Source: Nocardia thailandica NBRC 100428 (lineage in GTDB: Bacteria; Actinomycetota; Actinomycetes; Mycobacteriales; Mycobacteriaceae). Taken from it: 46,803 nt of DNA. The stretch covers positions 1 through 46,803 of the forward strand of contig NZ_BAGK01000097.1 in NCBI RefSeq assembly GCF_000308795.1. The letters are read 5' to 3'. A model generated the notes under the pieces. The model saw only the letters and a list, made by a program, of their open reading frames with translations. It was not told the origin of the DNA and did not search any database. How positions within the stretch are numbered: position 1 is the first letter of the stretch; each line of letters opens with the position of its first letter. Both the position numbers and the translations under genes were made by a program. Shown piece by piece: positions 1 to 46,803 of the stretch.

Positions 1-39
1 CCGGTGGCGTGCCGTCCGGTCCGCCCGGCGCGACCCCGC

Positions 40-906
40 TCACCGGCGCCGTTCGATCGCGTCGATGAGCTCGCGCACGGTCCCGCTGGCGGCGAGGCGG
101 TTGTCGAGCACGACGTTGACCAGTCCGCGCAGCAGGGCGTAGGGCTCCCAGCCCGCGGGCGCGATGGTGCGCGGCGCGCGGCGGGCGATGCCGTCGGCGA
201 TGCTGCGGGCCGCGTCGTCGGCGGAGATGCGGACGTCGAGGGGCCAGGGGAGCAGGCCGTCGATGCGACGGCCGAGATCGTCGGCGTCGAGCATGTCGCG
301 GGTCATGGCGGTGTCGACGACGCCGAAGTAGGCGACACCCGCGGTGGCGCCCGCGCCGGCCAGCTCCACGCGCAGCGCGCGCCCGAACTGCTCGACGGCG
401 GCCTTGCTCACCATGTACGGCGAGCCGCCCATCCCGGGGGCGAAGGCCGCGCACGAGGAGACCACGACGACGTGCCCGCGGGCGGCCACGATGTGGTCCA
501 GCGCGGGGTGCACGGTGTTGAACACGCCCGTGAGGTTGATCGTCAGCACCCGGTCGAAGTCGGCGGGGTCCATGGTGCGCACGGTCGACGGTGTCGGCGT
601 CACCCCCGCGTTGGCGACGACCACGTCGAGACGGCCGAAGCGGTCGACGATCTCGGCGACGGCGACGGTCATCGCGCCCCGGTCGGCGACGTCGGCGGCG
701 ATCGGGTGCGCCCGCGTCCACAGGTCGACGGCGGCGCGGCGGGCCGCGTCACCGTCGACGTCGGCGACGACCACGGTCGCGCCCCGGCTGTGCAGCAGCC
801 CGGCCAGCGCCCGGCCGATGCCCTGACCGGCGCCGGTGATCAGCACGACCTTGCCCGCCACGTCGTAGCGCGGGCCAAGCCACGTGCGGGGATCGAGCGC
901 GCTCAT
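40..906 (-). CDS. Short-chain dehydrogenase/reductase (SDR), 288 aa
   Basis: An NAD(P)-dependent alcohol/ketone oxidoreductase of the classical SDR family. The Rossmann motif TGAGQGIG lies near residue 24, the NAG motif near residue 100, and the catalytic Ser (VVSSCAAF) followed by YMVSK lies near residues 145-165. Residues 1-15 precede the fold. The ATG at 906 overlaps the stop of the upstream monooxygenase gene by 4 bases (ATGA), so it is the last gene of the five-gene leftward operon and probably translationally coupled. In this setting an SDR could supply a ketone to the Baeyer-Villiger enzyme or reduce or oxidise a hydroxylated intermediate; the substrate cannot be read from sequence. 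The same frame stays open antisense to the operon, but homology begins only at this start. Confidence 0.88.
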   Translation of the reverse strand: MSALDPRTWLGPRYDVAGKVVLITGAGQGIGRALAGLLHSRGATVVVADVDGDAARRAAVDLWTRAHPIAADVADRGAMTVAVAEIVDRFGRLDVVVANAGVTPTPSTVRTMDPADFDRVLTINLTGVFNTVHPALDHIVAARGHVVVVSSCAAFAPGMGGSPYMVSKAAVEQFGRALRVELAGAGATAGVAYFGVVDTAMTRDMLDADDLGRRIDGLLPWPLDVRISADDAARSIADGIARRAPRTIAPAGWEPYALLRGLVNVVLDNRLAASGTVRELIDAIERRR

Positions 907-2360
907 GCGGTCACCTCGTAGGCGTCGATGTCGAAACGGGCGGTGCGACGGCGGTATTCGAAACTCCAGTTCGGATACAGCCCGGCATTGCCGCCCTCGG
1001 CGGTGGTGTAGTAGCTGGTGCAGCCGCCGGTCAGCCAGACCGTGTCGGCGCTGCGCCGGGCCATCTCCGCCAGGAACTCCTCCTGGACCTCGGGACGCAG
1101 CTCCACCCGGTGCTCGCCGCGGTCGCGCAGGGTGGTGAGCGCGTCGACGATGTAGGCGATCTGGGACTCGATCATGTAGACCGCCGACTGGTTGCCCGCC
1201 GCGCCGAAGGGCCCGAGCGTGGTGAAGAAGTTCGGGAACCCCGCGATCGCGGCACCCAGATAGGCCTGCGGCCGTTCGTGATACAGCGCCGAGACGGTCT
1301 TGCCGTCGCGACCGGTGATCCGTTCGAAAGCGGTGGGGAAGGAGGTGAACCCGGTGCCGAAGACGATCGTGTCGACCTCGATCTCCGCGCCGCCCCGTGT
1401 CACGATCGAATGCGGCCGGACCTCGGCGATGCCGTCGGTGACCACGTCGACGTTGTCGCGGTCGAGGGCGGGCAGGTAGGCGTCGGAGAAGATCGCCCGC
1501 TTGCAGCCGATCATGTAGTCCGGGGTCACCTTGGCGCGCAGTTCGGGGTCGCGGATCTGGCGGCGCAGCTGCATCCGGCCGAGCAGCTCGTAGGGATGGC
1601 GGAAGCGATTGTCGACGAAGCCGACCAGGCCGAAGCCCTCGATGAGGGTGTACCAGGTGCCCCGGATCGCCTTCCCGGCCAACGGGACGCGGCGCAGCAG
1701 CAGCCGCTCCAGGCCCAGGGTCGGGCGGTCCATGCGCGGCACGATCCACGGCGCGGACCGCTGGAACACGGTGAGGGACCGCACCTTCGGCGCGATCTCC
1801 GGCACGAACTGCACCGCCGAGGCGCCGGTGCCGATCACCGCGACGCGCTCGCCGGTCAGGTCGTGGTCGTGATCCCAGTGCAGGGAGTGGAAGCGGGTGC
1901 CCGCGAAGGTGTCGAGACCGGGCAGCTCCGGGTACTTGGCCTCGGCGAAGATGCCCGCCGCGCAGAGGAAGTAGTCGGCGGTGTAGGTGCCGCGCGAGGT
2001 CTGCACGTGCCACCGGCCGCGGGTCTCGTCCCAGCGGGCGTCGATCAGTTCGGTGTCCAGGCGCAGGTGCGGGACGACGCCGAAGCGCCGGGCCACGTCG
2101 CGCAGGTAGTCCAGGATCTCGGTCTGCCTGCCGTAGGTGCGCGACCAGTCCGGGTTGGGGGCGAAGGAGTAGCTGTACAGCTGCGAGGGGACGTCGCAGG
2201 CGCAGCCGGGGTAGGTGTTGGCCTGCCAGGTGCCGCCGAGTTCGGTGGCCCGGTCCAGGACGACGAAGTCGGTGAAACCCGCCTCGCGCAGCTTCACGGC
2301 GAGGCCGATGCCGCCGAAGCCCGCGCCGAGCACGACGAGATGGTGGTGGGTGGTGGTCAC
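903..2360 (-). CDS. Flavin-containing Baeyer-Villiger-type monooxygenase, 485 aa
   Basis: A FAD- and NADPH-dependent monooxygenase expected to insert oxygen into ketones, giving esters or lactones. The FAD-binding GAGFGG is at about residue 12. The type I BVMO fingerprint FxGxxxHxxxW is present as FAGTRFHSLHWD, followed by a second dinucleotide motif GTGASA. The C-terminal part contains ATG-type motifs of the family such as FGTGFTSFP. Length is normal for single-component FMO/BVMO proteins. The start is GTG, 3 bases after the stop of the upstream aldehyde dehydrogenase gene; the downstream SDR start overlaps its stop. Members of this family act on cyclic or linear ketones and steroids; which one applies here is not known. 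Confidence 0.88.
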   Translation of the reverse strand: MTTTHHHLVVLGAGFGGIGLAVKLREAGFTDFVVLDRATELGGTWQANTYPGCACDVPSQLYSYSFAPNPDWSRTYGRQTEILDYLRDVARRFGVVPHLRLDTELIDARWDETRGRWHVQTSRGTYTADYFLCAAGIFAEAKYPELPGLDTFAGTRFHSLHWDHDHDLTGERVAVIGTGASAVQFVPEIAPKVRSLTVFQRSAPWIVPRMDRPTLGLERLLLRRVPLAGKAIRGTWYTLIEGFGLVGFVDNRFRHPYELLGRMQLRRQIRDPELRAKVTPDYMIGCKRAIFSDAYLPALDRDNVDVVTDGIAEVRPHSIVTRGGAEIEVDTIVFGTGFTSFPTAFERITGRDGKTVSALYHERPQAYLGAAIAGFPNFFTTLGPFGAAGNQSAVYMIESQIAYIVDALTTLRDRGEHRVELRPEVQEEFLAEMARRSADTVWLTGGCTSYYTTAEGGNAGLYPNWSFEYRRRTARFDIDAYEVTA

Positions 2361-2363
2361 GGG

Positions 2364-3857
2364 TCAGCCGATCCTTCCGTGCCGCACGCCGACGAGCCGG
2401 TCGATCAGCGCGTCGGTGCGCACGCCGCGGGCGAATGTGGTCAAGGGCAGCGGGGACGGGAAGCGCCGTCGCGTGGTCGCTTTGGCGTAGGTGAACTCGC
2501 GCAGCCCGTCGGGTCCGTGCACGCGGCCGAAGCCGGAGGCGCCGACCCCGCCCAGCGGCAGTCCGGGAACGGTGGCGTGCGCGACGAAGGCGTTGATCGA
2601 GGTGCCGCCCGCGCGGAGGCGGTCGGCGATGGCGTCGCCGCCGCGGCGCGCGAACACCGTGGCCCCCAGGCCGTATTCGGTGGCGTTCACCTTCTCGACG
2701 GCCTCGTCCATGGAGCCGACCCTGGCCACGACCAGGGTCGGGCCGAAGGTCTCCTCGACCACCGCGGCCGCGTCCTCGGGGACGTCGGTGAGGATCGTCG
2801 GCTGGACGAACTGGCCGCGCACCGCGTCCGGGCCGCCCAGCAGCACCGTGGCACCGCGGGCGACGGCGTCCTCGATGTGCCGCCGGATCACGGCCAGCTG
2901 CTTGGGCATGGTGATCGGCCCGATCTCGGCCGGGGCGGCGCCGGCCCGCAGGTCGCGTGCCCGATCCAGCAGTTCGGTCAGGAACGCGTCGTACACGTCG
3001 GTGTGCACGTAGATCCGTTCCACGCCGAGGCAGGTCTGGCCGGCGTTGGCCAGGCCGCCCCACAGCGCGGCGTCGGCGGCGGCGCCGAGGTCGGCGTCGG
3101 CGGCCACGAGGAGCGCGTCCTTGCCGCCGCATTCCATGAGCACCGGGGTGAGGCGTTCGGCGCAGGCCGCCATGACCCGCTTGCCGGTCTCGGTGGAGCC
3201 CGTGAAGCCGATCTTGCCGACGCGGCTGCGGCACAGGGCCGCCCCGGTGGCGCCGTCACCGGTGACGGTCTGCAGGATCGGCCGCTCGCCCGCCACGCGG
3301 TCGAACGCCTGGGCCAGCCAGACGCCGACCCCCGGGGTGTACTCGCTCGGTTTGAAGACCACCGTGTTCCCGGCGGCGAGCGCGAACGAGATCGAGCTCA
3401 GCGGGGTGAACACCGGGTAGTTCCACGGGCCGATGACCCCGACCACGCCGAAGGGCCGGTACTCCAGGCGGCAGGCGTGATCGATCGTCAGCAGGCTGGG
3501 CGACACCGAGCGGGAACCGAGCACGCGCTCGGCATTGCGGGCGGCCCACTTCAGGTGCTCGAGGGCCATGACGATCTCCAGGCGGGCGTCCGAGATCGGT
3601 TTGCCGGTCTCGGCGGCGACCACGTGCGCGAGTTCGGCGCGGCCACGGGTGATCTCGGCCCGCCAGCGGTCGAGCAGCCGGGCCCGGCCCGCGAAACCGA
3701 GCGCGCGCCACCAGACCGCCGCGGTCTCGGCGCGGGCGACGGCCGCCTCGACGGCGGTGGCGTCGGCGATCGGGTAGCGGCCGACCACGGCGCCGGTGGC
3801 GGGGTCGTGCACATCGAAGAAGGTGGGGGCGTCCACGGTGGACGGACGAGGGGTCAT
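2364..3857 (-). CDS. NAD(P)-dependent aldehyde dehydrogenase, 497 aa
   Basis: An aldehyde dehydrogenase superfamily enzyme oxidising an aldehyde to a carboxylate. The coenzyme-binding loop GFTGSTETGK, the general-base motif LMECGGKD (Glu) and the catalytic Cys in NAGQTCLGVERIYV are all present, and PWNYPVFTP matches the family motif near the N-terminal third. The ATG at 3857 lies 21 bases after the stop of the reductase gene. It is the third gene of the leftward operon, between an electron-transfer reductase and a Baeyer-Villiger enzyme, so it likely removes an aldehyde made by the hydroxylation or lactone-cleavage steps. Succinate-semialdehyde or medium-chain aldehydes are possible substrates; specificity is unresolved. 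Confidence 0.9.
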   Translation of the reverse strand: MTPRPSTVDAPTFFDVHDPATGAVVGRYPIADATAVEAAVARAETAAVWWRALGFAGRARLLDRWRAEITRGRAELAHVVAAETGKPISDARLEIVMALEHLKWAARNAERVLGSRSVSPSLLTIDHACRLEYRPFGVVGVIGPWNYPVFTPLSSISFALAAGNTVVFKPSEYTPGVGVWLAQAFDRVAGERPILQTVTGDGATGAALCRSRVGKIGFTGSTETGKRVMAACAERLTPVLMECGGKDALLVAADADLGAAADAALWGGLANAGQTCLGVERIYVHTDVYDAFLTELLDRARDLRAGAAPAEIGPITMPKQLAVIRRHIEDAVARGATVLLGGPDAVRGQFVQPTILTDVPEDAAAVVEETFGPTLVVARVGSMDEAVEKVNATEYGLGATVFARRGGDAIADRLRAGGTSINAFVAHATVPGLPLGGVGASGFGRVHGPDGLREFTYAKATTRRRFPSPLPLTTFARGVRTDALIDRLVGVRHGRIG

Positions 3858-3878
3858 GCGACCGTCGGCCTTTCGGTC

Positions 3879-4904
3879 TCAGAGGTCAAGGGTCAGCGGG
3901 CCGTCGGCCCGGGACACGCAGGTGAGCAGGTGGTCGGCGCGCTCGCCGTCGGTCAGTAGCCGGTCGCGGTGGTCGACCTCGCCGGCCAGCACCCGGGTGC
4001 GGCAGGTGCCGCAGAAGCCCTGGCGGCAGGAGTAGACGACGTCGGGGGAGACCCGGCGCAGCGCGTCGAGGGCGGTCTCGGCGGCGCCGACCCGGACCCT
4101 GGTGCCGCTGCGGGCCAGCACGATGTCGAACTCCCGGCCGTCGGTGACCGGGCGCGCGGAGAAGCGCTCGGTGTGCAGCGAGGCCGTGGGGTTCAGCGAG
4201 AAGAGTGCGCGCTGGGCGTGGTCCAGCACGGGCGGGGGACCGCAGACGTACACCGCCGCACCGGGTCTCGCGGTCGCCAGGATCGCCGTGAGGTCCGGGG
4301 TCCCGGTCTCGTCGTCGGCCAGGATCTCGGTGCCCGCGGGCACCTCGCCGAGGAACGGCATGGTCGCGCGGGATCGGCCGAGATACACCAGCCTGCCGCG
4401 CGGGCCCGCGGCCCGCGCCATCGGCAGGAGGGGGGTGATGCCGATGCCTGCCGCCACGAACAGGTACGAGGGGGCGGTGCCGACGAAGGTGAAGGCGTTG
4501 CGGGGACCGCGGATCCGCACCCGGTCGCCGACCCGCAGCGTGTGCATCTCGCGCGAGCCGCCGTCGCCGTCGGCGAGGCGGCGCACCGCGATCCGGTAGC
4601 GGCCCCGGTCGCGAGGATCGCCGCACAGCGAGTACTGCCGCTGCGCCCCCGAGGGCAGGAACACGTCGAGGTGCGACCCCGGACGCCAGGCGGGCAGCGG
4701 GAGCCTGCCCGGGCGGATGAGGCGCAGGCTCACCACGTCGGTGGCCTCCTCGCGCACCTCCTCGATCACCACGTCGAGGTCGAAACCGGTGTGGCGCACC
4801 GGCCGCGGCGGCGAGAGGGCGGCCGTGGTGAACACCTTCTTGTAGACGTCCATCGCGGCGCCGAGCGCGGCCAGGCCGCGCGGCGTGGCCTCCACCGCGC
4901 TCAC
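3879..4904 (-). CDS. Phthalate-dioxygenase-reductase-type flavoprotein with C-terminal [2Fe-2S] ferredoxin, 341 aa
   Basis: A single-chain electron-transfer protein carrying electrons from NAD(P)H through flavin to a plant-type [2Fe-2S] centre. The flavin-binding motif RQYSLCGDP is near residue 105, the nucleotide domain has AAGIGITPLLPM and VYVCGPPPVL, and the C-terminal ferredoxin has CRQGFCGTC (Cx4Cx2C) with a distal Cys (LLTCVS). The GTG start at 4904 overlaps the stop of the diiron gene by 4 bases (GTGA), so the two are probably made in stoichiometric balance. Such reductases normally serve oxygenases, and the only obvious oxygenase-like partner without its own electron supply here is the adjacent diiron protein. 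The pairing is inferred from position. Confidence 0.88.
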   Translation of the reverse strand: MSAVEATPRGLAALGAAMDVYKKVFTTAALSPPRPVRHTGFDLDVVIEEVREEATDVVSLRLIRPGRLPLPAWRPGSHLDVFLPSGAQRQYSLCGDPRDRGRYRIAVRRLADGDGGSREMHTLRVGDRVRIRGPRNAFTFVGTAPSYLFVAAGIGITPLLPMARAAGPRGRLVYLGRSRATMPFLGEVPAGTEILADDETGTPDLTAILATARPGAAVYVCGPPPVLDHAQRALFSLNPTASLHTERFSARPVTDGREFDIVLARSGTRVRVGAAETALDALRRVSPDVVYSCRQGFCGTCRTRVLAGEVDHRDRLLTDGERADHLLTCVSRADGPLTLDL

Positions 4905-5782
4905 CCGCGCGCCGCCGGCGAGTGCGCGAGGTACCGCAGGGCGTTGTCCATCGAACCCAGCTGGGAGGGATGGAAACCCGGCCGCAGGTAACGCGGCATC
5001 TCGGTGAAGAAGGTGGTGAAGCTGGGGATCACCCCGCGCACGGTGGCGCTGACGAACTGGCGCGGCCAGAACCGGCCCTTGTCCGCGCTGGGATCCTTGC
5101 GGTACAGGTAGGCCGTCGAGATCAGGAACAGCGACAGCAGCGCCCCGCTGGCCACCAGGCCGGTGCGGGCCCGGCGCAGGTAGCCGCCGTCGACGTGCAT
5201 GTAGGCGTCGAAGACGACACTGCGGTGCTCGACCTCCTCGGCGCCGTGCCAGCGGACCAGGTCGAGCATGGTCTCGTCCATGCCGAGTTCGGCCAGCACC
5301 TCCGATTCGAGGAGCCATTCGCCGATGACGGCGGTGAAGTGCTCCATGCCGGCGAACAGGCCGAGCCGCTCCTTGAGCCACTCCTCCTTGGCGCGCCCGG
5401 CCAGCCCCTGATCGCCCAGGACCCGGTCGACGAGCCAGGCCACGCCCGCCACGAACCCCTCGACGTCGAGGCCGATCTCCTGGAGGTGTCGCCGCGCGCC
5501 CTCGTGGCTGCCCGCGTGCATCGACTCCTGGCCGATGAAGCCGGTGACCTCCTCGCGCAGGCGCGGGTCGTCGATGTGGGGGAGCGCCTCGCCCAGGCAG
5601 GCGGCCATCGCCCGTTCGCCCTCGGGCAGCACCAGGTGCATGACGTTGGTGACGTGGGTGGCCAGGACCTCGCCGGGGATGTAGTGCAGGGGCACCGACG
5701 AGAAGTCGAAATGCACATCCCGCGCCTGGATAGCGTGCGCTTCTTCCTGATAGGAGCGCGCCGTTGCACTGTTATCAGCCAT
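4901..5782 (-). CDS. Ferritin-like diiron protein of the 'predicted metal-dependent hydrolase' family (PF10118/COG3687), 293 aa
   Basis: Usually annotated as a metal-dependent hydrolase, but the sequence is a helical diiron-type fold: a first-helix Glu in EGERAMAA, then QESMHAGSH (ExxH), a Glu in MEHFTAVIGEW, and EEVEHRS (ExxH). This E-ExxH-E-ExxH spacing is that of ferritin-like carboxylate-bridged diiron enzymes. A hydrophobic stretch (SGALLSLFLISTAYLY) near residue 225 may touch the membrane. The ATG at 5782 is supported by a -10-like TACGGT ending 6 bases upstream, consistent with a leaderless transcript. It is the first gene of the operon, coupled to the flavin/[2Fe-2S] reductase gene. 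I infer an oxygenase or hydroxylase rather than a hydrolase; the substrate is unknown. Confidence 0.8.
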   Translation of the reverse strand: MADNSATARSYQEEAHAIQARDVHFDFSSVPLHYIPGEVLATHVTNVMHLVLPEGERAMAACLGEALPHIDDPRLREEVTGFIGQESMHAGSHEGARRHLQEIGLDVEGFVAGVAWLVDRVLGDQGLAGRAKEEWLKERLGLFAGMEHFTAVIGEWLLESEVLAELGMDETMLDLVRWHGAEEVEHRSVVFDAYMHVDGGYLRRARTGLVASGALLSLFLISTAYLYRKDPSADKGRFWPRQFVSATVRGVIPSFTTFFTEMPRYLRPGFHPSQLGSMDNALRYLAHSPAARG

Positions 5783-5824
5783 ACGTCGACCGTACAGTGC
5801 AACAAATATCATTGCAATGTTGCA
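5763..5824. promoter_or_regulatory. Operator array of TTGCA half-sites between diiron operon and TetR gene
   Basis: Two overlapping inverted repeats occur here. GTTGCACTGT (5763-5772) pairs perfectly with ACAGTGCAAC (5794-5803), and TGCAACA (5798-5804) pairs with TGTTGCA (5818-5824). An ATTGCAAT palindrome lies at 5811-5818. The repeats cover the predicted -35 and -10 of the leftward operon and reach into its first codons. They are the natural candidate binding sites for the divergently encoded TetR protein. Confidence 0.55.
5789..5817 (-). promoter_or_regulatory. Candidate promoter of the diiron/BVMO operon (leaderless)
   Basis: On the minus strand, TTGCAA (5817-5812) as -35, a 17-base spacer and TACGGT (5794-5789) as -10. 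The A of the ATG at 5782 lies 7 bases beyond the -10, which predicts transcription starting at or next to the start codon. Confidence 0.45.
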
Positions 5825-5856
5825 GAGCGGATCGGTGCCGGACCCAGGCCGCCTGC

Positions 5857-5862
5857 TACCGT
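5857..5862 (+). promoter_or_regulatory. -10 element of the TetR gene (leaderless)
   Basis: TACCGT fits the actinobacterial TANNNT -10 pattern and ends 7 bases before the GTG at 5870, so the transcript would begin at the start codon. No convincing -35 was seen. Confidence 0.4.
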
Positions 5863-5869
5863 CGGATGC

Positions 5870-6478
5870 GTGCTGCCGACCGCCACCACCTCGGGGTATC
5901 CGACCACCGACTCGATCGAGGACCGGATCCTCGACGCCGCCCTGATCCAGTTCGAACGGGTCGGCGTGCGCAAGACGACCATCGAGGACATCGCCCGTCA
6001 GGCCGAGGTCGACCGGGCGACGGTGTACCGGCGGATCGGCTCGCGCGACGACGTGGTCAACGCGGTCACCGAGCGCGAGGTGCGCAGGCTGCTGACCGAA
6101 CTGGCCGGGATCCCCGACCGCCACGAGGACTTCGACACGATCGTCGCCGAGGTCTTCACCACCGTGATCGTGCGCTGGCGCAACCATCCGCTGGTCGAGC
6201 GGATGCTCACCCTCGAGGCCGACCGCCTGCTGCCGCAGCTCACCGTGCAGGGCGGTCCGCCGTTCGTCCTCTCGGTCACCGCGACCGTGGAGATCCTGCG
6301 GAAGGTGCTCGCGGACAACCGGCTTCCCGAGATCCCCGACCTGGTCTCCCGGGTCGAGGTGGCGTGCCGGGTGGTGCACTCGCTGATCCTGCAGCCGGTG
6401 GGCACCCTGGACCTGGGCTCCGACGAGGCGCTCGCGGAGTTCGCGCGCGCCTACATCGTGCCCATCCTCACCCGCTGA
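5870..6478 (+). CDS. TetR/AcrR-family transcriptional regulator, 202 aa
   Basis: The N-terminal helix-turn-helix is clear: DRILDAALIQFERVGVRKTT, then IEDIARQAEVDRATVYRRIG at about residues 36-55. The C-terminal ligand-binding half is helical and variable. The GTG start is chosen because a TACCGT -10 ends 7 bases upstream and the protein then begins about 17 residues before the HTH domain, as is usual. It is transcribed divergently from the diiron/reductase/BVMO operon across a region with several TTGCA inverted repeats, so it is most likely that operon's repressor and perhaps its own. The inducer is unknown; an operon substrate or its CoA or lactone product is the usual pattern. Confidence 0.87.
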   Translation: MLPTATTSGYPTTDSIEDRILDAALIQFERVGVRKTTIEDIARQAEVDRATVYRRIGSRDDVVNAVTEREVRRLLTELAGIPDRHEDFDTIVAEVFTTVIVRWRNHPLVERMLTLEADRLLPQLTVQGGPPFVLSVTATVEILRKVLADNRLPEIPDLVSRVEVACRVVHSLILQPVGTLDLGSDEALAEFARAYIVPILTR

Positions 6479-6487
6479 GCCCGCGCC

Positions 6488-7636
6488 TCACAGGAAGCGG
6501 GCGATGAGGTCCTTCATGACCTCGTTCGCGCCCGCGTAGATCCGCGCGATGCGGCCGTCGGTCCACATCCGCGCGATGGGGTACTCCTCCATGTAGCCGT
6601 AGCCGCCGTGCAGCTGCACGCAGCGGTCGACCACCTGGGTCTGCTGCTCGGTGGTCCAGTACTTGACCATGGCGGCGGTCTTGACGTCGAGCTCGCCGCG
6701 CAGGTGCTTGGCCACCGCGTCGTCGACGAAGGTGCGCACCACGGTGGCGATCGTGGCGCAGTCGGCCAGCTCGAACTTGGTGTTCTGCAACGCGAACAGC
6801 GGCTTGCCGAACGCGGTGCGTTCCTTGGTGTAGGTCAGGGTCTCGTCCACGGCGGCCTCGATCGCCGCGGCGGCGGCCACGCCGCAGATCAGCCGTTCCT
6901 GGGGCAGCTGCTCCATGAGCTGGAAGAAGCCGAGCCCCTCGGCCGCGCCGAGCAGGTTCGCCCGCGGCACGCGCAGGTTGTCGAAGAACAGCTCGGTGGT
7001 GTCCTGGCCCTTCTGGCCCACCTTCTTCAGGATCCGGCCGCGCTCGAAACCCGGTGTGTCGTCGGCGACCTCGGCCACCACCAGGGACACGCCCTTGGCG
7101 CCCTGGGTCGGGTCGGTCTTGACCGCGATGATGAGCAGGTCGCAGTTGCGCCCGTTGGAGATGAAGGTCTTGGCGCCCGAGATCAGGTAGTCGTCGCCGT
7201 CCTTCACCGCCCGGGTCGCGATGTTCTGCAGGTCCGAGCCCGTGCCGGGCTCGGTCATGGCGATGGCGCCGACCCACTCGCCGGAGGCGAGCTTGGGCAG
7301 CCAGCGCTTCTTGTTGTCCTCCGAGGCGTAGGACAGGATGTAGTGCGGCACGATGCCGGTGTGCACGCCCAGCTGCATCGACGAATCGCCGCCCTTGACC
7401 TGCTCGGTGAACAGGACCGCCTCGTGGGCGAAGGTGCCGCCACCGCCGCCGTACTCCTCGGGCACCGACATGCACAGCAGGCCGAGCTCGCCCGCCTTGC
7501 GGTAGACCTCGCGGTCGGGAAAACCCTGCTCCGCGAACTCTTCCCGGCGCGGGGCGACCTGCTCGGTGAAGAAGGATCGGGCGAGTTCGGCCAGGCCGCG
7601 CAGCTCGGCGTCGGCGCCGGTCTCGGTGGCAGTCAT
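6488..7636 (-). CDS. Acyl-CoA dehydrogenase, 382 aa
   Basis: A FAD enzyme catalysing alpha,beta-dehydrogenation of an acyl-CoA. Family signatures are AMTEPGTGSDLQNI (near residue 125), the LHGGYGYMEEYPI segment, and the catalytic Glu in YAGANEVMKDLIARFL at the C-terminus. The fold begins about 12 residues after the ATG. The gene ends 9 bases from the convergent TetR gene and is divergent from the valine operon. It could be the dehydrogenase for a longer or different branched acyl-CoA, because the valine operon carries its own isobutyryl-CoA dehydrogenase. The chain-length preference is not readable. Confidence 0.9.
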   Translation of the reverse strand: MTATETGADAELRGLAELARSFFTEQVAPRREEFAEQGFPDREVYRKAGELGLLCMSVPEEYGGGGGTFAHEAVLFTEQVKGGDSSMQLGVHTGIVPHYILSYASEDNKKRWLPKLASGEWVGAIAMTEPGTGSDLQNIATRAVKDGDDYLISGAKTFISNGRNCDLLIIAVKTDPTQGAKGVSLVVAEVADDTPGFERGRILKKVGQKGQDTTELFFDNLRVPRANLLGAAEGLGFFQLMEQLPQERLICGVAAAAAIEAAVDETLTYTKERTAFGKPLFALQNTKFELADCATIATVVRTFVDDAVAKHLRGELDVKTAAMVKYWTTEQQTQVVDRCVQLHGGYGYMEEYPIARMWTDGRIARIYAGANEVMKDLIARFL

Positions 7637-7672
7637 GGGGGTCCTTTCGTCAGTCGTCGGTGACCGGCCACC

Positions 7673-7701
7673 AGGGTGACCCCCTATTGGCGTACTGTCA
7701 A
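7673..7701 (-). promoter_or_regulatory. Possible promoter of the acyl-CoA dehydrogenase gene
   Basis: A consensus TTGACA (7701-7696, minus strand) followed after 17 bases by CACCCT, a weak -10. The TTGACA lies inside a TATTG-N9-CAATA inverted repeat. The weak -10 keeps confidence low. Confidence 0.25.
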
Positions 7702-7771
7702 TACGAGATCGGAGGTGTGCTCGTGCCGTTGACAAGTCCCGGGTGGAATGCGAGAGTGCAAATACATGGAC

Positions 7772-7786
7772 ATCCAACTATTGGAT
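7772..7786. promoter_or_regulatory. 15-bp palindrome ATCCAA-CTA-TTGGAT upstream of mmsA
   Basis: A perfect 6-base inverted repeat with a 3-base centre in the otherwise GC-rich 216-base divergent region, 66 bases before the mmsA start. It is a plausible operator for the TetR encoded at the end of the valine operon. Confidence 0.4.
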
Positions 7787-7852
7787 AACCCATGAACTGG
7801 CACGCGGCAGGAACCCGCGCGGCGCAGACGACCACTACGGAGTAGGACTGGC

Positions 7853-9352
7853 ATGGTTCGCGAACTCACACACTTCCTCGGCGGGCGGCACGTGCCCGGT
7901 ACCTCGGGCGACTTCGGCGACGTCTTCGACCCGAACATCGGCGCGGTCCAGGCCCGGGTGCCCCTGGCCGACGCCGACGAGGTGCGCGCCGCCATCGCGA
8001 ACGCCGCCGAGGCCCAGCCCGTGTGGGCCGCGTTCAACCCGCAGAAGCGGGCCCGGGTGCTGATGAAGTTCCTGTCGCTGGTCAACGACGAGATCGACAG
8101 CCTCGCCGCGCTGCTGTCCTCGGAACACGGCAAGACCCTCGCCGACGCCAAGGGCGACATCCAGCGCGGCCTCGAGGTCATCGAGTTCGCCGTCGGCATC
8201 CCGCACCTGCTCAAGGGCGAGTACTCCGAGAGCGCGGGCACCGGCATCGACGTGTACTCCATGCGTCAGCCGCTCGGCGTCGTCGCGGGCATCACCCCGT
8301 TCAACTTCCCGGCCATGATCCCGCTCTGGAAGGCCGGCCCGGCGCTGGCCTGCGGTAACGCCTTCGTGCTCAAGCCGTCCGAGCGCGACCCCTCGGTGCC
8401 GCTGCGCCTGGCCGAGCTGTTCCTCGAGGCGGGCCTGCCGCCGGGGGTGTTCAACGTGATCAACGGCGGCAAGGACGCCGTCGACGTGCTGCTCACCGAT
8501 CCCCGGGTCAAGGCCGTCGGCTTCGTCGGCTCCACCCCGATCGCGCAGTACATCTACGAGACCGCCACCGCCAACGGCAAGCGGGCCCAGTGTTTCGGCG
8601 GCGCCAAGAACCATGCCGTCGTCATGCCCGACGCCGACCTCGACGACGTCGCCGACCAGCTCATCGGCGCCGGCTACGGTTCGGCAGGCGAACGCTGCAT
8701 GGCCATCTCCGTGGCCGTGCCCGTCGGCGAGGAGACCGCCGACCGCCTCGTGGCGAAGCTGACCGAGCGGGTGCACAAGCTCAACGTCGGGCGCTCCGAC
8801 GACCCCGGCGCCGACTTCGGGCCGCTGGTCGGCGCCGACGGCGTGGCGCGGGTGAACGACTACGTGCAGATCGGCATCGACGAGGGCGCCGAACTCGTCG
8901 TCGACGGGCGTGGCCTGACCGTCGAGGGCGGCGAGGACGGCTACTTCGTCGGCGCCACCCTGTTCGACCGGGTCACCGCCGACATGCGGATCTACCGGGA
9001 GGAGATCTTCGGCCCGGTGGTCACCGTGGTCCGCGCCGACGACTACGAGTCCGCCCTTCGCCTGGCCGACGAACACGAATACGGCAACGGCGTGGCCATC
9101 TTCACCCGCGACGGCGACACCGCCCGCGACTTCGCCGCCCGCGTGCAGGTCGGCATGGTCGGCATCAACGTCCCGATCCCGGTCCCGATCGCCTACTACA
9201 CCTTCGGCGGCTGGAAGCGTTCGGGCTTCGGCGACCTCAACCAGCACGGCCCGGACTCGATCCGCTTCTACACCAAGACCAAGACCATCACCCAGCGCTG
9301 GCCCGCGGGTCTGAAGGAGTCCAACGCCTTCGTGATCCCGACGATGGACTGA
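7853..9352 (+). CDS. mmsA: Methylmalonate-semialdehyde dehydrogenase (CoA-acylating), 499 aa
   Basis: Converts methylmalonate semialdehyde to propionyl-CoA with NAD+ and CoA, the last step of valine catabolism. This is an ALDH-superfamily protein with the MmsA hallmarks: GITPFNFPAMIPLWK, the VGFVGSTPIAQYIY nucleotide loop, QCFGGAKNHAVVMPDADL (lacking the usual general-base Glu, as in CoA-acylating members) and the catalytic Cys in GERCMAISV. Length equals the family norm. An AG-rich GGAGTAGGA precedes the ATG by about 5-10 bases. First gene of a six-gene operon containing every step from isobutyryl-CoA onward, which makes the assignment secure. Confidence 0.95.
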   Translation: MVRELTHFLGGRHVPGTSGDFGDVFDPNIGAVQARVPLADADEVRAAIANAAEAQPVWAAFNPQKRARVLMKFLSLVNDEIDSLAALLSSEHGKTLADAKGDIQRGLEVIEFAVGIPHLLKGEYSESAGTGIDVYSMRQPLGVVAGITPFNFPAMIPLWKAGPALACGNAFVLKPSERDPSVPLRLAELFLEAGLPPGVFNVINGGKDAVDVLLTDPRVKAVGFVGSTPIAQYIYETATANGKRAQCFGGAKNHAVVMPDADLDDVADQLIGAGYGSAGERCMAISVAVPVGEETADRLVAKLTERVHKLNVGRSDDPGADFGPLVGADGVARVNDYVQIGIDEGAELVVDGRGLTVEGGEDGYFVGATLFDRVTADMRIYREEIFGPVVTVVRADDYESALRLADEHEYGNGVAIFTRDGDTARDFAARVQVGMVGINVPIPVPIAYYTFGGWKRSGFGDLNQHGPDSIRFYTKTKTITQRWPAGLKESNAFVIPTMD

Positions 9353-9358
9353 GCGGGC

Positions 9359-10498
9359 ATGTTCGCACTCGATTCCGACGAGCGCGCGATCGCCGAGACC
9401 GCGCGCCAGTTCGCCGACGAGTACTTCGCGCCCCACGCGCTGGAGTGGGACGCGCACAAGCACTTCCCGGTCGACGTGCTGCGCAAGGCGGGACCGGTCG
9501 GCTTCGGCGGCATCTACGTCCGCGAGGACGTCGGCGGCTCCGGCCTGCGCCGCCTCGACGCGGTGCGCATCTTCGAACAGCTCGCCACCGGCTGCCCGGC
9601 CGTGGCCGCCTACATCTCCATCCACAACATGGCGGCCTGGATGATCGACGCCTACGGCAGCGAGGAACAGCGGCAGCGCTGGCTGCCGGGCATGGCCACC
9701 ATGGAACTGCTCGGCAGCTACGCGCTGACCGAACCGGGCGTCGGCTCGGACGCGGCGGCCCTGAGCACCAGGGCGATCCGCGACGGAGACCACTACGTGC
9801 TCACCGGGTCCAAGCAGTTCATCTCCGGCGCCGGGGCCAACGACCTGTACGTGATGATGGTGCGCACCGGTGACGCCGGGGCGCGCGGCGTCTCGGCGAT
9901 CATCGTGCCCGCCGATACCCCCGGCCTCAGCGTCGGCCCCAACGAGCACAAGATGGGCTGGAACGCCCAGCCCACCCGCCAGGTGATCCTGGAGGAGGCC
10001 CGGGTGCCGGTCGCCAACCTGCTCGGCGCCGAGGGCGCCGGGTTCGGGATCGCCATGAACGGCCTCAACGGCGGCAGGCTCAACATCGCCGCCTGTTCGA
10101 TCGGCGGTGCCCAGGCGGCGCTGGACAAGACGGTGCCGTACCTGACCGAACGCCACGCGTTCGGGAAACCGCTGGTGCACAACGAGGCCCTGCGCTTCGA
10201 GCTCGCCGACATGCGCATCGAGCTCGAGGCCGCCCGCACCCTGCTGTGGCGGGCCGCGGCCGCGCTCGACGCGGACGCCCCCGACAAGGTCGAGTTGTGC
10301 GCCATGGCCAAGCGTTTCGCCACCGACGCCGGGTTCGAGGTCGCCAACAAGGCGCTGCAGCTGCACGGCGGCTACGGCTACCTGCACGAGTACGGCCTGG
10401 AGAAGATCGTGCGCGACCTGCGCGTACACCAGATCCTCGAGGGCACCAACGAGATCATGCGGGTGGTCGTCGCCCGCGCACTGACAGGAGCGGCATGA
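9359..10498 (+). CDS. Acyl-CoA dehydrogenase, probable isobutyryl-CoA dehydrogenase, 379 aa
   Basis: Predicted to oxidise isobutyryl-CoA to methacrylyl-CoA. ACAD signatures are ALTEPGVGSDAAAL near residue 122, QLHGGYGYLHEYGLEK, and the catalytic Glu in ILEGTNEIMRVVVARAL. It starts 6 bases after mmsA, and its stop overlaps the next start (ATGA). The assignment to isobutyryl-CoA comes from its place between mmsA and the 3-hydroxyisobutyryl-CoA hydrolase and from resemblance to the short/branched-chain ACAD8 type. 2-Methylbutyryl-CoA is an alternative or additional substrate. Confidence 0.9.
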   Translation: MFALDSDERAIAETARQFADEYFAPHALEWDAHKHFPVDVLRKAGPVGFGGIYVREDVGGSGLRRLDAVRIFEQLATGCPAVAAYISIHNMAAWMIDAYGSEEQRQRWLPGMATMELLGSYALTEPGVGSDAAALSTRAIRDGDHYVLTGSKQFISGAGANDLYVMMVRTGDAGARGVSAIIVPADTPGLSVGPNEHKMGWNAQPTRQVILEEARVPVANLLGAEGAGFGIAMNGLNGGRLNIAACSIGGAQAALDKTVPYLTERHAFGKPLVHNEALRFELADMRIELEAARTLLWRAAAALDADAPDKVELCAMAKRFATDAGFEVANKALQLHGGYGYLHEYGLEKIVRDLRVHQILEGTNEIMRVVVARALTGAA

Positions 10499-11562
10499 CC
10501 GACGAACCCGAAGTGATCGTCACCGTCGACGGCGGTCTGGGACGGATCACCCTCAACCGCCCGCGCGCCATCAACGCGCTCAACCACGCGATGGCGCTGG
10601 CCATCACCGACGCGCTGCGCGCCTGGGCGGACGACGACGCCGTGCGCGCGGTCGTCGTGACCGGCGCGGGGGAGCGCGGGCTGTGCGCGGGCGGCGACAT
10701 CGTCGCCATCCACGCCGACGCGAAGACCGGCACCGCGGGCGCCCAGTCGCCGACCGGGCGGTTCTGGCGCGACGAGTACGTGCTCAACGCGCTCATCGCC
10801 CGTTACCCCAAGCCCTATGTCGTGATCATGGACGGCATCGTGATGGGCGGCGGCGTCGGCCTTTCGGGGCACGGCAGCCACCGCGTCGTCACCGAGACCG
10901 CCAAGATCGGGATGCCCGAGGTCGGCATCGGCTTCGTGCCCGATGTCGGCGGCACCTATCTGCTCTCGCGCGCCCCGGGCGAGATCGGCACGCACGTCGC
11001 GCTCACCACCGCGCGCATGACCGCGGGCGACGCCGTCGGCGCCGGATTCGCCGACACCTTCGTGCCGTCCGCGGAGATCCCCGCCCTGCTCGACGCGCTG
11101 CGCGGCGGCGACGTCGACGAGGCCATCGCGAAATTCGCCGCCGCGGTGCCGGATTCGCCGCTGCTGGCCCAGCGCGACTGGATCGACGCCTGCTACAGCG
11201 CCGACACCGTCGAGGAGATCGTCGACCGGCTCCGTGCCGTCGACGCGCCCGAGGCGGCGCGGGCCGCCGCCGACATCCTCGCCAAATCGCCGGTGGCGTG
11301 CAAGGTCACGCTGCGCGCGCTGCGGCGGGCCCGTGAGCTGCCGAGCCTGGAGGCGGTGCTGAACTCCGAATACCGGGTCTCGATCGCCTCGCTGGCCACC
11401 CACGACCTGGTCGAGGGCATCCGCGCCCAGGTGATCGACAAGGACCGCGACCCCCGGTGGCGGCCCGCCGACCTCGCCGCGGTCACCGAGGTGGAGGTGG
11501 CGAGCTACTTCGCCCCGCTCGGCGCCGACGAACTGGGCCTGACCACGCCGGAAGGACTGTAG
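10495..11562 (+). CDS. 3-hydroxyisobutyryl-CoA hydrolase, 355 aa
   Basis: A crotonase-fold thioesterase releasing 3-hydroxyisobutyrate from its CoA ester. The length (about 350, versus about 260 for hydratases) and the signatures [22 protein letters not shown] and [21 protein letters not shown] are those of the HIBYL-CoA hydrolase subgroup, including the Glu and Asp used for catalysis. A C-terminal extension of about 100 residues is typical of this group. The ATG overlaps the preceding stop by 4 bases and its TAG abuts the ATG of mmsB with no gap. Hydrolysing the ester here avoids build-up of toxic methacrylyl-CoA. Confidence 0.92.
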
Positions 11563-12462
11563 ATGACCAAGAGGATCGGCTTCCTCGGCCTCGGCCACAT
11601 GGGCGCGCCCATGGCCGCCAACCTCGTCCGCGCCGGCTACGACGTGGTCGCCTTCGACCCGGTGCCCGCCGCGCGCGAGCGCGCGGCCGCCGACGGCGCC
11701 ACCGTCGCCGAGACCGCGGCCGCGGCCGCGACGGGCCGCGACCTGGTGATCACCATGCTGCCCAACGGCGCGCTGGTGCTCGACGTCTACGCCGAACTGC
11801 TGCCCGCCGCCGAACCCGGAACGCTGTTCGTCGACTGCTCGACCATCGACGTCGCCGACGCGAAAGAGGCTGCCGCGCGCGCGGTCTCGGCCGGGCACCG
11901 CGCCCTGGACGCGCCGGTCTCCGGCGGCGTCGCCGGGGCCACCGCGGGCACGCTGACCTTCATGGTCGGCGGCGAGGCGGCCGACTTCGACACCGCGCGG
12001 CCGGTGCTCGACGTCATGGGTGGCAAGGTCGTGCACTGCGGCGCGGCCGGCGTCGGCCAGGCCGCCAAGATCTGCAACAACATGCTGCTCGGCATCTCCA
12101 TGATCGGGCTGTCGGAGGCGCTGGTTCTCGGCGAACAGCTCGGGCTCTCGCACCAGTCGTTCTTCGACGTGGTGTCCACCGCCTCCGGCCAGAGCTGGGC
12201 GCTGACCAGCTACTGCCCCGTCCCCGGCCCCGTGCCCGCCAGCCCCGCCAACAACGACTACCAGCCGGGCTTCGCCACCGCGCTCATGAGCAAGGACCTG
12301 ACCCTCGCCGCGAACGCGTTGCGCGCCAACGGCGTCGACGGGCAGCTCGGCGCCCTCGCCGCCGCCGTCTACGCCCGGTTCGCCGAAACCGACGCGCACC
12401 GGGACTTCTCGGCCATCGTCACCGACATCCGGGCCCGCTCGGAACAGGAGAACGCCGGATGA
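11563..12462 (+). CDS. mmsB: 3-hydroxyisobutyrate dehydrogenase, 299 aa
   Basis: NAD+-dependent oxidation of 3-hydroxyisobutyrate to methylmalonate semialdehyde, the substrate of the mmsA product. The N-terminal [16 protein letters not shown] is the beta-hydroxyacid dehydrogenase NAD-binding motif, the substrate-binding [11 protein letters not shown] is near residue 122, and the catalytic Lys lies in [13 protein letters not shown] near residue 170. Length is typical. It begins immediately after the stop of the hydrolase gene and overlaps the hydratase start by 4 bases. Confidence 0.95.
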
Positions 12463-13235
12463 GCGACTACGCCACCATTCTCGTCGAGACCCGCGGCCGG
12501 GTCGGCTGGATCACGCTCAACCGGCCGGAGGCGCTCAACGCCCTCAACGCCCAGGTGCTCGACGACATCATCGCCGCCCTCGACCGCTTCGAGGGCGACG
12601 GCGCCGTCGGCGCGGTCGTGATCACCGGCTCCGCCAAGGCGTTCGCGGCGGGCGCCGACATCAAGGAGATGCAGCCCAAGTCGTACATGGACATGTTCCT
12701 GGCCGACTACTTCGCCCGCTGGGACCGGCTCGCGAGCTTCCGCAAGCCCACCGTCGCCGCGGTCGCGGGCTACGCGCTCGGCGGCGGGTGCGAACTGGCC
12801 ATGCTGTGCGACCTGCTGATCGCCGCCGACACCGCCCAGTTCGGCCAGCCCGAGATCAAGCTCGGCGTCATCCCGGGCATCGGCGGCTCCCAGCGGTTGA
12901 CCCGCGCGGTCGGCAAGGCCAAGGCGATGGACCTGGTCCTGACCGGGCGCACCATCGGGGCCGAGGAGGCCGAACGGTCGGGTCTCGTGTCGCGGGTGGT
13001 GCCCGCCGCCGAGCTGCTCGACGTGGCGGGCGAGGTCGCCGAGGGCATCGCGGCCAAGTCGCTGCCCGTCACCATGATCGCCAAGGAAGCGGTCAACCGG
13101 GCGCTCGAGACGACGCTCGCCGAGGGCCTGCTCTTCGAGCGCCGGGTGTTCCATTCGCTGTTCGCACTCGACGACCAGGCCGAGGGCATGGCAGCCTTCG
13201 TCGAGAAGCGGCCACCCCGCTTCACCCACCGCTGA
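12459..13235 (+). CDS. Enoyl-CoA hydratase, 258 aa
   Basis: A crotonase enzyme that would hydrate methacrylyl-CoA to 3-hydroxyisobutyryl-CoA in this operon. Oxyanion-hole and catalytic segments are [12 protein letters not shown] near residue 65 and [29 protein letters not shown] near residues 105-135, with both catalytic Glu positions. The sequence is close to general short-chain hydratases (EchA8-like), so it may act on other short enoyl-CoAs too. The start overlaps the mmsB stop (ATGA). Confidence 0.92.
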
Positions 13236-13247
13236 CCCAGGAGCGTC

Positions 13248-13898
13248 ATGACCACTGCCGCCGCCACCGCATCACCCTCGACCCGAGGCTCGGCCGCCGC
13301 CCGCCGGTGGCGGCGGGAGTCCGTGCTCGACGCCGCCAGGGAGGCCTTCGTCGTCCACGGCTACCACGGCGTCAGCATGGAGCAGGTCGGCGTGCGCGCC
13401 GGGATCAGCAAGCCGGTGCTCTACAGCCACTTCTCGGGCAAGCTCGACCTCTACCTCGCGGTGCTGCAGCAGTACCTGGACGCGATGGTGGCCGGGCTGC
13501 GCGAGGCGCTGGCCGTCGCCGACGACCGGGCCGCCGTGCGCGGCGCGATCGCGGTGTTCTTCGACATCGTCGACGGCGACGGCACCGGCGCCCAGGACCT
13601 GGTGTTCTCCTCGGCGGTGCCGAGCGAGCCGTGCATCGAATGGCGGGTCAAGCAGAGCATGGCGGTCTGCGCGACCCTGATCGGCAAGCGGCTGTGCGCG
13701 GACCGGGCCGAACCGGCGCGTGCGCGCATGGTCGCCTTCGGCGTCGTCGGCGCGGCGCGGCTGGCCTCGCGGCAGTGGCGCGACGCGGGTCGCCCGATCC
13801 CCAAGGCCGACGCCGTCGACACCGCCACCGCGCTCTGCTGGACCGGGCTGTCGGGCGTGGACCGGGTCGCCGGCGAGGCCGGGAGCTGCGTGGCCTGA
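13248..13898 (+). CDS. TetR-family regulator at the end of the valine operon, 216 aa
   Basis: The helix-turn-helix is at about residues 25-70: SVLDAAREAFVVHGYHGVSM, then EQVGVRAGISKPVLYSHFSG. The rest is a helical ligand-binding domain. The ATG follows a GGAG, 12 bases after the hydratase stop, so it is co-transcribed with the valine genes and probably controls them by feedback. The 15-bp palindrome at 7772-7786 is the best candidate operator. It ends 5 bases from the convergent DinB-like gene. Confidence 0.88.
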   Translation: MTTAAATASPSTRGSAAARRWRRESVLDAAREAFVVHGYHGVSMEQVGVRAGISKPVLYSHFSGKLDLYLAVLQQYLDAMVAGLREALAVADDRAAVRGAIAVFFDIVDGDGTGAQDLVFSSAVPSEPCIEWRVKQSMAVCATLIGKRLCADRAEPARARMVAFGVVGAARLASRQWRDAGRPIPKADAVDTATALCWTGLSGVDRVAGEAGSCVA

Positions 13899-13903
13899 CC
13901 CGC

Positions 13904-14524
13904 TCAGGCGCGCGGGTCGCGGCCCAGGTAGCGCAGCAGGGTGTCCGCGGTCGAGTCGCCGGGTGCCGGGTCGACCACCGCCCCGTAGGCGCCCCACCGG
14001 CGCAGCGGCTCGATCAGGCCGGTCGCCGCGGTGAGGTAGGCCGCGGCCAGCTCGTCGGTCAGCGGGGAGGGCTGACCGGTGGCGACGGTGATGTCCCAGG
14101 CGTGCACGCCTGCGTCGAGGGCGCACAGCACCGCGGCCACCGGCGCCGGCAGCACGCCGTGCGGCAGCGGGGTCGGCACGGTGCCGCTGTCGTCGGTGAC
14201 CGTGGCCCAGGCGGCGGCGGTCTCCGAGATCGCGCCGCTGACCAGGTCGGCCGCGCTGCCGGTCAGCGAACCCGACGGCGCGAAGGGGTCCTCGGCCGGG
14301 CCCGTGCCGACCCCGAGCGCGGCGGCGTAGGCGAGCTGATCGCCCGCCGCGTGCTGGATGACCTGGGTGACGTTCCACTCCGAACAGGGGGTCGGCGCGT
14401 GCCACGCGTCGCCGGTGACACCGGCGACCGCGGCGGTCAGCGCGCGGTGGGACGCGCCGAGGACGTCCTTCCAGACGGGCGCGAGGACGACGGCGGCGTC
14501 GGTGGTCTGCGAGGAGCTGTCCAT
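13904..14524 (-). CDS. DinB-like metal-binding protein, TIGR03086 family, 206 aa
   Basis: A four-helix-bundle protein of the mycothiol-dependent maleylpyruvate isomerase/DinB-like superfamily. The characteristic TPCSEWNVTQVIQHAAG is near residue 45 and a further His is in DAGVHAWDITVATG near residue 140; a third His would complete a typical metal site. In mycothiol-producing actinobacteria these proteins are often thought to be thiol transferases, but no substrate is known for this subfamily. The gene is monocistronic in appearance, with a 70-base gap to the next minus-strand gene. Confidence 0.78.
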   Translation of the reverse strand: MDSSSQTTDAAVVLAPVWKDVLGASHRALTAAVAGVTGDAWHAPTPCSEWNVTQVIQHAAGDQLAYAAALGVGTGPAEDPFAPSGSLTGSAADLVSGAISETAAAWATVTDDSGTVPTPLPHGVLPAPVAAVLCALDAGVHAWDITVATGQPSPLTDELAAAYLTAATGLIEPLRRWGAYGAVVDPAPGDSTADTLLRYLGRDPRA

Positions 14525-14594
14525 GCGGTGGCCTTTCGCTGTCTCGTGTCGATCCCAGGCTAGGCGCCCACCGGGCCCGCCGCCGCCGATGCGC

Positions 14595-15392
14595 TCAGCC
14601 GGTCCGCCGCCAGGTCCAGTCGACGCGGACGTCGAGGGGGTCGTCCGGGGTGACCGGGCGCGGCGCGGTGTTGAGACCGTTCGGCGGCCCGGACTGCGCC
14701 TCGACCGACAGCGACTCCTCCGGCAGGGTCCAGATGACCGCGTACCGCTCGGGGCTCGAGACGGTGAGCTCGAGGAAGCCGGGCCAGGTCAGCACCGCCC
14801 GCACTCCGCCGGGCATGCCGAAGGTGTCGTCCCACGGGCCGGGGCGCGGCGGGACGCGGACGCCGGTCGGGAGATGGTCGGGGCCGCGCTCCTCCTGCCA
14901 GGCGGCCTCGAACGCGAGGCGCAGCGGGCCGGTGGCCGGGGGCACCTGCCGCAGGAACCACGGATGCCAGCCGCCTGCCGCCGGGAACGGTTCGTCGTCG
15001 GCGGTGATGCGCATGCGCAGGCAGAGGCCGCCGTCGCCCAGGCTCAGGTGCTGGGTGACCGTGCCGGGGAACGGCCACGGATCGGTGAGCCGGTGCCGCA
15101 GCACCACCTGGGTCTCGTCGCGGGCCAGCACCTCGAAGATCCCGTGCCGCGCGGTCCCGTGGATCGCGTGCGGGGGAGCGTCGATCGGGAACTCGTACTC
15201 GTGCCCGCCCCAGGCGAGCCTGCCGTAGCCGAGGCGGTTGACCCAGGGGGCCATCACGAAACTGCCGTGGCCCGGTCCCTGGCGCAGCAGTTCGGTGCCG
15301 TCGACGGTGAGGCTGTGGATCGCGCCGCCGTCGGTGGGGGACACCGTCACGGTCGCGCCGTCGGCGCGCAGGCGCACGTCGTCGTCTGCCAT
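14595..15392 (-). CDS. Aldose 1-epimerase-like protein, 265 aa
   Basis: A galactose-mutarotase-like beta-sandwich protein interconverting alpha and beta anomers of a hexose or hexose phosphate. Recognisable segments are APWVNRLGYGRLAWGG (the NR substrate motif), a catalytic His in HAIHGTARHGIF near residue 78, and GWHPWFLR near residue 145. The ATG at 15392 is preferred over an upstream GTG at 15401 because TACGGT lies exactly 7 bases upstream, predicting a leaderless transcript. At 265 residues it is slightly short, like the YeaD/actinobacterial subgroup. The exact sugar is unknown. Confidence 0.82.
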   Translation of the reverse strand: MADDDVRLRADGATVTVSPTDGGAIHSLTVDGTELLRQGPGHGSFVMAPWVNRLGYGRLAWGGHEYEFPIDAPPHAIHGTARHGIFEVLARDETQVVLRHRLTDPWPFPGTVTQHLSLGDGGLCLRMRITADDEPFPAAGGWHPWFLRQVPPATGPLRLAFEAAWQEERGPDHLPTGVRVPPRPGPWDDTFGMPGGVRAVLTWPGFLELTVSSPERYAVIWTLPEESLSVEAQSGPPNGLNTAPRPVTPDDPLDVRVDWTWRRTG

Positions 15393-15399
15393 GCGCCAC

Positions 15400-15405
15400 A
15401 CCGTA
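15400..15405 (-). promoter_or_regulatory. -10 element of the epimerase gene (leaderless)
   Basis: TACGGT on the minus strand (15405-15400), 7 bases before the ATG at 15392. The pattern is the same as at the diiron and TetR genes. Confidence 0.4.
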
Positions 15406-15450
15406 ACGCCGGGCGGGCGCCGGACCGGGCCGACACGACGCCCGGCCCGC

Positions 15451-15582
15451 TCAGGAGGCGAGGAAGTTCAGGATCGCCATCGCCAGGGGAGCCGTCAGGT
15501 CGAAGAGCACCCGGCCGATGCCGAGCCCGGCGGTGACGGTGCCCTCGTAGTGATCGGACAGGAACTGCAGTACCTCGTCCAT
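15451..15582 (-). CDS. Small acidic amphipathic peptide, PorA/PorH-like candidate, 43 aa
   Basis: A short gene with good translation signals: GGAAGGA (minus strand) about 8 bases before the ATG. The peptide has no signal sequence, one Arg, five acidic residues and long hydrophobic stretches. It shares with its upstream neighbour the pattern M-x-x-(L/V)-x-x-F-x-x-D-x-Y-(D/E) and a C-terminus of type I-L-x-F-(F/L)-A. Size, lack of signal peptide, acidity and tandem pairing match the PorA/PorH channel peptides of Corynebacterium, which act in the outer mycolate membrane. Homology is not proved; a membrane-active toxin or bacteriocin pair is the main alternative. It begins 18 bases after the stop of the 46-aa gene. 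Confidence 0.7.
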   Translation of the reverse strand: MDEVLQFLSDHYEGTVTAGLGIGRVLFDLTAPLAMAILNFLAS

Positions 15583-15600
15583 GTCGGGTGTCCTTCCGGC

Positions 15601-15741
15601 TCAGGCGAAGAAGCCCTGGAGAATGGGGGTACCGAGATCGATGACGGTCTTGGCGACCGACAACCCCCAGTTACCGAGCCCGACCACGACCCACTGGATG
15701 GTGTCGTAGTTGTCCTGGGCGAAATCCCGCAGCTGCTGCAT
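15601..15741 (-). CDS. Small amphipathic peptide, PorA/PorH-like candidate, 46 aa
   Basis: The first gene of a two-gene transcript. The ATG at 15741 is chosen over an upstream in-frame start because GGAGGA sits 9 bases before it. The peptide starts MQQLRDFAQDNYDT, continues with a Trp/Gly/Val-rich helix and ends PILQGFFA; it has four Asp and two basic residues and no signal peptide. Met1, Phe7, Asp10 and Tyr12 are identical in the 43-residue neighbour, so the two are probably ancient duplicates. A role as one subunit of a hetero-oligomeric pore in the mycomembrane is an inference from architecture. Confidence 0.7.
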   Translation of the reverse strand: MQQLRDFAQDNYDTIQWVVVGLGNWGLSVAKTVIDLGTPILQGFFA

Positions 15742-15788
15742 GACGAACACTCCTCCGGCCCCGACCACGGTGATCAACTGATGTGACC

Positions 15789-15817
15789 AGCGTCTCACAC
15801 ACGCCGGATGCTGCCAA
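15789..15817 (-). promoter_or_regulatory. Candidate promoter of the small-peptide pair
   Basis: Minus strand TTGGCA (15817-15812), a 17-base spacer and GACGCT (15794-15789), one mismatch from TANNNT. Transcription would start near 15782, giving a leader of about 40 bases before the strong ribosome-binding site. Confidence 0.35.
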
Positions 15818-15891
15818 GTTGCCGCACGGTGTCGGCGCAGGTAGGGCGCGATTTCGGGGATCGCCGGGGCCGTGCCCGCACCCCGGTTATG

Positions 15892-15925
15892 AATGAGATT
15901 GCATCATCGTGCATAATCATTTGCA
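15892..15925 (+). promoter_or_regulatory. Candidate ARG box and argG promoter
   Basis: TGCAT repeats at 15900-15904 and 15910-15914 with TTTGCA at 15920-15925, flanked by AATGA (15892) and TCATT (15917-15921), give the AT-rich TGCAT/TTGCA look of actinobacterial ArgR operators. The -10-like CATAAT (15912-15917) lies inside the repeat, with TTATGA 18 bases upstream, so repressor binding would block polymerase. argR is not in this window. Confidence 0.4.
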
Positions 15926-16029
15926 GCAACGGCGCGAGCCGACGCGGCAGCCCGCAGCCGCATACTGCTGTCAGGGCACACCGCGCCAGAACATCGAACC
16001 GCACCACTTTCGCAAGGAGCACCGCAGAC

Positions 16030-17232
16030 ATGTCCGATCGCGTCGTACTCGCCTACTCCGGTGGCCTGGACACCTCCGTCGCCATCAGCTGGATCGCGAA
16101 GGAGACCGGCTCCGAGGTGGTGGCCGTTGCCATCGACCTCGGCCAGGGCGGCGAGGACATGAACGTGGTCCGCCAGCGCGCGCTGGACTGCGGCGCCGTG
16201 GAGGCCATCGTGGTCGACGCGCGCGACGAGTTCGCCGACGAGTACTGCCTGCCCACCATCCAGGCCAACGCCCTCTACATGGGCCAGTACCCGCTGGTCT
16301 CGGCCATCAGCCGCCCGCTGATCGTCAAGCACCTCGTCGAGGCCGCCAAGTTCCACAACGCCACCACCGTCTCCCACGGCTGCACCGGCAAGGGCAACGA
16401 CCAGGTCCGCTTCGAGGTCGGCATCGGCGCGCTCGCGCCCGACCTGAACGTCATCGCCCCGGTCCGCGACTACGCCTGGACCCGCGAGAAGGCCATCGCC
16501 TTCGCCGAGGAGAACAACCTCCCGATCAACGTCACCAAGAAGTCGCCGTTCTCCATCGACCAGAACGTGTGGGGCCGCGCGGTCGAGACCGGCTTCCTCG
16601 AGGACCTGTGGAACGCCCCCACCAAGGACGTCTACGACTACACCGCCGACCCGACGGTCAACTTCGAGGCGCCCGACGAGGTCATCATCACCTTCGACAA
16701 GGGTGTGCCGGTCGCCATCGACGGCTGTCAGGTCACCGTGCTGCAGGCCATCGAGGAGATGAACACCCGCGCCGGCCGCCAGGGCGTCGGCCGCCTCGAC
16801 ATGGTCGAGGACCGCCTCGTCGGCATCAAGAGCCGCGAGATCTACGAGGCCCCGGGCGCCATCGCGCTGATCACCGCGCACCAGGCCCTGGAGAACGTCA
16901 CCCTCGAGCGCGAGCTGGGCCGCTACAAGCGCCAGGTCGAGCAGCGCTGGGGCGAGCTGGCCTACGACGGCCTCTGGTACTCCCCGCTCAAGCGCGCCCT
17001 CGACGCCTTCGTCACCGACACCCAGGAGCACGTCACCGGCGAGATCCGCATGGTGCTGCACGGCGGCTCCGCGGTCGTCAACGGCCGCCGCTCCGAGCAG
17101 TCGCTCTACGACTTCAACCTGGCCACCTACGACGAGGGCGACACCTTCGACCAGTCGCTGGCCAAGGGCTTCGTCCAGATCCACGGCCTGTCGTCGAAGG
17201 TCGCCGCCCGCCGGGACCTGAACCAGAAGTAG
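16030..17232 (+). CDS. argG: Argininosuccinate synthase, 400 aa
   Basis: Joins citrulline and aspartate with ATP to make argininosuccinate. The PP-loop AYSGGLDTS is at residues 8-16. Further family signatures include [15 protein letters not shown] near residue 118 and the [10 protein letters not shown] segment near residue 178, plus [13 protein letters not shown]. Length is normal. The ATG follows AAGGAG by about 12 bases. A GC hairpin lies just after the stop, yet argH follows on the same strand beyond a methyltransferase gene, so some read-through or a second promoter is expected. Confidence 0.97.
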
Positions 17233-17239
17233 CGAGCGC

Positions 17240-17262
17240 GCCCCGGCCGTCACGGCCGGGGC
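17240..17262 (+). terminator. GC-rich hairpin after argG
   Basis: A perfect 10-bp stem GCCCCGGCCG/CGGCCGGGGC with a 3-base loop, 8 bases after the argG stop. There is no T-run, so termination may be partial. A second hairpin follows at 17276. Confidence 0.5.
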
Positions 17263-17275
17263 CGATAGGCTCGAC

Positions 17276-17300
17276 GGGCGGGCCGTGCGGTGGCCCGCCC
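17276..17300 (+). promoter_or_regulatory. Second hairpin before the methyltransferase start
   Basis: A perfect 9-bp stem GGGCGGGCC/GGCCCGCCC with a 7-base loop, ending 12 bases before the GTG at 17313 and just before its GGGAG ribosome-binding site. It could reduce read-through or stabilise a processed mRNA end. Confidence 0.35.
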
Positions 17301-17312
17301 GAAGGGAGCGCG

Positions 17313-19636
<2,324 letters not shown>

Positions 19637-19695
19637 CGGCGGGGCGCGGCGGCGCGGAGATCCACTGAACAGTGTGCCTCCGCTCCGGCGCGGGA

Positions 19696-19715
19696 GCGCG
19701 GGCGGCCGCCCGCGC
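19696..19715. repeat. 20-bp perfect GC palindrome downstream of argH
   Basis: GCGCGGGCGG followed directly by its reverse complement. With no central loop and no T-run it is a weak terminator candidate; the rest of the 139-base gap holds only a TAGCCT (19721-19726) that could be a -10 for the next gene. Confidence 0.35.
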
Positions 19716-19775
19716 GGCGGTAGCCTCGGACCCGGTGCGTGACACGTCTTTCTCGGTGGATCGGGAGGTACGGGT

Positions 19776-20099
19776 ATGAGCACGGTGGCGGGGAGTCCGG
19801 CCGGCCGCGGCGTGGGGACCAGGTCCCGCATGCTGTCCGGCGCGCGTCTGGACACCGACGATCTGATCACGGTCGGGCTGGTGTTGCTGATCCCGGTCCT
19901 GGTGGCGGTGGGCCCGATGGTGGCGGCGATGATCATCCGCGCCCACGTCGGCGCGCGGCCCGCCGCCTCGGCCGGCCTGCTGCTGACCGCCGTCATCGCG
20001 GGCGGCCTGCTGATCGCCGCCGTCGCGGCGTTCGCCGTGGCCTGGCAGCGCCGCGACGCGGTCGCCGAGGCGGTGCGCAGGCGGACCGGGCGCGCGTGA
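19776..20099 (+). CDS. Small membrane protein with two predicted helices, 107 aa
   Basis: I do not recognise the family. The N-terminal 28 residues are polar and basic. Two hydrophobic segments follow at about residues 31-53 (ITVGLVLLIPVLVAVGPMVA and onward) and 65-89 (Ala/Leu/Ile-rich), and a short Arg-rich tail (RRRTGRA) ends the protein, suggesting both ends are cytoplasmic. GGGAGG precedes the ATG by about 8 bases, supporting the start. The gene sits between argH and the convergent threonine ammonia-lyase, with no operon partner. Confidence 0.7.
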   Translation: MSTVAGSPAGRGVGTRSRMLSGARLDTDDLITVGLVLLIPVLVAVGPMVAAMIIRAHVGARPAASAGLLLTAVIAGGLLIAAVAAFAVAWQRRDAVAEAVRRRTGRA

Positions 20100-20120
20100 A
20101 CCGGTCACCGCGTCCGGGCC

Positions 20121-21344
20121 TCACAGCTCGGCGTGGGCCCGGAATCCCGCGTCGCGCAAGGCCGTGAGGACGTCGTCCCGGTGGGCGGGACCGCGGGTCT
20201 CCACGGTCAGCGACACCTCGACCTCGTCCACCGCCAGCCACATCCCGGTGCGCGAGTGCACGACGTCGACGACGCTGGCCCCGGCCGCGCCGACCACCGA
20301 CAGCAGCGCGCTGAGCGCGCCCGGCCGGTCGGCGATGGTGACTCGCACGGCCAGATAGCGGCCCGCGGCGCTGAGCCCGTGCCCGATCACCCGGGTCAGC
20401 AGCAGCGGATCGATGTTGCCGCCGGACAGGATCACCACCAGGGGCCCGGCCGGCTCGCGCACCGCGCCGGTGAGCACGGCGGCCACTCCCGCCGCGCCCG
20501 CGGGTTCGACGAGGAGCTTGGCCCGTTCCAGGCACAGCAGCAGCGCCCGCGACAGCGCGTCCTCGTCGACGGTGACGATGCGCCGCACGTGGGCGGCCAC
20601 GTGCGCGAAGGGCACCGCGCCCGGCAGCCCGACCGCGATCCCGTCGGCCATGGTGGCCATGCGCTCGAGCCGGACCGGCCTGCCCGCGCCGAGCGAGTCC
20701 GGCCAGGCCGCCGCCTCGGCCGCCTGCACCCCGATCGCCTCGACGCCGGGGGCGCGGTCGCGTAGCGCCAGCGCGGTGCCGGCGAGCAGCCCGCCGCCCC
20801 CGGTCGGGACGACGATCGTCGCGACGTCGGGCACCTGCTCGAGGATCTCGACCGCCACCGTCGCCTGCCCGGCCACGATGTCGGGATGATCGAACGGATG
20901 GATCAGCGTCGCCCCGGTCCGCTCCGCGAATTCCTCGGCGGCGGTGAGGGATTCGTCGATGGTGGCGCCGACCTGGCGGACCTCGGCGCCGTAGGCGCGG
21001 GTCGCGGCGAGCTTGGGCAGCGAGGCGCCGGTCGGCATGAACACCGTCGCGTCGATGCCGAGCGCGCCCGCCGACCAGGCCACCCCCTGCGCGTGATTGC
21101 CCGCGCTGGCCGCGACCACCCCGCGCCGACGCCGTGCCTCGTCCAGCCGGGCGATGCGGTTGTAGGCGCCGCGCGGTTTGAACGAGCCCGTGCGCTGGAG
21201 GTTCTCACACTTGAGCCACACCGGCACGCCCGCCCGGTCGGAGAGCACCCGCGACCGCACCACCGGCGTGTGCCGGATGACCGGGGCGAGCAGCCGCGCC
21301 GCCGCCGTGACCGCGTCGGGATCGAGGTCGTCCACGGCTGCCAT
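20121..21344 (-). CDS. ilvA: Threonine ammonia-lyase with C-terminal ACT domain, 407 aa
   Basis: A PLP enzyme deaminating threonine to 2-oxobutanoate. The PLP Lys is in TGSFKPRGAYNRI near residue 55, the phosphate-binding loop is GGGGLLAGT near residue 180, and ILSGGNID is near residue 310. A single ACT-like domain fills about residues 330-407. This is the shorter threonine dehydratase form (about 400 aa, one regulatory domain) rather than the two-ACT biosynthetic enzyme. The ATG is placed where homology begins. It could serve isoleucine synthesis or threonine breakdown. Confidence 0.9.
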   Translation of the reverse strand: MAAVDDLDPDAVTAAARLLAPVIRHTPVVRSRVLSDRAGVPVWLKCENLQRTGSFKPRGAYNRIARLDEARRRRGVVAASAGNHAQGVAWSAGALGIDATVFMPTGASLPKLAATRAYGAEVRQVGATIDESLTAAEEFAERTGATLIHPFDHPDIVAGQATVAVEILEQVPDVATIVVPTGGGGLLAGTALALRDRAPGVEAIGVQAAEAAAWPDSLGAGRPVRLERMATMADGIAVGLPGAVPFAHVAAHVRRIVTVDEDALSRALLLCLERAKLLVEPAGAAGVAAVLTGAVREPAGPLVVILSGGNIDPLLLTRVIGHGLSAAGRYLAVRVTIADRPGALSALLSVVGAAGASVVDVVHSRTGMWLAVDEVEVSLTVETRGPAHRDDVLTALRDAGFRAHAEL

Positions 21345-21388
21345 GCTGCCAGCCTCCGGGGCCGCGGCCCGGTTGCGACGCGGCGGCG

Positions 21389-22573
21389 TCAGGCCCGTTT
21401 CGCCAGATGGTGCGCGAGCGCGCTGAGCCGGGCCAGCCGGGCGTCGCCCAGCGGCGTCAGCTTGCTGCCGAGCCGGTTGGTGACGAAGGCCAGCGACATC
21501 CCCGTCGCCGGGTCGGCGAACGCGCCCGAGCCGCCGAGGCCGAAGTGCCCGAACGCCGACACCGGATCGGCCTTGGACGGCTTCATCGGCACCCCGTGGT
21601 AGCCCATCGCCCACGGGATGCGGAAGGCGAGGACGTAGTCGGGGGTGAACACCTGGCGGGTGGACAGGCGCCGGATGGTCTCCGGGGTCAGGATCCGCAC
21701 GCCGTCGAGGGTGCCGTCGCCGGCGAGCGGCGCGTACAGCCGCGCCAGCGCGCGGGCGGAGAAGACGCCGTTGACGCCGGGCATCACCGAATCGTGCACG
21801 CGGGGGTCGACGATGAGGCTCGCGAAACCGCGCGGGGTGGTCTCGGCGGCGGCGCCGAAACGGCGGCCCGCGACCAGATCCGAGCCCCGGTCCCAGTCCA
21901 GGCCGAACGCGGTCAGCCGGGGGAAGGTGGTCGCGATGCGGTGGCGCTGGTCGGCGGGCACCCGGAACCAGAGCTCCTCGGCGCCCAGCGGTTCGGCCAG
22001 CTCGGTGCGGACCACCTCGGTGAACGAGCGGCCGGTGACCCGGCGGACCAGTTCGGCGGTGAGGTGGCCGTAGCTGATGCCGTGGTAGCCGCTGGTCTCG
22101 CGGTGGCGGGGATCGGGGGCGGCCGCGGCGAGCGCGGCGGTCACCGCGGCGTCGTCGAAGAAGCCGTCCTCGGGGCCCGGCAGCAGCCCGCGCAGCCGGT
22201 GCAGGCCCGCGCGATGGGTGAGCACGTCGCGCACGGTGATGTGGTCCTTGCCCGCCGCCGCGAACTCCGGCCAGTACCGCGCGACCGGGGTGTCGTAGTC
22301 GAGCAGGCCGCGCTCGGCGAGCATGTGCACCACCGTCGAGGCCACGCCCTTGCCGGTGGAGAACCCGAGCGCCACCGTCTCCTCGGTCCACGGCACGCCC
22401 GGCGCCGCCTCGCCCGCCCACACGTCGACCACGGGTTCGCCGCGCAGGTAGACGCAGAGCGCGCCGCCGCCCTGCGACGGCTTGCGGAACAGCCGGTCGA
22501 ACATGGACACCAGGTCGACGAACCGGCGGTCCACCGACTGCGTTGTCGGGGTCACTGTCACTTCTCCGCTCAC
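21389..22573 (-). CDS. Beta-lactamase-fold serine hydrolase/esterase, 394 aa
   Basis: A class C beta-lactamase-related hydrolase, a family that in actinobacteria includes esterases such as EstB and LipE. The nucleophile motif SxxK is STGK (GFSTGKGVAS, near residue 72), and a Tyr-containing GISYGHLTAELVRRV takes the place of YxN near residue 165. There is no signal peptide, so it is probably cytoplasmic. The GTG at 22573 gives the longest protein; a later GTG about 18 bases downstream, preceded by GGAGA, is an equally good start. No operon partner; divergent from the GntR gene. Confidence 0.82.
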   Translation of the reverse strand: MSGEVTVTPTTQSVDRRFVDLVSMFDRLFRKPSQGGGALCVYLRGEPVVDVWAGEAAPGVPWTEETVALGFSTGKGVASTVVHMLAERGLLDYDTPVARYWPEFAAAGKDHITVRDVLTHRAGLHRLRGLLPGPEDGFFDDAAVTAALAAAAPDPRHRETSGYHGISYGHLTAELVRRVTGRSFTEVVRTELAEPLGAEELWFRVPADQRHRIATTFPRLTAFGLDWDRGSDLVAGRRFGAAAETTPRGFASLIVDPRVHDSVMPGVNGVFSARALARLYAPLAGDGTLDGVRILTPETIRRLSTRQVFTPDYVLAFRIPWAMGYHGVPMKPSKADPVSAFGHFGLGGSGAFADPATGMSLAFVTNRLGSKLTPLGDARLARLSALAHHLAKRA

Positions 22574-22701
22574 TCTCCACTCGTCCCGGTCCAGGATGCC
22601 AGGCCGGCGCGCCGCACACCGCGACCGGTCGGTACGGTGATCGTTGCCTGACCGTCATCTCGGGCAGCGTGGGCGCAACATCGGGACCATAGCGTGTGCG
22701 C

Positions 22702-23424
22702 ATGCCACCCAGACGACGATCGGCGCTGCTCGCCAGGCTTGTCGTGGACTCACCGGGCCGCCCGCAGGTGATCCTCGGTGAGCTGCGGCGGGTGATCCTC
22801 GACGGCGCGGTGCCGCCGCGCACCGTCATCCCGCTGCGCGATGTCGCGGTGCTGTTCGGGGTCAGCCACATCCCGGTCCGCGAGGCGCTCAAGACGCTGG
22901 TGGGGGAGGGGCTGGTGACCCACCGGCCGCACGGCGGGTACGAGGTCGCCCAGCTCACCGCGCGCGAGCTGCGGGAGATGTACGTCGTCCGCGACACCCT
23001 GGAGGCGGCCTCGCTGCGGGCGGCGGCCCGCTACGCGGGTGAGGCCGACCGCGCCGCGCTGCGCGAGATCAACGAGCGTCTGGAAGCGGCCATCCGCGAC
23101 GACGACGCGGCCGCCTACCATCGCGAGTCCCGGGCCTTCCACGTCGCGCTGACCCGGCCGTCGCGGATGCACCGCCTGCTGCACATGCTCGAATCCGCCT
23201 GGAACGTCACCGAACCCGTGCAGTCCATGGTCCACATCGACCCCGGCGACCGGGCCGACCTACACGCCGACCACCTGCTCATGCTCGACGCCTTCCTCGC
23301 CGGCGACGCCGAGACCCTCTGCGCGGTGGCCGAACTGCACCACCGCAGGCTCGAGGCCGTCGTCGCGACCCTGCCCACCGACACCGGTCTGCTCGCGCCG
23401 GACGATATATCGATGGCGCAATAG
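22702..23424 (+). CDS. GntR-family regulator, FadR/FCD subfamily, 240 aa
   Basis: The winged helix-turn-helix is near residues 40-85 (IPLRDVAVLFGVSHIPVREA, then LKTLVGEGLV), followed by an all-helical FCD ligand domain with MYVVRDTLEAASLRAAA and conserved His residues (YHRESRAFH, LHADHL) that bind metal or carboxylate ligands in this family. ATG 22702 or GTG 22696 could be the start. The gene lies 80 bases upstream of the permease/racemase pair on the same strand and most likely regulates it; phased GCAAT repeats in and after its 3' end are possible sites. Confidence 0.88.
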   Translation: MPPRRRSALLARLVVDSPGRPQVILGELRRVILDGAVPPRTVIPLRDVAVLFGVSHIPVREALKTLVGEGLVTHRPHGGYEVAQLTARELREMYVVRDTLEAASLRAAARYAGEADRAALREINERLEAAIRDDDAAAYHRESRAFHVALTRPSRMHRLLHMLESAWNVTEPVQSMVHIDPGDRADLHADHLLMLDAFLAGDAETLCAVAELHHRRLEAVVATLPTDTGLLAPDDISMAQ

Positions 23425-23460
23425 CCGGGCAATCGAGGAGAAACCGCCGGGCAATAGCCG
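23418..23460. promoter_or_regulatory. Phased GCAAT repeats upstream of the permease gene
   Basis: GCAATAGCCG occurs at 23418-23427 and 23451-23460, with another GCAAT at 23429-23433. The spacings of 11 and 22 bases place them on one face of the helix. A CGATATATCG palindrome lies just before, at 23403-23412. TATCGT (23466-23471) could be a -10. Confidence 0.35.
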
Positions 23461-23504
23461 AATCCTATCGTCGGGATGCTTGTTCGCCCTCGGATGGGAA
23501 TGCC

Positions 23505-24977
23505 ATGACCGAAATCCTCGCCCCCGCACCGGCCGCGCCCGCGCCGGACTACGACCCGCGGCTGACCAACGCCGACCTCGCGCCGCTGAGACAGCAGCGC
23601 TGGGGCGCCTACAACATCGTCGCCTTCTGGATGTCGGACGTGCACAGCGTCGGCGGATACGTGACGGCGGGCAGCCTTTTCGCGCTCGGCCTGGCCAGCT
23701 GGCAGGTGCTGGCTGCGCTGCTCATCGGCATCGGCATCGTCTATCTGCTCTGCAACCTCGTCGCCAAGCCGAGCCAGGCGACCGGCGTGCCCTATCCGGT
23801 CATCTGCCGCAGCGCCTTCGGCGTGCTCGGCGCCAACATCCCGGCGATCATCCGCGGCCTCATCGCGGTCGCCTGGTACGGCATCCAGACCTTCCTCGCC
23901 TCCGCCGCGCTGGACGTCGTCCTGGTGAAACTGTTCCCGGGGCTCGCGCCCTACGCGGTGACCGCCGATCACGGCTTCCTCGGCCTCTCGCTGCTCGGGT
24001 GGGGCAGCTTCCTGGCCCTGTGGGTGGTGCAGGCCGCCGTCTTCTGGCGGGGCATGGACTCCATCCGCCGCTTCATCGACTTCTGCGGGCCCGCCGTCTA
24101 TGTCGTGATGTTCGCGCTGTGCGGCTACCTGCTCGCGAAGGCGGGCTGGAGCGCCGTCGACCTGAACCTCGGCGAGGTCACCTACACCGGCTGGGCGTCG
24201 GTCCCGGTGATGCTGGGCGCGATCGCGCTGGTGGTGTCCTACTTCTCGGGCCCGATGCTGAACTTCGGCGACTTCTCCCGCTACGGCCGCAGTTTCGCCG
24301 CCGTCAAGACCGGCAACTTCCTCGGCCTGCCGGTCAACTTCCTCCTGTTCTCGGTGCTGGTCGTGGTCACCGCCTCGCTCACCCTGCCCGTCTACGGCGA
24401 GCTCATCACCGACCCGGTGGAGACGGTGGCGCGCATCGACTCCACCTTCGCCATCGTGCTCGGCGCGCTGACCTTCACCGTGGCGACCATCGGCATCAAC
24501 ATCGTCGCCAACTTCATCTCCCCGGCCTTCGACTTCTCCCACGTCAGCCCGCAGCGCATCTCGTGGCGGGCGGGCGGCATGATCGCCGCCGTCGGCTCGG
24601 TGCTGATCACGCCCTGGAACCTGTACAACAATCCCGAGGTCATCCACTACACCCTCGAGGTGCTCGGCGCCTTCATCGGCCCGCTGTTCGGGGTGCTGAT
24701 CTGCGACTACTACCTGGTGCGCAAGCAGAAGGTGCGGGTCGACGACCTGTTCACCATGTCGCCGGGCGGAACCTACTGGTACCGCAAGGGCTATCACCCC
24801 GCGGCGGTGCTGGCCACGGCGGTGGGCGCGATCGTCGCGGTGTTCCCGGTGCTGGCCAAGGGCGTGCCCGGCATGCACACGGCCGCCCAGTACAGCTGGT
24901 TCATCGGGGCGGGCCTCGGGTTCGCGGTGTACTACCTGACCACCGGCCGGCTGCGGGCCGCGCTGCGGGAGGACTGA
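23505..24977 (+). CDS. NCS1-family nucleobase/hydantoin/allantoin permease, 490 aa
   Basis: A 12-helix inner-membrane symporter of the NCS1 family (Mhp1, PucI and cytosine permeases). Family signatures are WGAYNIVAFWMSDVHSVGGY near residue 35, the substrate-site AWYGIQTF near residue 125, and NFGDFSRYGRS near residue 255. The N-terminal 27 residues are polar, Pro/Ala-rich and cytoplasmic. The gene overlaps the racemase gene by one base (TGATG). With a hydantoin-racemase-like partner, 5-substituted hydantoins or allantoin are the likely cargo; no hydantoinase or allantoinase gene is in this window. Confidence 0.9.
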   Translation: MTEILAPAPAAPAPDYDPRLTNADLAPLRQQRWGAYNIVAFWMSDVHSVGGYVTAGSLFALGLASWQVLAALLIGIGIVYLLCNLVAKPSQATGVPYPVICRSAFGVLGANIPAIIRGLIAVAWYGIQTFLASAALDVVLVKLFPGLAPYAVTADHGFLGLSLLGWGSFLALWVVQAAVFWRGMDSIRRFIDFCGPAVYVVMFALCGYLLAKAGWSAVDLNLGEVTYTGWASVPVMLGAIALVVSYFSGPMLNFGDFSRYGRSFAAVKTGNFLGLPVNFLLFSVLVVVTASLTLPVYGELITDPVETVARIDSTFAIVLGALTFTVATIGINIVANFISPAFDFSHVSPQRISWRAGGMIAAVGSVLITPWNLYNNPEVIHYTLEVLGAFIGPLFGVLICDYYLVRKQKVRVDDLFTMSPGGTYWYRKGYHPAAVLATAVGAIVAVFPVLAKGVPGMHTAAQYSWFIGAGLGFAVYYLTTGRLRAALRED

Positions 24978-25705
24978 TGCGGATCCGGGTCGTCAACCCG
25001 AACACCACGGTCGCGATGACCGCGCTGGCGCTGCGCTGCGCCCGCGCGGTCGCCGCGCCCGGCACCCGCGTCGACGCGGCCACCTCGGCCGACGGGCCGG
25101 TCTCGATCGAGAGCCACTACGACGAGGCGCTGAGCGTGCCCGGATTGCTCGCGGAGATCCGGCGCGGGGAGGCCGACGGCGTGGACGCCTACGTGGTGGC
25201 GTGTTTCGGCGACCCGGGTCTGGACGCCGCCCGGGAACTGGCCGCCGGACCGGTGATCGGGACGGCCGAGGCGGCCCTGCGCACCGCGACGCATCTGGGT
25301 CGCGGGTTCAGCGTGGTCACCACGCTGGCCCGCACGCTGGGCCGCGCCGAGGATCTGACGGTGCGCTACGGCGTCGACCGGTTCTGCCGGGGACTGCACG
25401 CGTGCGACCTGCCGGTGCTCGACCTGGAGACCGATCCCGACGCCCGCAAGATCGTCACCGAGGCGTGCCGGGCGGCGGTGGCGGCGGACCGCTCCGACGC
25501 GGTCGTCCTCGGCTGCGCGGGCATGGCCGACCTCACCGCCCACATCACCGCCGAGATCGGGGTCCCGGTGATCGACGGGGTCGCGGCGGCTACCCTCACG
25601 GCGCAGTCCCTGCTCACCCAGGGACTGCGCAAGTCGGGGAGGGGAGAGTTCGCGACCCCACCGGCCAAGCCCTACACGGGGATGCTGGCGCCGTTCGCGC
25701 TGTGA
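24977..25705 (+). CDS. Asp/Glu/hydantoin racemase family protein, 242 aa
   Basis: A cofactor-independent racemase of the hydantoin/allantoin racemase type. The N-terminal RVVNPNTTVAMT is a hallmark of the family, and the two catalytic Cys are in VVACFGDPGLDAAREL near residue 78 and LGCAGMADL near residue 180. It overlaps the permease stop by one base, so the two are co-expressed. It would interconvert enantiomers of the imported ring compound before hydrolysis. Confidence 0.88.
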   Translation: MRIRVVNPNTTVAMTALALRCARAVAAPGTRVDAATSADGPVSIESHYDEALSVPGLLAEIRRGEADGVDAYVVACFGDPGLDAARELAAGPVIGTAEAALRTATHLGRGFSVVTTLARTLGRAEDLTVRYGVDRFCRGLHACDLPVLDLETDPDARKIVTEACRAAVAADRSDAVVLGCAGMADLTAHITAEIGVPVIDGVAAATLTAQSLLTQGLRKSGRGEFATPPAKPYTGMLAPFAL

Positions 25706-25708
25706 CGG

Positions 25709-26059
25709 CTAGGCGGCGGCGGCGGGCGCCAGCTCGCGCAGCACCGCGTCGGCGTCGTCGACGTCGATCACCAGGCGGGTGAATTCGCGGCCCTCGAGAT
25801 CGATGCGGACCGCGCGGCCGGTGAACGTGGTGTCCCAGAACTCCTTGCGGCCCTTGCCGCGATAGACGCCCGCGGCGATGACGCCGGGGAAGAAGGTGCC
25901 GGGCGCCCGGACCCACGGCGGACGCAGGTCCACCTCGGCGGGGACGGCTTCGACGATGTCGCGGCGATCGACGACCACCTGCTGGCGCAGCGCGAGCAGC
26001 CGGTGACCGCCGAGCACGTTCACCGTCACCATGTCCCCGCTGACCTCGACCTCGACCAT
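25709..26059 (-). CDS. Conserved protein with a PH-like beta fold, 116 aa
   Basis: I recognise the pattern but not a named gene: a small beta-rich protein starting MVEVEVSGDMVTVNVLGG, with VDLRPPWVRAPGTFFPGVIA and FWDTTFTGRAVRIDLEG, ending in a helix (DADAVLRELA). It resembles the bacterial PH-like proteins common in actinobacteria. The ATG at 26059 is preferred over an upstream GTG because GAGGTG precedes it by 5 bases. It is convergent with the racemase gene, 3 bases away. A 16-bp ACAGG-N6-CCTGT dyad sits 24 bases upstream. Confidence 0.7.
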   Translation of the reverse strand: MVEVEVSGDMVTVNVLGGHRLLALRQQVVVDRRDIVEAVPAEVDLRPPWVRAPGTFFPGVIAAGVYRGKGRKEFWDTTFTGRAVRIDLEGREFTRLVIDVDDADAVLRELAPAAAA

Positions 26060-26083
26060 CGCGCACCTCACTCAACGTCCGGA

Positions 26084-26099
26084 ACAGGAACTTCCCTGT
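26084..26099. promoter_or_regulatory. ACAGG-N6-CCTGT dyad
   Basis: A 16-base inverted repeat upstream of the minus-strand PH-like gene. The rest of 26060-26250 contains no gene I can support. Confidence 0.25.
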
Positions 26100-26253
26100 C
26101 CATGGTCGGCGTCCGGCCTGACCCGGGACTGTGGCGATGCTGTGAATTCACCAAGGATTCGCGGGCATCCACCTATGGCGATATGCGCATCGAACGCTAT
26201 GCGCTGGTAGCGGCCGGTGCCGTGGGGATCGCGACGGGAAAAAGCTGGGGACG

Positions 26254-26280
26254 GGGCCCGCCGGAATATCCGGCGGGCCC
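26254..26280 (-). terminator. Intrinsic terminator of the 2-MIB/idi operon
   Basis: A perfect 12-bp stem GGGCCCGCCGGA/TCCGGCGGGCCC with a 3-base loop, 5 bases beyond the idi stop on the minus strand, followed after a short gap by a run of five T (AAAAA at about 26239-26243 on the plus strand). It is the clearest rho-independent terminator in the window. Confidence 0.8.
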
Positions 26281-26285
26281 GCGCG

Positions 26286-26864
26286 TCAGCGGGCCGCGGA
26301 CCCCGCGGTGCGGTACGCCCGCACCGCGATGTCGAGGACCTCGGCGAGCCACGGCGTGTACTGCTCGGGCGTCGCCCGGACCGCCTCCGCGAGTTCGGCG
26401 GGGTCGGTCCAGGCGAACGCGGCGACCTCGTCCGGGTCCGGCACCGGATCCGGGCCCGTGTGGGTGCCGACGAGGACGTGGTCGTACTCGTACTCGACCC
26501 GGCCCGTGCCGGGATCGCCCGCGCGGTAGGTGAAGGTGCCCGCCTCGCGCAGCTCGGCGGTGAGGCCGAGTTCCTCGCCGAGCCGGACGCGCCCCGCCTC
26601 GAGCACGGGTTGCCCGGGGGCCGGATGGCCGCAGCAGGTGTTGGCCCATTGCAGGGGGAAGCGGGTCTTGACCGCGGCCCGCTGCTGGATCAGCACCCGG
26701 CCCGCCCGGTCGAACAGCAGCACCGAGAACGCGCGATGCAGCCGGCCGGGCGGCTGATGGGCCAAGGACACCGACAGCGTGCCCGCCGACCTGCCCGACT
26801 CGTCGACCAGCTCGACCGGGAGGGCCTCGCGGTCGGCCGACGAGCCGGAACGGGGATCGGTCAC
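26286..26864 (-). CDS. idi: Isopentenyl-diphosphate delta-isomerase, type I (Nudix), 192 aa
   Basis: Interconverts IPP and DMAPP, balancing the two C5 units used to make geranyl diphosphate. The catalytic Cys is in NTCCGHP near residue 77, the Nudix-type GRVRLGEELGL is near residue 91, and the catalytic Glu is in VEYEYDHVLVG near residue 125. The length fits bacterial type I enzymes. The GTG start overlaps the methyltransferase stop by 4 bases (GTGA), so it is the last gene of the 2-MIB operon and its supply of DMAPP is tied to the pathway. Confidence 0.94.
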   Translation of the reverse strand: MTDPRSGSSADREALPVELVDESGRSAGTLSVSLAHQPPGRLHRAFSVLLFDRAGRVLIQQRAAVKTRFPLQWANTCCGHPAPGQPVLEAGRVRLGEELGLTAELREAGTFTYRAGDPGTGRVEYEYDHVLVGTHTGPDPVPDPDEVAAFAWTDPAELAEAVRATPEQYTPWLAEVLDIAVRAYRTAGSAAR

Positions 26865-27733
26865 CTGTTCACCTTATCGGCGACGATCATCAGGTACTGG
26901 AAGCTGCCCTCCTTGTAGGCGGTCAGGAACGGCTGCTCCACCCCGGTGGCGAGCTCCGAGTGGGTGCGCATCTCCCAGTAGGGGATGGTGTCGGGTGTCA
27001 GGTCGAGCACGTGGATCGGGACCAGCCCGTTCTCCGACAGCGCCCGGAAGTACTCGCTGCGCGGGTGGATCATGCAGCCGTAGTGCGCGTCGATCCAGCT
27101 GACCGAGGCCGACTTGCCGCCGGTGACGTCGTTGGAGCAGCCGGTGATGCACACGTAGCGGCCGCCCGGCTCCAGCAGCCGGGAGAACTCGGCGAACAGG
27201 TCGAACAGGTTGACGTACATGGTGGTCTCGTTGGTCCAGATGCCCCGCATCGACCCGGACTCGAAGCCGGTGTCGAGCATGTTGCGGAAGTGGAAGCGGA
27301 CCTTGTCGCTCACGCCGCGGTGCTCGGCCTGCTCGTTGGCGAAACCGACCTGGTACTCGGAGATGGTCACGCCGTCCACCCGGCAGCCGAAGCGCTGGTT
27401 GGCCATGATGCTGGTGCCGCCGCGGCCGGAACCGCCGTCCATCAGCCGGTCGCCGGGGCGGACGTCGCCCAGCTGATCGAGCAGCAGGTCGGCCTGGTCG
27501 GTCTCCAGGCGGTGCAGCTCCTTGACCAGGCGGTCCTGCTTGCCCTCCTCGGGACCCTCCAGGATGGTCCAGTCGGGCGCGCCGATGCCGTAGTGGTGGT
27601 GGTAGAGCCCATCGACCTCGCCGAGCTTGGTGTTGACCCGGTCGTCGTTGGGATTGTCGTTCCAGTACGCTGCGACGGAACGCTGGTAGCTGGTGCGCAG
27701 CACGGTGTCGGCCTGCGGGTCGATCGTGGTCAT
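26861..27733 (-). CDS. Geranyl diphosphate 2-C-methyltransferase, 290 aa
   Basis: Methylates geranyl diphosphate at C2 with SAM, giving 2-methyl-GPP, the substrate of 2-MIB synthase. The SAM motif DGGSGRGGTSIM is near residues 99-110. Characteristic segments are YWNDNPNDDRVN near the N-terminus, GLYHHHYGIG near residue 42, and TNETTMYVNLFDLF near residue 167. The ATG at 27733 overlaps the synthase stop by 4 bases. The gene order shell-synthase-methyltransferase is that of Streptomyces 2-methylisoborneol loci, which makes the assignment firm. Confidence 0.95.
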   Translation of the reverse strand: MTTIDPQADTVLRTSYQRSVAAYWNDNPNDDRVNTKLGEVDGLYHHHYGIGAPDWTILEGPEEGKQDRLVKELHRLETDQADLLLDQLGDVRPGDRLMDGGSGRGGTSIMANQRFGCRVDGVTISEYQVGFANEQAEHRGVSDKVRFHFRNMLDTGFESGSMRGIWTNETTMYVNLFDLFAEFSRLLEPGGRYVCITGCSNDVTGGKSASVSWIDAHYGCMIHPRSEYFRALSENGLVPIHVLDLTPDTIPYWEMRTHSELATGVEQPFLTAYKEGSFQYLMIVADKVNR

Positions 27734-29133
27734 GCGGACACATCCTCTCGGGGACGGGGATCGGTGGACGGGGTCTCGTCGTTCGGGGCGTCGTGATAGC
27801 GGCGGCTGTCCGCGTGCCAGGCGCGGTTGCCGCCCATCCAGGCCCACAGGCCGGCCAGGAACCGGCGGAGTTCGGGCGAGCCTGCGGCCGCCAGCGGCGC
27901 CGCCTCCCGCTCGAACCGGTGCATCAGCTCGTCGTGCACCTCGGCGGTGCGGACCACCGCGTCGGCGCGGCTGCACCGCTCCTCGGCGGCCAGCACGGTC
28001 GGCAGATTGAACTCGCGCCCGTTCGACAGGTCCTCGCGGGCCATCGAATACAGGTCGTTGACCATCTGCGCGGCCAGGGCCGCCGTGGTGGTGACCCGGC
28101 GCACGGCCGGGTCGGTGTACTCCGGGGCGCCGAGCTCGTAGCCGCCGACGGCGTCGATGGGCGCCATGCACGGCAGGAAGCTGTGCGGCTGGCGGTTGGT
28201 CAGGTACTCCCACACCGGCGGCATCCGCCCCGCTGCCCGCCAGCCCGCCTCGGCACCGAGCGCGATGAACCAGCCCGCGATCTCGGTGCGCAGGCGGCCC
28301 AGCTGCTGCGGGGTCGAAAAGGTGCCGAGATGGGCGAAGGAGGTGCGGAAGGCACGCAGGATCGGGTCCGCCTGCATGGCCGTCTCGAGCTGGGCGGCGT
28401 AGCGGGCGGGCAGGTGGACGGGGTCGATGGCGGCGGCCGCCAGCTCGAGCCGGGGGCCGAGTTCGGCCTCGGCGCTGGACGGGGTGCCGTCGGGAGCGGT
28501 GTCGTCGGCGTCCTCCTCGCAGTAGTAGTCGTCGACCGACCACTCCGACACCGCCGCCTTGGCCGCGGCCAGCAGCGGATCGGGGTCGTCGCAGTCGGGG
28601 TGGGCGAGCATGATCAGCCGGCCGAAGTCGGCCTTCTCCAGTTCGTCGAGCCGCCCGGCGTAGAGCCCGATGTCGCGGGCCCACGCCAGCAGTCCGACAT
28701 TGACCGCCTCGGCCAACGCCGGGTCGTCGCGTTCGGGCGGCGGGCAGTACAGCGGGGGAATCCGCTGCCCGGACCGCGTCGCCCGCTCGCCCGCGCCGTC
28801 CGGGGCGTGCCGCCGGGCCACGGGACTCGGCGGATGCAGCCCCGCGGCGAACGAGGGGGCCTGCCGTCCGGTGGGAGGACCCGCGGGCACGCCGTCGCCT
28901 ACCGCCGGGGATCCGGCGGGCCGGGGCAGCCGTAAGCCCGCGCTGCCCAGGCCGCTCGGCCCGAGCAGGCCGCGCGGCACGGTCCCCGCCGTCATGGTGG
29001 CCGCGGTGGCCGGTCCGGCGGGGCGGAAGAGCGTCGGGGGAGCGGTGGAGTGGGTGGTTCGCAGGAGCGCCGCGACGATCGCGGCCAGGTCGCCGGCGGC
29101 GGCGGGCGCGGCCGCGCGGCGGAGCACGGACAC
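27730..29133 (-). CDS. 2-methylisoborneol synthase (class I terpene cyclase), 467 aa
   Basis: Cyclises 2-methyl-GPP to the earthy odorant 2-methylisoborneol. The metal-binding aspartate motif is DDYYCEED at residues 201-208, the NSE motif is NDLYSMARE at 359-367, and the C-terminal signature WMGGNRAWHADSRRYH is at 432-447. About 120 N-terminal residues are Pro/Gly/Ala-rich and predicted disordered, including LLGPSGLGSAGLRLPRP near 56-72. In Streptomyces such N-terminal regions load the enzyme into an encapsulin shell, and the shell gene here is 10 bases upstream. The GTG start gives the longest N-terminus; a GTG two codons later is also possible. The compartment assignment is inferred. Confidence 0.95.
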   Translation of the reverse strand: MSVLRRAAAPAAAGDLAAIVAALLRTTHSTAPPTLFRPAGPATAATMTAGTVPRGLLGPSGLGSAGLRLPRPAGSPAVGDGVPAGPPTGRQAPSFAAGLHPPSPVARRHAPDGAGERATRSGQRIPPLYCPPPERDDPALAEAVNVGLLAWARDIGLYAGRLDELEKADFGRLIMLAHPDCDDPDPLLAAAKAAVSEWSVDDYYCEEDADDTAPDGTPSSAEAELGPRLELAAAAIDPVHLPARYAAQLETAMQADPILRAFRTSFAHLGTFSTPQQLGRLRTEIAGWFIALGAEAGWRAAGRMPPVWEYLTNRQPHSFLPCMAPIDAVGGYELGAPEYTDPAVRRVTTTAALAAQMVNDLYSMAREDLSNGREFNLPTVLAAEERCSRADAVVRTAEVHDELMHRFEREAAPLAAAGSPELRRFLAGLWAWMGGNRAWHADSRRYHDAPNDETPSTDPRPREDVSA

Positions 29134-29143
29134 CTCGCCGCCC

Positions 29144-30550
<1,407 letters not shown>

Positions 30551-30573
30551 GGGCGATCCTCACCTCGATGCGA

Positions 30574-30691
30574 GCCGGCGATCGGCCGGCGGGTCGGGGT
30601 CGTGCGTTGGACGCGACGATGGAGAGCGGCAGAGCATGACGAATCCGTCCGGAAGGCACGACGATTCACGCCGGCAGCGATGCCGGACGGA
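30574..30691 (-). promoter_or_regulatory. Structured 5' leader of the 2-MIB operon
   Basis: There are three inverted repeats within about 120 bases: GCCGGC-N5-GCCGGC (30574-30590), the 9-bp pair TCCGTCCGG (30644-30652)/CCGGACGGA (30683-30691), and CCGGCA-GCGA-TGCCGG (30671-30686). The last two share bases 30683-30686 and so are mutually exclusive folds. The first sits next to the ribosome-binding region of eshA. Confidence 0.4.
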
Positions 30692-30764
30692 AAGGATGTG
30701 CCATCTGAAGAGAGAACTCGGTACACGAGAAGTGCGGTGACGCAATGTGTTCCGGACGACAACG

Positions 30765-30794
30765 ATGGTAGGCCCCGGTCCGCTTGCCGCGCAA
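30765..30794 (-). promoter_or_regulatory. Candidate promoter of the 2-MIB operon
   Basis: Minus strand TTGCGC (30794-30789), an 18-base spacer and TACCAT (30770-30765). Transcription would begin near 30757, leaving a leader of about 205 bases before eshA. Confidence 0.4.
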
Positions 30795-31150
30795 CGTATT
30801 GCGGCCTATGCGAACAATTCTTCCGGGGTCGTGGGATGAATGGTGCCGGTGATCGGGCGGGTGTCGGAATGCCGGGCCGAGGTGCCGGTGAATCGTGCCG
30901 GAAATCGCGATTCCGGGCGCGGTGCCGCGGCGCCCCGTTAATATGCGCCGGCCCCGGACCGGCCCCGGGTGACCGTTCCGTCGGTGCCGCGTGCCGCCGC
31001 CCGGGCGACGCGCCCGGTGTGACCCGAATCGCCGGAACATGGGACCAGTCACAGCCGACACATAATGGAGTCCCGGTGTGGTTAGCTCTGGAGAACACAT
31101 CGGGGTGTGTGAGGTGCGTCACTGTCTTGAAGGTGGGCCAGGTGGGAACG

Positions 31151-34102
31151 GTGGATTTCAGTCCAAAAGGTGTGGCCGGTTCGGTGCAGCGGTTGCTCGC
31201 GACCGCGCAGAACGGGCTGGAGGTGATCCGCTTCGGCGGGCTGTCACACGATGTCGAGTCCTCGCCGTTCGAGGTCGTCGAGCGCAGGCGCATGTACCGG
31301 CTGCGCCACTACTTCCCCGACGACACGACGCCGGGCCGCCCGGTCGCCCTGCTGATCCCGCCGCTCATGGTGAACGCCGACATCTGGGACGTGAACGCCG
31401 CCGAGGGCGCGGTCGGCATCCTGCACGCCGGCGGGATCGACTGCTGGGTCATCGATTTCGGGTCGCCGGCCAGCGAGGAGGGCGGCTGGCAGCGTGACCT
31501 GGCCGACCACGTGCTCGCCGTCGACGCGGCCATCGACACCGTCGGCGAGGCCACCGGGGCCCAGCTGCACCTGATGGGGTACTCGCAGGGCGGCATGTTC
31601 GCCTACCAGGCCGCGGCCTACCGCTACGGCAAGGGCGTCGCCTCCATCGTGACCTTCGGCAGCCCGGTCGACATCGTCGCGGGCATGCCGTTCGGCCTCC
31701 CCTACGGGCTGGTCTCGGACGTGGCCGACTTCCTGGCCGACCACGTGGTCAACCGGCTGCCCATCACCGACTCGATGGTGCGCCTCGGCTTCCAGATGCT
31801 CGATCCGGTCAAGACCGCCAAGTCCCGGGTCGACTTCCTCCTGCAGCTGCACGACCGCGAGGCGCTGCTGCCCAAGGAGCGCCAGCGCCGCTTCCTCAAC
31901 AGCGACGGCTGGGTCGGCTACGCCGGTCCGGCCGCGGCCGACCTGCTCAAGCAGTTCGTCGCGCACAACCGGATGATGCTGGGCGGCTTCGTGATCCGCG
32001 ATCACCCCATCTCCCTGGCCGAGCTGCGCTGCCCGATCCTCGCCTTCGTCGGCGAGGTCGACGACATCGGCCAGCCCGCCGCCGTGCGCGGCATCGTGCG
32101 CGCGGCCCCCAACGCCGAGGTGTTCGAGGCCAGCCTGGTCGCCGGGCACTTCGGCCTGGTCGCGGGCAGCATGGCCACCCGGCACACCTGGCCGCTGGTC
32201 CGGGACTGGGTGGGCTGGCTCGAGGGCGCGGGGCCGCTGCCCGAGGAGATCGTGCCGATGGCCGAGCACACCGCGAGCTCGGCGCCGCGTACGGCCGCGA
32301 CCCGGGTCATCCACACCGCCGCCAGCCTCGCCGAGGCGGGGGTCGGGGTCGGCAAGGCCCTCGAGGGCATCGCGGGCAACACGATCCGCGGCTCGATCGA
32401 GATCGCCGGCGAGGCCGCGCGGGCGCTGCCGCGCCTGACCCGGCTCGGCCTGATCCAGCCGCACACCCGCATCTCGCTGGGCAAGCTGCTGGCCGAGCAC
32501 GCGCGGCGCGCCCCCCTGAAGGACCTGTTCCTCTTCGACGACCGCGTGCACACCCACGCCGCCGTCGACGTGCGCATCGACAACGTGGTCCGCGGGCTGA
32601 TCTCGGTGGGGATCCGCCCGGCCACCCGGGTCGGCGTGGTCATGGAGACCCGGCCCTCGGCCCTGGCCGCCGTCGCGGCGCTCTCCCGGCTCGGCGCGGT
32701 CGCGGTCCTGCTCGCCCCCGGCGCCGAGCTGCATCGCGCCATCGAGCTGACCGGGGTCAAGACTCTGATCACCGACCCGGAGAACCTGCGCACCGCCGCG
32801 GCCACCGGCAGCCGCGTCCTGGTGCTCGGCGGCGGCGACGCCCGCACCCTCGACCTGCCCACCGGCGACCGGATCGTCGACCTCGAGCAGATCGACCCGG
32901 CCAAGGTCCGCGTGCCCGCCTGGTACCGGCCCAACCCGGGCCTGGCCCGCGAACTGGCGTTCGTGCTGGTGCTGGGTACCGGCGACCGCCTCGAGGCCAA
33001 GTACATCACCAACCACCGCTGGGCGCTGTCGGCCTTCGGTACCGCCTCGGCCGCCGACCTCGACCACCGCGACACCGTGTACTGCCTGGCGCCGCTGCAC
33101 CACTCCTCGGGACTGCTGGTCAGTCTCGGCGGCGCGGTGGCGGGCGGCAGCCGGATCGCGCTGGCCCGGCCCTCGGGGCCCGGCCGGTTCGCCGAGGAGG
33201 TGCACCGCTACGGCGTCACGGTCGTCACCTACACCTGGACCATGCTGCGCGACCTGCTCGACGCCGAGGTCTTCCCGGCCGGGCGCACGCACCCGATCCG
33301 GCTGTTCATCGGGTCGGGCATGCCCGCGGGCCTGTGGCGTCGCACGACCGAGCAGTTCGCCCCCGCGCGGGTGCTGGAGTTCTACGCCTCCATCGACGGC
33401 GACGTCGTGCTGGCCAACGTGCCCGGCATCAAGATCGGATCCAAGGGCAGGCCGGTGCCCGGCACGGCCAAGGTCGAGCTGGTCGCCTACGACCCGGTCA
33501 GCGAGCAGATCCTGGTCGGCGACGACGGGTTCGCCCGCCGCTGCGCCGACAACGAGCCCGGCCTGCTGCTCGGCAAGGCCGTCGACGGCGGGGACATCTC
33601 CGACGGCGGCCTGCGCGGGGTCTTCCACGCGGGCGACGCGTGGTGGCCGACGGAGAACCTGTTCCGCCGCGACGGTGACGGCGACTACTGGCTGGTCGAC
33701 CGCCGCGACACCGTCATCCGCACCCCGCGCGGCCCGGTGTTCACCCAGCCCGTCACCGACGTGCTCAACGACATCACCCCGGTCGATCTCGAGGTGGTCT
33801 ACGGCCTCGACGCGGGCGGGCGCACCCTGGCGGTGGCGGCGCTGAGCGTGCGCGAGGGCTTCGACATCGAACCCGACGACGTGACCGAAGCGCTGCGGGC
33901 GCTGCCGAGGGCGCAGCGACCCGACCTGGTCCACGTCGTCGACGACATCCCGCGCAGCCCCAGCTTCCGCCCGTCGGCCGTCGCCATCCAGGCCCGCGGC
34001 CTGCCCGCGCCGGGCCCGGACACCTGGTGGTACAACGCCGAATCCGACGCCTACGAGGTCCTCACGGAGGCCGTCGCCCAGGATCTGTACGGCGGGAACT
34101 GA
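31151..34102 (+). CDS. Fusion of PhaC-like alpha/beta hydrolase and AMP-ligase-like domain, about 983 aa
   Basis: The N-terminal domain (about 1-370) resembles PHA-synthase/acyltransferase-type hydrolases: LIPPLMVNADIWDVN near 68 and the nucleophile elbow GYSQGG at 143-148. A helical linker (about 380-460) follows, then an acyl-CoA-synthetase-like domain (about 465-983). In the ligase part the usual motifs are weak: VLGTGDRLEAK replaces the P-loop SGTTGxPK, YASIDGD replaces YGxTE, FHAGDAWW and DRRDTVIRTPRG keep the core, and PRSPSFRPSA has Arg where the catalytic Lys of PRTxxGK belongs. Similar fusions are annotated as acyl-CoA synthetases in mycobacteria. The GTG at 31151 follows AGGTGGG; GTG 31142 is an alternative. 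A role in lipid or mycolate metabolism is a guess. Confidence 0.83.
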   Translation: MDFSPKGVAGSVQRLLATAQNGLEVIRFGGLSHDVESSPFEVVERRRMYRLRHYFPDDTTPGRPVALLIPPLMVNADIWDVNAAEGAVGILHAGGIDCWVIDFGSPASEEGGWQRDLADHVLAVDAAIDTVGEATGAQLHLMGYSQGGMFAYQAAAYRYGKGVASIVTFGSPVDIVAGMPFGLPYGLVSDVADFLADHVVNRLPITDSMVRLGFQMLDPVKTAKSRVDFLLQLHDREALLPKERQRRFLNSDGWVGYAGPAAADLLKQFVAHNRMMLGGFVIRDHPISLAELRCPILAFVGEVDDIGQPAAVRGIVRAAPNAEVFEASLVAGHFGLVAGSMATRHTWPLVRDWVGWLEGAGPLPEEIVPMAEHTASSAPRTAATRVIHTAASLAEAGVGVGKALEGIAGNTIRGSIEIAGEAARALPRLTRLGLIQPHTRISLGKLLAEHARRAPLKDLFLFDDRVHTHAAVDVRIDNVVRGLISVGIRPATRVGVVMETRPSALAAVAALSRLGAVAVLLAPGAELHRAIELTGVKTLITDPENLRTAAATGSRVLVLGGGDARTLDLPTGDRIVDLEQIDPAKVRVPAWYRPNPGLARELAFVLVLGTGDRLEAKYITNHRWALSAFGTASAADLDHRDTVYCLAPLHHSSGLLVSLGGAVAGGSRIALARPSGPGRFAEEVHRYGVTVVTYTWTMLRDLLDAEVFPAGRTHPIRLFIGSGMPAGLWRRTTEQFAPARVLEFYASIDGDVVLANVPGIKIGSKGRPVPGTAKVELVAYDPVSEQILVGDDGFARRCADNEPGLLLGKAVDGGDISDGGLRGVFHAGDAWWPTENLFRRDGDGDYWLVDRRDTVIRTPRGPVFTQPVTDVLNDITPVDLEVVYGLDAGGRTLAVAALSVREGFDIEPDDVTEALRALPRAQRPDLVHVVDDIPRSPSFRPSAVAIQARGLPAPGPDTWWYNAESDAYEVLTEAVAQDLYGGN

Positions 34103-34107
34103 CGGAA

Positions 34108-34147
34108 ACGGCGAGGGCCCGGTGAGCGATCACCGGGCCCTCGCCGT
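34108..34147. terminator. Bidirectional hairpin terminator between convergent genes
   Basis: A perfect 18-bp stem from ACGGCGAGGGCCCGGTGA to its complement, with a GCGA loop. It fills the 52-base gap between the fusion gene and wecE and is symmetric enough to serve both. Confidence 0.75.
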
Positions 34148-34154
34148 TCGCGCC

Positions 34155-35291
34155 TCAGGCGCGGTAGGCGCGGACCGCGTCGACGACCCGGTCGAGCTGT
34201 TCCGCGCCGAGCATCGGCCACAGCGGCAGCCGCACGATGGTGGCCGAGAAGCGCGCCGAACGGGTGCACGGGACCGGGGTGCGGCCGTACTTCAGGCCCG
34301 CGGGGCTCGAGTCGAGCGGGATGTAGTGGAACGGGGCGACGATGCCGCGCTCGGCCAGGTGCGCGATGAGACCGTCGCGGCTGTCCTCGGTGGGCATGCG
34401 CAGATAGAACAGGTGCGCGGTGTGGCCGCGGTCGGCGGGCACGGTCATGAGCCGCACGTCGTTGGCGGCGGCCCAGTCCGGCAGCGCGGCGGCGTAGAAG
34501 TCCCAGACGCGGTGGCGCTGGGCCTGGATGGTGTCGAACTCGGCCAGCTGGGCGTCGAGGACCGCGGCGTTGAGTTCGCTGGGCAGGTAGCTCGAGCCGA
34601 TGTCCTGCCACGAGTACTTGTCGACCTGGCCGCGCAGGAAGCGGGCCCGGTCGGTGCCCTTCTCCCGCATGATCTCGGCGCGGCCCATGAGGATCTCGTC
34701 GGACAGCAGCAGCGCGCCGCCCTCGCCGCAGTGCACGTTCTTGGTGTCGTGGAAGCTCTGGGTGCCCAGCGTGCCGATGGTGCCGAGCTGCCTGCCCTGC
34801 CAGGTGCCGCCGAGGCCGTGCGCGTTGTCCTCGATCAGGGCGAGGCCGTGCTCGTGGGCCAGGGCCAGCAGCGGCGCCATGTCCGCGCCGACGCCACCGT
34901 AGTGCATGACCACGATCGCCTTGGTGCGCGGCGTGACCGCGGCCGCCGCGGCGGCGGGGTCGATGTTGCCGGTGCTGTCGTCGATGTCGACGAAGACGCA
35001 GGTCGATCCGCGCAGCGCCATCGCGGTGGCCGCGGAGGTGAAGGCGAACGACGGGACGATGACCTCGTCCTCGGGGCCCAGCTCGAGCAGCAGGGCGCCC
35101 AGTTCCAGCGCGTGCGTGCACGAGGTGGTCAGCAGGGCGTGCGGGGCGCCGGTGATCTCCTTGATCCGCGCGGTGGCCGAGCGGGTGAACTGCCCGTCGC
35201 CGTGGCTGTGATCGGAGTCCAGCACCGCCGAGAGGTTCGCGCGCTCGGCGGCGGCGCGGAACGGCCTGCTGAAGATGATGCGGTCGGTCAC
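34155..35291 (-). CDS. wecE: WecE-type dTDP-4-dehydro-6-deoxyglucose aminotransferase (DegT/DnrJ/EryC1/StrS family), 378 aa
   Basis: A PLP-dependent transaminase that in the WecE group makes dTDP-4-amino-4,6-dideoxy-galactose (Fuc4N precursor). The PLP Lys is in FHDTKNVHCGEGGAL near residue 190, and WecE-like segments are HSHGDGQFT, SYLPSELNAAVLDAQL and FHYIPLDSSPAG. Length and motif order fit WecE well. The GTG at 35291 overlaps the stop of the GT2 gene by 4 bases, so the sugar donor maker is coupled to the glycosyltransferase. The precise amino sugar is inferred from family only. Confidence 0.87.
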   Translation of the reverse strand: MTDRIIFSRPFRAAAERANLSAVLDSDHSHGDGQFTRSATARIKEITGAPHALLTTSCTHALELGALLLELGPEDEVIVPSFAFTSAATAMALRGSTCVFVDIDDSTGNIDPAAAAAAVTPRTKAIVVMHYGGVGADMAPLLALAHEHGLALIEDNAHGLGGTWQGRQLGTIGTLGTQSFHDTKNVHCGEGGALLLSDEILMGRAEIMREKGTDRARFLRGQVDKYSWQDIGSSYLPSELNAAVLDAQLAEFDTIQAQRHRVWDFYAAALPDWAAANDVRLMTVPADRGHTAHLFYLRMPTEDSRDGLIAHLAERGIVAPFHYIPLDSSPAGLKYGRTPVPCTRSARFSATIVRLPLWPMLGAEQLDRVVDAVRAYRA

Positions 35292-36367
35292 TCCGGACGG
35301 CCCTTCTCCGACGCGGCTGCCGGTACCGCGGCGTCGACTCGTCGGTTCTGGGCCGGCGAGGGCATCGTATCGGGCCGCGGCGTCGGCGAGTCCACCGTGA
35401 GGTAGAGCGGCTTGCCGACCAGGATGTGCAGGGCCACACCGAGATACTCGGCGATCAGCCCGAGCGAGAACAGGGTCGCGCCCGAGCACAGCAGCACCGC
35501 CACGATGATCGAGGCCCAGCCCTCGGGATCGTGGTTGTCCTGGGTCAGCGCCTGCACGGCGATGACCGCGGCCCAGACCACGCCGACGAGCGCGAGCGTC
35601 ACCCCGAGCATGCTCACCAGCCGCAGGCCGCGGGTGCCGCTGCACAGCACCATCTTCCAGAACAGCGAGAACAGGCGGCGGTAGTTGTAGCCGGACTCGT
35701 CGCGGCCCTCGGCGCGCAGCACCACCGGCACCGACACGGTCCGGCCGACCACCCAGGTCAGGGCCACGTCGAGATAGACGCCGTTGGCGGCCACCTCGGC
35801 GAGCTGGCGGCCGATGTCGCCGCGGATGAGCCGGAAGCTCTCGAACCGGGTCGAGTCGGGGAAGGCGAACACCGTCGCCAGCACCAGCTTGGCGCCCCGC
35901 GAGGTCAGGTTGCGCAGGAAGCCGTGCGGGCGGGTGTTGCTCGGCTTGGAGTAGACCAGGTCGGCCCGCGAGGCGAGGGCGGCGTCGAGGAAGTCGGCGA
36001 CGAACGCGGGATCGTGCTGACCGTCCTCGTCCATGGTGACGATCCAGTCCCCGCGCGCGGCGGCCATGCCCGCGATGGTCGCGGCGTCCTGCCCGTAGTT
36101 GCGGCTCAGCCACAGCGGACGCACCTGGGGGTAGGCGGCGGCCAGCTCGCCGATGACGACGTCGGAACGGTCGGGGCCGTTGTCGTGGACGAGGATGATC
36201 TCCTGCACCGCGTACCGGATGCCGCCGGGCGTGGTCTGCGGACCGCCGAGCCGGTCGAGCTCGGCGACCAGCGCGGCGATGGTCTGCTCGCCGCGGTAGA
36301 CCGGCACGACCACCGACACCGAATGCGCGTGACCGTTGCCGGAGCTGCGAGCGGAATCGATAGGCAT
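35288..36367 (-). CDS. GT2-family polyprenyl-phosphate glycosyltransferase with two C-terminal membrane helices, 359 aa
   Basis: Resembles CsbB/GtrB/ArnC-type enzymes that load a sugar onto undecaprenyl or decaprenyl phosphate. The GT-A segments are VSVVVPVYRGEQTI near residue 17, LVHDNGPDRSDVV, and the DxD-like TMDEDGQHDPAF near residue 105; YNYRRLFSLFWKMV is also typical. Two helices near residues 245-270 and 285-310 anchor it. The ATG at 36367 is preferred over an upstream frame extension because it has AGGGG upstream and homology starts soon after. It is divergent from the GT-C protein gene and coupled to wecE. Confidence 0.88.
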   Translation of the reverse strand: MPIDSARSSGNGHAHSVSVVVPVYRGEQTIAALVAELDRLGGPQTTPGGIRYAVQEIILVHDNGPDRSDVVIGELAAAYPQVRPLWLSRNYGQDAATIAGMAAARGDWIVTMDEDGQHDPAFVADFLDAALASRADLVYSKPSNTRPHGFLRNLTSRGAKLVLATVFAFPDSTRFESFRLIRGDIGRQLAEVAANGVYLDVALTWVVGRTVSVPVVLRAEGRDESGYNYRRLFSLFWKMVLCSGTRGLRLVSMLGVTLALVGVVWAAVIAVQALTQDNHDPEGWASIIVAVLLCSGATLFSLGLIAEYLGVALHILVGKPLYLTVDSPTPRPDTMPSPAQNRRVDAAVPAAASEKGRPE

Positions 36368-36494
36368 GTGGGCCGGCCCCTGAGGTCTGTTCGATGTGTG
36401 CTGGTGAGAACCCGCGAACTCTAACACCGCGACGCGGCGCGGTCGCCCCCAGCGCGGGGGACCGGCGGACGATGCCGAGCGCGTGCGCTACCTG

Positions 36495-36500
36495 TAGGGT
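36495..36500 (+). promoter_or_regulatory. -10 element of the GT-C gene, near-leaderless
   Basis: TAGGGT lies 3 bases before GTG 36504 and 9 bases before the in-frame GTG 36510. If transcription starts 7 bases after the -10, translation from GTG 36510 would be leaderless, and the protein 2 residues shorter. Confidence 0.35.
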
Positions 36501-36503
36501 CTG

Positions 36504-38756
36504 GTGCTCGTGGTGGAAAGTAGAACCCCTGCCCGTCGTGAGGTCTACCTGTGGGGCCTGTACACCTCGCTCGGCGTGATCGCCGGTTATATCGCCGTGC
36601 TGCTGGCCAACTCTCGCCACTTCTACACCGACGACACGGAATCGCAGTACGTGCCGCTGTGGCAGATGCTCGGCCGTCGGCTGCGCGACGGTGACCTGCC
36701 GGTGCTGGTGCCCGAGCACTGGATGGCGGGCAACTACGCCATCGAGGAAGCGGGCCTGCTGAATCCGCCGCAGCTGCTGATCGATCTGATCGCGCCGTCG
36801 GTGGACAACCTGGTGCTCTACGCGACCGTGGTGAAGCTTATCTTCGCCGTGATCGCCGGGCTCGGCGTCTACCGGGTCTGCCTGGTGTACGGGTCGCGGG
36901 TGCAGTGGGCGGCGCTGGCGGGGGTGTCGTTCCCGTTCACCGGCTGGTTGCTGTTCTTCGACGAGGCCAGCTGGATGACCGCGTTCACCGGGACCGCGTG
37001 GGCGGTGCACGCCTGGGCGTCGGCGGTGAAGTACGCGCGCGGCAACTCCGGGCCGGTCCCGACCTTCGTCTTCCTGTACCTGGCCATCTCCGTCCAGTAC
37101 ATCTTCCCCGCCGTCGAGGCCGGGCTGATGATCGGCGCGGTCATCGTCGGCGAACTGGTCTTCCAGAAGGCCTGGCGCGGCCCGCTGCGGCTGACCGTGG
37201 TCGCGGGCCTGGCCGCGCTGGCCGGCCTCGCCACCTATCTGCCGTCGATGTACTCGGCCAAGGTCACCTGGCGGGGCACCGCCCAGATCAACAACGACCA
37301 GTTCCTCACGGTCCCGTGGTCGGAATCGCTCAACGGCAGCCTGCCCTCGACCCTGCCCGCGTTCACCTCGTGGTGGGGCTACGTGCAGCCGATGCCGGTC
37401 GTCTACATCGCGTGGTTCCTGATCCCGGCCCTGGCGTTCGTCGACTGGGGGCGGGCGCGGCAGGCGTGGCGCGAGTTCACCGCCATCGGGCTGTTCGCCC
37501 TCGCTGCGGTCATGTGGACCGCCGGGCCCGGCACCATCGGCCCGCTGCGCTGGCCCGCCCGGGTGCTGCCCATGGTGGCGCTCGGCCTGCTGCTGCTCGT
37601 GTGCGTGCTGCTCGGCCGGTTCGCCACGTTCAAGGACTGGCGGCCGCGCGCGGTCGCCGCGGGTGTGCTGATCGCGGTGGTGTGGGTGCGCTCGTTCTCC
37701 GCCGACCCGCATCACGTGCTCGCGCACGTCGTCGCGGCGGTCGCCATCGCGCTGCTGGGCGCGGCGGTGGTGTGGCTGGCCCGGACCCGGGGCGTGAGCG
37801 CCGCGGTGGCGCTGGCGATCGTGGCGGTCGCGCCCATCGCCTACATCCAGGTCGAGCGCGCCCAGCCGACCCCGATGAGCTGGAACCTGCCCGGCGACCG
37901 CGCCGCCGCCGAGGCCGCCTTCCCCGAGTTCGCGGGCACCACCCTGCAGCTGGGTGACCGCGCGCTGATCCAGCCCGGCGAACGCACGCTCGACGGCGCC
38001 TACGGCGCGCTGGTGTTCGGCAACTACGCCAAGGACCTGGACAAGACCTACGTCAGCGGTTACACCCCCAACGGGCACTTCTGGTTCGGCGAGATGCTGT
38101 GCATGCGCTGGGACACCAGCGTGTGCCCCGACGCGTTCCGGCGGGCCTTCGCCGTGGAGCCGTCGACCGGCAAGCCGATCGTCGACCTGATGAACGTCGA
38201 CCGGGTCGTGCTGCAGAAGGCGCTGTATCCGAACGCGGGCACCGAGCAGGCGCCGGAGGGCTGGCACTGGGCCGACTACCCGGACAAGGCCCGCTACATC
38301 GCCGTGCTCGAACGCGACGCCGGGCTGCTGTCCACCCGCAACGGCCGGGTCTCGGCGGTCGAGGGCGGCACCGCGACCTCGGTGTCGGAGAGCGACACGA
38401 CCAGCCGCGTGCGGGTCAGCTCCGAGTCCGGCGGCCGGGTCGTGTTCGCCCGCCTCGCCTGGCCGGGCTACCGGGTGACCCTCGACGGCAGGGACGTGCC
38501 GTTCGAGGTGGTGGCCAAGTCGTTCGTCGCGGTGAAGATCCCCGCGGGCACGGTGAACGGCGACCTGGCGGTGACCTGGCGGCCGCCGGGCTGGAAGATC
38601 GGCGCGGCCGGGATCGCGGCGAGCCTGGTCGGGCTCGGCGTGCTGCAGTGGCTGTACCTGCGCGGCCGCCGCCCCGACGAGGAGGGCGACGCGGCCGGGG
38701 ACGAGCGCGCGCCCGACGACGAGACCGCCGCCGACCTGGCCGAGGCGCGGCCGTGA
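36504..38756 (+). CDS. YfhO-like GT-C membrane glycosyltransferase, 750 aa
   Basis: A polytopic membrane protein with about 12 hydrophobic segments up to residue 450, a large extracytoplasmic domain (about 450-700), a last helix near 705-725 and an acidic tail. The first external loop has YTDDTESQYVPLW, with the paired Asp expected of GT-C enzymes that use lipid-phosphate sugar donors. It resembles the YfhO family, which transfers sugars to envelope polymers outside the cell. It overlaps the GtrA gene by 4 bases (GTGA) and is divergent from the GT2/wecE pair, forming a complete donor-flippase-transferase set. The acceptor is unknown; arabinogalactan, lipoglycan or a glycolipid are possible. 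Confidence 0.83.
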   Translation: MLVVESRTPARREVYLWGLYTSLGVIAGYIAVLLANSRHFYTDDTESQYVPLWQMLGRRLRDGDLPVLVPEHWMAGNYAIEEAGLLNPPQLLIDLIAPSVDNLVLYATVVKLIFAVIAGLGVYRVCLVYGSRVQWAALAGVSFPFTGWLLFFDEASWMTAFTGTAWAVHAWASAVKYARGNSGPVPTFVFLYLAISVQYIFPAVEAGLMIGAVIVGELVFQKAWRGPLRLTVVAGLAALAGLATYLPSMYSAKVTWRGTAQINNDQFLTVPWSESLNGSLPSTLPAFTSWWGYVQPMPVVYIAWFLIPALAFVDWGRARQAWREFTAIGLFALAAVMWTAGPGTIGPLRWPARVLPMVALGLLLLVCVLLGRFATFKDWRPRAVAAGVLIAVVWVRSFSADPHHVLAHVVAAVAIALLGAAVVWLARTRGVSAAVALAIVAVAPIAYIQVERAQPTPMSWNLPGDRAAAEAAFPEFAGTTLQLGDRALIQPGERTLDGAYGALVFGNYAKDLDKTYVSGYTPNGHFWFGEMLCMRWDTSVCPDAFRRAFAVEPSTGKPIVDLMNVDRVVLQKALYPNAGTEQAPEGWHWADYPDKARYIAVLERDAGLLSTRNGRVSAVEGGTATSVSESDTTSRVRVSSESGGRVVFARLAWPGYRVTLDGRDVPFEVVAKSFVAVKIPAGTVNGDLAVTWRPPGWKIGAAGIAASLVGLGVLQWLYLRGRRPDEEGDAAGDERAPDDETAADLAEARP

Positions 38757-39220
38757 CGAGGACCGAGCAGGCGCCCGGCGTCCACGAGACGCCGGGCCCG
38801 CTGCTGCGGGTGGTCAAGCGTCAGGAGCTGGCCTTCGCGCTGGTCGGCGGGTTCAACACGCTGCTCGGCATGGCGCTGACGGTCGCGTGGCTGGCCGTGC
38901 TCGGCGACGGGCGGCCGGGCCTCGCGGTGGTGCTGGCCTACGCGATCAGCACCACCGTCGCCTTCGTCCTGCACCGCACGCTGGTGTTCCGGGTGCGCGG
39001 CCACGTGCTGCGCGATTTCGTCGCCTTCTGCGGCGTCAACTCCGGCGGCCTGCTGCTCAACGTGGTGCTGCTCGAGCTGGCGGTGACGGGGTTCGGCCTG
39101 CCCGCGGCGCCCTCGTCGGTCGTGGTCATGGGCCTGGTCGCGGTGCTGAGTTTCTTCGGCCACCGCTACATCTCGTTCCGCAGGCGACCGGCCACCGCGA
39201 CCGCCGCCGGCGGCCGGTAA
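38753..39220 (+). CDS. GtrA-family membrane protein (lipid-linked sugar flippase), 155 aa
   Basis: A four-helix membrane protein of the GtrA/GtcA family thought to flip polyprenyl-phosphate sugars. The start of homology is FALVGGFNTLLGMALTVAWL near residue 30, then AYAISTTVAFVLHRTLVFRV near residue 65 and VAVLSFFGHRYISFRR near residue 130, all family hallmarks. The GTG overlaps the stop of the YfhO-like gene. Together with the divergent GT2 protein it completes a CsbB-GtcA-YfhO-like module. Confidence 0.9.
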   Translation: MTRTEQAPGVHETPGPLLRVVKRQELAFALVGGFNTLLGMALTVAWLAVLGDGRPGLAVVLAYAISTTVAFVLHRTLVFRVRGHVLRDFVAFCGVNSGGLLLNVVLLELAVTGFGLPAAPSSVVVMGLVAVLSFFGHRYISFRRRPATATAAGGR

Positions 39221-39230
39221 GTTGTCGGTC

Positions 39231-39455
39231 ATGGCCAACGAAACGACCCTGGACGCCACCCTGCTCGGCCTGCTGGCCTGCCCGCAGGACAAGGGCCCGC
39301 TGCACCTGGTCCGCACCGCCGGTGGCGACAGCGTCCTGTACAACCCGCGCCTGCGCCGCGCGTACCCGATCGACAACGGCATCCCGGTGCTGCTGGTCGA
39401 CGAGGCCCGCGACGTCGACGACGCCGAGCACGAGGCCTTCACCGCGCAGGGCTGA
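39231..39455 (+). CDS. Trm112/UPF0434-family small protein, 74 aa
   Basis: A short protein with the family core LLACPQDKGPLHLV near residue 15 and RAYPIDNGIPVLL near residue 45. Of the four zinc Cys found in eukaryotic Trm112 only one remains here, as often seen in bacterial members. The function in bacteria is unclear; it may be an activating subunit of a methyltransferase. The ATG at 39231 is used rather than a TTG 9 bases upstream. It begins 10 bases after gtrA and is probably co-transcribed. Confidence 0.82.
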   Translation: MANETTLDATLLGLLACPQDKGPLHLVRTAGGDSVLYNPRLRRAYPIDNGIPVLLVDEARDVDDAEHEAFTAQG

Positions 39456-39480
39456 GCCCGCCGAGCCCGCTGAGCCCGCT
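39454..39480. repeat. Three tandem 9-bp repeats GAGCCCGC(C/T)
   Basis: GAGCCCGCC, GAGCCCGCT and GAGCCCGCT are directly repeated, starting within the stop codon of the Trm112-like gene. Probably slippage-prone sequence; the region also forms weak GC hairpins between the two convergent genes. Confidence 0.5.
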
Positions 39481-39503
39481 CGGCCCCGCGTCGAGCCGGA
39501 AGC

Positions 39504-40103
39504 TCACGCCTCGGCGCCGATGTCCCCGGTCAGGTACCGCTGCAGCGTCGGCCCGGCGGCCGCAACGACCCGCTCGATCGGCATCGAGGCCAGCGGCTCG
39601 AGCCCGATGATCTCGCGGGCCACCAGAATCCCCGCCATCTGCGAGGCGACCAACGCGACGCGTTCGCGGCCGTCGTCCTCGGGGGTGGCGATGCGGGTGC
39701 GCACGCGTTCCAGGACCACCTGCAGCAGGAAGCTGCGCGCCAGCTCCACCTCGCCGCCGCCCAGGATCCGCCGGGCGGCGGCGACCAGGCCGGGCCCGGC
39801 GGGCGAGGCCCAGACGTGCAGCACCCCCGAGAGCAGGGTCTCCCCGATCCGGTCCACCGGCACGGCGTCGACGGCGCGCAGGGTCGCCTCGGGATCGATG
39901 GGGAGTTCGACCGCGGCGGCGAACAGTTCCTGTTTGGTGCCGAAGTAGTGGTGCACCAGGGCCGGGTCGACGCCCGCGTCGGCGGCGACCGCCCGGATCG
40001 AGGTCTTGTCGAAGCCGCCCCGGGCGAACCGGGCGCGCGCGGCGTCCAGGATCGCCTGGCGCGCACCGGAACTGCCCGGCCTGCGACCGGATCGGGGACT
40101 CAC
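39504..40103 (-). CDS. TetR-family regulator of the ABC exporter operon, 199 aa
   Basis: The helix-turn-helix is near residues 15-60: ARQAILDAARARFARGGFDK, then TSIRAVAADAGVDPALVHHY and FGTKQELFAAAVE. The C-terminal part is of the TetR_C_17-like type with VLHVWASPAGPGLVAAARR. The GTG at 40103 overlaps the permease stop (GTGA), so it is the third gene of the exporter operon and likely controls its own expression through the twin dyads at 41603-41634. Its ligand is probably the exported compound. Confidence 0.88.
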   Translation of the reverse strand: MSPRSGRRPGSSGARQAILDAARARFARGGFDKTSIRAVAADAGVDPALVHHYFGTKQELFAAAVELPIDPEATLRAVDAVPVDRIGETLLSGVLHVWASPAGPGLVAAARRILGGGEVELARSFLLQVVLERVRTRIATPEDDGRERVALVASQMAGILVAREIIGLEPLASMPIERVVAAAGPTLQRYLTGDIGAEA

Positions 40104-40861
40104 GCCGTCCGCCTGCGCAGCGTCGCCGCGCCGAGGACCAGCGCCACGATCGCGAAACCGGCCACCACGGCCAGGTCGCGCCACATGGCCGCGGTCGGCT
40201 CGGGATAGCGCGAAACCTGTTGCAGCGCATCGACGGCGTAGCTGAGGGGCATCACGTCGCTGATCTTCTCGAGCCAGTCCGGCAGCTGATCACGCGGGAC
40301 GAGCAGGCCGCACAGGAAGATCTGCGGCGCGACGACCACCGGCATGAACTGCACGGCCTGGAATTCCGTGCGCGCGAAGGCGCTCGCGAGCAGTCCCAGC
40401 GCGACCCCGCACACGGCGTCGACCACCGCGATGAGCACCACCCAGCCCGGGCTGCCCGCGGCATCGAGGCCGAGCAGCCCGAACGACACCAGGCAGGCGA
40501 CCGCGGCCTGCGCGGCGGCCGCGAGGGAGAACGCGGTGCCGTAGCCCCCGAGCAGGTCGAGCTTGCTCAACGGTGTGGTCAGCAGGCGCTCGAGCGTCCC
40601 GGAGGTCCGTTCGCGCTGCATGGCGATGGCGGTGATGAGGAACATGACGATGAACGGCAGGATCCCGAGCATCGTGATGCCGACCCGGTCGAACACGGTC
40701 AGCGGATTCAGCGGCGAGCGCGGGGTGTCGCGGTAGATGAAGTACAGCAGGGTCATCAGGACCGCGGGCACGACCAGGATCATGGCGACGGTGCGGTGGT
40801 CGTTGCGCAGCTGGCGCAGGATGCGGCCGGTGGTGGCGGCGTAGGGGCGCAGGGTGGTCAT
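40100..40861 (-). CDS. ABC-2-type exporter permease, 253 aa
   Basis: A six-helix permease of the ABC-2 (DrrB/YadH-like) family. The N-terminal helix is VAMILVVPAVLMTLLYFIY near residue 25. The conserved MQRERTSGTLERLLTTPLSK coupling segment is near residue 85, and PQIFLCGLLVPRDQLPDWL is near residue 190. It overlaps the ATPase stop by 4 bases (ATGA). With the adjacent ATPase it forms a 2+2 exporter for a drug, lipid or natural product; the cargo is unknown. Confidence 0.9.
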   Translation of the reverse strand: MTTLRPYAATTGRILRQLRNDHRTVAMILVVPAVLMTLLYFIYRDTPRSPLNPLTVFDRVGITMLGILPFIVMFLITAIAMQRERTSGTLERLLTTPLSKLDLLGGYGTAFSLAAAAQAAVACLVSFGLLGLDAAGSPGWVVLIAVVDAVCGVALGLLASAFARTEFQAVQFMPVVVAPQIFLCGLLVPRDQLPDWLEKISDVMPLSYAVDALQQVSRYPEPTAAMWRDLAVVAGFAIVALVLGAATLRRRTA

Positions 40862-41592
40862 GCGGGCTCTCCGGCGGTGATGAGGGTGAGGAAGGCGGTC
40901 TCCAGGTTCTGCTCGCCGGTGCGTTCGCGCAGCTCGGCCGGGGTGAGCTGCGCGAGCAGCCTGCCTTCGCGCAGGAGCAGCAGCCGGTCGCAGTGCTCGG
41001 CCTCGTCCATCACGTGACTCGAGACCAGCAGGGTGGTGCCCGCGTCGGCGAGGGCGTGGAACTGCTGCCACAGCTCGACCCGCAGGACCGGATCGAGGCC
41101 GACGGTCGGTTCGTCGAGGACCAGCAGCTCGGGCCGGGCGACGAGCGCGCAGGCCAGCGAGACGCGGGTCTTCTGCCCGCCGGACAGTTCGTCGCCGCGC
41201 TGCCCGGCGAAGCGGGTGAGCCCGACGGCGTCCAGGGCGTCGGCGACCGCGGCGCGGTCGCGGCCGTAGAGCGCGGCGAAGTAGGCGACGTTCTCGCGCA
41301 CGGAGATGTCGGCGTAGATGCTCGGCGCCTGGGTGACGTAGCCGATGCGCCGGCGCAGCGCGGGGTCGCCCGCGGGCAGGCCCAGCACGGTCACCGTGCC
41401 GGATTCGACGATCTGGGTGCCGACGATGCCGCGCATCAGCGTGGTCTTGCCGCAGCCGGACGGGCCGAGCAGCCCGGTGATCCGCCCGCGGGGGATGTCG
41501 AGGGAGAGTCCGTGCAGGACTGTGGATTTCCCGCGCCGAACCACGAGATCGGCGGCGGCGACCGCGGGCGCCGCGGTGGGAGAGTGCGTCAT
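40858..41592 (-). CDS. ABC transporter ATP-binding protein, 244 aa
   Basis: A DrrA/CcmA-type ATPase. Walker A is GPSGCGKTT near residue 42, the signature is LSGGQKTR near residue 140, Walker B LLVLDEPTVGLDP is near residue 160, and the switch His is in VSSHVMDEAEHC. First gene of the ATPase-permease-TetR operon. A promoter and two operator dyads lie directly upstream. Confidence 0.93.
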   Translation of the reverse strand: MTHSPTAAPAVAAADLVVRRGKSTVLHGLSLDIPRGRITGLLGPSGCGKTTLMRGIVGTQIVESGTVTVLGLPAGDPALRRRIGYVTQAPSIYADISVRENVAYFAALYGRDRAAVADALDAVGLTRFAGQRGDELSGGQKTRVSLACALVARPELLVLDEPTVGLDPVLRVELWQQFHALADAGTTLLVSSHVMDEAEHCDRLLLLREGRLLAQLTPAELRERTGEQNLETAFLTLITAGEPA

Positions 41593-41602
41593 GGCGACTC
41601 AA

Positions 41603-41634
41603 TTCATCGAGTGTTGAATTCACTACGTGATGAA
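41603..41634. promoter_or_regulatory. Twin adjoining operator dyads TTCA-N8-TGAA upstream of the ABC operon
   Basis: Two 16-bp dyads sit back to back: TTCATCGAGTGTTGAA (41603-41618) and TTCACTACGTGATGAA (41619-41634). The outer halves also form an AATTCATC/GATGAATT inverted repeat (41601-41608 and 41629-41636). They cover the transcription start region, so a TetR dimer pair binding here would block initiation. Confidence 0.6.
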
Positions 41635-41662
41635 TTATGCGCGCGGCCGCCGCCCCGGGCAA
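41634..41662 (-). promoter_or_regulatory. Promoter of the ABC exporter operon
   Basis: Minus strand TTGCCC (41662-41657), a 17-base spacer and CATAAT (41639-41634). The -35 coincides with the loop of the upstream gene's terminator hairpin, and the -10 abuts the operator dyads. Confidence 0.45.
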
Positions 41663-41675
41663 GGGGCGGCGGCCG
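41644..41675 (-). terminator. Hairpin terminator of the multicopper oxidase gene
   Basis: A perfect 13-bp stem CGGCCGCCGCCCC/GGGGCGGCGGCCG with a 6-base loop, 11 bases beyond the oxidase stop on the minus strand. No T-run follows. Confidence 0.6.
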
Positions 41676-41685
41676 GTGAGTCCGT

Positions 41686-43212
41686 CTAGTGGTGATGACC
41701 CGGCGGCGGCGCGCCGGGCGCCCGCCCCGGTTCCACGACGACGAACTGGCCCATCATCCCCAGGTCCTCGTGCCAGAGCAGGTGGCAGTGATACATGTAC
41801 GGCGTGTCCGGATCGGCGGGCCCGTCGAAGCGCAGCGCCAGCCGCACGGTCTGATCCGGCGCCACGAACACGGTGTCCTTGGGGCCGCCCAGGGCAGGCG
41901 GCGGCGGGGCGCCGTCGACGTCGAGCACCCGGAACTGCACGTCGTGGACGTGGAAGTTGTGCGGTCCGCCGTCGGCGTTGCGCACGGACCAGATCTCGGT
42001 GCTGCCCCGGGTGACCGCCGCGTCGACGCGGTCCATCGCCATCGGCGCGCCGTTGATCCGGCCGAACTCCAGCTCGAACGCGCGCTCGGTCACCGCGCCG
42101 GACCCGTCGGGCGTCTCGGCGGGGACGAGCTCGGTGGGCAGCGCGGGGGAGGGGCGCAGGACCGGCGCGGCCCGCAGTTCGAGGATGTCGAAGGTGTCGT
42201 CACCGCCGGCGAAGCGCTGGGTCCAGAAGTCCAGTCCCGCCTCGAGTTCGGTACTGCGCAGCACCGCCCGCTCGCCCGGGCGCACCCGGACCACGATCTC
42301 GGCGCGCTCACCCGGAGAGAGCCGGACCTCGCGCAGTGTCGCGGTCCGGGGCAGCAGACCGCCGTCGGTGCCGATCAGCGCGAACTCGCGGTCGTCGGCG
42401 AAACCGAAGGTGTAGATCCGCGCGGTGGAGGCGTTGAGCAGCCGCAACCGCACCAGCTCGTCGCCGACCTCGGCATACGGGGCGAGGGTGCCGTTGATCA
42501 GGATCTCGTCGCCGAGGAACCCGACGTCGCGGAAGGCGGCGTGCGCGCCGTCGAGACGGTCGCCGCGCAGGCGCACGTCCTGCACGATCACCGGCAGGTC
42601 GTCGACGCCGTAGGCGCGCGGCAGCGGCAGCGCCGCGCTCGCCGGGTCGTCGACCAGGAACATCCCGGCCAGCCCTCTGCGGACGTGGTCTTCGGTCGCG
42701 CCGTGCGGATGCGGGTGGTACCAGAGCGTGGCGGCGGGCTGGTCCACCGTCCACTCCGGCGTCCAGTCCGCGCCCGCCGCGACCATCTGGTGCGGGCCGC
42801 CGTCCATGGCGGCGGGCAGGTGCATGCCGTGCCAGTGCACGGTCGAGGACTCGGGCAGGGTGTTGCGCACGTGCACCCTGACCCGTTCCCCGCGCGCGGC
42901 CCGCAGCGTCGGGCCCAGATAGTCCCCGTCGAAACCCCAGGTCCGGGTGGCCTGCCCGGGACGGAATTCGCGGGTGCCCGCGCGCAGGGTGAGGTCGAAC
43001 TCCCGGGTGCCGTCCGCGGCGAGGCGGGACGGCGCGAGCGGGGGGATCGCCAGGGGGCGCACGAATTCCGTCGTGCCCGCCGCGCGCACGTCGGCGGTCG
43101 CGTACGTCAAGTAGACCGCTCCCGCGATCGCGCAAACCATGACGACGAGCAGCGCGCCCGCGCCGAGCAACAGACGGCGCCACACGGAGGCGCGCCGGGT
43201 TTTCGAAGACAT
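41686..43212 (-). CDS. Membrane-anchored multicopper oxidase, 508 aa
   Basis: A three-domain copper oxidase using oxygen as acceptor, of the CueO/bilirubin-oxidase-like group. A basic N-terminus with RR is followed by one hydrophobic segment (about residues 15-37) that probably anchors it outside the membrane. The copper ligands are complete: HWHGMH near residue 126, WYHPHPHG near 164, HNFHVH in the third cupredoxin domain, and HCHLLWHEDLGMM near 475, including the type 1 Cys and Met. A His-rich tail (GHHH) ends it. It may oxidise Cu(I), Mn(II) or phenolics; no copper-resistance partner is adjacent. Divergent from the oxidoreductase/ECF41 operon. Confidence 0.92.
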   Translation of the reverse strand: MSSKTRRASVWRRLLLGAGALLVVMVCAIAGAVYLTYATADVRAAGTTEFVRPLAIPPLAPSRLAADGTREFDLTLRAGTREFRPGQATRTWGFDGDYLGPTLRAARGERVRVHVRNTLPESSTVHWHGMHLPAAMDGGPHQMVAAGADWTPEWTVDQPAATLWYHPHPHGATEDHVRRGLAGMFLVDDPASAALPLPRAYGVDDLPVIVQDVRLRGDRLDGAHAAFRDVGFLGDEILINGTLAPYAEVGDELVRLRLLNASTARIYTFGFADDREFALIGTDGGLLPRTATLREVRLSPGERAEIVVRVRPGERAVLRSTELEAGLDFWTQRFAGGDDTFDILELRAAPVLRPSPALPTELVPAETPDGSGAVTERAFELEFGRINGAPMAMDRVDAAVTRGSTEIWSVRNADGGPHNFHVHDVQFRVLDVDGAPPPPALGGPKDTVFVAPDQTVRLALRFDGPADPDTPYMYHCHLLWHEDLGMMGQFVVVEPGRAPGAPPPGHHH

Positions 43213-43333
43213 GCGGGCACGGTAGGTGGCGCCCGGCGCCGCCCACATCGGGTGAAACCCCGGTCCCGGCCAGGAGATCCGCCCGAGCCGTCCCCGAGAC
43301 CGCCCCCGTCTCCGTGGTGATCCGGCTCACAGT

Positions 43334-43360
43334 TGTCACGTTCCGGCCGCCCGGCTTGTC
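43334..43360 (+). promoter_or_regulatory. ECF41-type promoter of the oxidoreductase/sigma operon
   Basis: TGTCACG (43334-43340), exactly 16 bases, then TGTC (43357-43360). The known ECF41 consensus is TGTCACA-N16-CGTC, so this site differs at one base in each element. It lies 38 bases upstream of the oxidoreductase ATG, which points to autoregulation by the sigma factor encoded in the operon. Confidence 0.65.
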
Positions 43361-43397
43361 CCTCGTGCAGAACCACCCTCGGGAACAAGGAGCCACC

Positions 43398-44570
43398 ATG
43401 AGCACCCACCGCATCGTCGTCCTCGGCGCCGGCTACACCGGTCTGCTCGCCGCGATCCGCCTCTCGCAACGCACCCGGCGCCTCGACGTCGCGATCACCC
43501 TGGTCGATCCGTCGGACCGGTTCACCGAACGGCTGCGTCTGCACCAGGTCGCCGCGGGGCAGGAACTCGCCGTCCACCGCATCCCGGACCTGCTCGCGGG
43601 CACCGGCGTCACCTTCGTCCGCGGCCGGGCGAGCGCGATCGACACCGCCGCCCGCACGGTCCGCGTCGACGGCCACGGCGACCTCGCCTACGACGAACTC
43701 GTCTACGCCCTCGGCTCGGCCACCGACACCGCGACGGTCCCCGGCGCCGCCGAGCACGCCTGGACCCTGAACGGCGGACCCGCCGCCCACGACTTCGCCG
43801 TGCGGCTGGCCGGACTCGCCGCGACCGGCGGCACCGTCGCGGTCTGCGGCGGCGGGCTGACCGGGATCGAAGCAGCCACCGAGATCGCCGAGAGCCACCC
43901 GGGCGTGCGGGTCGTGCTGATCAGCGCGGGGGAACCCGGCGCCATGATGGGCGTGTCGGCCCGCGCCCACCTCGGCCGCGCGCTGGACCGGCTCGGCATC
44001 GTCCGCCACCTCGGGCAGCGGGTGGTCCGGGTGCTGCCCGCAGGCGTGGAACTGGCCGACGGCGCCGTCGTCGCGGCGGATCTGACGCTGTGGACCACCG
44101 GCGTGCGCGTCTCGCCGCTCGCCGCCCGGTCGGGCATCGCGACCGACGCCCGCGGTCTCGTCGTGGTCGACGAGACCCTGAAGTCGGTGTCCCACCCCGA
44201 GATCCACGCGATCGGTGACGCGGCCGCGGTCCGCCAGGCGTGGGGAGCGGTCCACGGGACCTGCCAGTCGGGGCTGCCGACCGCCGCCTACACCGCCGAT
44301 CTCATCGCCCGCGAGCTGCGCGGGAAGACGGTGCGGCCCTTCCGGTTCGGCTACTTTCACCAGCCCGTCAGCCTGGGCCGCCGCGACGCCGTCATCCAGT
44401 TCACCCGCGCCGACGACACCCCCGGCCGCTTCGTGCTGACCGGCTGGGCGGCGTGCCGTTACAAGGAGACCGTGTCGTCGAGCCCGCTGACCGCGTTCCG
44501 GGTGAGCAGGCGGATGCCCATGACGGTCCAGCTGTCGAAGGGCGGGCGGGCCACCCGCCGTCGCGGCTGA
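43398..44570 (+). CDS. FAD-dependent NAD(P)H oxidoreductase, NDH-2-like, 390 aa
   Basis: A pyridine nucleotide-disulfide-type flavoprotein of the NDH-2/AIF-like group. The FAD-binding VVLGAGYTGLLAAI starts near residue 7, the NAD-binding VCGGGLTGIEAATEI near residue 152, and the second FAD motif IHAIGDAAAV near residue 273. The ATG follows AAGGAG by 6 bases. It lacks a clear C-terminal amphipathic helix, though the tail is basic. It is the partner gene of an ECF41 sigma factor, a place usually held by carboxymuconolactone decarboxylases, oxidoreductases or epimerases; the substrate is unknown. Confidence 0.88.
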   Translation: MSTHRIVVLGAGYTGLLAAIRLSQRTRRLDVAITLVDPSDRFTERLRLHQVAAGQELAVHRIPDLLAGTGVTFVRGRASAIDTAARTVRVDGHGDLAYDELVYALGSATDTATVPGAAEHAWTLNGGPAAHDFAVRLAGLAATGGTVAVCGGGLTGIEAATEIAESHPGVRVVLISAGEPGAMMGVSARAHLGRALDRLGIVRHLGQRVVRVLPAGVELADGAVVAADLTLWTTGVRVSPLAARSGIATDARGLVVVDETLKSVSHPEIHAIGDAAAVRQAWGAVHGTCQSGLPTAAYTADLIARELRGKTVRPFRFGYFHQPVSLGRRDAVIQFTRADDTPGRFVLTGWAACRYKETVSSSPLTAFRVSRRMPMTVQLSKGGRATRRRG

Positions 44571-44621
44571 CCCGTCACCATGGTGCACGCCCCCGCACCC
44601 GCCCGAATCAGGAGATCTCGC

Positions 44622-45509
44622 GTGAGCGCCGAAGCCGAGCTTCCGGACCCCTTCACCGAACACCGGCGGCTGCTGTTCGCCACCGCGTACCGGATGCTCG
44701 GCACGGTCACCGACGCCGAGGACGTCCTGCAGGACGCCTGGATCAAGTGGCACGACACCGACCGCGCGGGCGTCGACCACCCCAAGGCCTATCTCGTGCG
44801 CACGGTCACCAACCTGTCGCTCAACCGCCTCACCTCGGCCCGGGCGACCCGCGAACAGTACATCGGGCCCTGGCTGCCCGAACCGATCCTCACCTCGCCC
44901 GACATCGCGGAGGACTCCGAATTGGCCGACACCGTCTCTACCGCCATGCTGGTCGTGCTGGAAACCCTGACCCCGGTCGAGCGCGCGGTCTTCCTGCTCC
45001 GGGAGGTGTTCGGGTACAGCCACGCGGAGATCGCCTCCGTGGTCGGCCGCACCGACACCGCCGTGCGCCAGATCGCGCATCGCGCCAAGAACCACGTCGA
45101 GGCGCGCCGCCCGCGCTTCGACACCGACGAGCGGTCCCGCGCCGAGGTGACCAGCCGGTTCCTGTCCGCCTGCGCGGGCGGCGATCTCAACGCGCTGCTC
45201 GACCTGCTCGCCCCCGAGGTGACCTGCTGGTCCGACGGCGGTGGCGTGGTGACCGCCGCGCGCAGGCCGCTGCACGGACCCGATCACGTCGCGCGCTGGA
45301 TCCTCGGGGTCCTGGCCAAGCCGGAGTCCGCGGGGGTGGTGCTGGAACCGGCGTACGTCAACGGCGAGCTGGGCGCGGTGGCCCGGCTCGGGGAGCATTC
45401 GATCGGCGCGTTCACCTACGACCTGTCCGGCGGCCACATCCACAACCTGCGCTTCCAGGTCAACCCCCACAAGGTCGCCGGACTGCGGGCGGGGACCGAC
45501 CTGGTCTGA
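44622..45509 (+). CDS. ECF41-family RNA polymerase sigma factor with SnoaL-like C-terminal domain, 295 aa
   Basis: Sigma region 2 is near residues 10-75 (LLFATAYRMLGTVTDAEDVL) and region 4 near 112-160 (FLLREVFGYSHAEIASVVGR). The SnoaL-like extension of about 120 residues carries the ECF41 hallmarks: WLPEP in the linker (84-88), DGGG (205-208) and NPHK (281-284, the NPDKL position). In this group the extension takes the place of an anti-sigma factor. The GTG at 44622 is chosen because AGGAG lies 7 bases upstream; an ATG 42 bases earlier has none. Downstream of the oxidoreductase gene by 51 bases. Confidence 0.92.
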   Translation: MSAEAELPDPFTEHRRLLFATAYRMLGTVTDAEDVLQDAWIKWHDTDRAGVDHPKAYLVRTVTNLSLNRLTSARATREQYIGPWLPEPILTSPDIAEDSELADTVSTAMLVVLETLTPVERAVFLLREVFGYSHAEIASVVGRTDTAVRQIAHRAKNHVEARRPRFDTDERSRAEVTSRFLSACAGGDLNALLDLLAPEVTCWSDGGGVVTAARRPLHGPDHVARWILGVLAKPESAGVVLEPAYVNGELGAVARLGEHSIGAFTYDLSGGHIHNLRFQVNPHKVAGLRAGTDLV

Positions 45510-45542
45510 AAGGTCCACCGCGCGCGGAACGCGGCCTGCCCC

Positions 45543-45548
45543 TACGCT
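45543..45548 (+). promoter_or_regulatory. -10 element of the LtrA-like gene (leaderless)
   Basis: TACGCT ends 6 bases before the GTG at 45555, the same arrangement seen for other genes in this window. Confidence 0.4.
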
Positions 45549-45554
45549 CGTCGC

Positions 45555-46709
45555 GTGCTCAGCGAGTCAAACACGATCGAACCGGCGGCCGACGGCGGCC
45601 AGGTCCGGGTCTCCACCCTGGAACTGTTCTTCGACCTGGTCTTCGTCCTCACCATCACCCAGCTCACCCACGTCTTCACCCACCATCCCGGGTGGGAGGC
45701 CCTGCTGCAGGTCGCGCTGTTGTTCGGCCTGGTCTGGTGGATGTACTCCGGCTACGTCTGGCTGACCAACGAAGTGGCGCCGAACAGTTCGGCCCGCCGC
45801 ACCTGGCTGCTGATCGGCATGTTCGCCTTCTTCGTGCTGGCCATGGCGATCCCGGACGCCTTCCACGGCACCGGCATCGCCTTCGGCCTCGGCTACGTCC
45901 TGGTCACGGCGGTGCACACCGCGCTGTTCGCCACCAGCGGCGGCGGCAGCGTGCGGACCGCGATCCGCCACATCGGCCCGTTCAACGGCCTCGCCGCGCT
46001 GCTGGTGCTCGGCGGCGGATTCGCCCACGGCGCCGCGCAGTACGGGTGCTGGGCGCTGGCGCTGCTGGTCCAGGTCGGCGGACCGTATCTGGTCGACACC
46101 GGCGACTTCGTCGTCCGTGCCGGGCACTTCTGCGAGCGGCACGGGCTGGTCGTCATCGTCGCGCTCGGCGAGTCGGTGGTGGCCATCGGCGCGGGCCTGG
46201 CGGGGGAGGCGGTGACCGTCGGGCTGGTCGCGATGGTCGCGCTCGGCCTGTGCCTGGCCTACGTGCTGTGGTGGGCCTACTTCGGCTTCGACGATGAGCG
46301 CGGCGAGCACGCGCTGGCGGCGGTGCCCGACCGCGAGCGGGTGCGACCCGCCCTGCACGCCTACGGGTACGCGCTCTACCCGCTGCTGGTCGGCATCATC
46401 CTGACCGCGGCCGGGATCAAGATGAGCATCGCGCACGGCGGCGAACGGGCCGAGCCCGCCGCCGCGGCCGCGCTCTCCGGCGGGGTCGCGCTGTTCTTCG
46501 CCGGCCAGTACTTCTTCCGCCGCACGCTGGGCCTGCCGCGGGCCTGGGTGCGCGCGGCGAGCGCGGCCGCTGTGCTGGTGACCGTCCCGGTCGGCGTCTA
46601 CGGCGTGGCCTGGGCGCAGCTGGCGGCCCTCGTCGCGGTCGCCTACGCGGCGGTCATCGCCGACGACCGGCTCACCCTGCGCGCCGGGCAGCACAGCTCC
46701 TACGCCTGA
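45555..46709 (+). CDS. Low-temperature-requirement protein A (LtrA) family membrane protein, 384 aa
   Basis: A polytopic membrane protein with about ten hydrophobic segments. The family signature VSTLELFFDLVFVLTITQLT is near residue 17; VIVALGESVVAIGAGL near residue 200 and WWAYFGFDDER near residue 237 are also typical. First described in Listeria as needed for growth in the cold, but its molecular role is unknown in actinobacteria. The GTG start is supported by a TACGCT -10 six bases upstream. It follows the ECF41 gene by 45 bases but has its own likely promoter. Confidence 0.9.
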   Translation: MLSESNTIEPAADGGQVRVSTLELFFDLVFVLTITQLTHVFTHHPGWEALLQVALLFGLVWWMYSGYVWLTNEVAPNSSARRTWLLIGMFAFFVLAMAIPDAFHGTGIAFGLGYVLVTAVHTALFATSGGGSVRTAIRHIGPFNGLAALLVLGGGFAHGAAQYGCWALALLVQVGGPYLVDTGDFVVRAGHFCERHGLVVIVALGESVVAIGAGLAGEAVTVGLVAMVALGLCLAYVLWWAYFGFDDERGEHALAAVPDRERVRPALHAYGYALYPLLVGIILTAAGIKMSIAHGGERAEPAAAAALSGGVALFFAGQYFFRRTLGLPRAWVRAASAAAVLVTVPVGVYGVAWAQLAALVAVAYAAVIADDRLTLRAGQHSSYA

Positions 46710-46733
46710 ACGGGCATCGGTGACAATGGCGCG

Positions 46734-46803
46734 GTGAGCGCATCCGAACTCGTCGCCGATCCCGCCACCGCAGCCCGCCGGCTGCTCGGCGCCGAACTGT
46801 GGT
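46734..46803 (+). CDS. mpg: 5' end of a probable 3-methyladenine DNA glycosylase gene (partial)
   Basis: Only the first 23 codons are in the window. GTG is followed by SASELVADPATAARRLLGAE, which matches the start of Mpg/AAG proteins (…A-A-x-RLLGA…) that remove alkylated bases. GACAAT (46722-46727) ends 6 bases before the GTG and could be a leaderless -10. The call rests on a short stretch and should be confirmed with flanking sequence. Confidence 0.6.
   Translation, partial: MSASELVADPATAARRLLGAELW

Follow-up and report, generated by a model that had tools for sequence, protein, structure and literature searches.

A conserved IPP isomerase gene, very probably translationally coupled to a predicted 2-methylisoborneol operon of Nocardia, outlives the odorant genes

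In Nocardia, the idi gene for a type I IPP isomerase is conserved as the fourth gene of an operon, to which it is very probably coupled in translation. The operon otherwise comprises genes for a family 2B encapsulin shell, a 2-methylisoborneol (2-MIB) synthase and a GPP methyltransferase, and its enzymes are predicted to make 2-MIB. 2-MIB is an earthy odorant and one of the chief sources of the musty taste of drinking water and fish. We consider it reasonably likely that the isomerase is a shared enzyme placed under the start signals of the operon rather than one dedicated to 2-MIB, because idi stays after the other three genes (the cassette) have been lost and is the only isomerase found in about half of the cassette-bearing genomes sampled; the enzyme probably has a wider role in the cell as well. 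The embedded start signal, the persistence of idi beyond the cassette, and 11 synthase-less loci with a second cyclase elsewhere are new. The association between isomerases and terpene-cyclase operons is not: the available portion of PMC8346489 reports IPP isomerases as enriched in terpene-cyclase family 2B operons, so the idi association raised in the first-pass annotation was already in print, although that portion holds no restriction to Nocardia, coupling, loss history or cyclase replacement.

The window, i.e., the whole stretch of 46,803 nucleotides of Nocardia thailandica that was analysed, carries the four genes as one run on the minus strand (Table 1), and profile matches confirm the first-pass identification of each. 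The shell protein is, by its sequence, a family 2B encapsulin, with an HK97-type sequence and an inserted cNMP-binding-like domain (NF041163, PF19307 and PF00027) and with 9bix, 9bje and 9bhu as the closest solved chains; its assembly into a cargo-holding shell is only predicted. Control by cyclic nucleotides through the shell was set aside, since this domain binds no cyclic nucleotide according to the accessible part of PMC12407261. The synthase (solved relatives 4zq8, 3v1v and 3v1x) exceeds the cut-off of its profile and has the N-terminal GPxGLG motif of an encapsulin cargo cyclase, matching the loading motif GPTGLGT proposed for such cyclases in the excerpt of PMC8346489. The first-pass description of each start as overlapping or abutting the previous stop is right for synthase and methyltransferase (a four-base ATGA overlap) and for methyltransferase and idi, but the shell and synthase genes are 10 bases apart. 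All nine active-site residues checked are present in the window isomerase (site positions in E. coli Idi numbering), and they are invariant in the operon loci (56/56, Nocardiopsis included), in the cassette-free loci (26/26) and in the synthase-less loci (11/11). The enzyme shares these residues and the Nudix family with the type I isomerase of E. coli (PDB 1i9a/1nfs), from which the Nocardia idi differs in its operon context.

Table 1. Features of the odorant operon and its flanks, in window coordinates
Feature	Position	Strand	Details
Hairpin 3′ of idi, likely terminator	26254..26280	-	12-bp perfect stem; folding z -4.58
Type I IPP isomerase, idi	26286..26864	-	192 aa, GTG; NF002995 184.5 bits (cut-off 127), TIGR02150 107.7 (cut-off 105.8)
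GTGA shared by the stop of the methyltransferase and the start of idi (4 bases)	26861..26864	-	
GPP 2-C-methyltransferase	26861..27733	-	290 aa, ATG; NF041943 485.4 bits (cut-off 400, exceeded)
GATAAGGTG, predicted idi ribosome-binding site (UAAGGUG), methyltransferase tail	26870..26878	-	codon constraint; putative role
2-MIB synthase-like terpene cyclase	27730..29133	-	467 aa, GTG; NF041167 534.5 bits (cut-off 400)
GPSGLG motif, synthase residues 58-63	28945..28962	-	matches proposed loading motif GPTGLGT
Family 2B encapsulin shell gene	29144..30550	-	468 aa, ATG; NF041163 732.9 bits (cut-off 400), PF19307 and PF00027
CRP/GlxR-like palindrome, divergent promoter region	31108..31123	.	one mismatch to TGTGA-N6-TCACA; putative role
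Divergent acyl-CoA synthetase-like gene	31133..34102	+	989 aa frame, start not fixed; NF005898 1578.2 bits

The evidence for coupling lies at the end of the methyltransferase gene. A start overlapping the stop exactly (GTGA, at -4) is available in 54 of the 56 idi-carrying loci, which include one Nocardiopsis locus (L114). Within the predicted idi ribosome-binding site, the Asp codon of the methyltransferase tail is GAT in every Nocardia gene scored (61/61), i.e., in 53/53 operon genes (from 55 loci, with the damaged methyltransferases of L088 and L108 left out) and in 8/8 from synthase-less operons. Elsewhere in the same 53 genes GAT accounts for 225 of 1058 Asp codons (21%), and in the remaining 12 conserved Asp columns for 0 to 34%. 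A single codon is used throughout in 16 of the 195 conserved degenerate columns, and the tail Asp column is the sole one of them whose codon ends in A or T. In methyltransferases without idi, the corresponding codon is GAC in 80 of the 81 scored: a Nocardia clade (4/4), the second operon of genome G280, the tails from Streptomycetaceae (59/60) and other members of the order (16/16). In most of the Streptomycetaceae proteins the C-terminus is DRV or DRI, with a GAC codon, and the extension that bears the GAT codon is missing. Both idi-bearing loci outside Nocardia also have GAC; in L114 idi starts 77 bases on, and in the other (L205) there is an ATGA overlap without the signal. Thus, the embedded signal is peculiar to Nocardia. 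An overlapping stop and start together with a constrained internal ribosome-binding site are sequence features of a coupled pair, and the first-pass proposal of idi as a translationally coupled fourth gene is supported by this overlap and by a codon constraint that is missing from idi-less methyltransferases.

As the idi start overlaps the methyltransferase stop and the ribosome-binding site predicted for idi falls within the methyltransferase gene, isomerase production is likely to keep pace with that of the odorant enzymes: a single transcript would cross the run, and ribosomes would re-initiate at the GTG of idi. GPP requires IPP and DMAPP in a ratio of 1:1, and the MEP pathway yields IPP in excess; Idi would turn IPP into DMAPP for GPP. 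The synthase would be loaded into the shell via its GPSGLG motif, and the isomerase and methyltransferase, neither of which has the motif, would stay in the cytosol. That the isomerase is itself cargo and works inside the shell, with which it shares a gene run, is very improbable and was rejected for want of the motif, as the GPxGLG type occurs in 0/56 isomerase frames versus 41/59 synthases by the strict pattern; moreover, the run has no GPP synthase, so GPP must come from elsewhere, which also counts against the isomerase as cargo. A strict C10-stoichiometry argument is not the whole reason for idi either, since in three genomes (G174, G268 and G031) idi adjoins shell genes with a two-domain cyclase. 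If the proposed coupling is correct, the operon offers an example, open to experiment, of a compartmentalised terpene pathway whose supply of precursors is tied to it by a start signal.

At the ends of the run the signals are less regular. The clear terminator which the first-pass annotation placed straight after idi stands as a perfect 12-bp hairpin beginning 5 bases past the gene, but the U-run starts 10 bases beyond the stem and the hairpin is absent from the list of a consensus terminator scan. A sigma-70 consensus scan of positions 25600-31400 found no promoter, which is evidence neither for nor against a single transcript. Upstream, the acyl-CoA synthetase-like gene is a conserved neighbour that marks the site and served as the flank for the tree described below. 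The palindrome beside it, with one mismatch to the consensus TGTGA-N6-TCACA, is a putative CRP/GlxR-like site.

The linkage of idi is genus-wide: of the 59 Nocardia loci, 55 have idi after the cassette, and, among 118 Nocardia genomes, 59 of the 62 synthase matches of at least 500 bits have a downstream idi on the same strand, which answers the first-pass suggestion to compare the neighbourhoods of 2-MIB synthases. In the flank tree, the window strain belongs to a supported clade of 11 rows in which some species lack the cassette or idi, as would be expected if the junction had arisen recently or by chance in this strain. However, such an origin, which the first-pass annotation had named as a refutation of its reading, is scarcely credible and was rejected, given the conservation across the genus, the overlap in nearly all loci and the methyltransferase remnants at 8 of 26 cassette-free sites; where remnants are found, absence is loss. 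In a four-species clade around N. ignorata, shell, synthase and methyltransferase occur without idi.

Beyond the genus, a Streptomyces 2-MIB operon with a family 2B encapsulin has reportedly been described (Andreas and Giessen 2024, Nat Commun 15:9715, as cited in PMC12542781), and most of the 60 Streptomycetaceae loci have the run of shell, synthase and methyltransferase in common with Nocardia; unlike Nocardia, none has idi in the fetched flanks (0/60). Within the fetched flanks idi is also absent from all 6 phylum-sample loci (4 of them Streptomycetaceae) and from 16 of 17 order-sample loci. Thus, idi is dispensable for such loci, which speaks against the direct link to odorant synthesis proposed at first pass. 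The Nocardiopsis locus has idi 3′ of the methyltransferase, from a different isomerase lineage and with a synthase that groups with those of Streptomycetaceae; it represents a second recruitment of idi.

Twenty-six fetched loci have idi at the same flank without shell, synthase or methyltransferase (38 genomes have a type I idi and no synthase-family match; 12 were left out, including G298, with too short a contig). The flank tree implies 12 changes of cassette state, at least 9 of them forced by supported branches, these counts resting on the tree of one flank gene. Methyltransferase remnants were recognised by alignment against 200 shuffles (p ≤0.015) in 6/26 loci (L272, L287, L288, L289, L290 and L292) and by the exact 18-base junction pattern in 6/26 (L272, L289, L290, L291, L292 and L300), so that both tests combined find tails kept in 8/26; in the remaining 18/26 no remnant passed either test. 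Because these tails remain, the eight loci are losses rather than gains, and insertion of the cassette before an old idi is rejected as the origin of the cassette-free sites where remnants persist. For L298 the p value was 0.04, with the match in a different region of the methyltransferase protein, and L295 has a methyltransferase match of about 21 bp, below the threshold of the shuffle test.

This persistence bears on whether idi is merely a passenger, i.e., a general isomerase with the odorant cassette upstream sharing its promoter region, and with no specific benefit to 2-MIB. Besides the survival of idi and its absence near Streptomycetaceae loci, this would suit the CRP-like site, which is present no more than about 80 bases from the flank gene in both cassette-bearing (31/58) and cassette-free (17/26) regions, and the 33 of 62 genomes with operon idi in which no further IPP isomerase of either type was found. 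Nevertheless, it is unlikely: the overlapping start and the invariant start-signal codon are tighter than a passenger requires, and in Nocardiopsis an idi of another lineage was taken up at the equivalent place. Of the first-pass proposal that idi is directly tied to odorant synthesis, the conserved and very probably coupled gene stands, but not an exclusive tie, given the 26 loci without the cassette and the frequent lack of another isomerase. Another type I lineage, read in eight Nocardia loci, has 36-42% identity with the isomerase that we favour as shared. The window genome has a second isomerase, of type II, inside a mevalonate-pathway cluster. Type II is present in 4/5 genomes without type I versus 37/113 with it (Fisher p 0.049), which is only suggestive of type II compensating in idi-less Nocardia; G262 has neither type.

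The 11 synthase-less loci retain shell, methyltransferase and idi and have a second cyclase elsewhere in the genome. They represent 11 of the 13 genomes with this second cyclase and no further synthase-family match (the idi loci of the other two, G302 and G309, lie outside the set read). The operon's own 2-MIB synthase has gone, with the other three genes kept, on at least 5 branches of the Nocardia flank tree. The unlinked cyclase belongs to a lineage which, in other genera, adjoins methyltransferase and mostly shell genes, and has its own loading motif. Perhaps, though this is tentative, shell, methyltransferase and idi form a chassis with an exchangeable cyclase, in which the old operon would feed methyl-GPP to an unlinked cyclase loaded in trans. 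If so, family 2B shells take cargo encoded elsewhere, and cargo lists drawn from operon neighbours alone are incomplete. Natural losses here reveal the dependence of these genes on one another: among the loci read, shell and methyltransferase genes are kept at the site only where the genome retains a MIB-synthase-like cyclase, and idi stays regardless. Where no such cyclase is left, shell and methyltransferase have gone as well and idi is alone at the site, and several species retain a methyltransferase tail, which would act as the start signal of the lone idi.

The first-pass annotation had described a 2-methylisoborneol (2-MIB) operon in which the type I isopentenyl pyrophosphate (IPP) isomerase gene (idi) is a translationally coupled fourth gene, which would link C5 precursor balance to the odorant. 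The four-gene run is right; all four genes lie above their family cut-offs. Of the interpretation, coupling is likely, but the purpose was drawn too narrowly.

Genes of the operon in the window and the divergent neighbour that marks the site
Feature	Position	Strand	Family assignment
Family 2B encapsulin shell gene	30550-29144	minus	above curated family cut-off
2-MIB synthase-like cyclase	29133-27730	minus	above curated family cut-off
GPP methyltransferase	27733-26861	minus	above curated family cut-off
Type I IPP isomerase, idi	26864-26286	minus	above curated family cut-off
Acyl-CoA synthetase-like gene, divergent from operon	31133-34102		NF005898

The shell and synthase genes are separated by 10 bases, the synthase and methyltransferase genes overlap by ATGA, and the methyltransferase gene and idi overlap by GTGA. 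Of the 120 best matches to the synthase, those that carry names come from Nocardia. The GPSGLG motif of the synthase (residues 58-63) is a near match to GPTGLGT, the loading consensus put forward in PMC8346489. A perfect 12-bp hairpin starts 5 bases 3′ of idi with its U-run displaced by 10 bases; a consensus terminator scan did not return it. Opposite the shell gene, positions 30015-30524 of the plus strand match Rfam RF02735 (Sernc350, a Saccharopolyspora antisense RNA) with 97.1 bits, which may merely reflect the underlying coding homology.

Compartmentalised 2-MIB biosynthesis is reportedly, by its title, the subject of Andreas and Giessen (2024). The association of idi with such operons is already published: terpene-cyclase 2B operons are enriched for IPP isomerases, according to PMC8346489. 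Two further papers report that the inserted domain of the shell bound no cyclic nucleotide (PMC12407261) and that the proline-rich N-terminal region lowered activity and aided solubility in vitro (PMC10520479). Among the titles and openings of abstracts listed by searches that left most subscription papers and preprints beyond reach, none was on coupling, losses or a cyclase swap. Specialist attention is best given to the predicted start signal embedded in the methyltransferase gene, to idi outlasting its partner genes and to the putatively exchangeable cyclase.

Among 60 named loci found via the synthase (59 from Nocardia, one from Nocardiopsis), idi lies downstream in 56, i.e., in 55 of the 59 Nocardia loci and in the Nocardiopsis locus. 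The Nocardia loci lacking it (N. ignorata, N. caishijiensis, N. rosealba and N. coubleae) form a single clade in the tree of the divergent neighbour (the flank tree). In a second sample of 118 Nocardia genomes, which overlaps the first (e.g., locus L098 is that of genome G212), idi lies on the same strand no more than 4 kb downstream for 62 of 82 synthase-family rows, and for 59 of the 62 rows that score 500 bits or more; the other three are in G264, G316 and a second copy in G280. The last genome has two separate shell/synthase/methyltransferase operons (L213, L214), with idi in one only. Outside Nocardia, 60 loci were chosen down a list of at least 147 matching genomes from another family of the class, taken as Streptomycetaceae. 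No idi was seen in the fetched flanks of these 60 loci or of six loci from a phylum sample (four from the same family), some flanks being cut by contig ends. In an order sample, idi was seen at one of 17 loci (L205), where it is broken by a frame change and its ATG overlaps the methyltransferase stop.

A GTG start at exactly -4 is present in 54 of the 56 loci with idi; in the exceptions the start lies 150 bases on (L100, N. pseudovaccinii) or 77 bases on (L114, Nocardiopsis). Since the start codon nearest the methyltransferase stop was scored, this count refers to overlapping starts that are available, not necessarily used. Constraint at the level of codons is the stronger evidence for coupling. 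The methyltransferase tail encodes its Asp with GAT in all 53 operon genes scored (from 55 loci; the damaged methyltransferases of L088 and L108 lay outside the scoring), and also in 8/8 genes from synthase-less operons, which keep shell, methyltransferase and idi (8 of 11 such loci entered this count). At other places in those 53 genes, GAT makes up 225 of 1058 (21%). The useful contrast is the Nocardia clade without idi, in which the tail codon is GAC in 4/4 genes. It is likewise GAC in the second G280 operon, in 16/16 other order members without idi, and in 59/60 Streptomycetaceae tails (64 loci yielded 61 scored methyltransferases, 60 with the residue), amounting to 80 of 81 methyltransferases without idi. 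The idi-bearing loci outside Nocardia (L114, L205) also have GAC, which counts against a universal GAT rule. Across 61 Nocardia methyltransferases there are 195 conserved degenerate codon columns, 16 of them fixed for one codon; of these 16, the tail Asp column alone has A or T in third place, and GAT ranges from 0 to 34% in the 12 other conserved Asp columns. All codon counts are given without a probability because the genes are related by descent. The Shine-Dalgarno consensus is UAAGGAGG. With GAT, the tail, which reads UAAGGUGG in many species and UAAGGUGA in the window, is a near match to this consensus, and in the window the predicted signal lies 5 bases before the GTG, counting from the last G of UAAGGUG.

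The isomerase encoded by the operon probably serves general isoprenoid metabolism as well, judging from three properties of these genes and genomes. Firstly, nine checked type I active-site residues are invariant in isomerases from operons (56, Nocardiopsis included), from synthase-less loci (11) and from cassette-free loci (26), i.e., those with idi at the same site but no shell, synthase or methyltransferase gene. Secondly, no further isomerase of either type was found in 33 of the 62 genomes with operon idi (thresholds: 127 bits or more for type I, E no higher than 1e-60 for type II; in many genomes the best 25 first-look candidates were scored); type II was found in 26 and another type I in 7, with both in 4 of those. 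Thirdly, the type II isomerase of the window's genome (L058, G000:C69) is clustered with GHMP kinases, diphosphomevalonate decarboxylase, HMG-CoA reductase and a polyprenyl synthase, which likely ties it to the mevalonate pathway. GPP requires IPP and DMAPP at 1:1. This chemistry, together with a second recruitment in Nocardiopsis, where the synthase groups with those of Streptomycetaceae and the isomerase with another lineage, suggests that idi would also benefit 2-MIB synthesis. The Nocardia genome G262 yielded no isomerase of type I (E <= 1e-20) or of type II (E <= 1e-60). At locus L031 (G037), from a different genus of the family, an isomerase of a distant type I lineage comes directly after a weak match to the cyclase family.

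The divergent neighbour is present at 57 of 60 operon loci (of the other three, L105 and L120 are near contig ends and L114 lacks the gene), at 7/8 synthase-less loci (in the eighth, L277, a shorter frame is ended by the contig edge) and at 26/26 cassette-free loci entered in the flank tree. These 26 were drawn from 38 sample genomes that have type I idi but gave no hit to the synthase family; the idi-alone class initially held 27 loci, of which L271 was excluded as another isomerase lineage, and L264, on a 4.5-kb contig, was also left out of the cassette-free set. The flank tree shows 12 changes in the presence of the cassette (shell, synthase and methyltransferase genes), and supported branches force at least 9 of these. 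A tree of 76 isomerases mixes those from operon, synthase-less and cassette-free loci within a single clade, and the type I paralogues that some Nocardia carry fall outside it. Alignment of L081 with L291 gives 95.5% over 8.1 kb with the cassette cleanly absent, and the match picks up again about 20 bases upstream of the methyltransferase stop. In the pairs L108/L289, L067/L295 and L110/L288 it likewise resumes within the methyltransferase 3′ end. Eight of the 26 cassette-free loci are losses, because methyltransferase remnants precede idi, and the remaining piece includes the predicted idi start signal. The other 18 may reflect either loss or gain. Decay is also in progress elsewhere: N. seriolae, N. 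niigatensis and N. acidivorans (L115, L116, L117, also G133) have the synthase split between two frames, and the shell and methyltransferase genes are partly deleted in N. africana (L108), idi being present in each. Close to where the divergent gene starts, a CRP/GlxR-like palindrome (window 31108-31123) recurs across loci. With up to two mismatches within about 80 bases it occurs in 31/58 operon, 5/8 synthase-less and 17/26 cassette-free regions; anywhere in the region the counts are 42, 6 and 20, respectively, versus a shuffle mean of 12%.

Eight fetched Nocardia loci lack the synthase and have shell, methyltransferase and idi intact. Four of them (L267, L269, L278, L280) retain a short frame that covers just the N-terminal GPxGLG region, and one retains fragments of the catalytic domain. 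Fifteen genomes have a second, unlinked cyclase of the synthase family (422-460 bits), including all 11 synthase-less ones (L267, L268, L269, L270, L273, L277, L278, L280, L303, L304, L305). The eight had been selected as idi loci, without reference to the second cyclase; the other three (G257, G291, G154), which have the same layout, were picked for having it. As for the other four genomes, G288 has a full operon too, G350 a partial synthase hit, and G302 and G309 were outside the check. A full synthase is present in 1/15 genomes with the second cyclase versus 60/103 without (Fisher p 0.00016), and shell plus methyltransferase are at the site in 11/11 synthase-less genomes with it versus 0/26 without (p 1.2e-9), the genomes in both comparisons not being independent. 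Among the 26, G174 and G268 carry shell genes at another place, together with a two-domain cyclase. In the flank tree, 6 changes are required for the synthase-less state (7 rows), at least 5 of them forced. Seven of the 15 second cyclases were read (five from the 11 genomes), and all seven have a GLG motif near the N terminus, four as strict G-P-x-G-L-G; none of three control cyclases has it, under a slightly stricter pattern. In the synthase tree, second cyclases (6 rows) share a supported clade with 8 cyclases from other genera of the order, which have a methyltransferase adjoining in 8/8 and shell genes near in 6/8. The second cyclase may be loaded into the shell in trans. A same-lineage isomerase gene also adjoins two family 2B shell genes in L282 (G174), L297 (G268) and L311 with L038 (G031); between the shell genes lies a two-domain terpene cyclase, with frames of 802, 804 and 775 aa, respectively, and in G031 idi is divergent.
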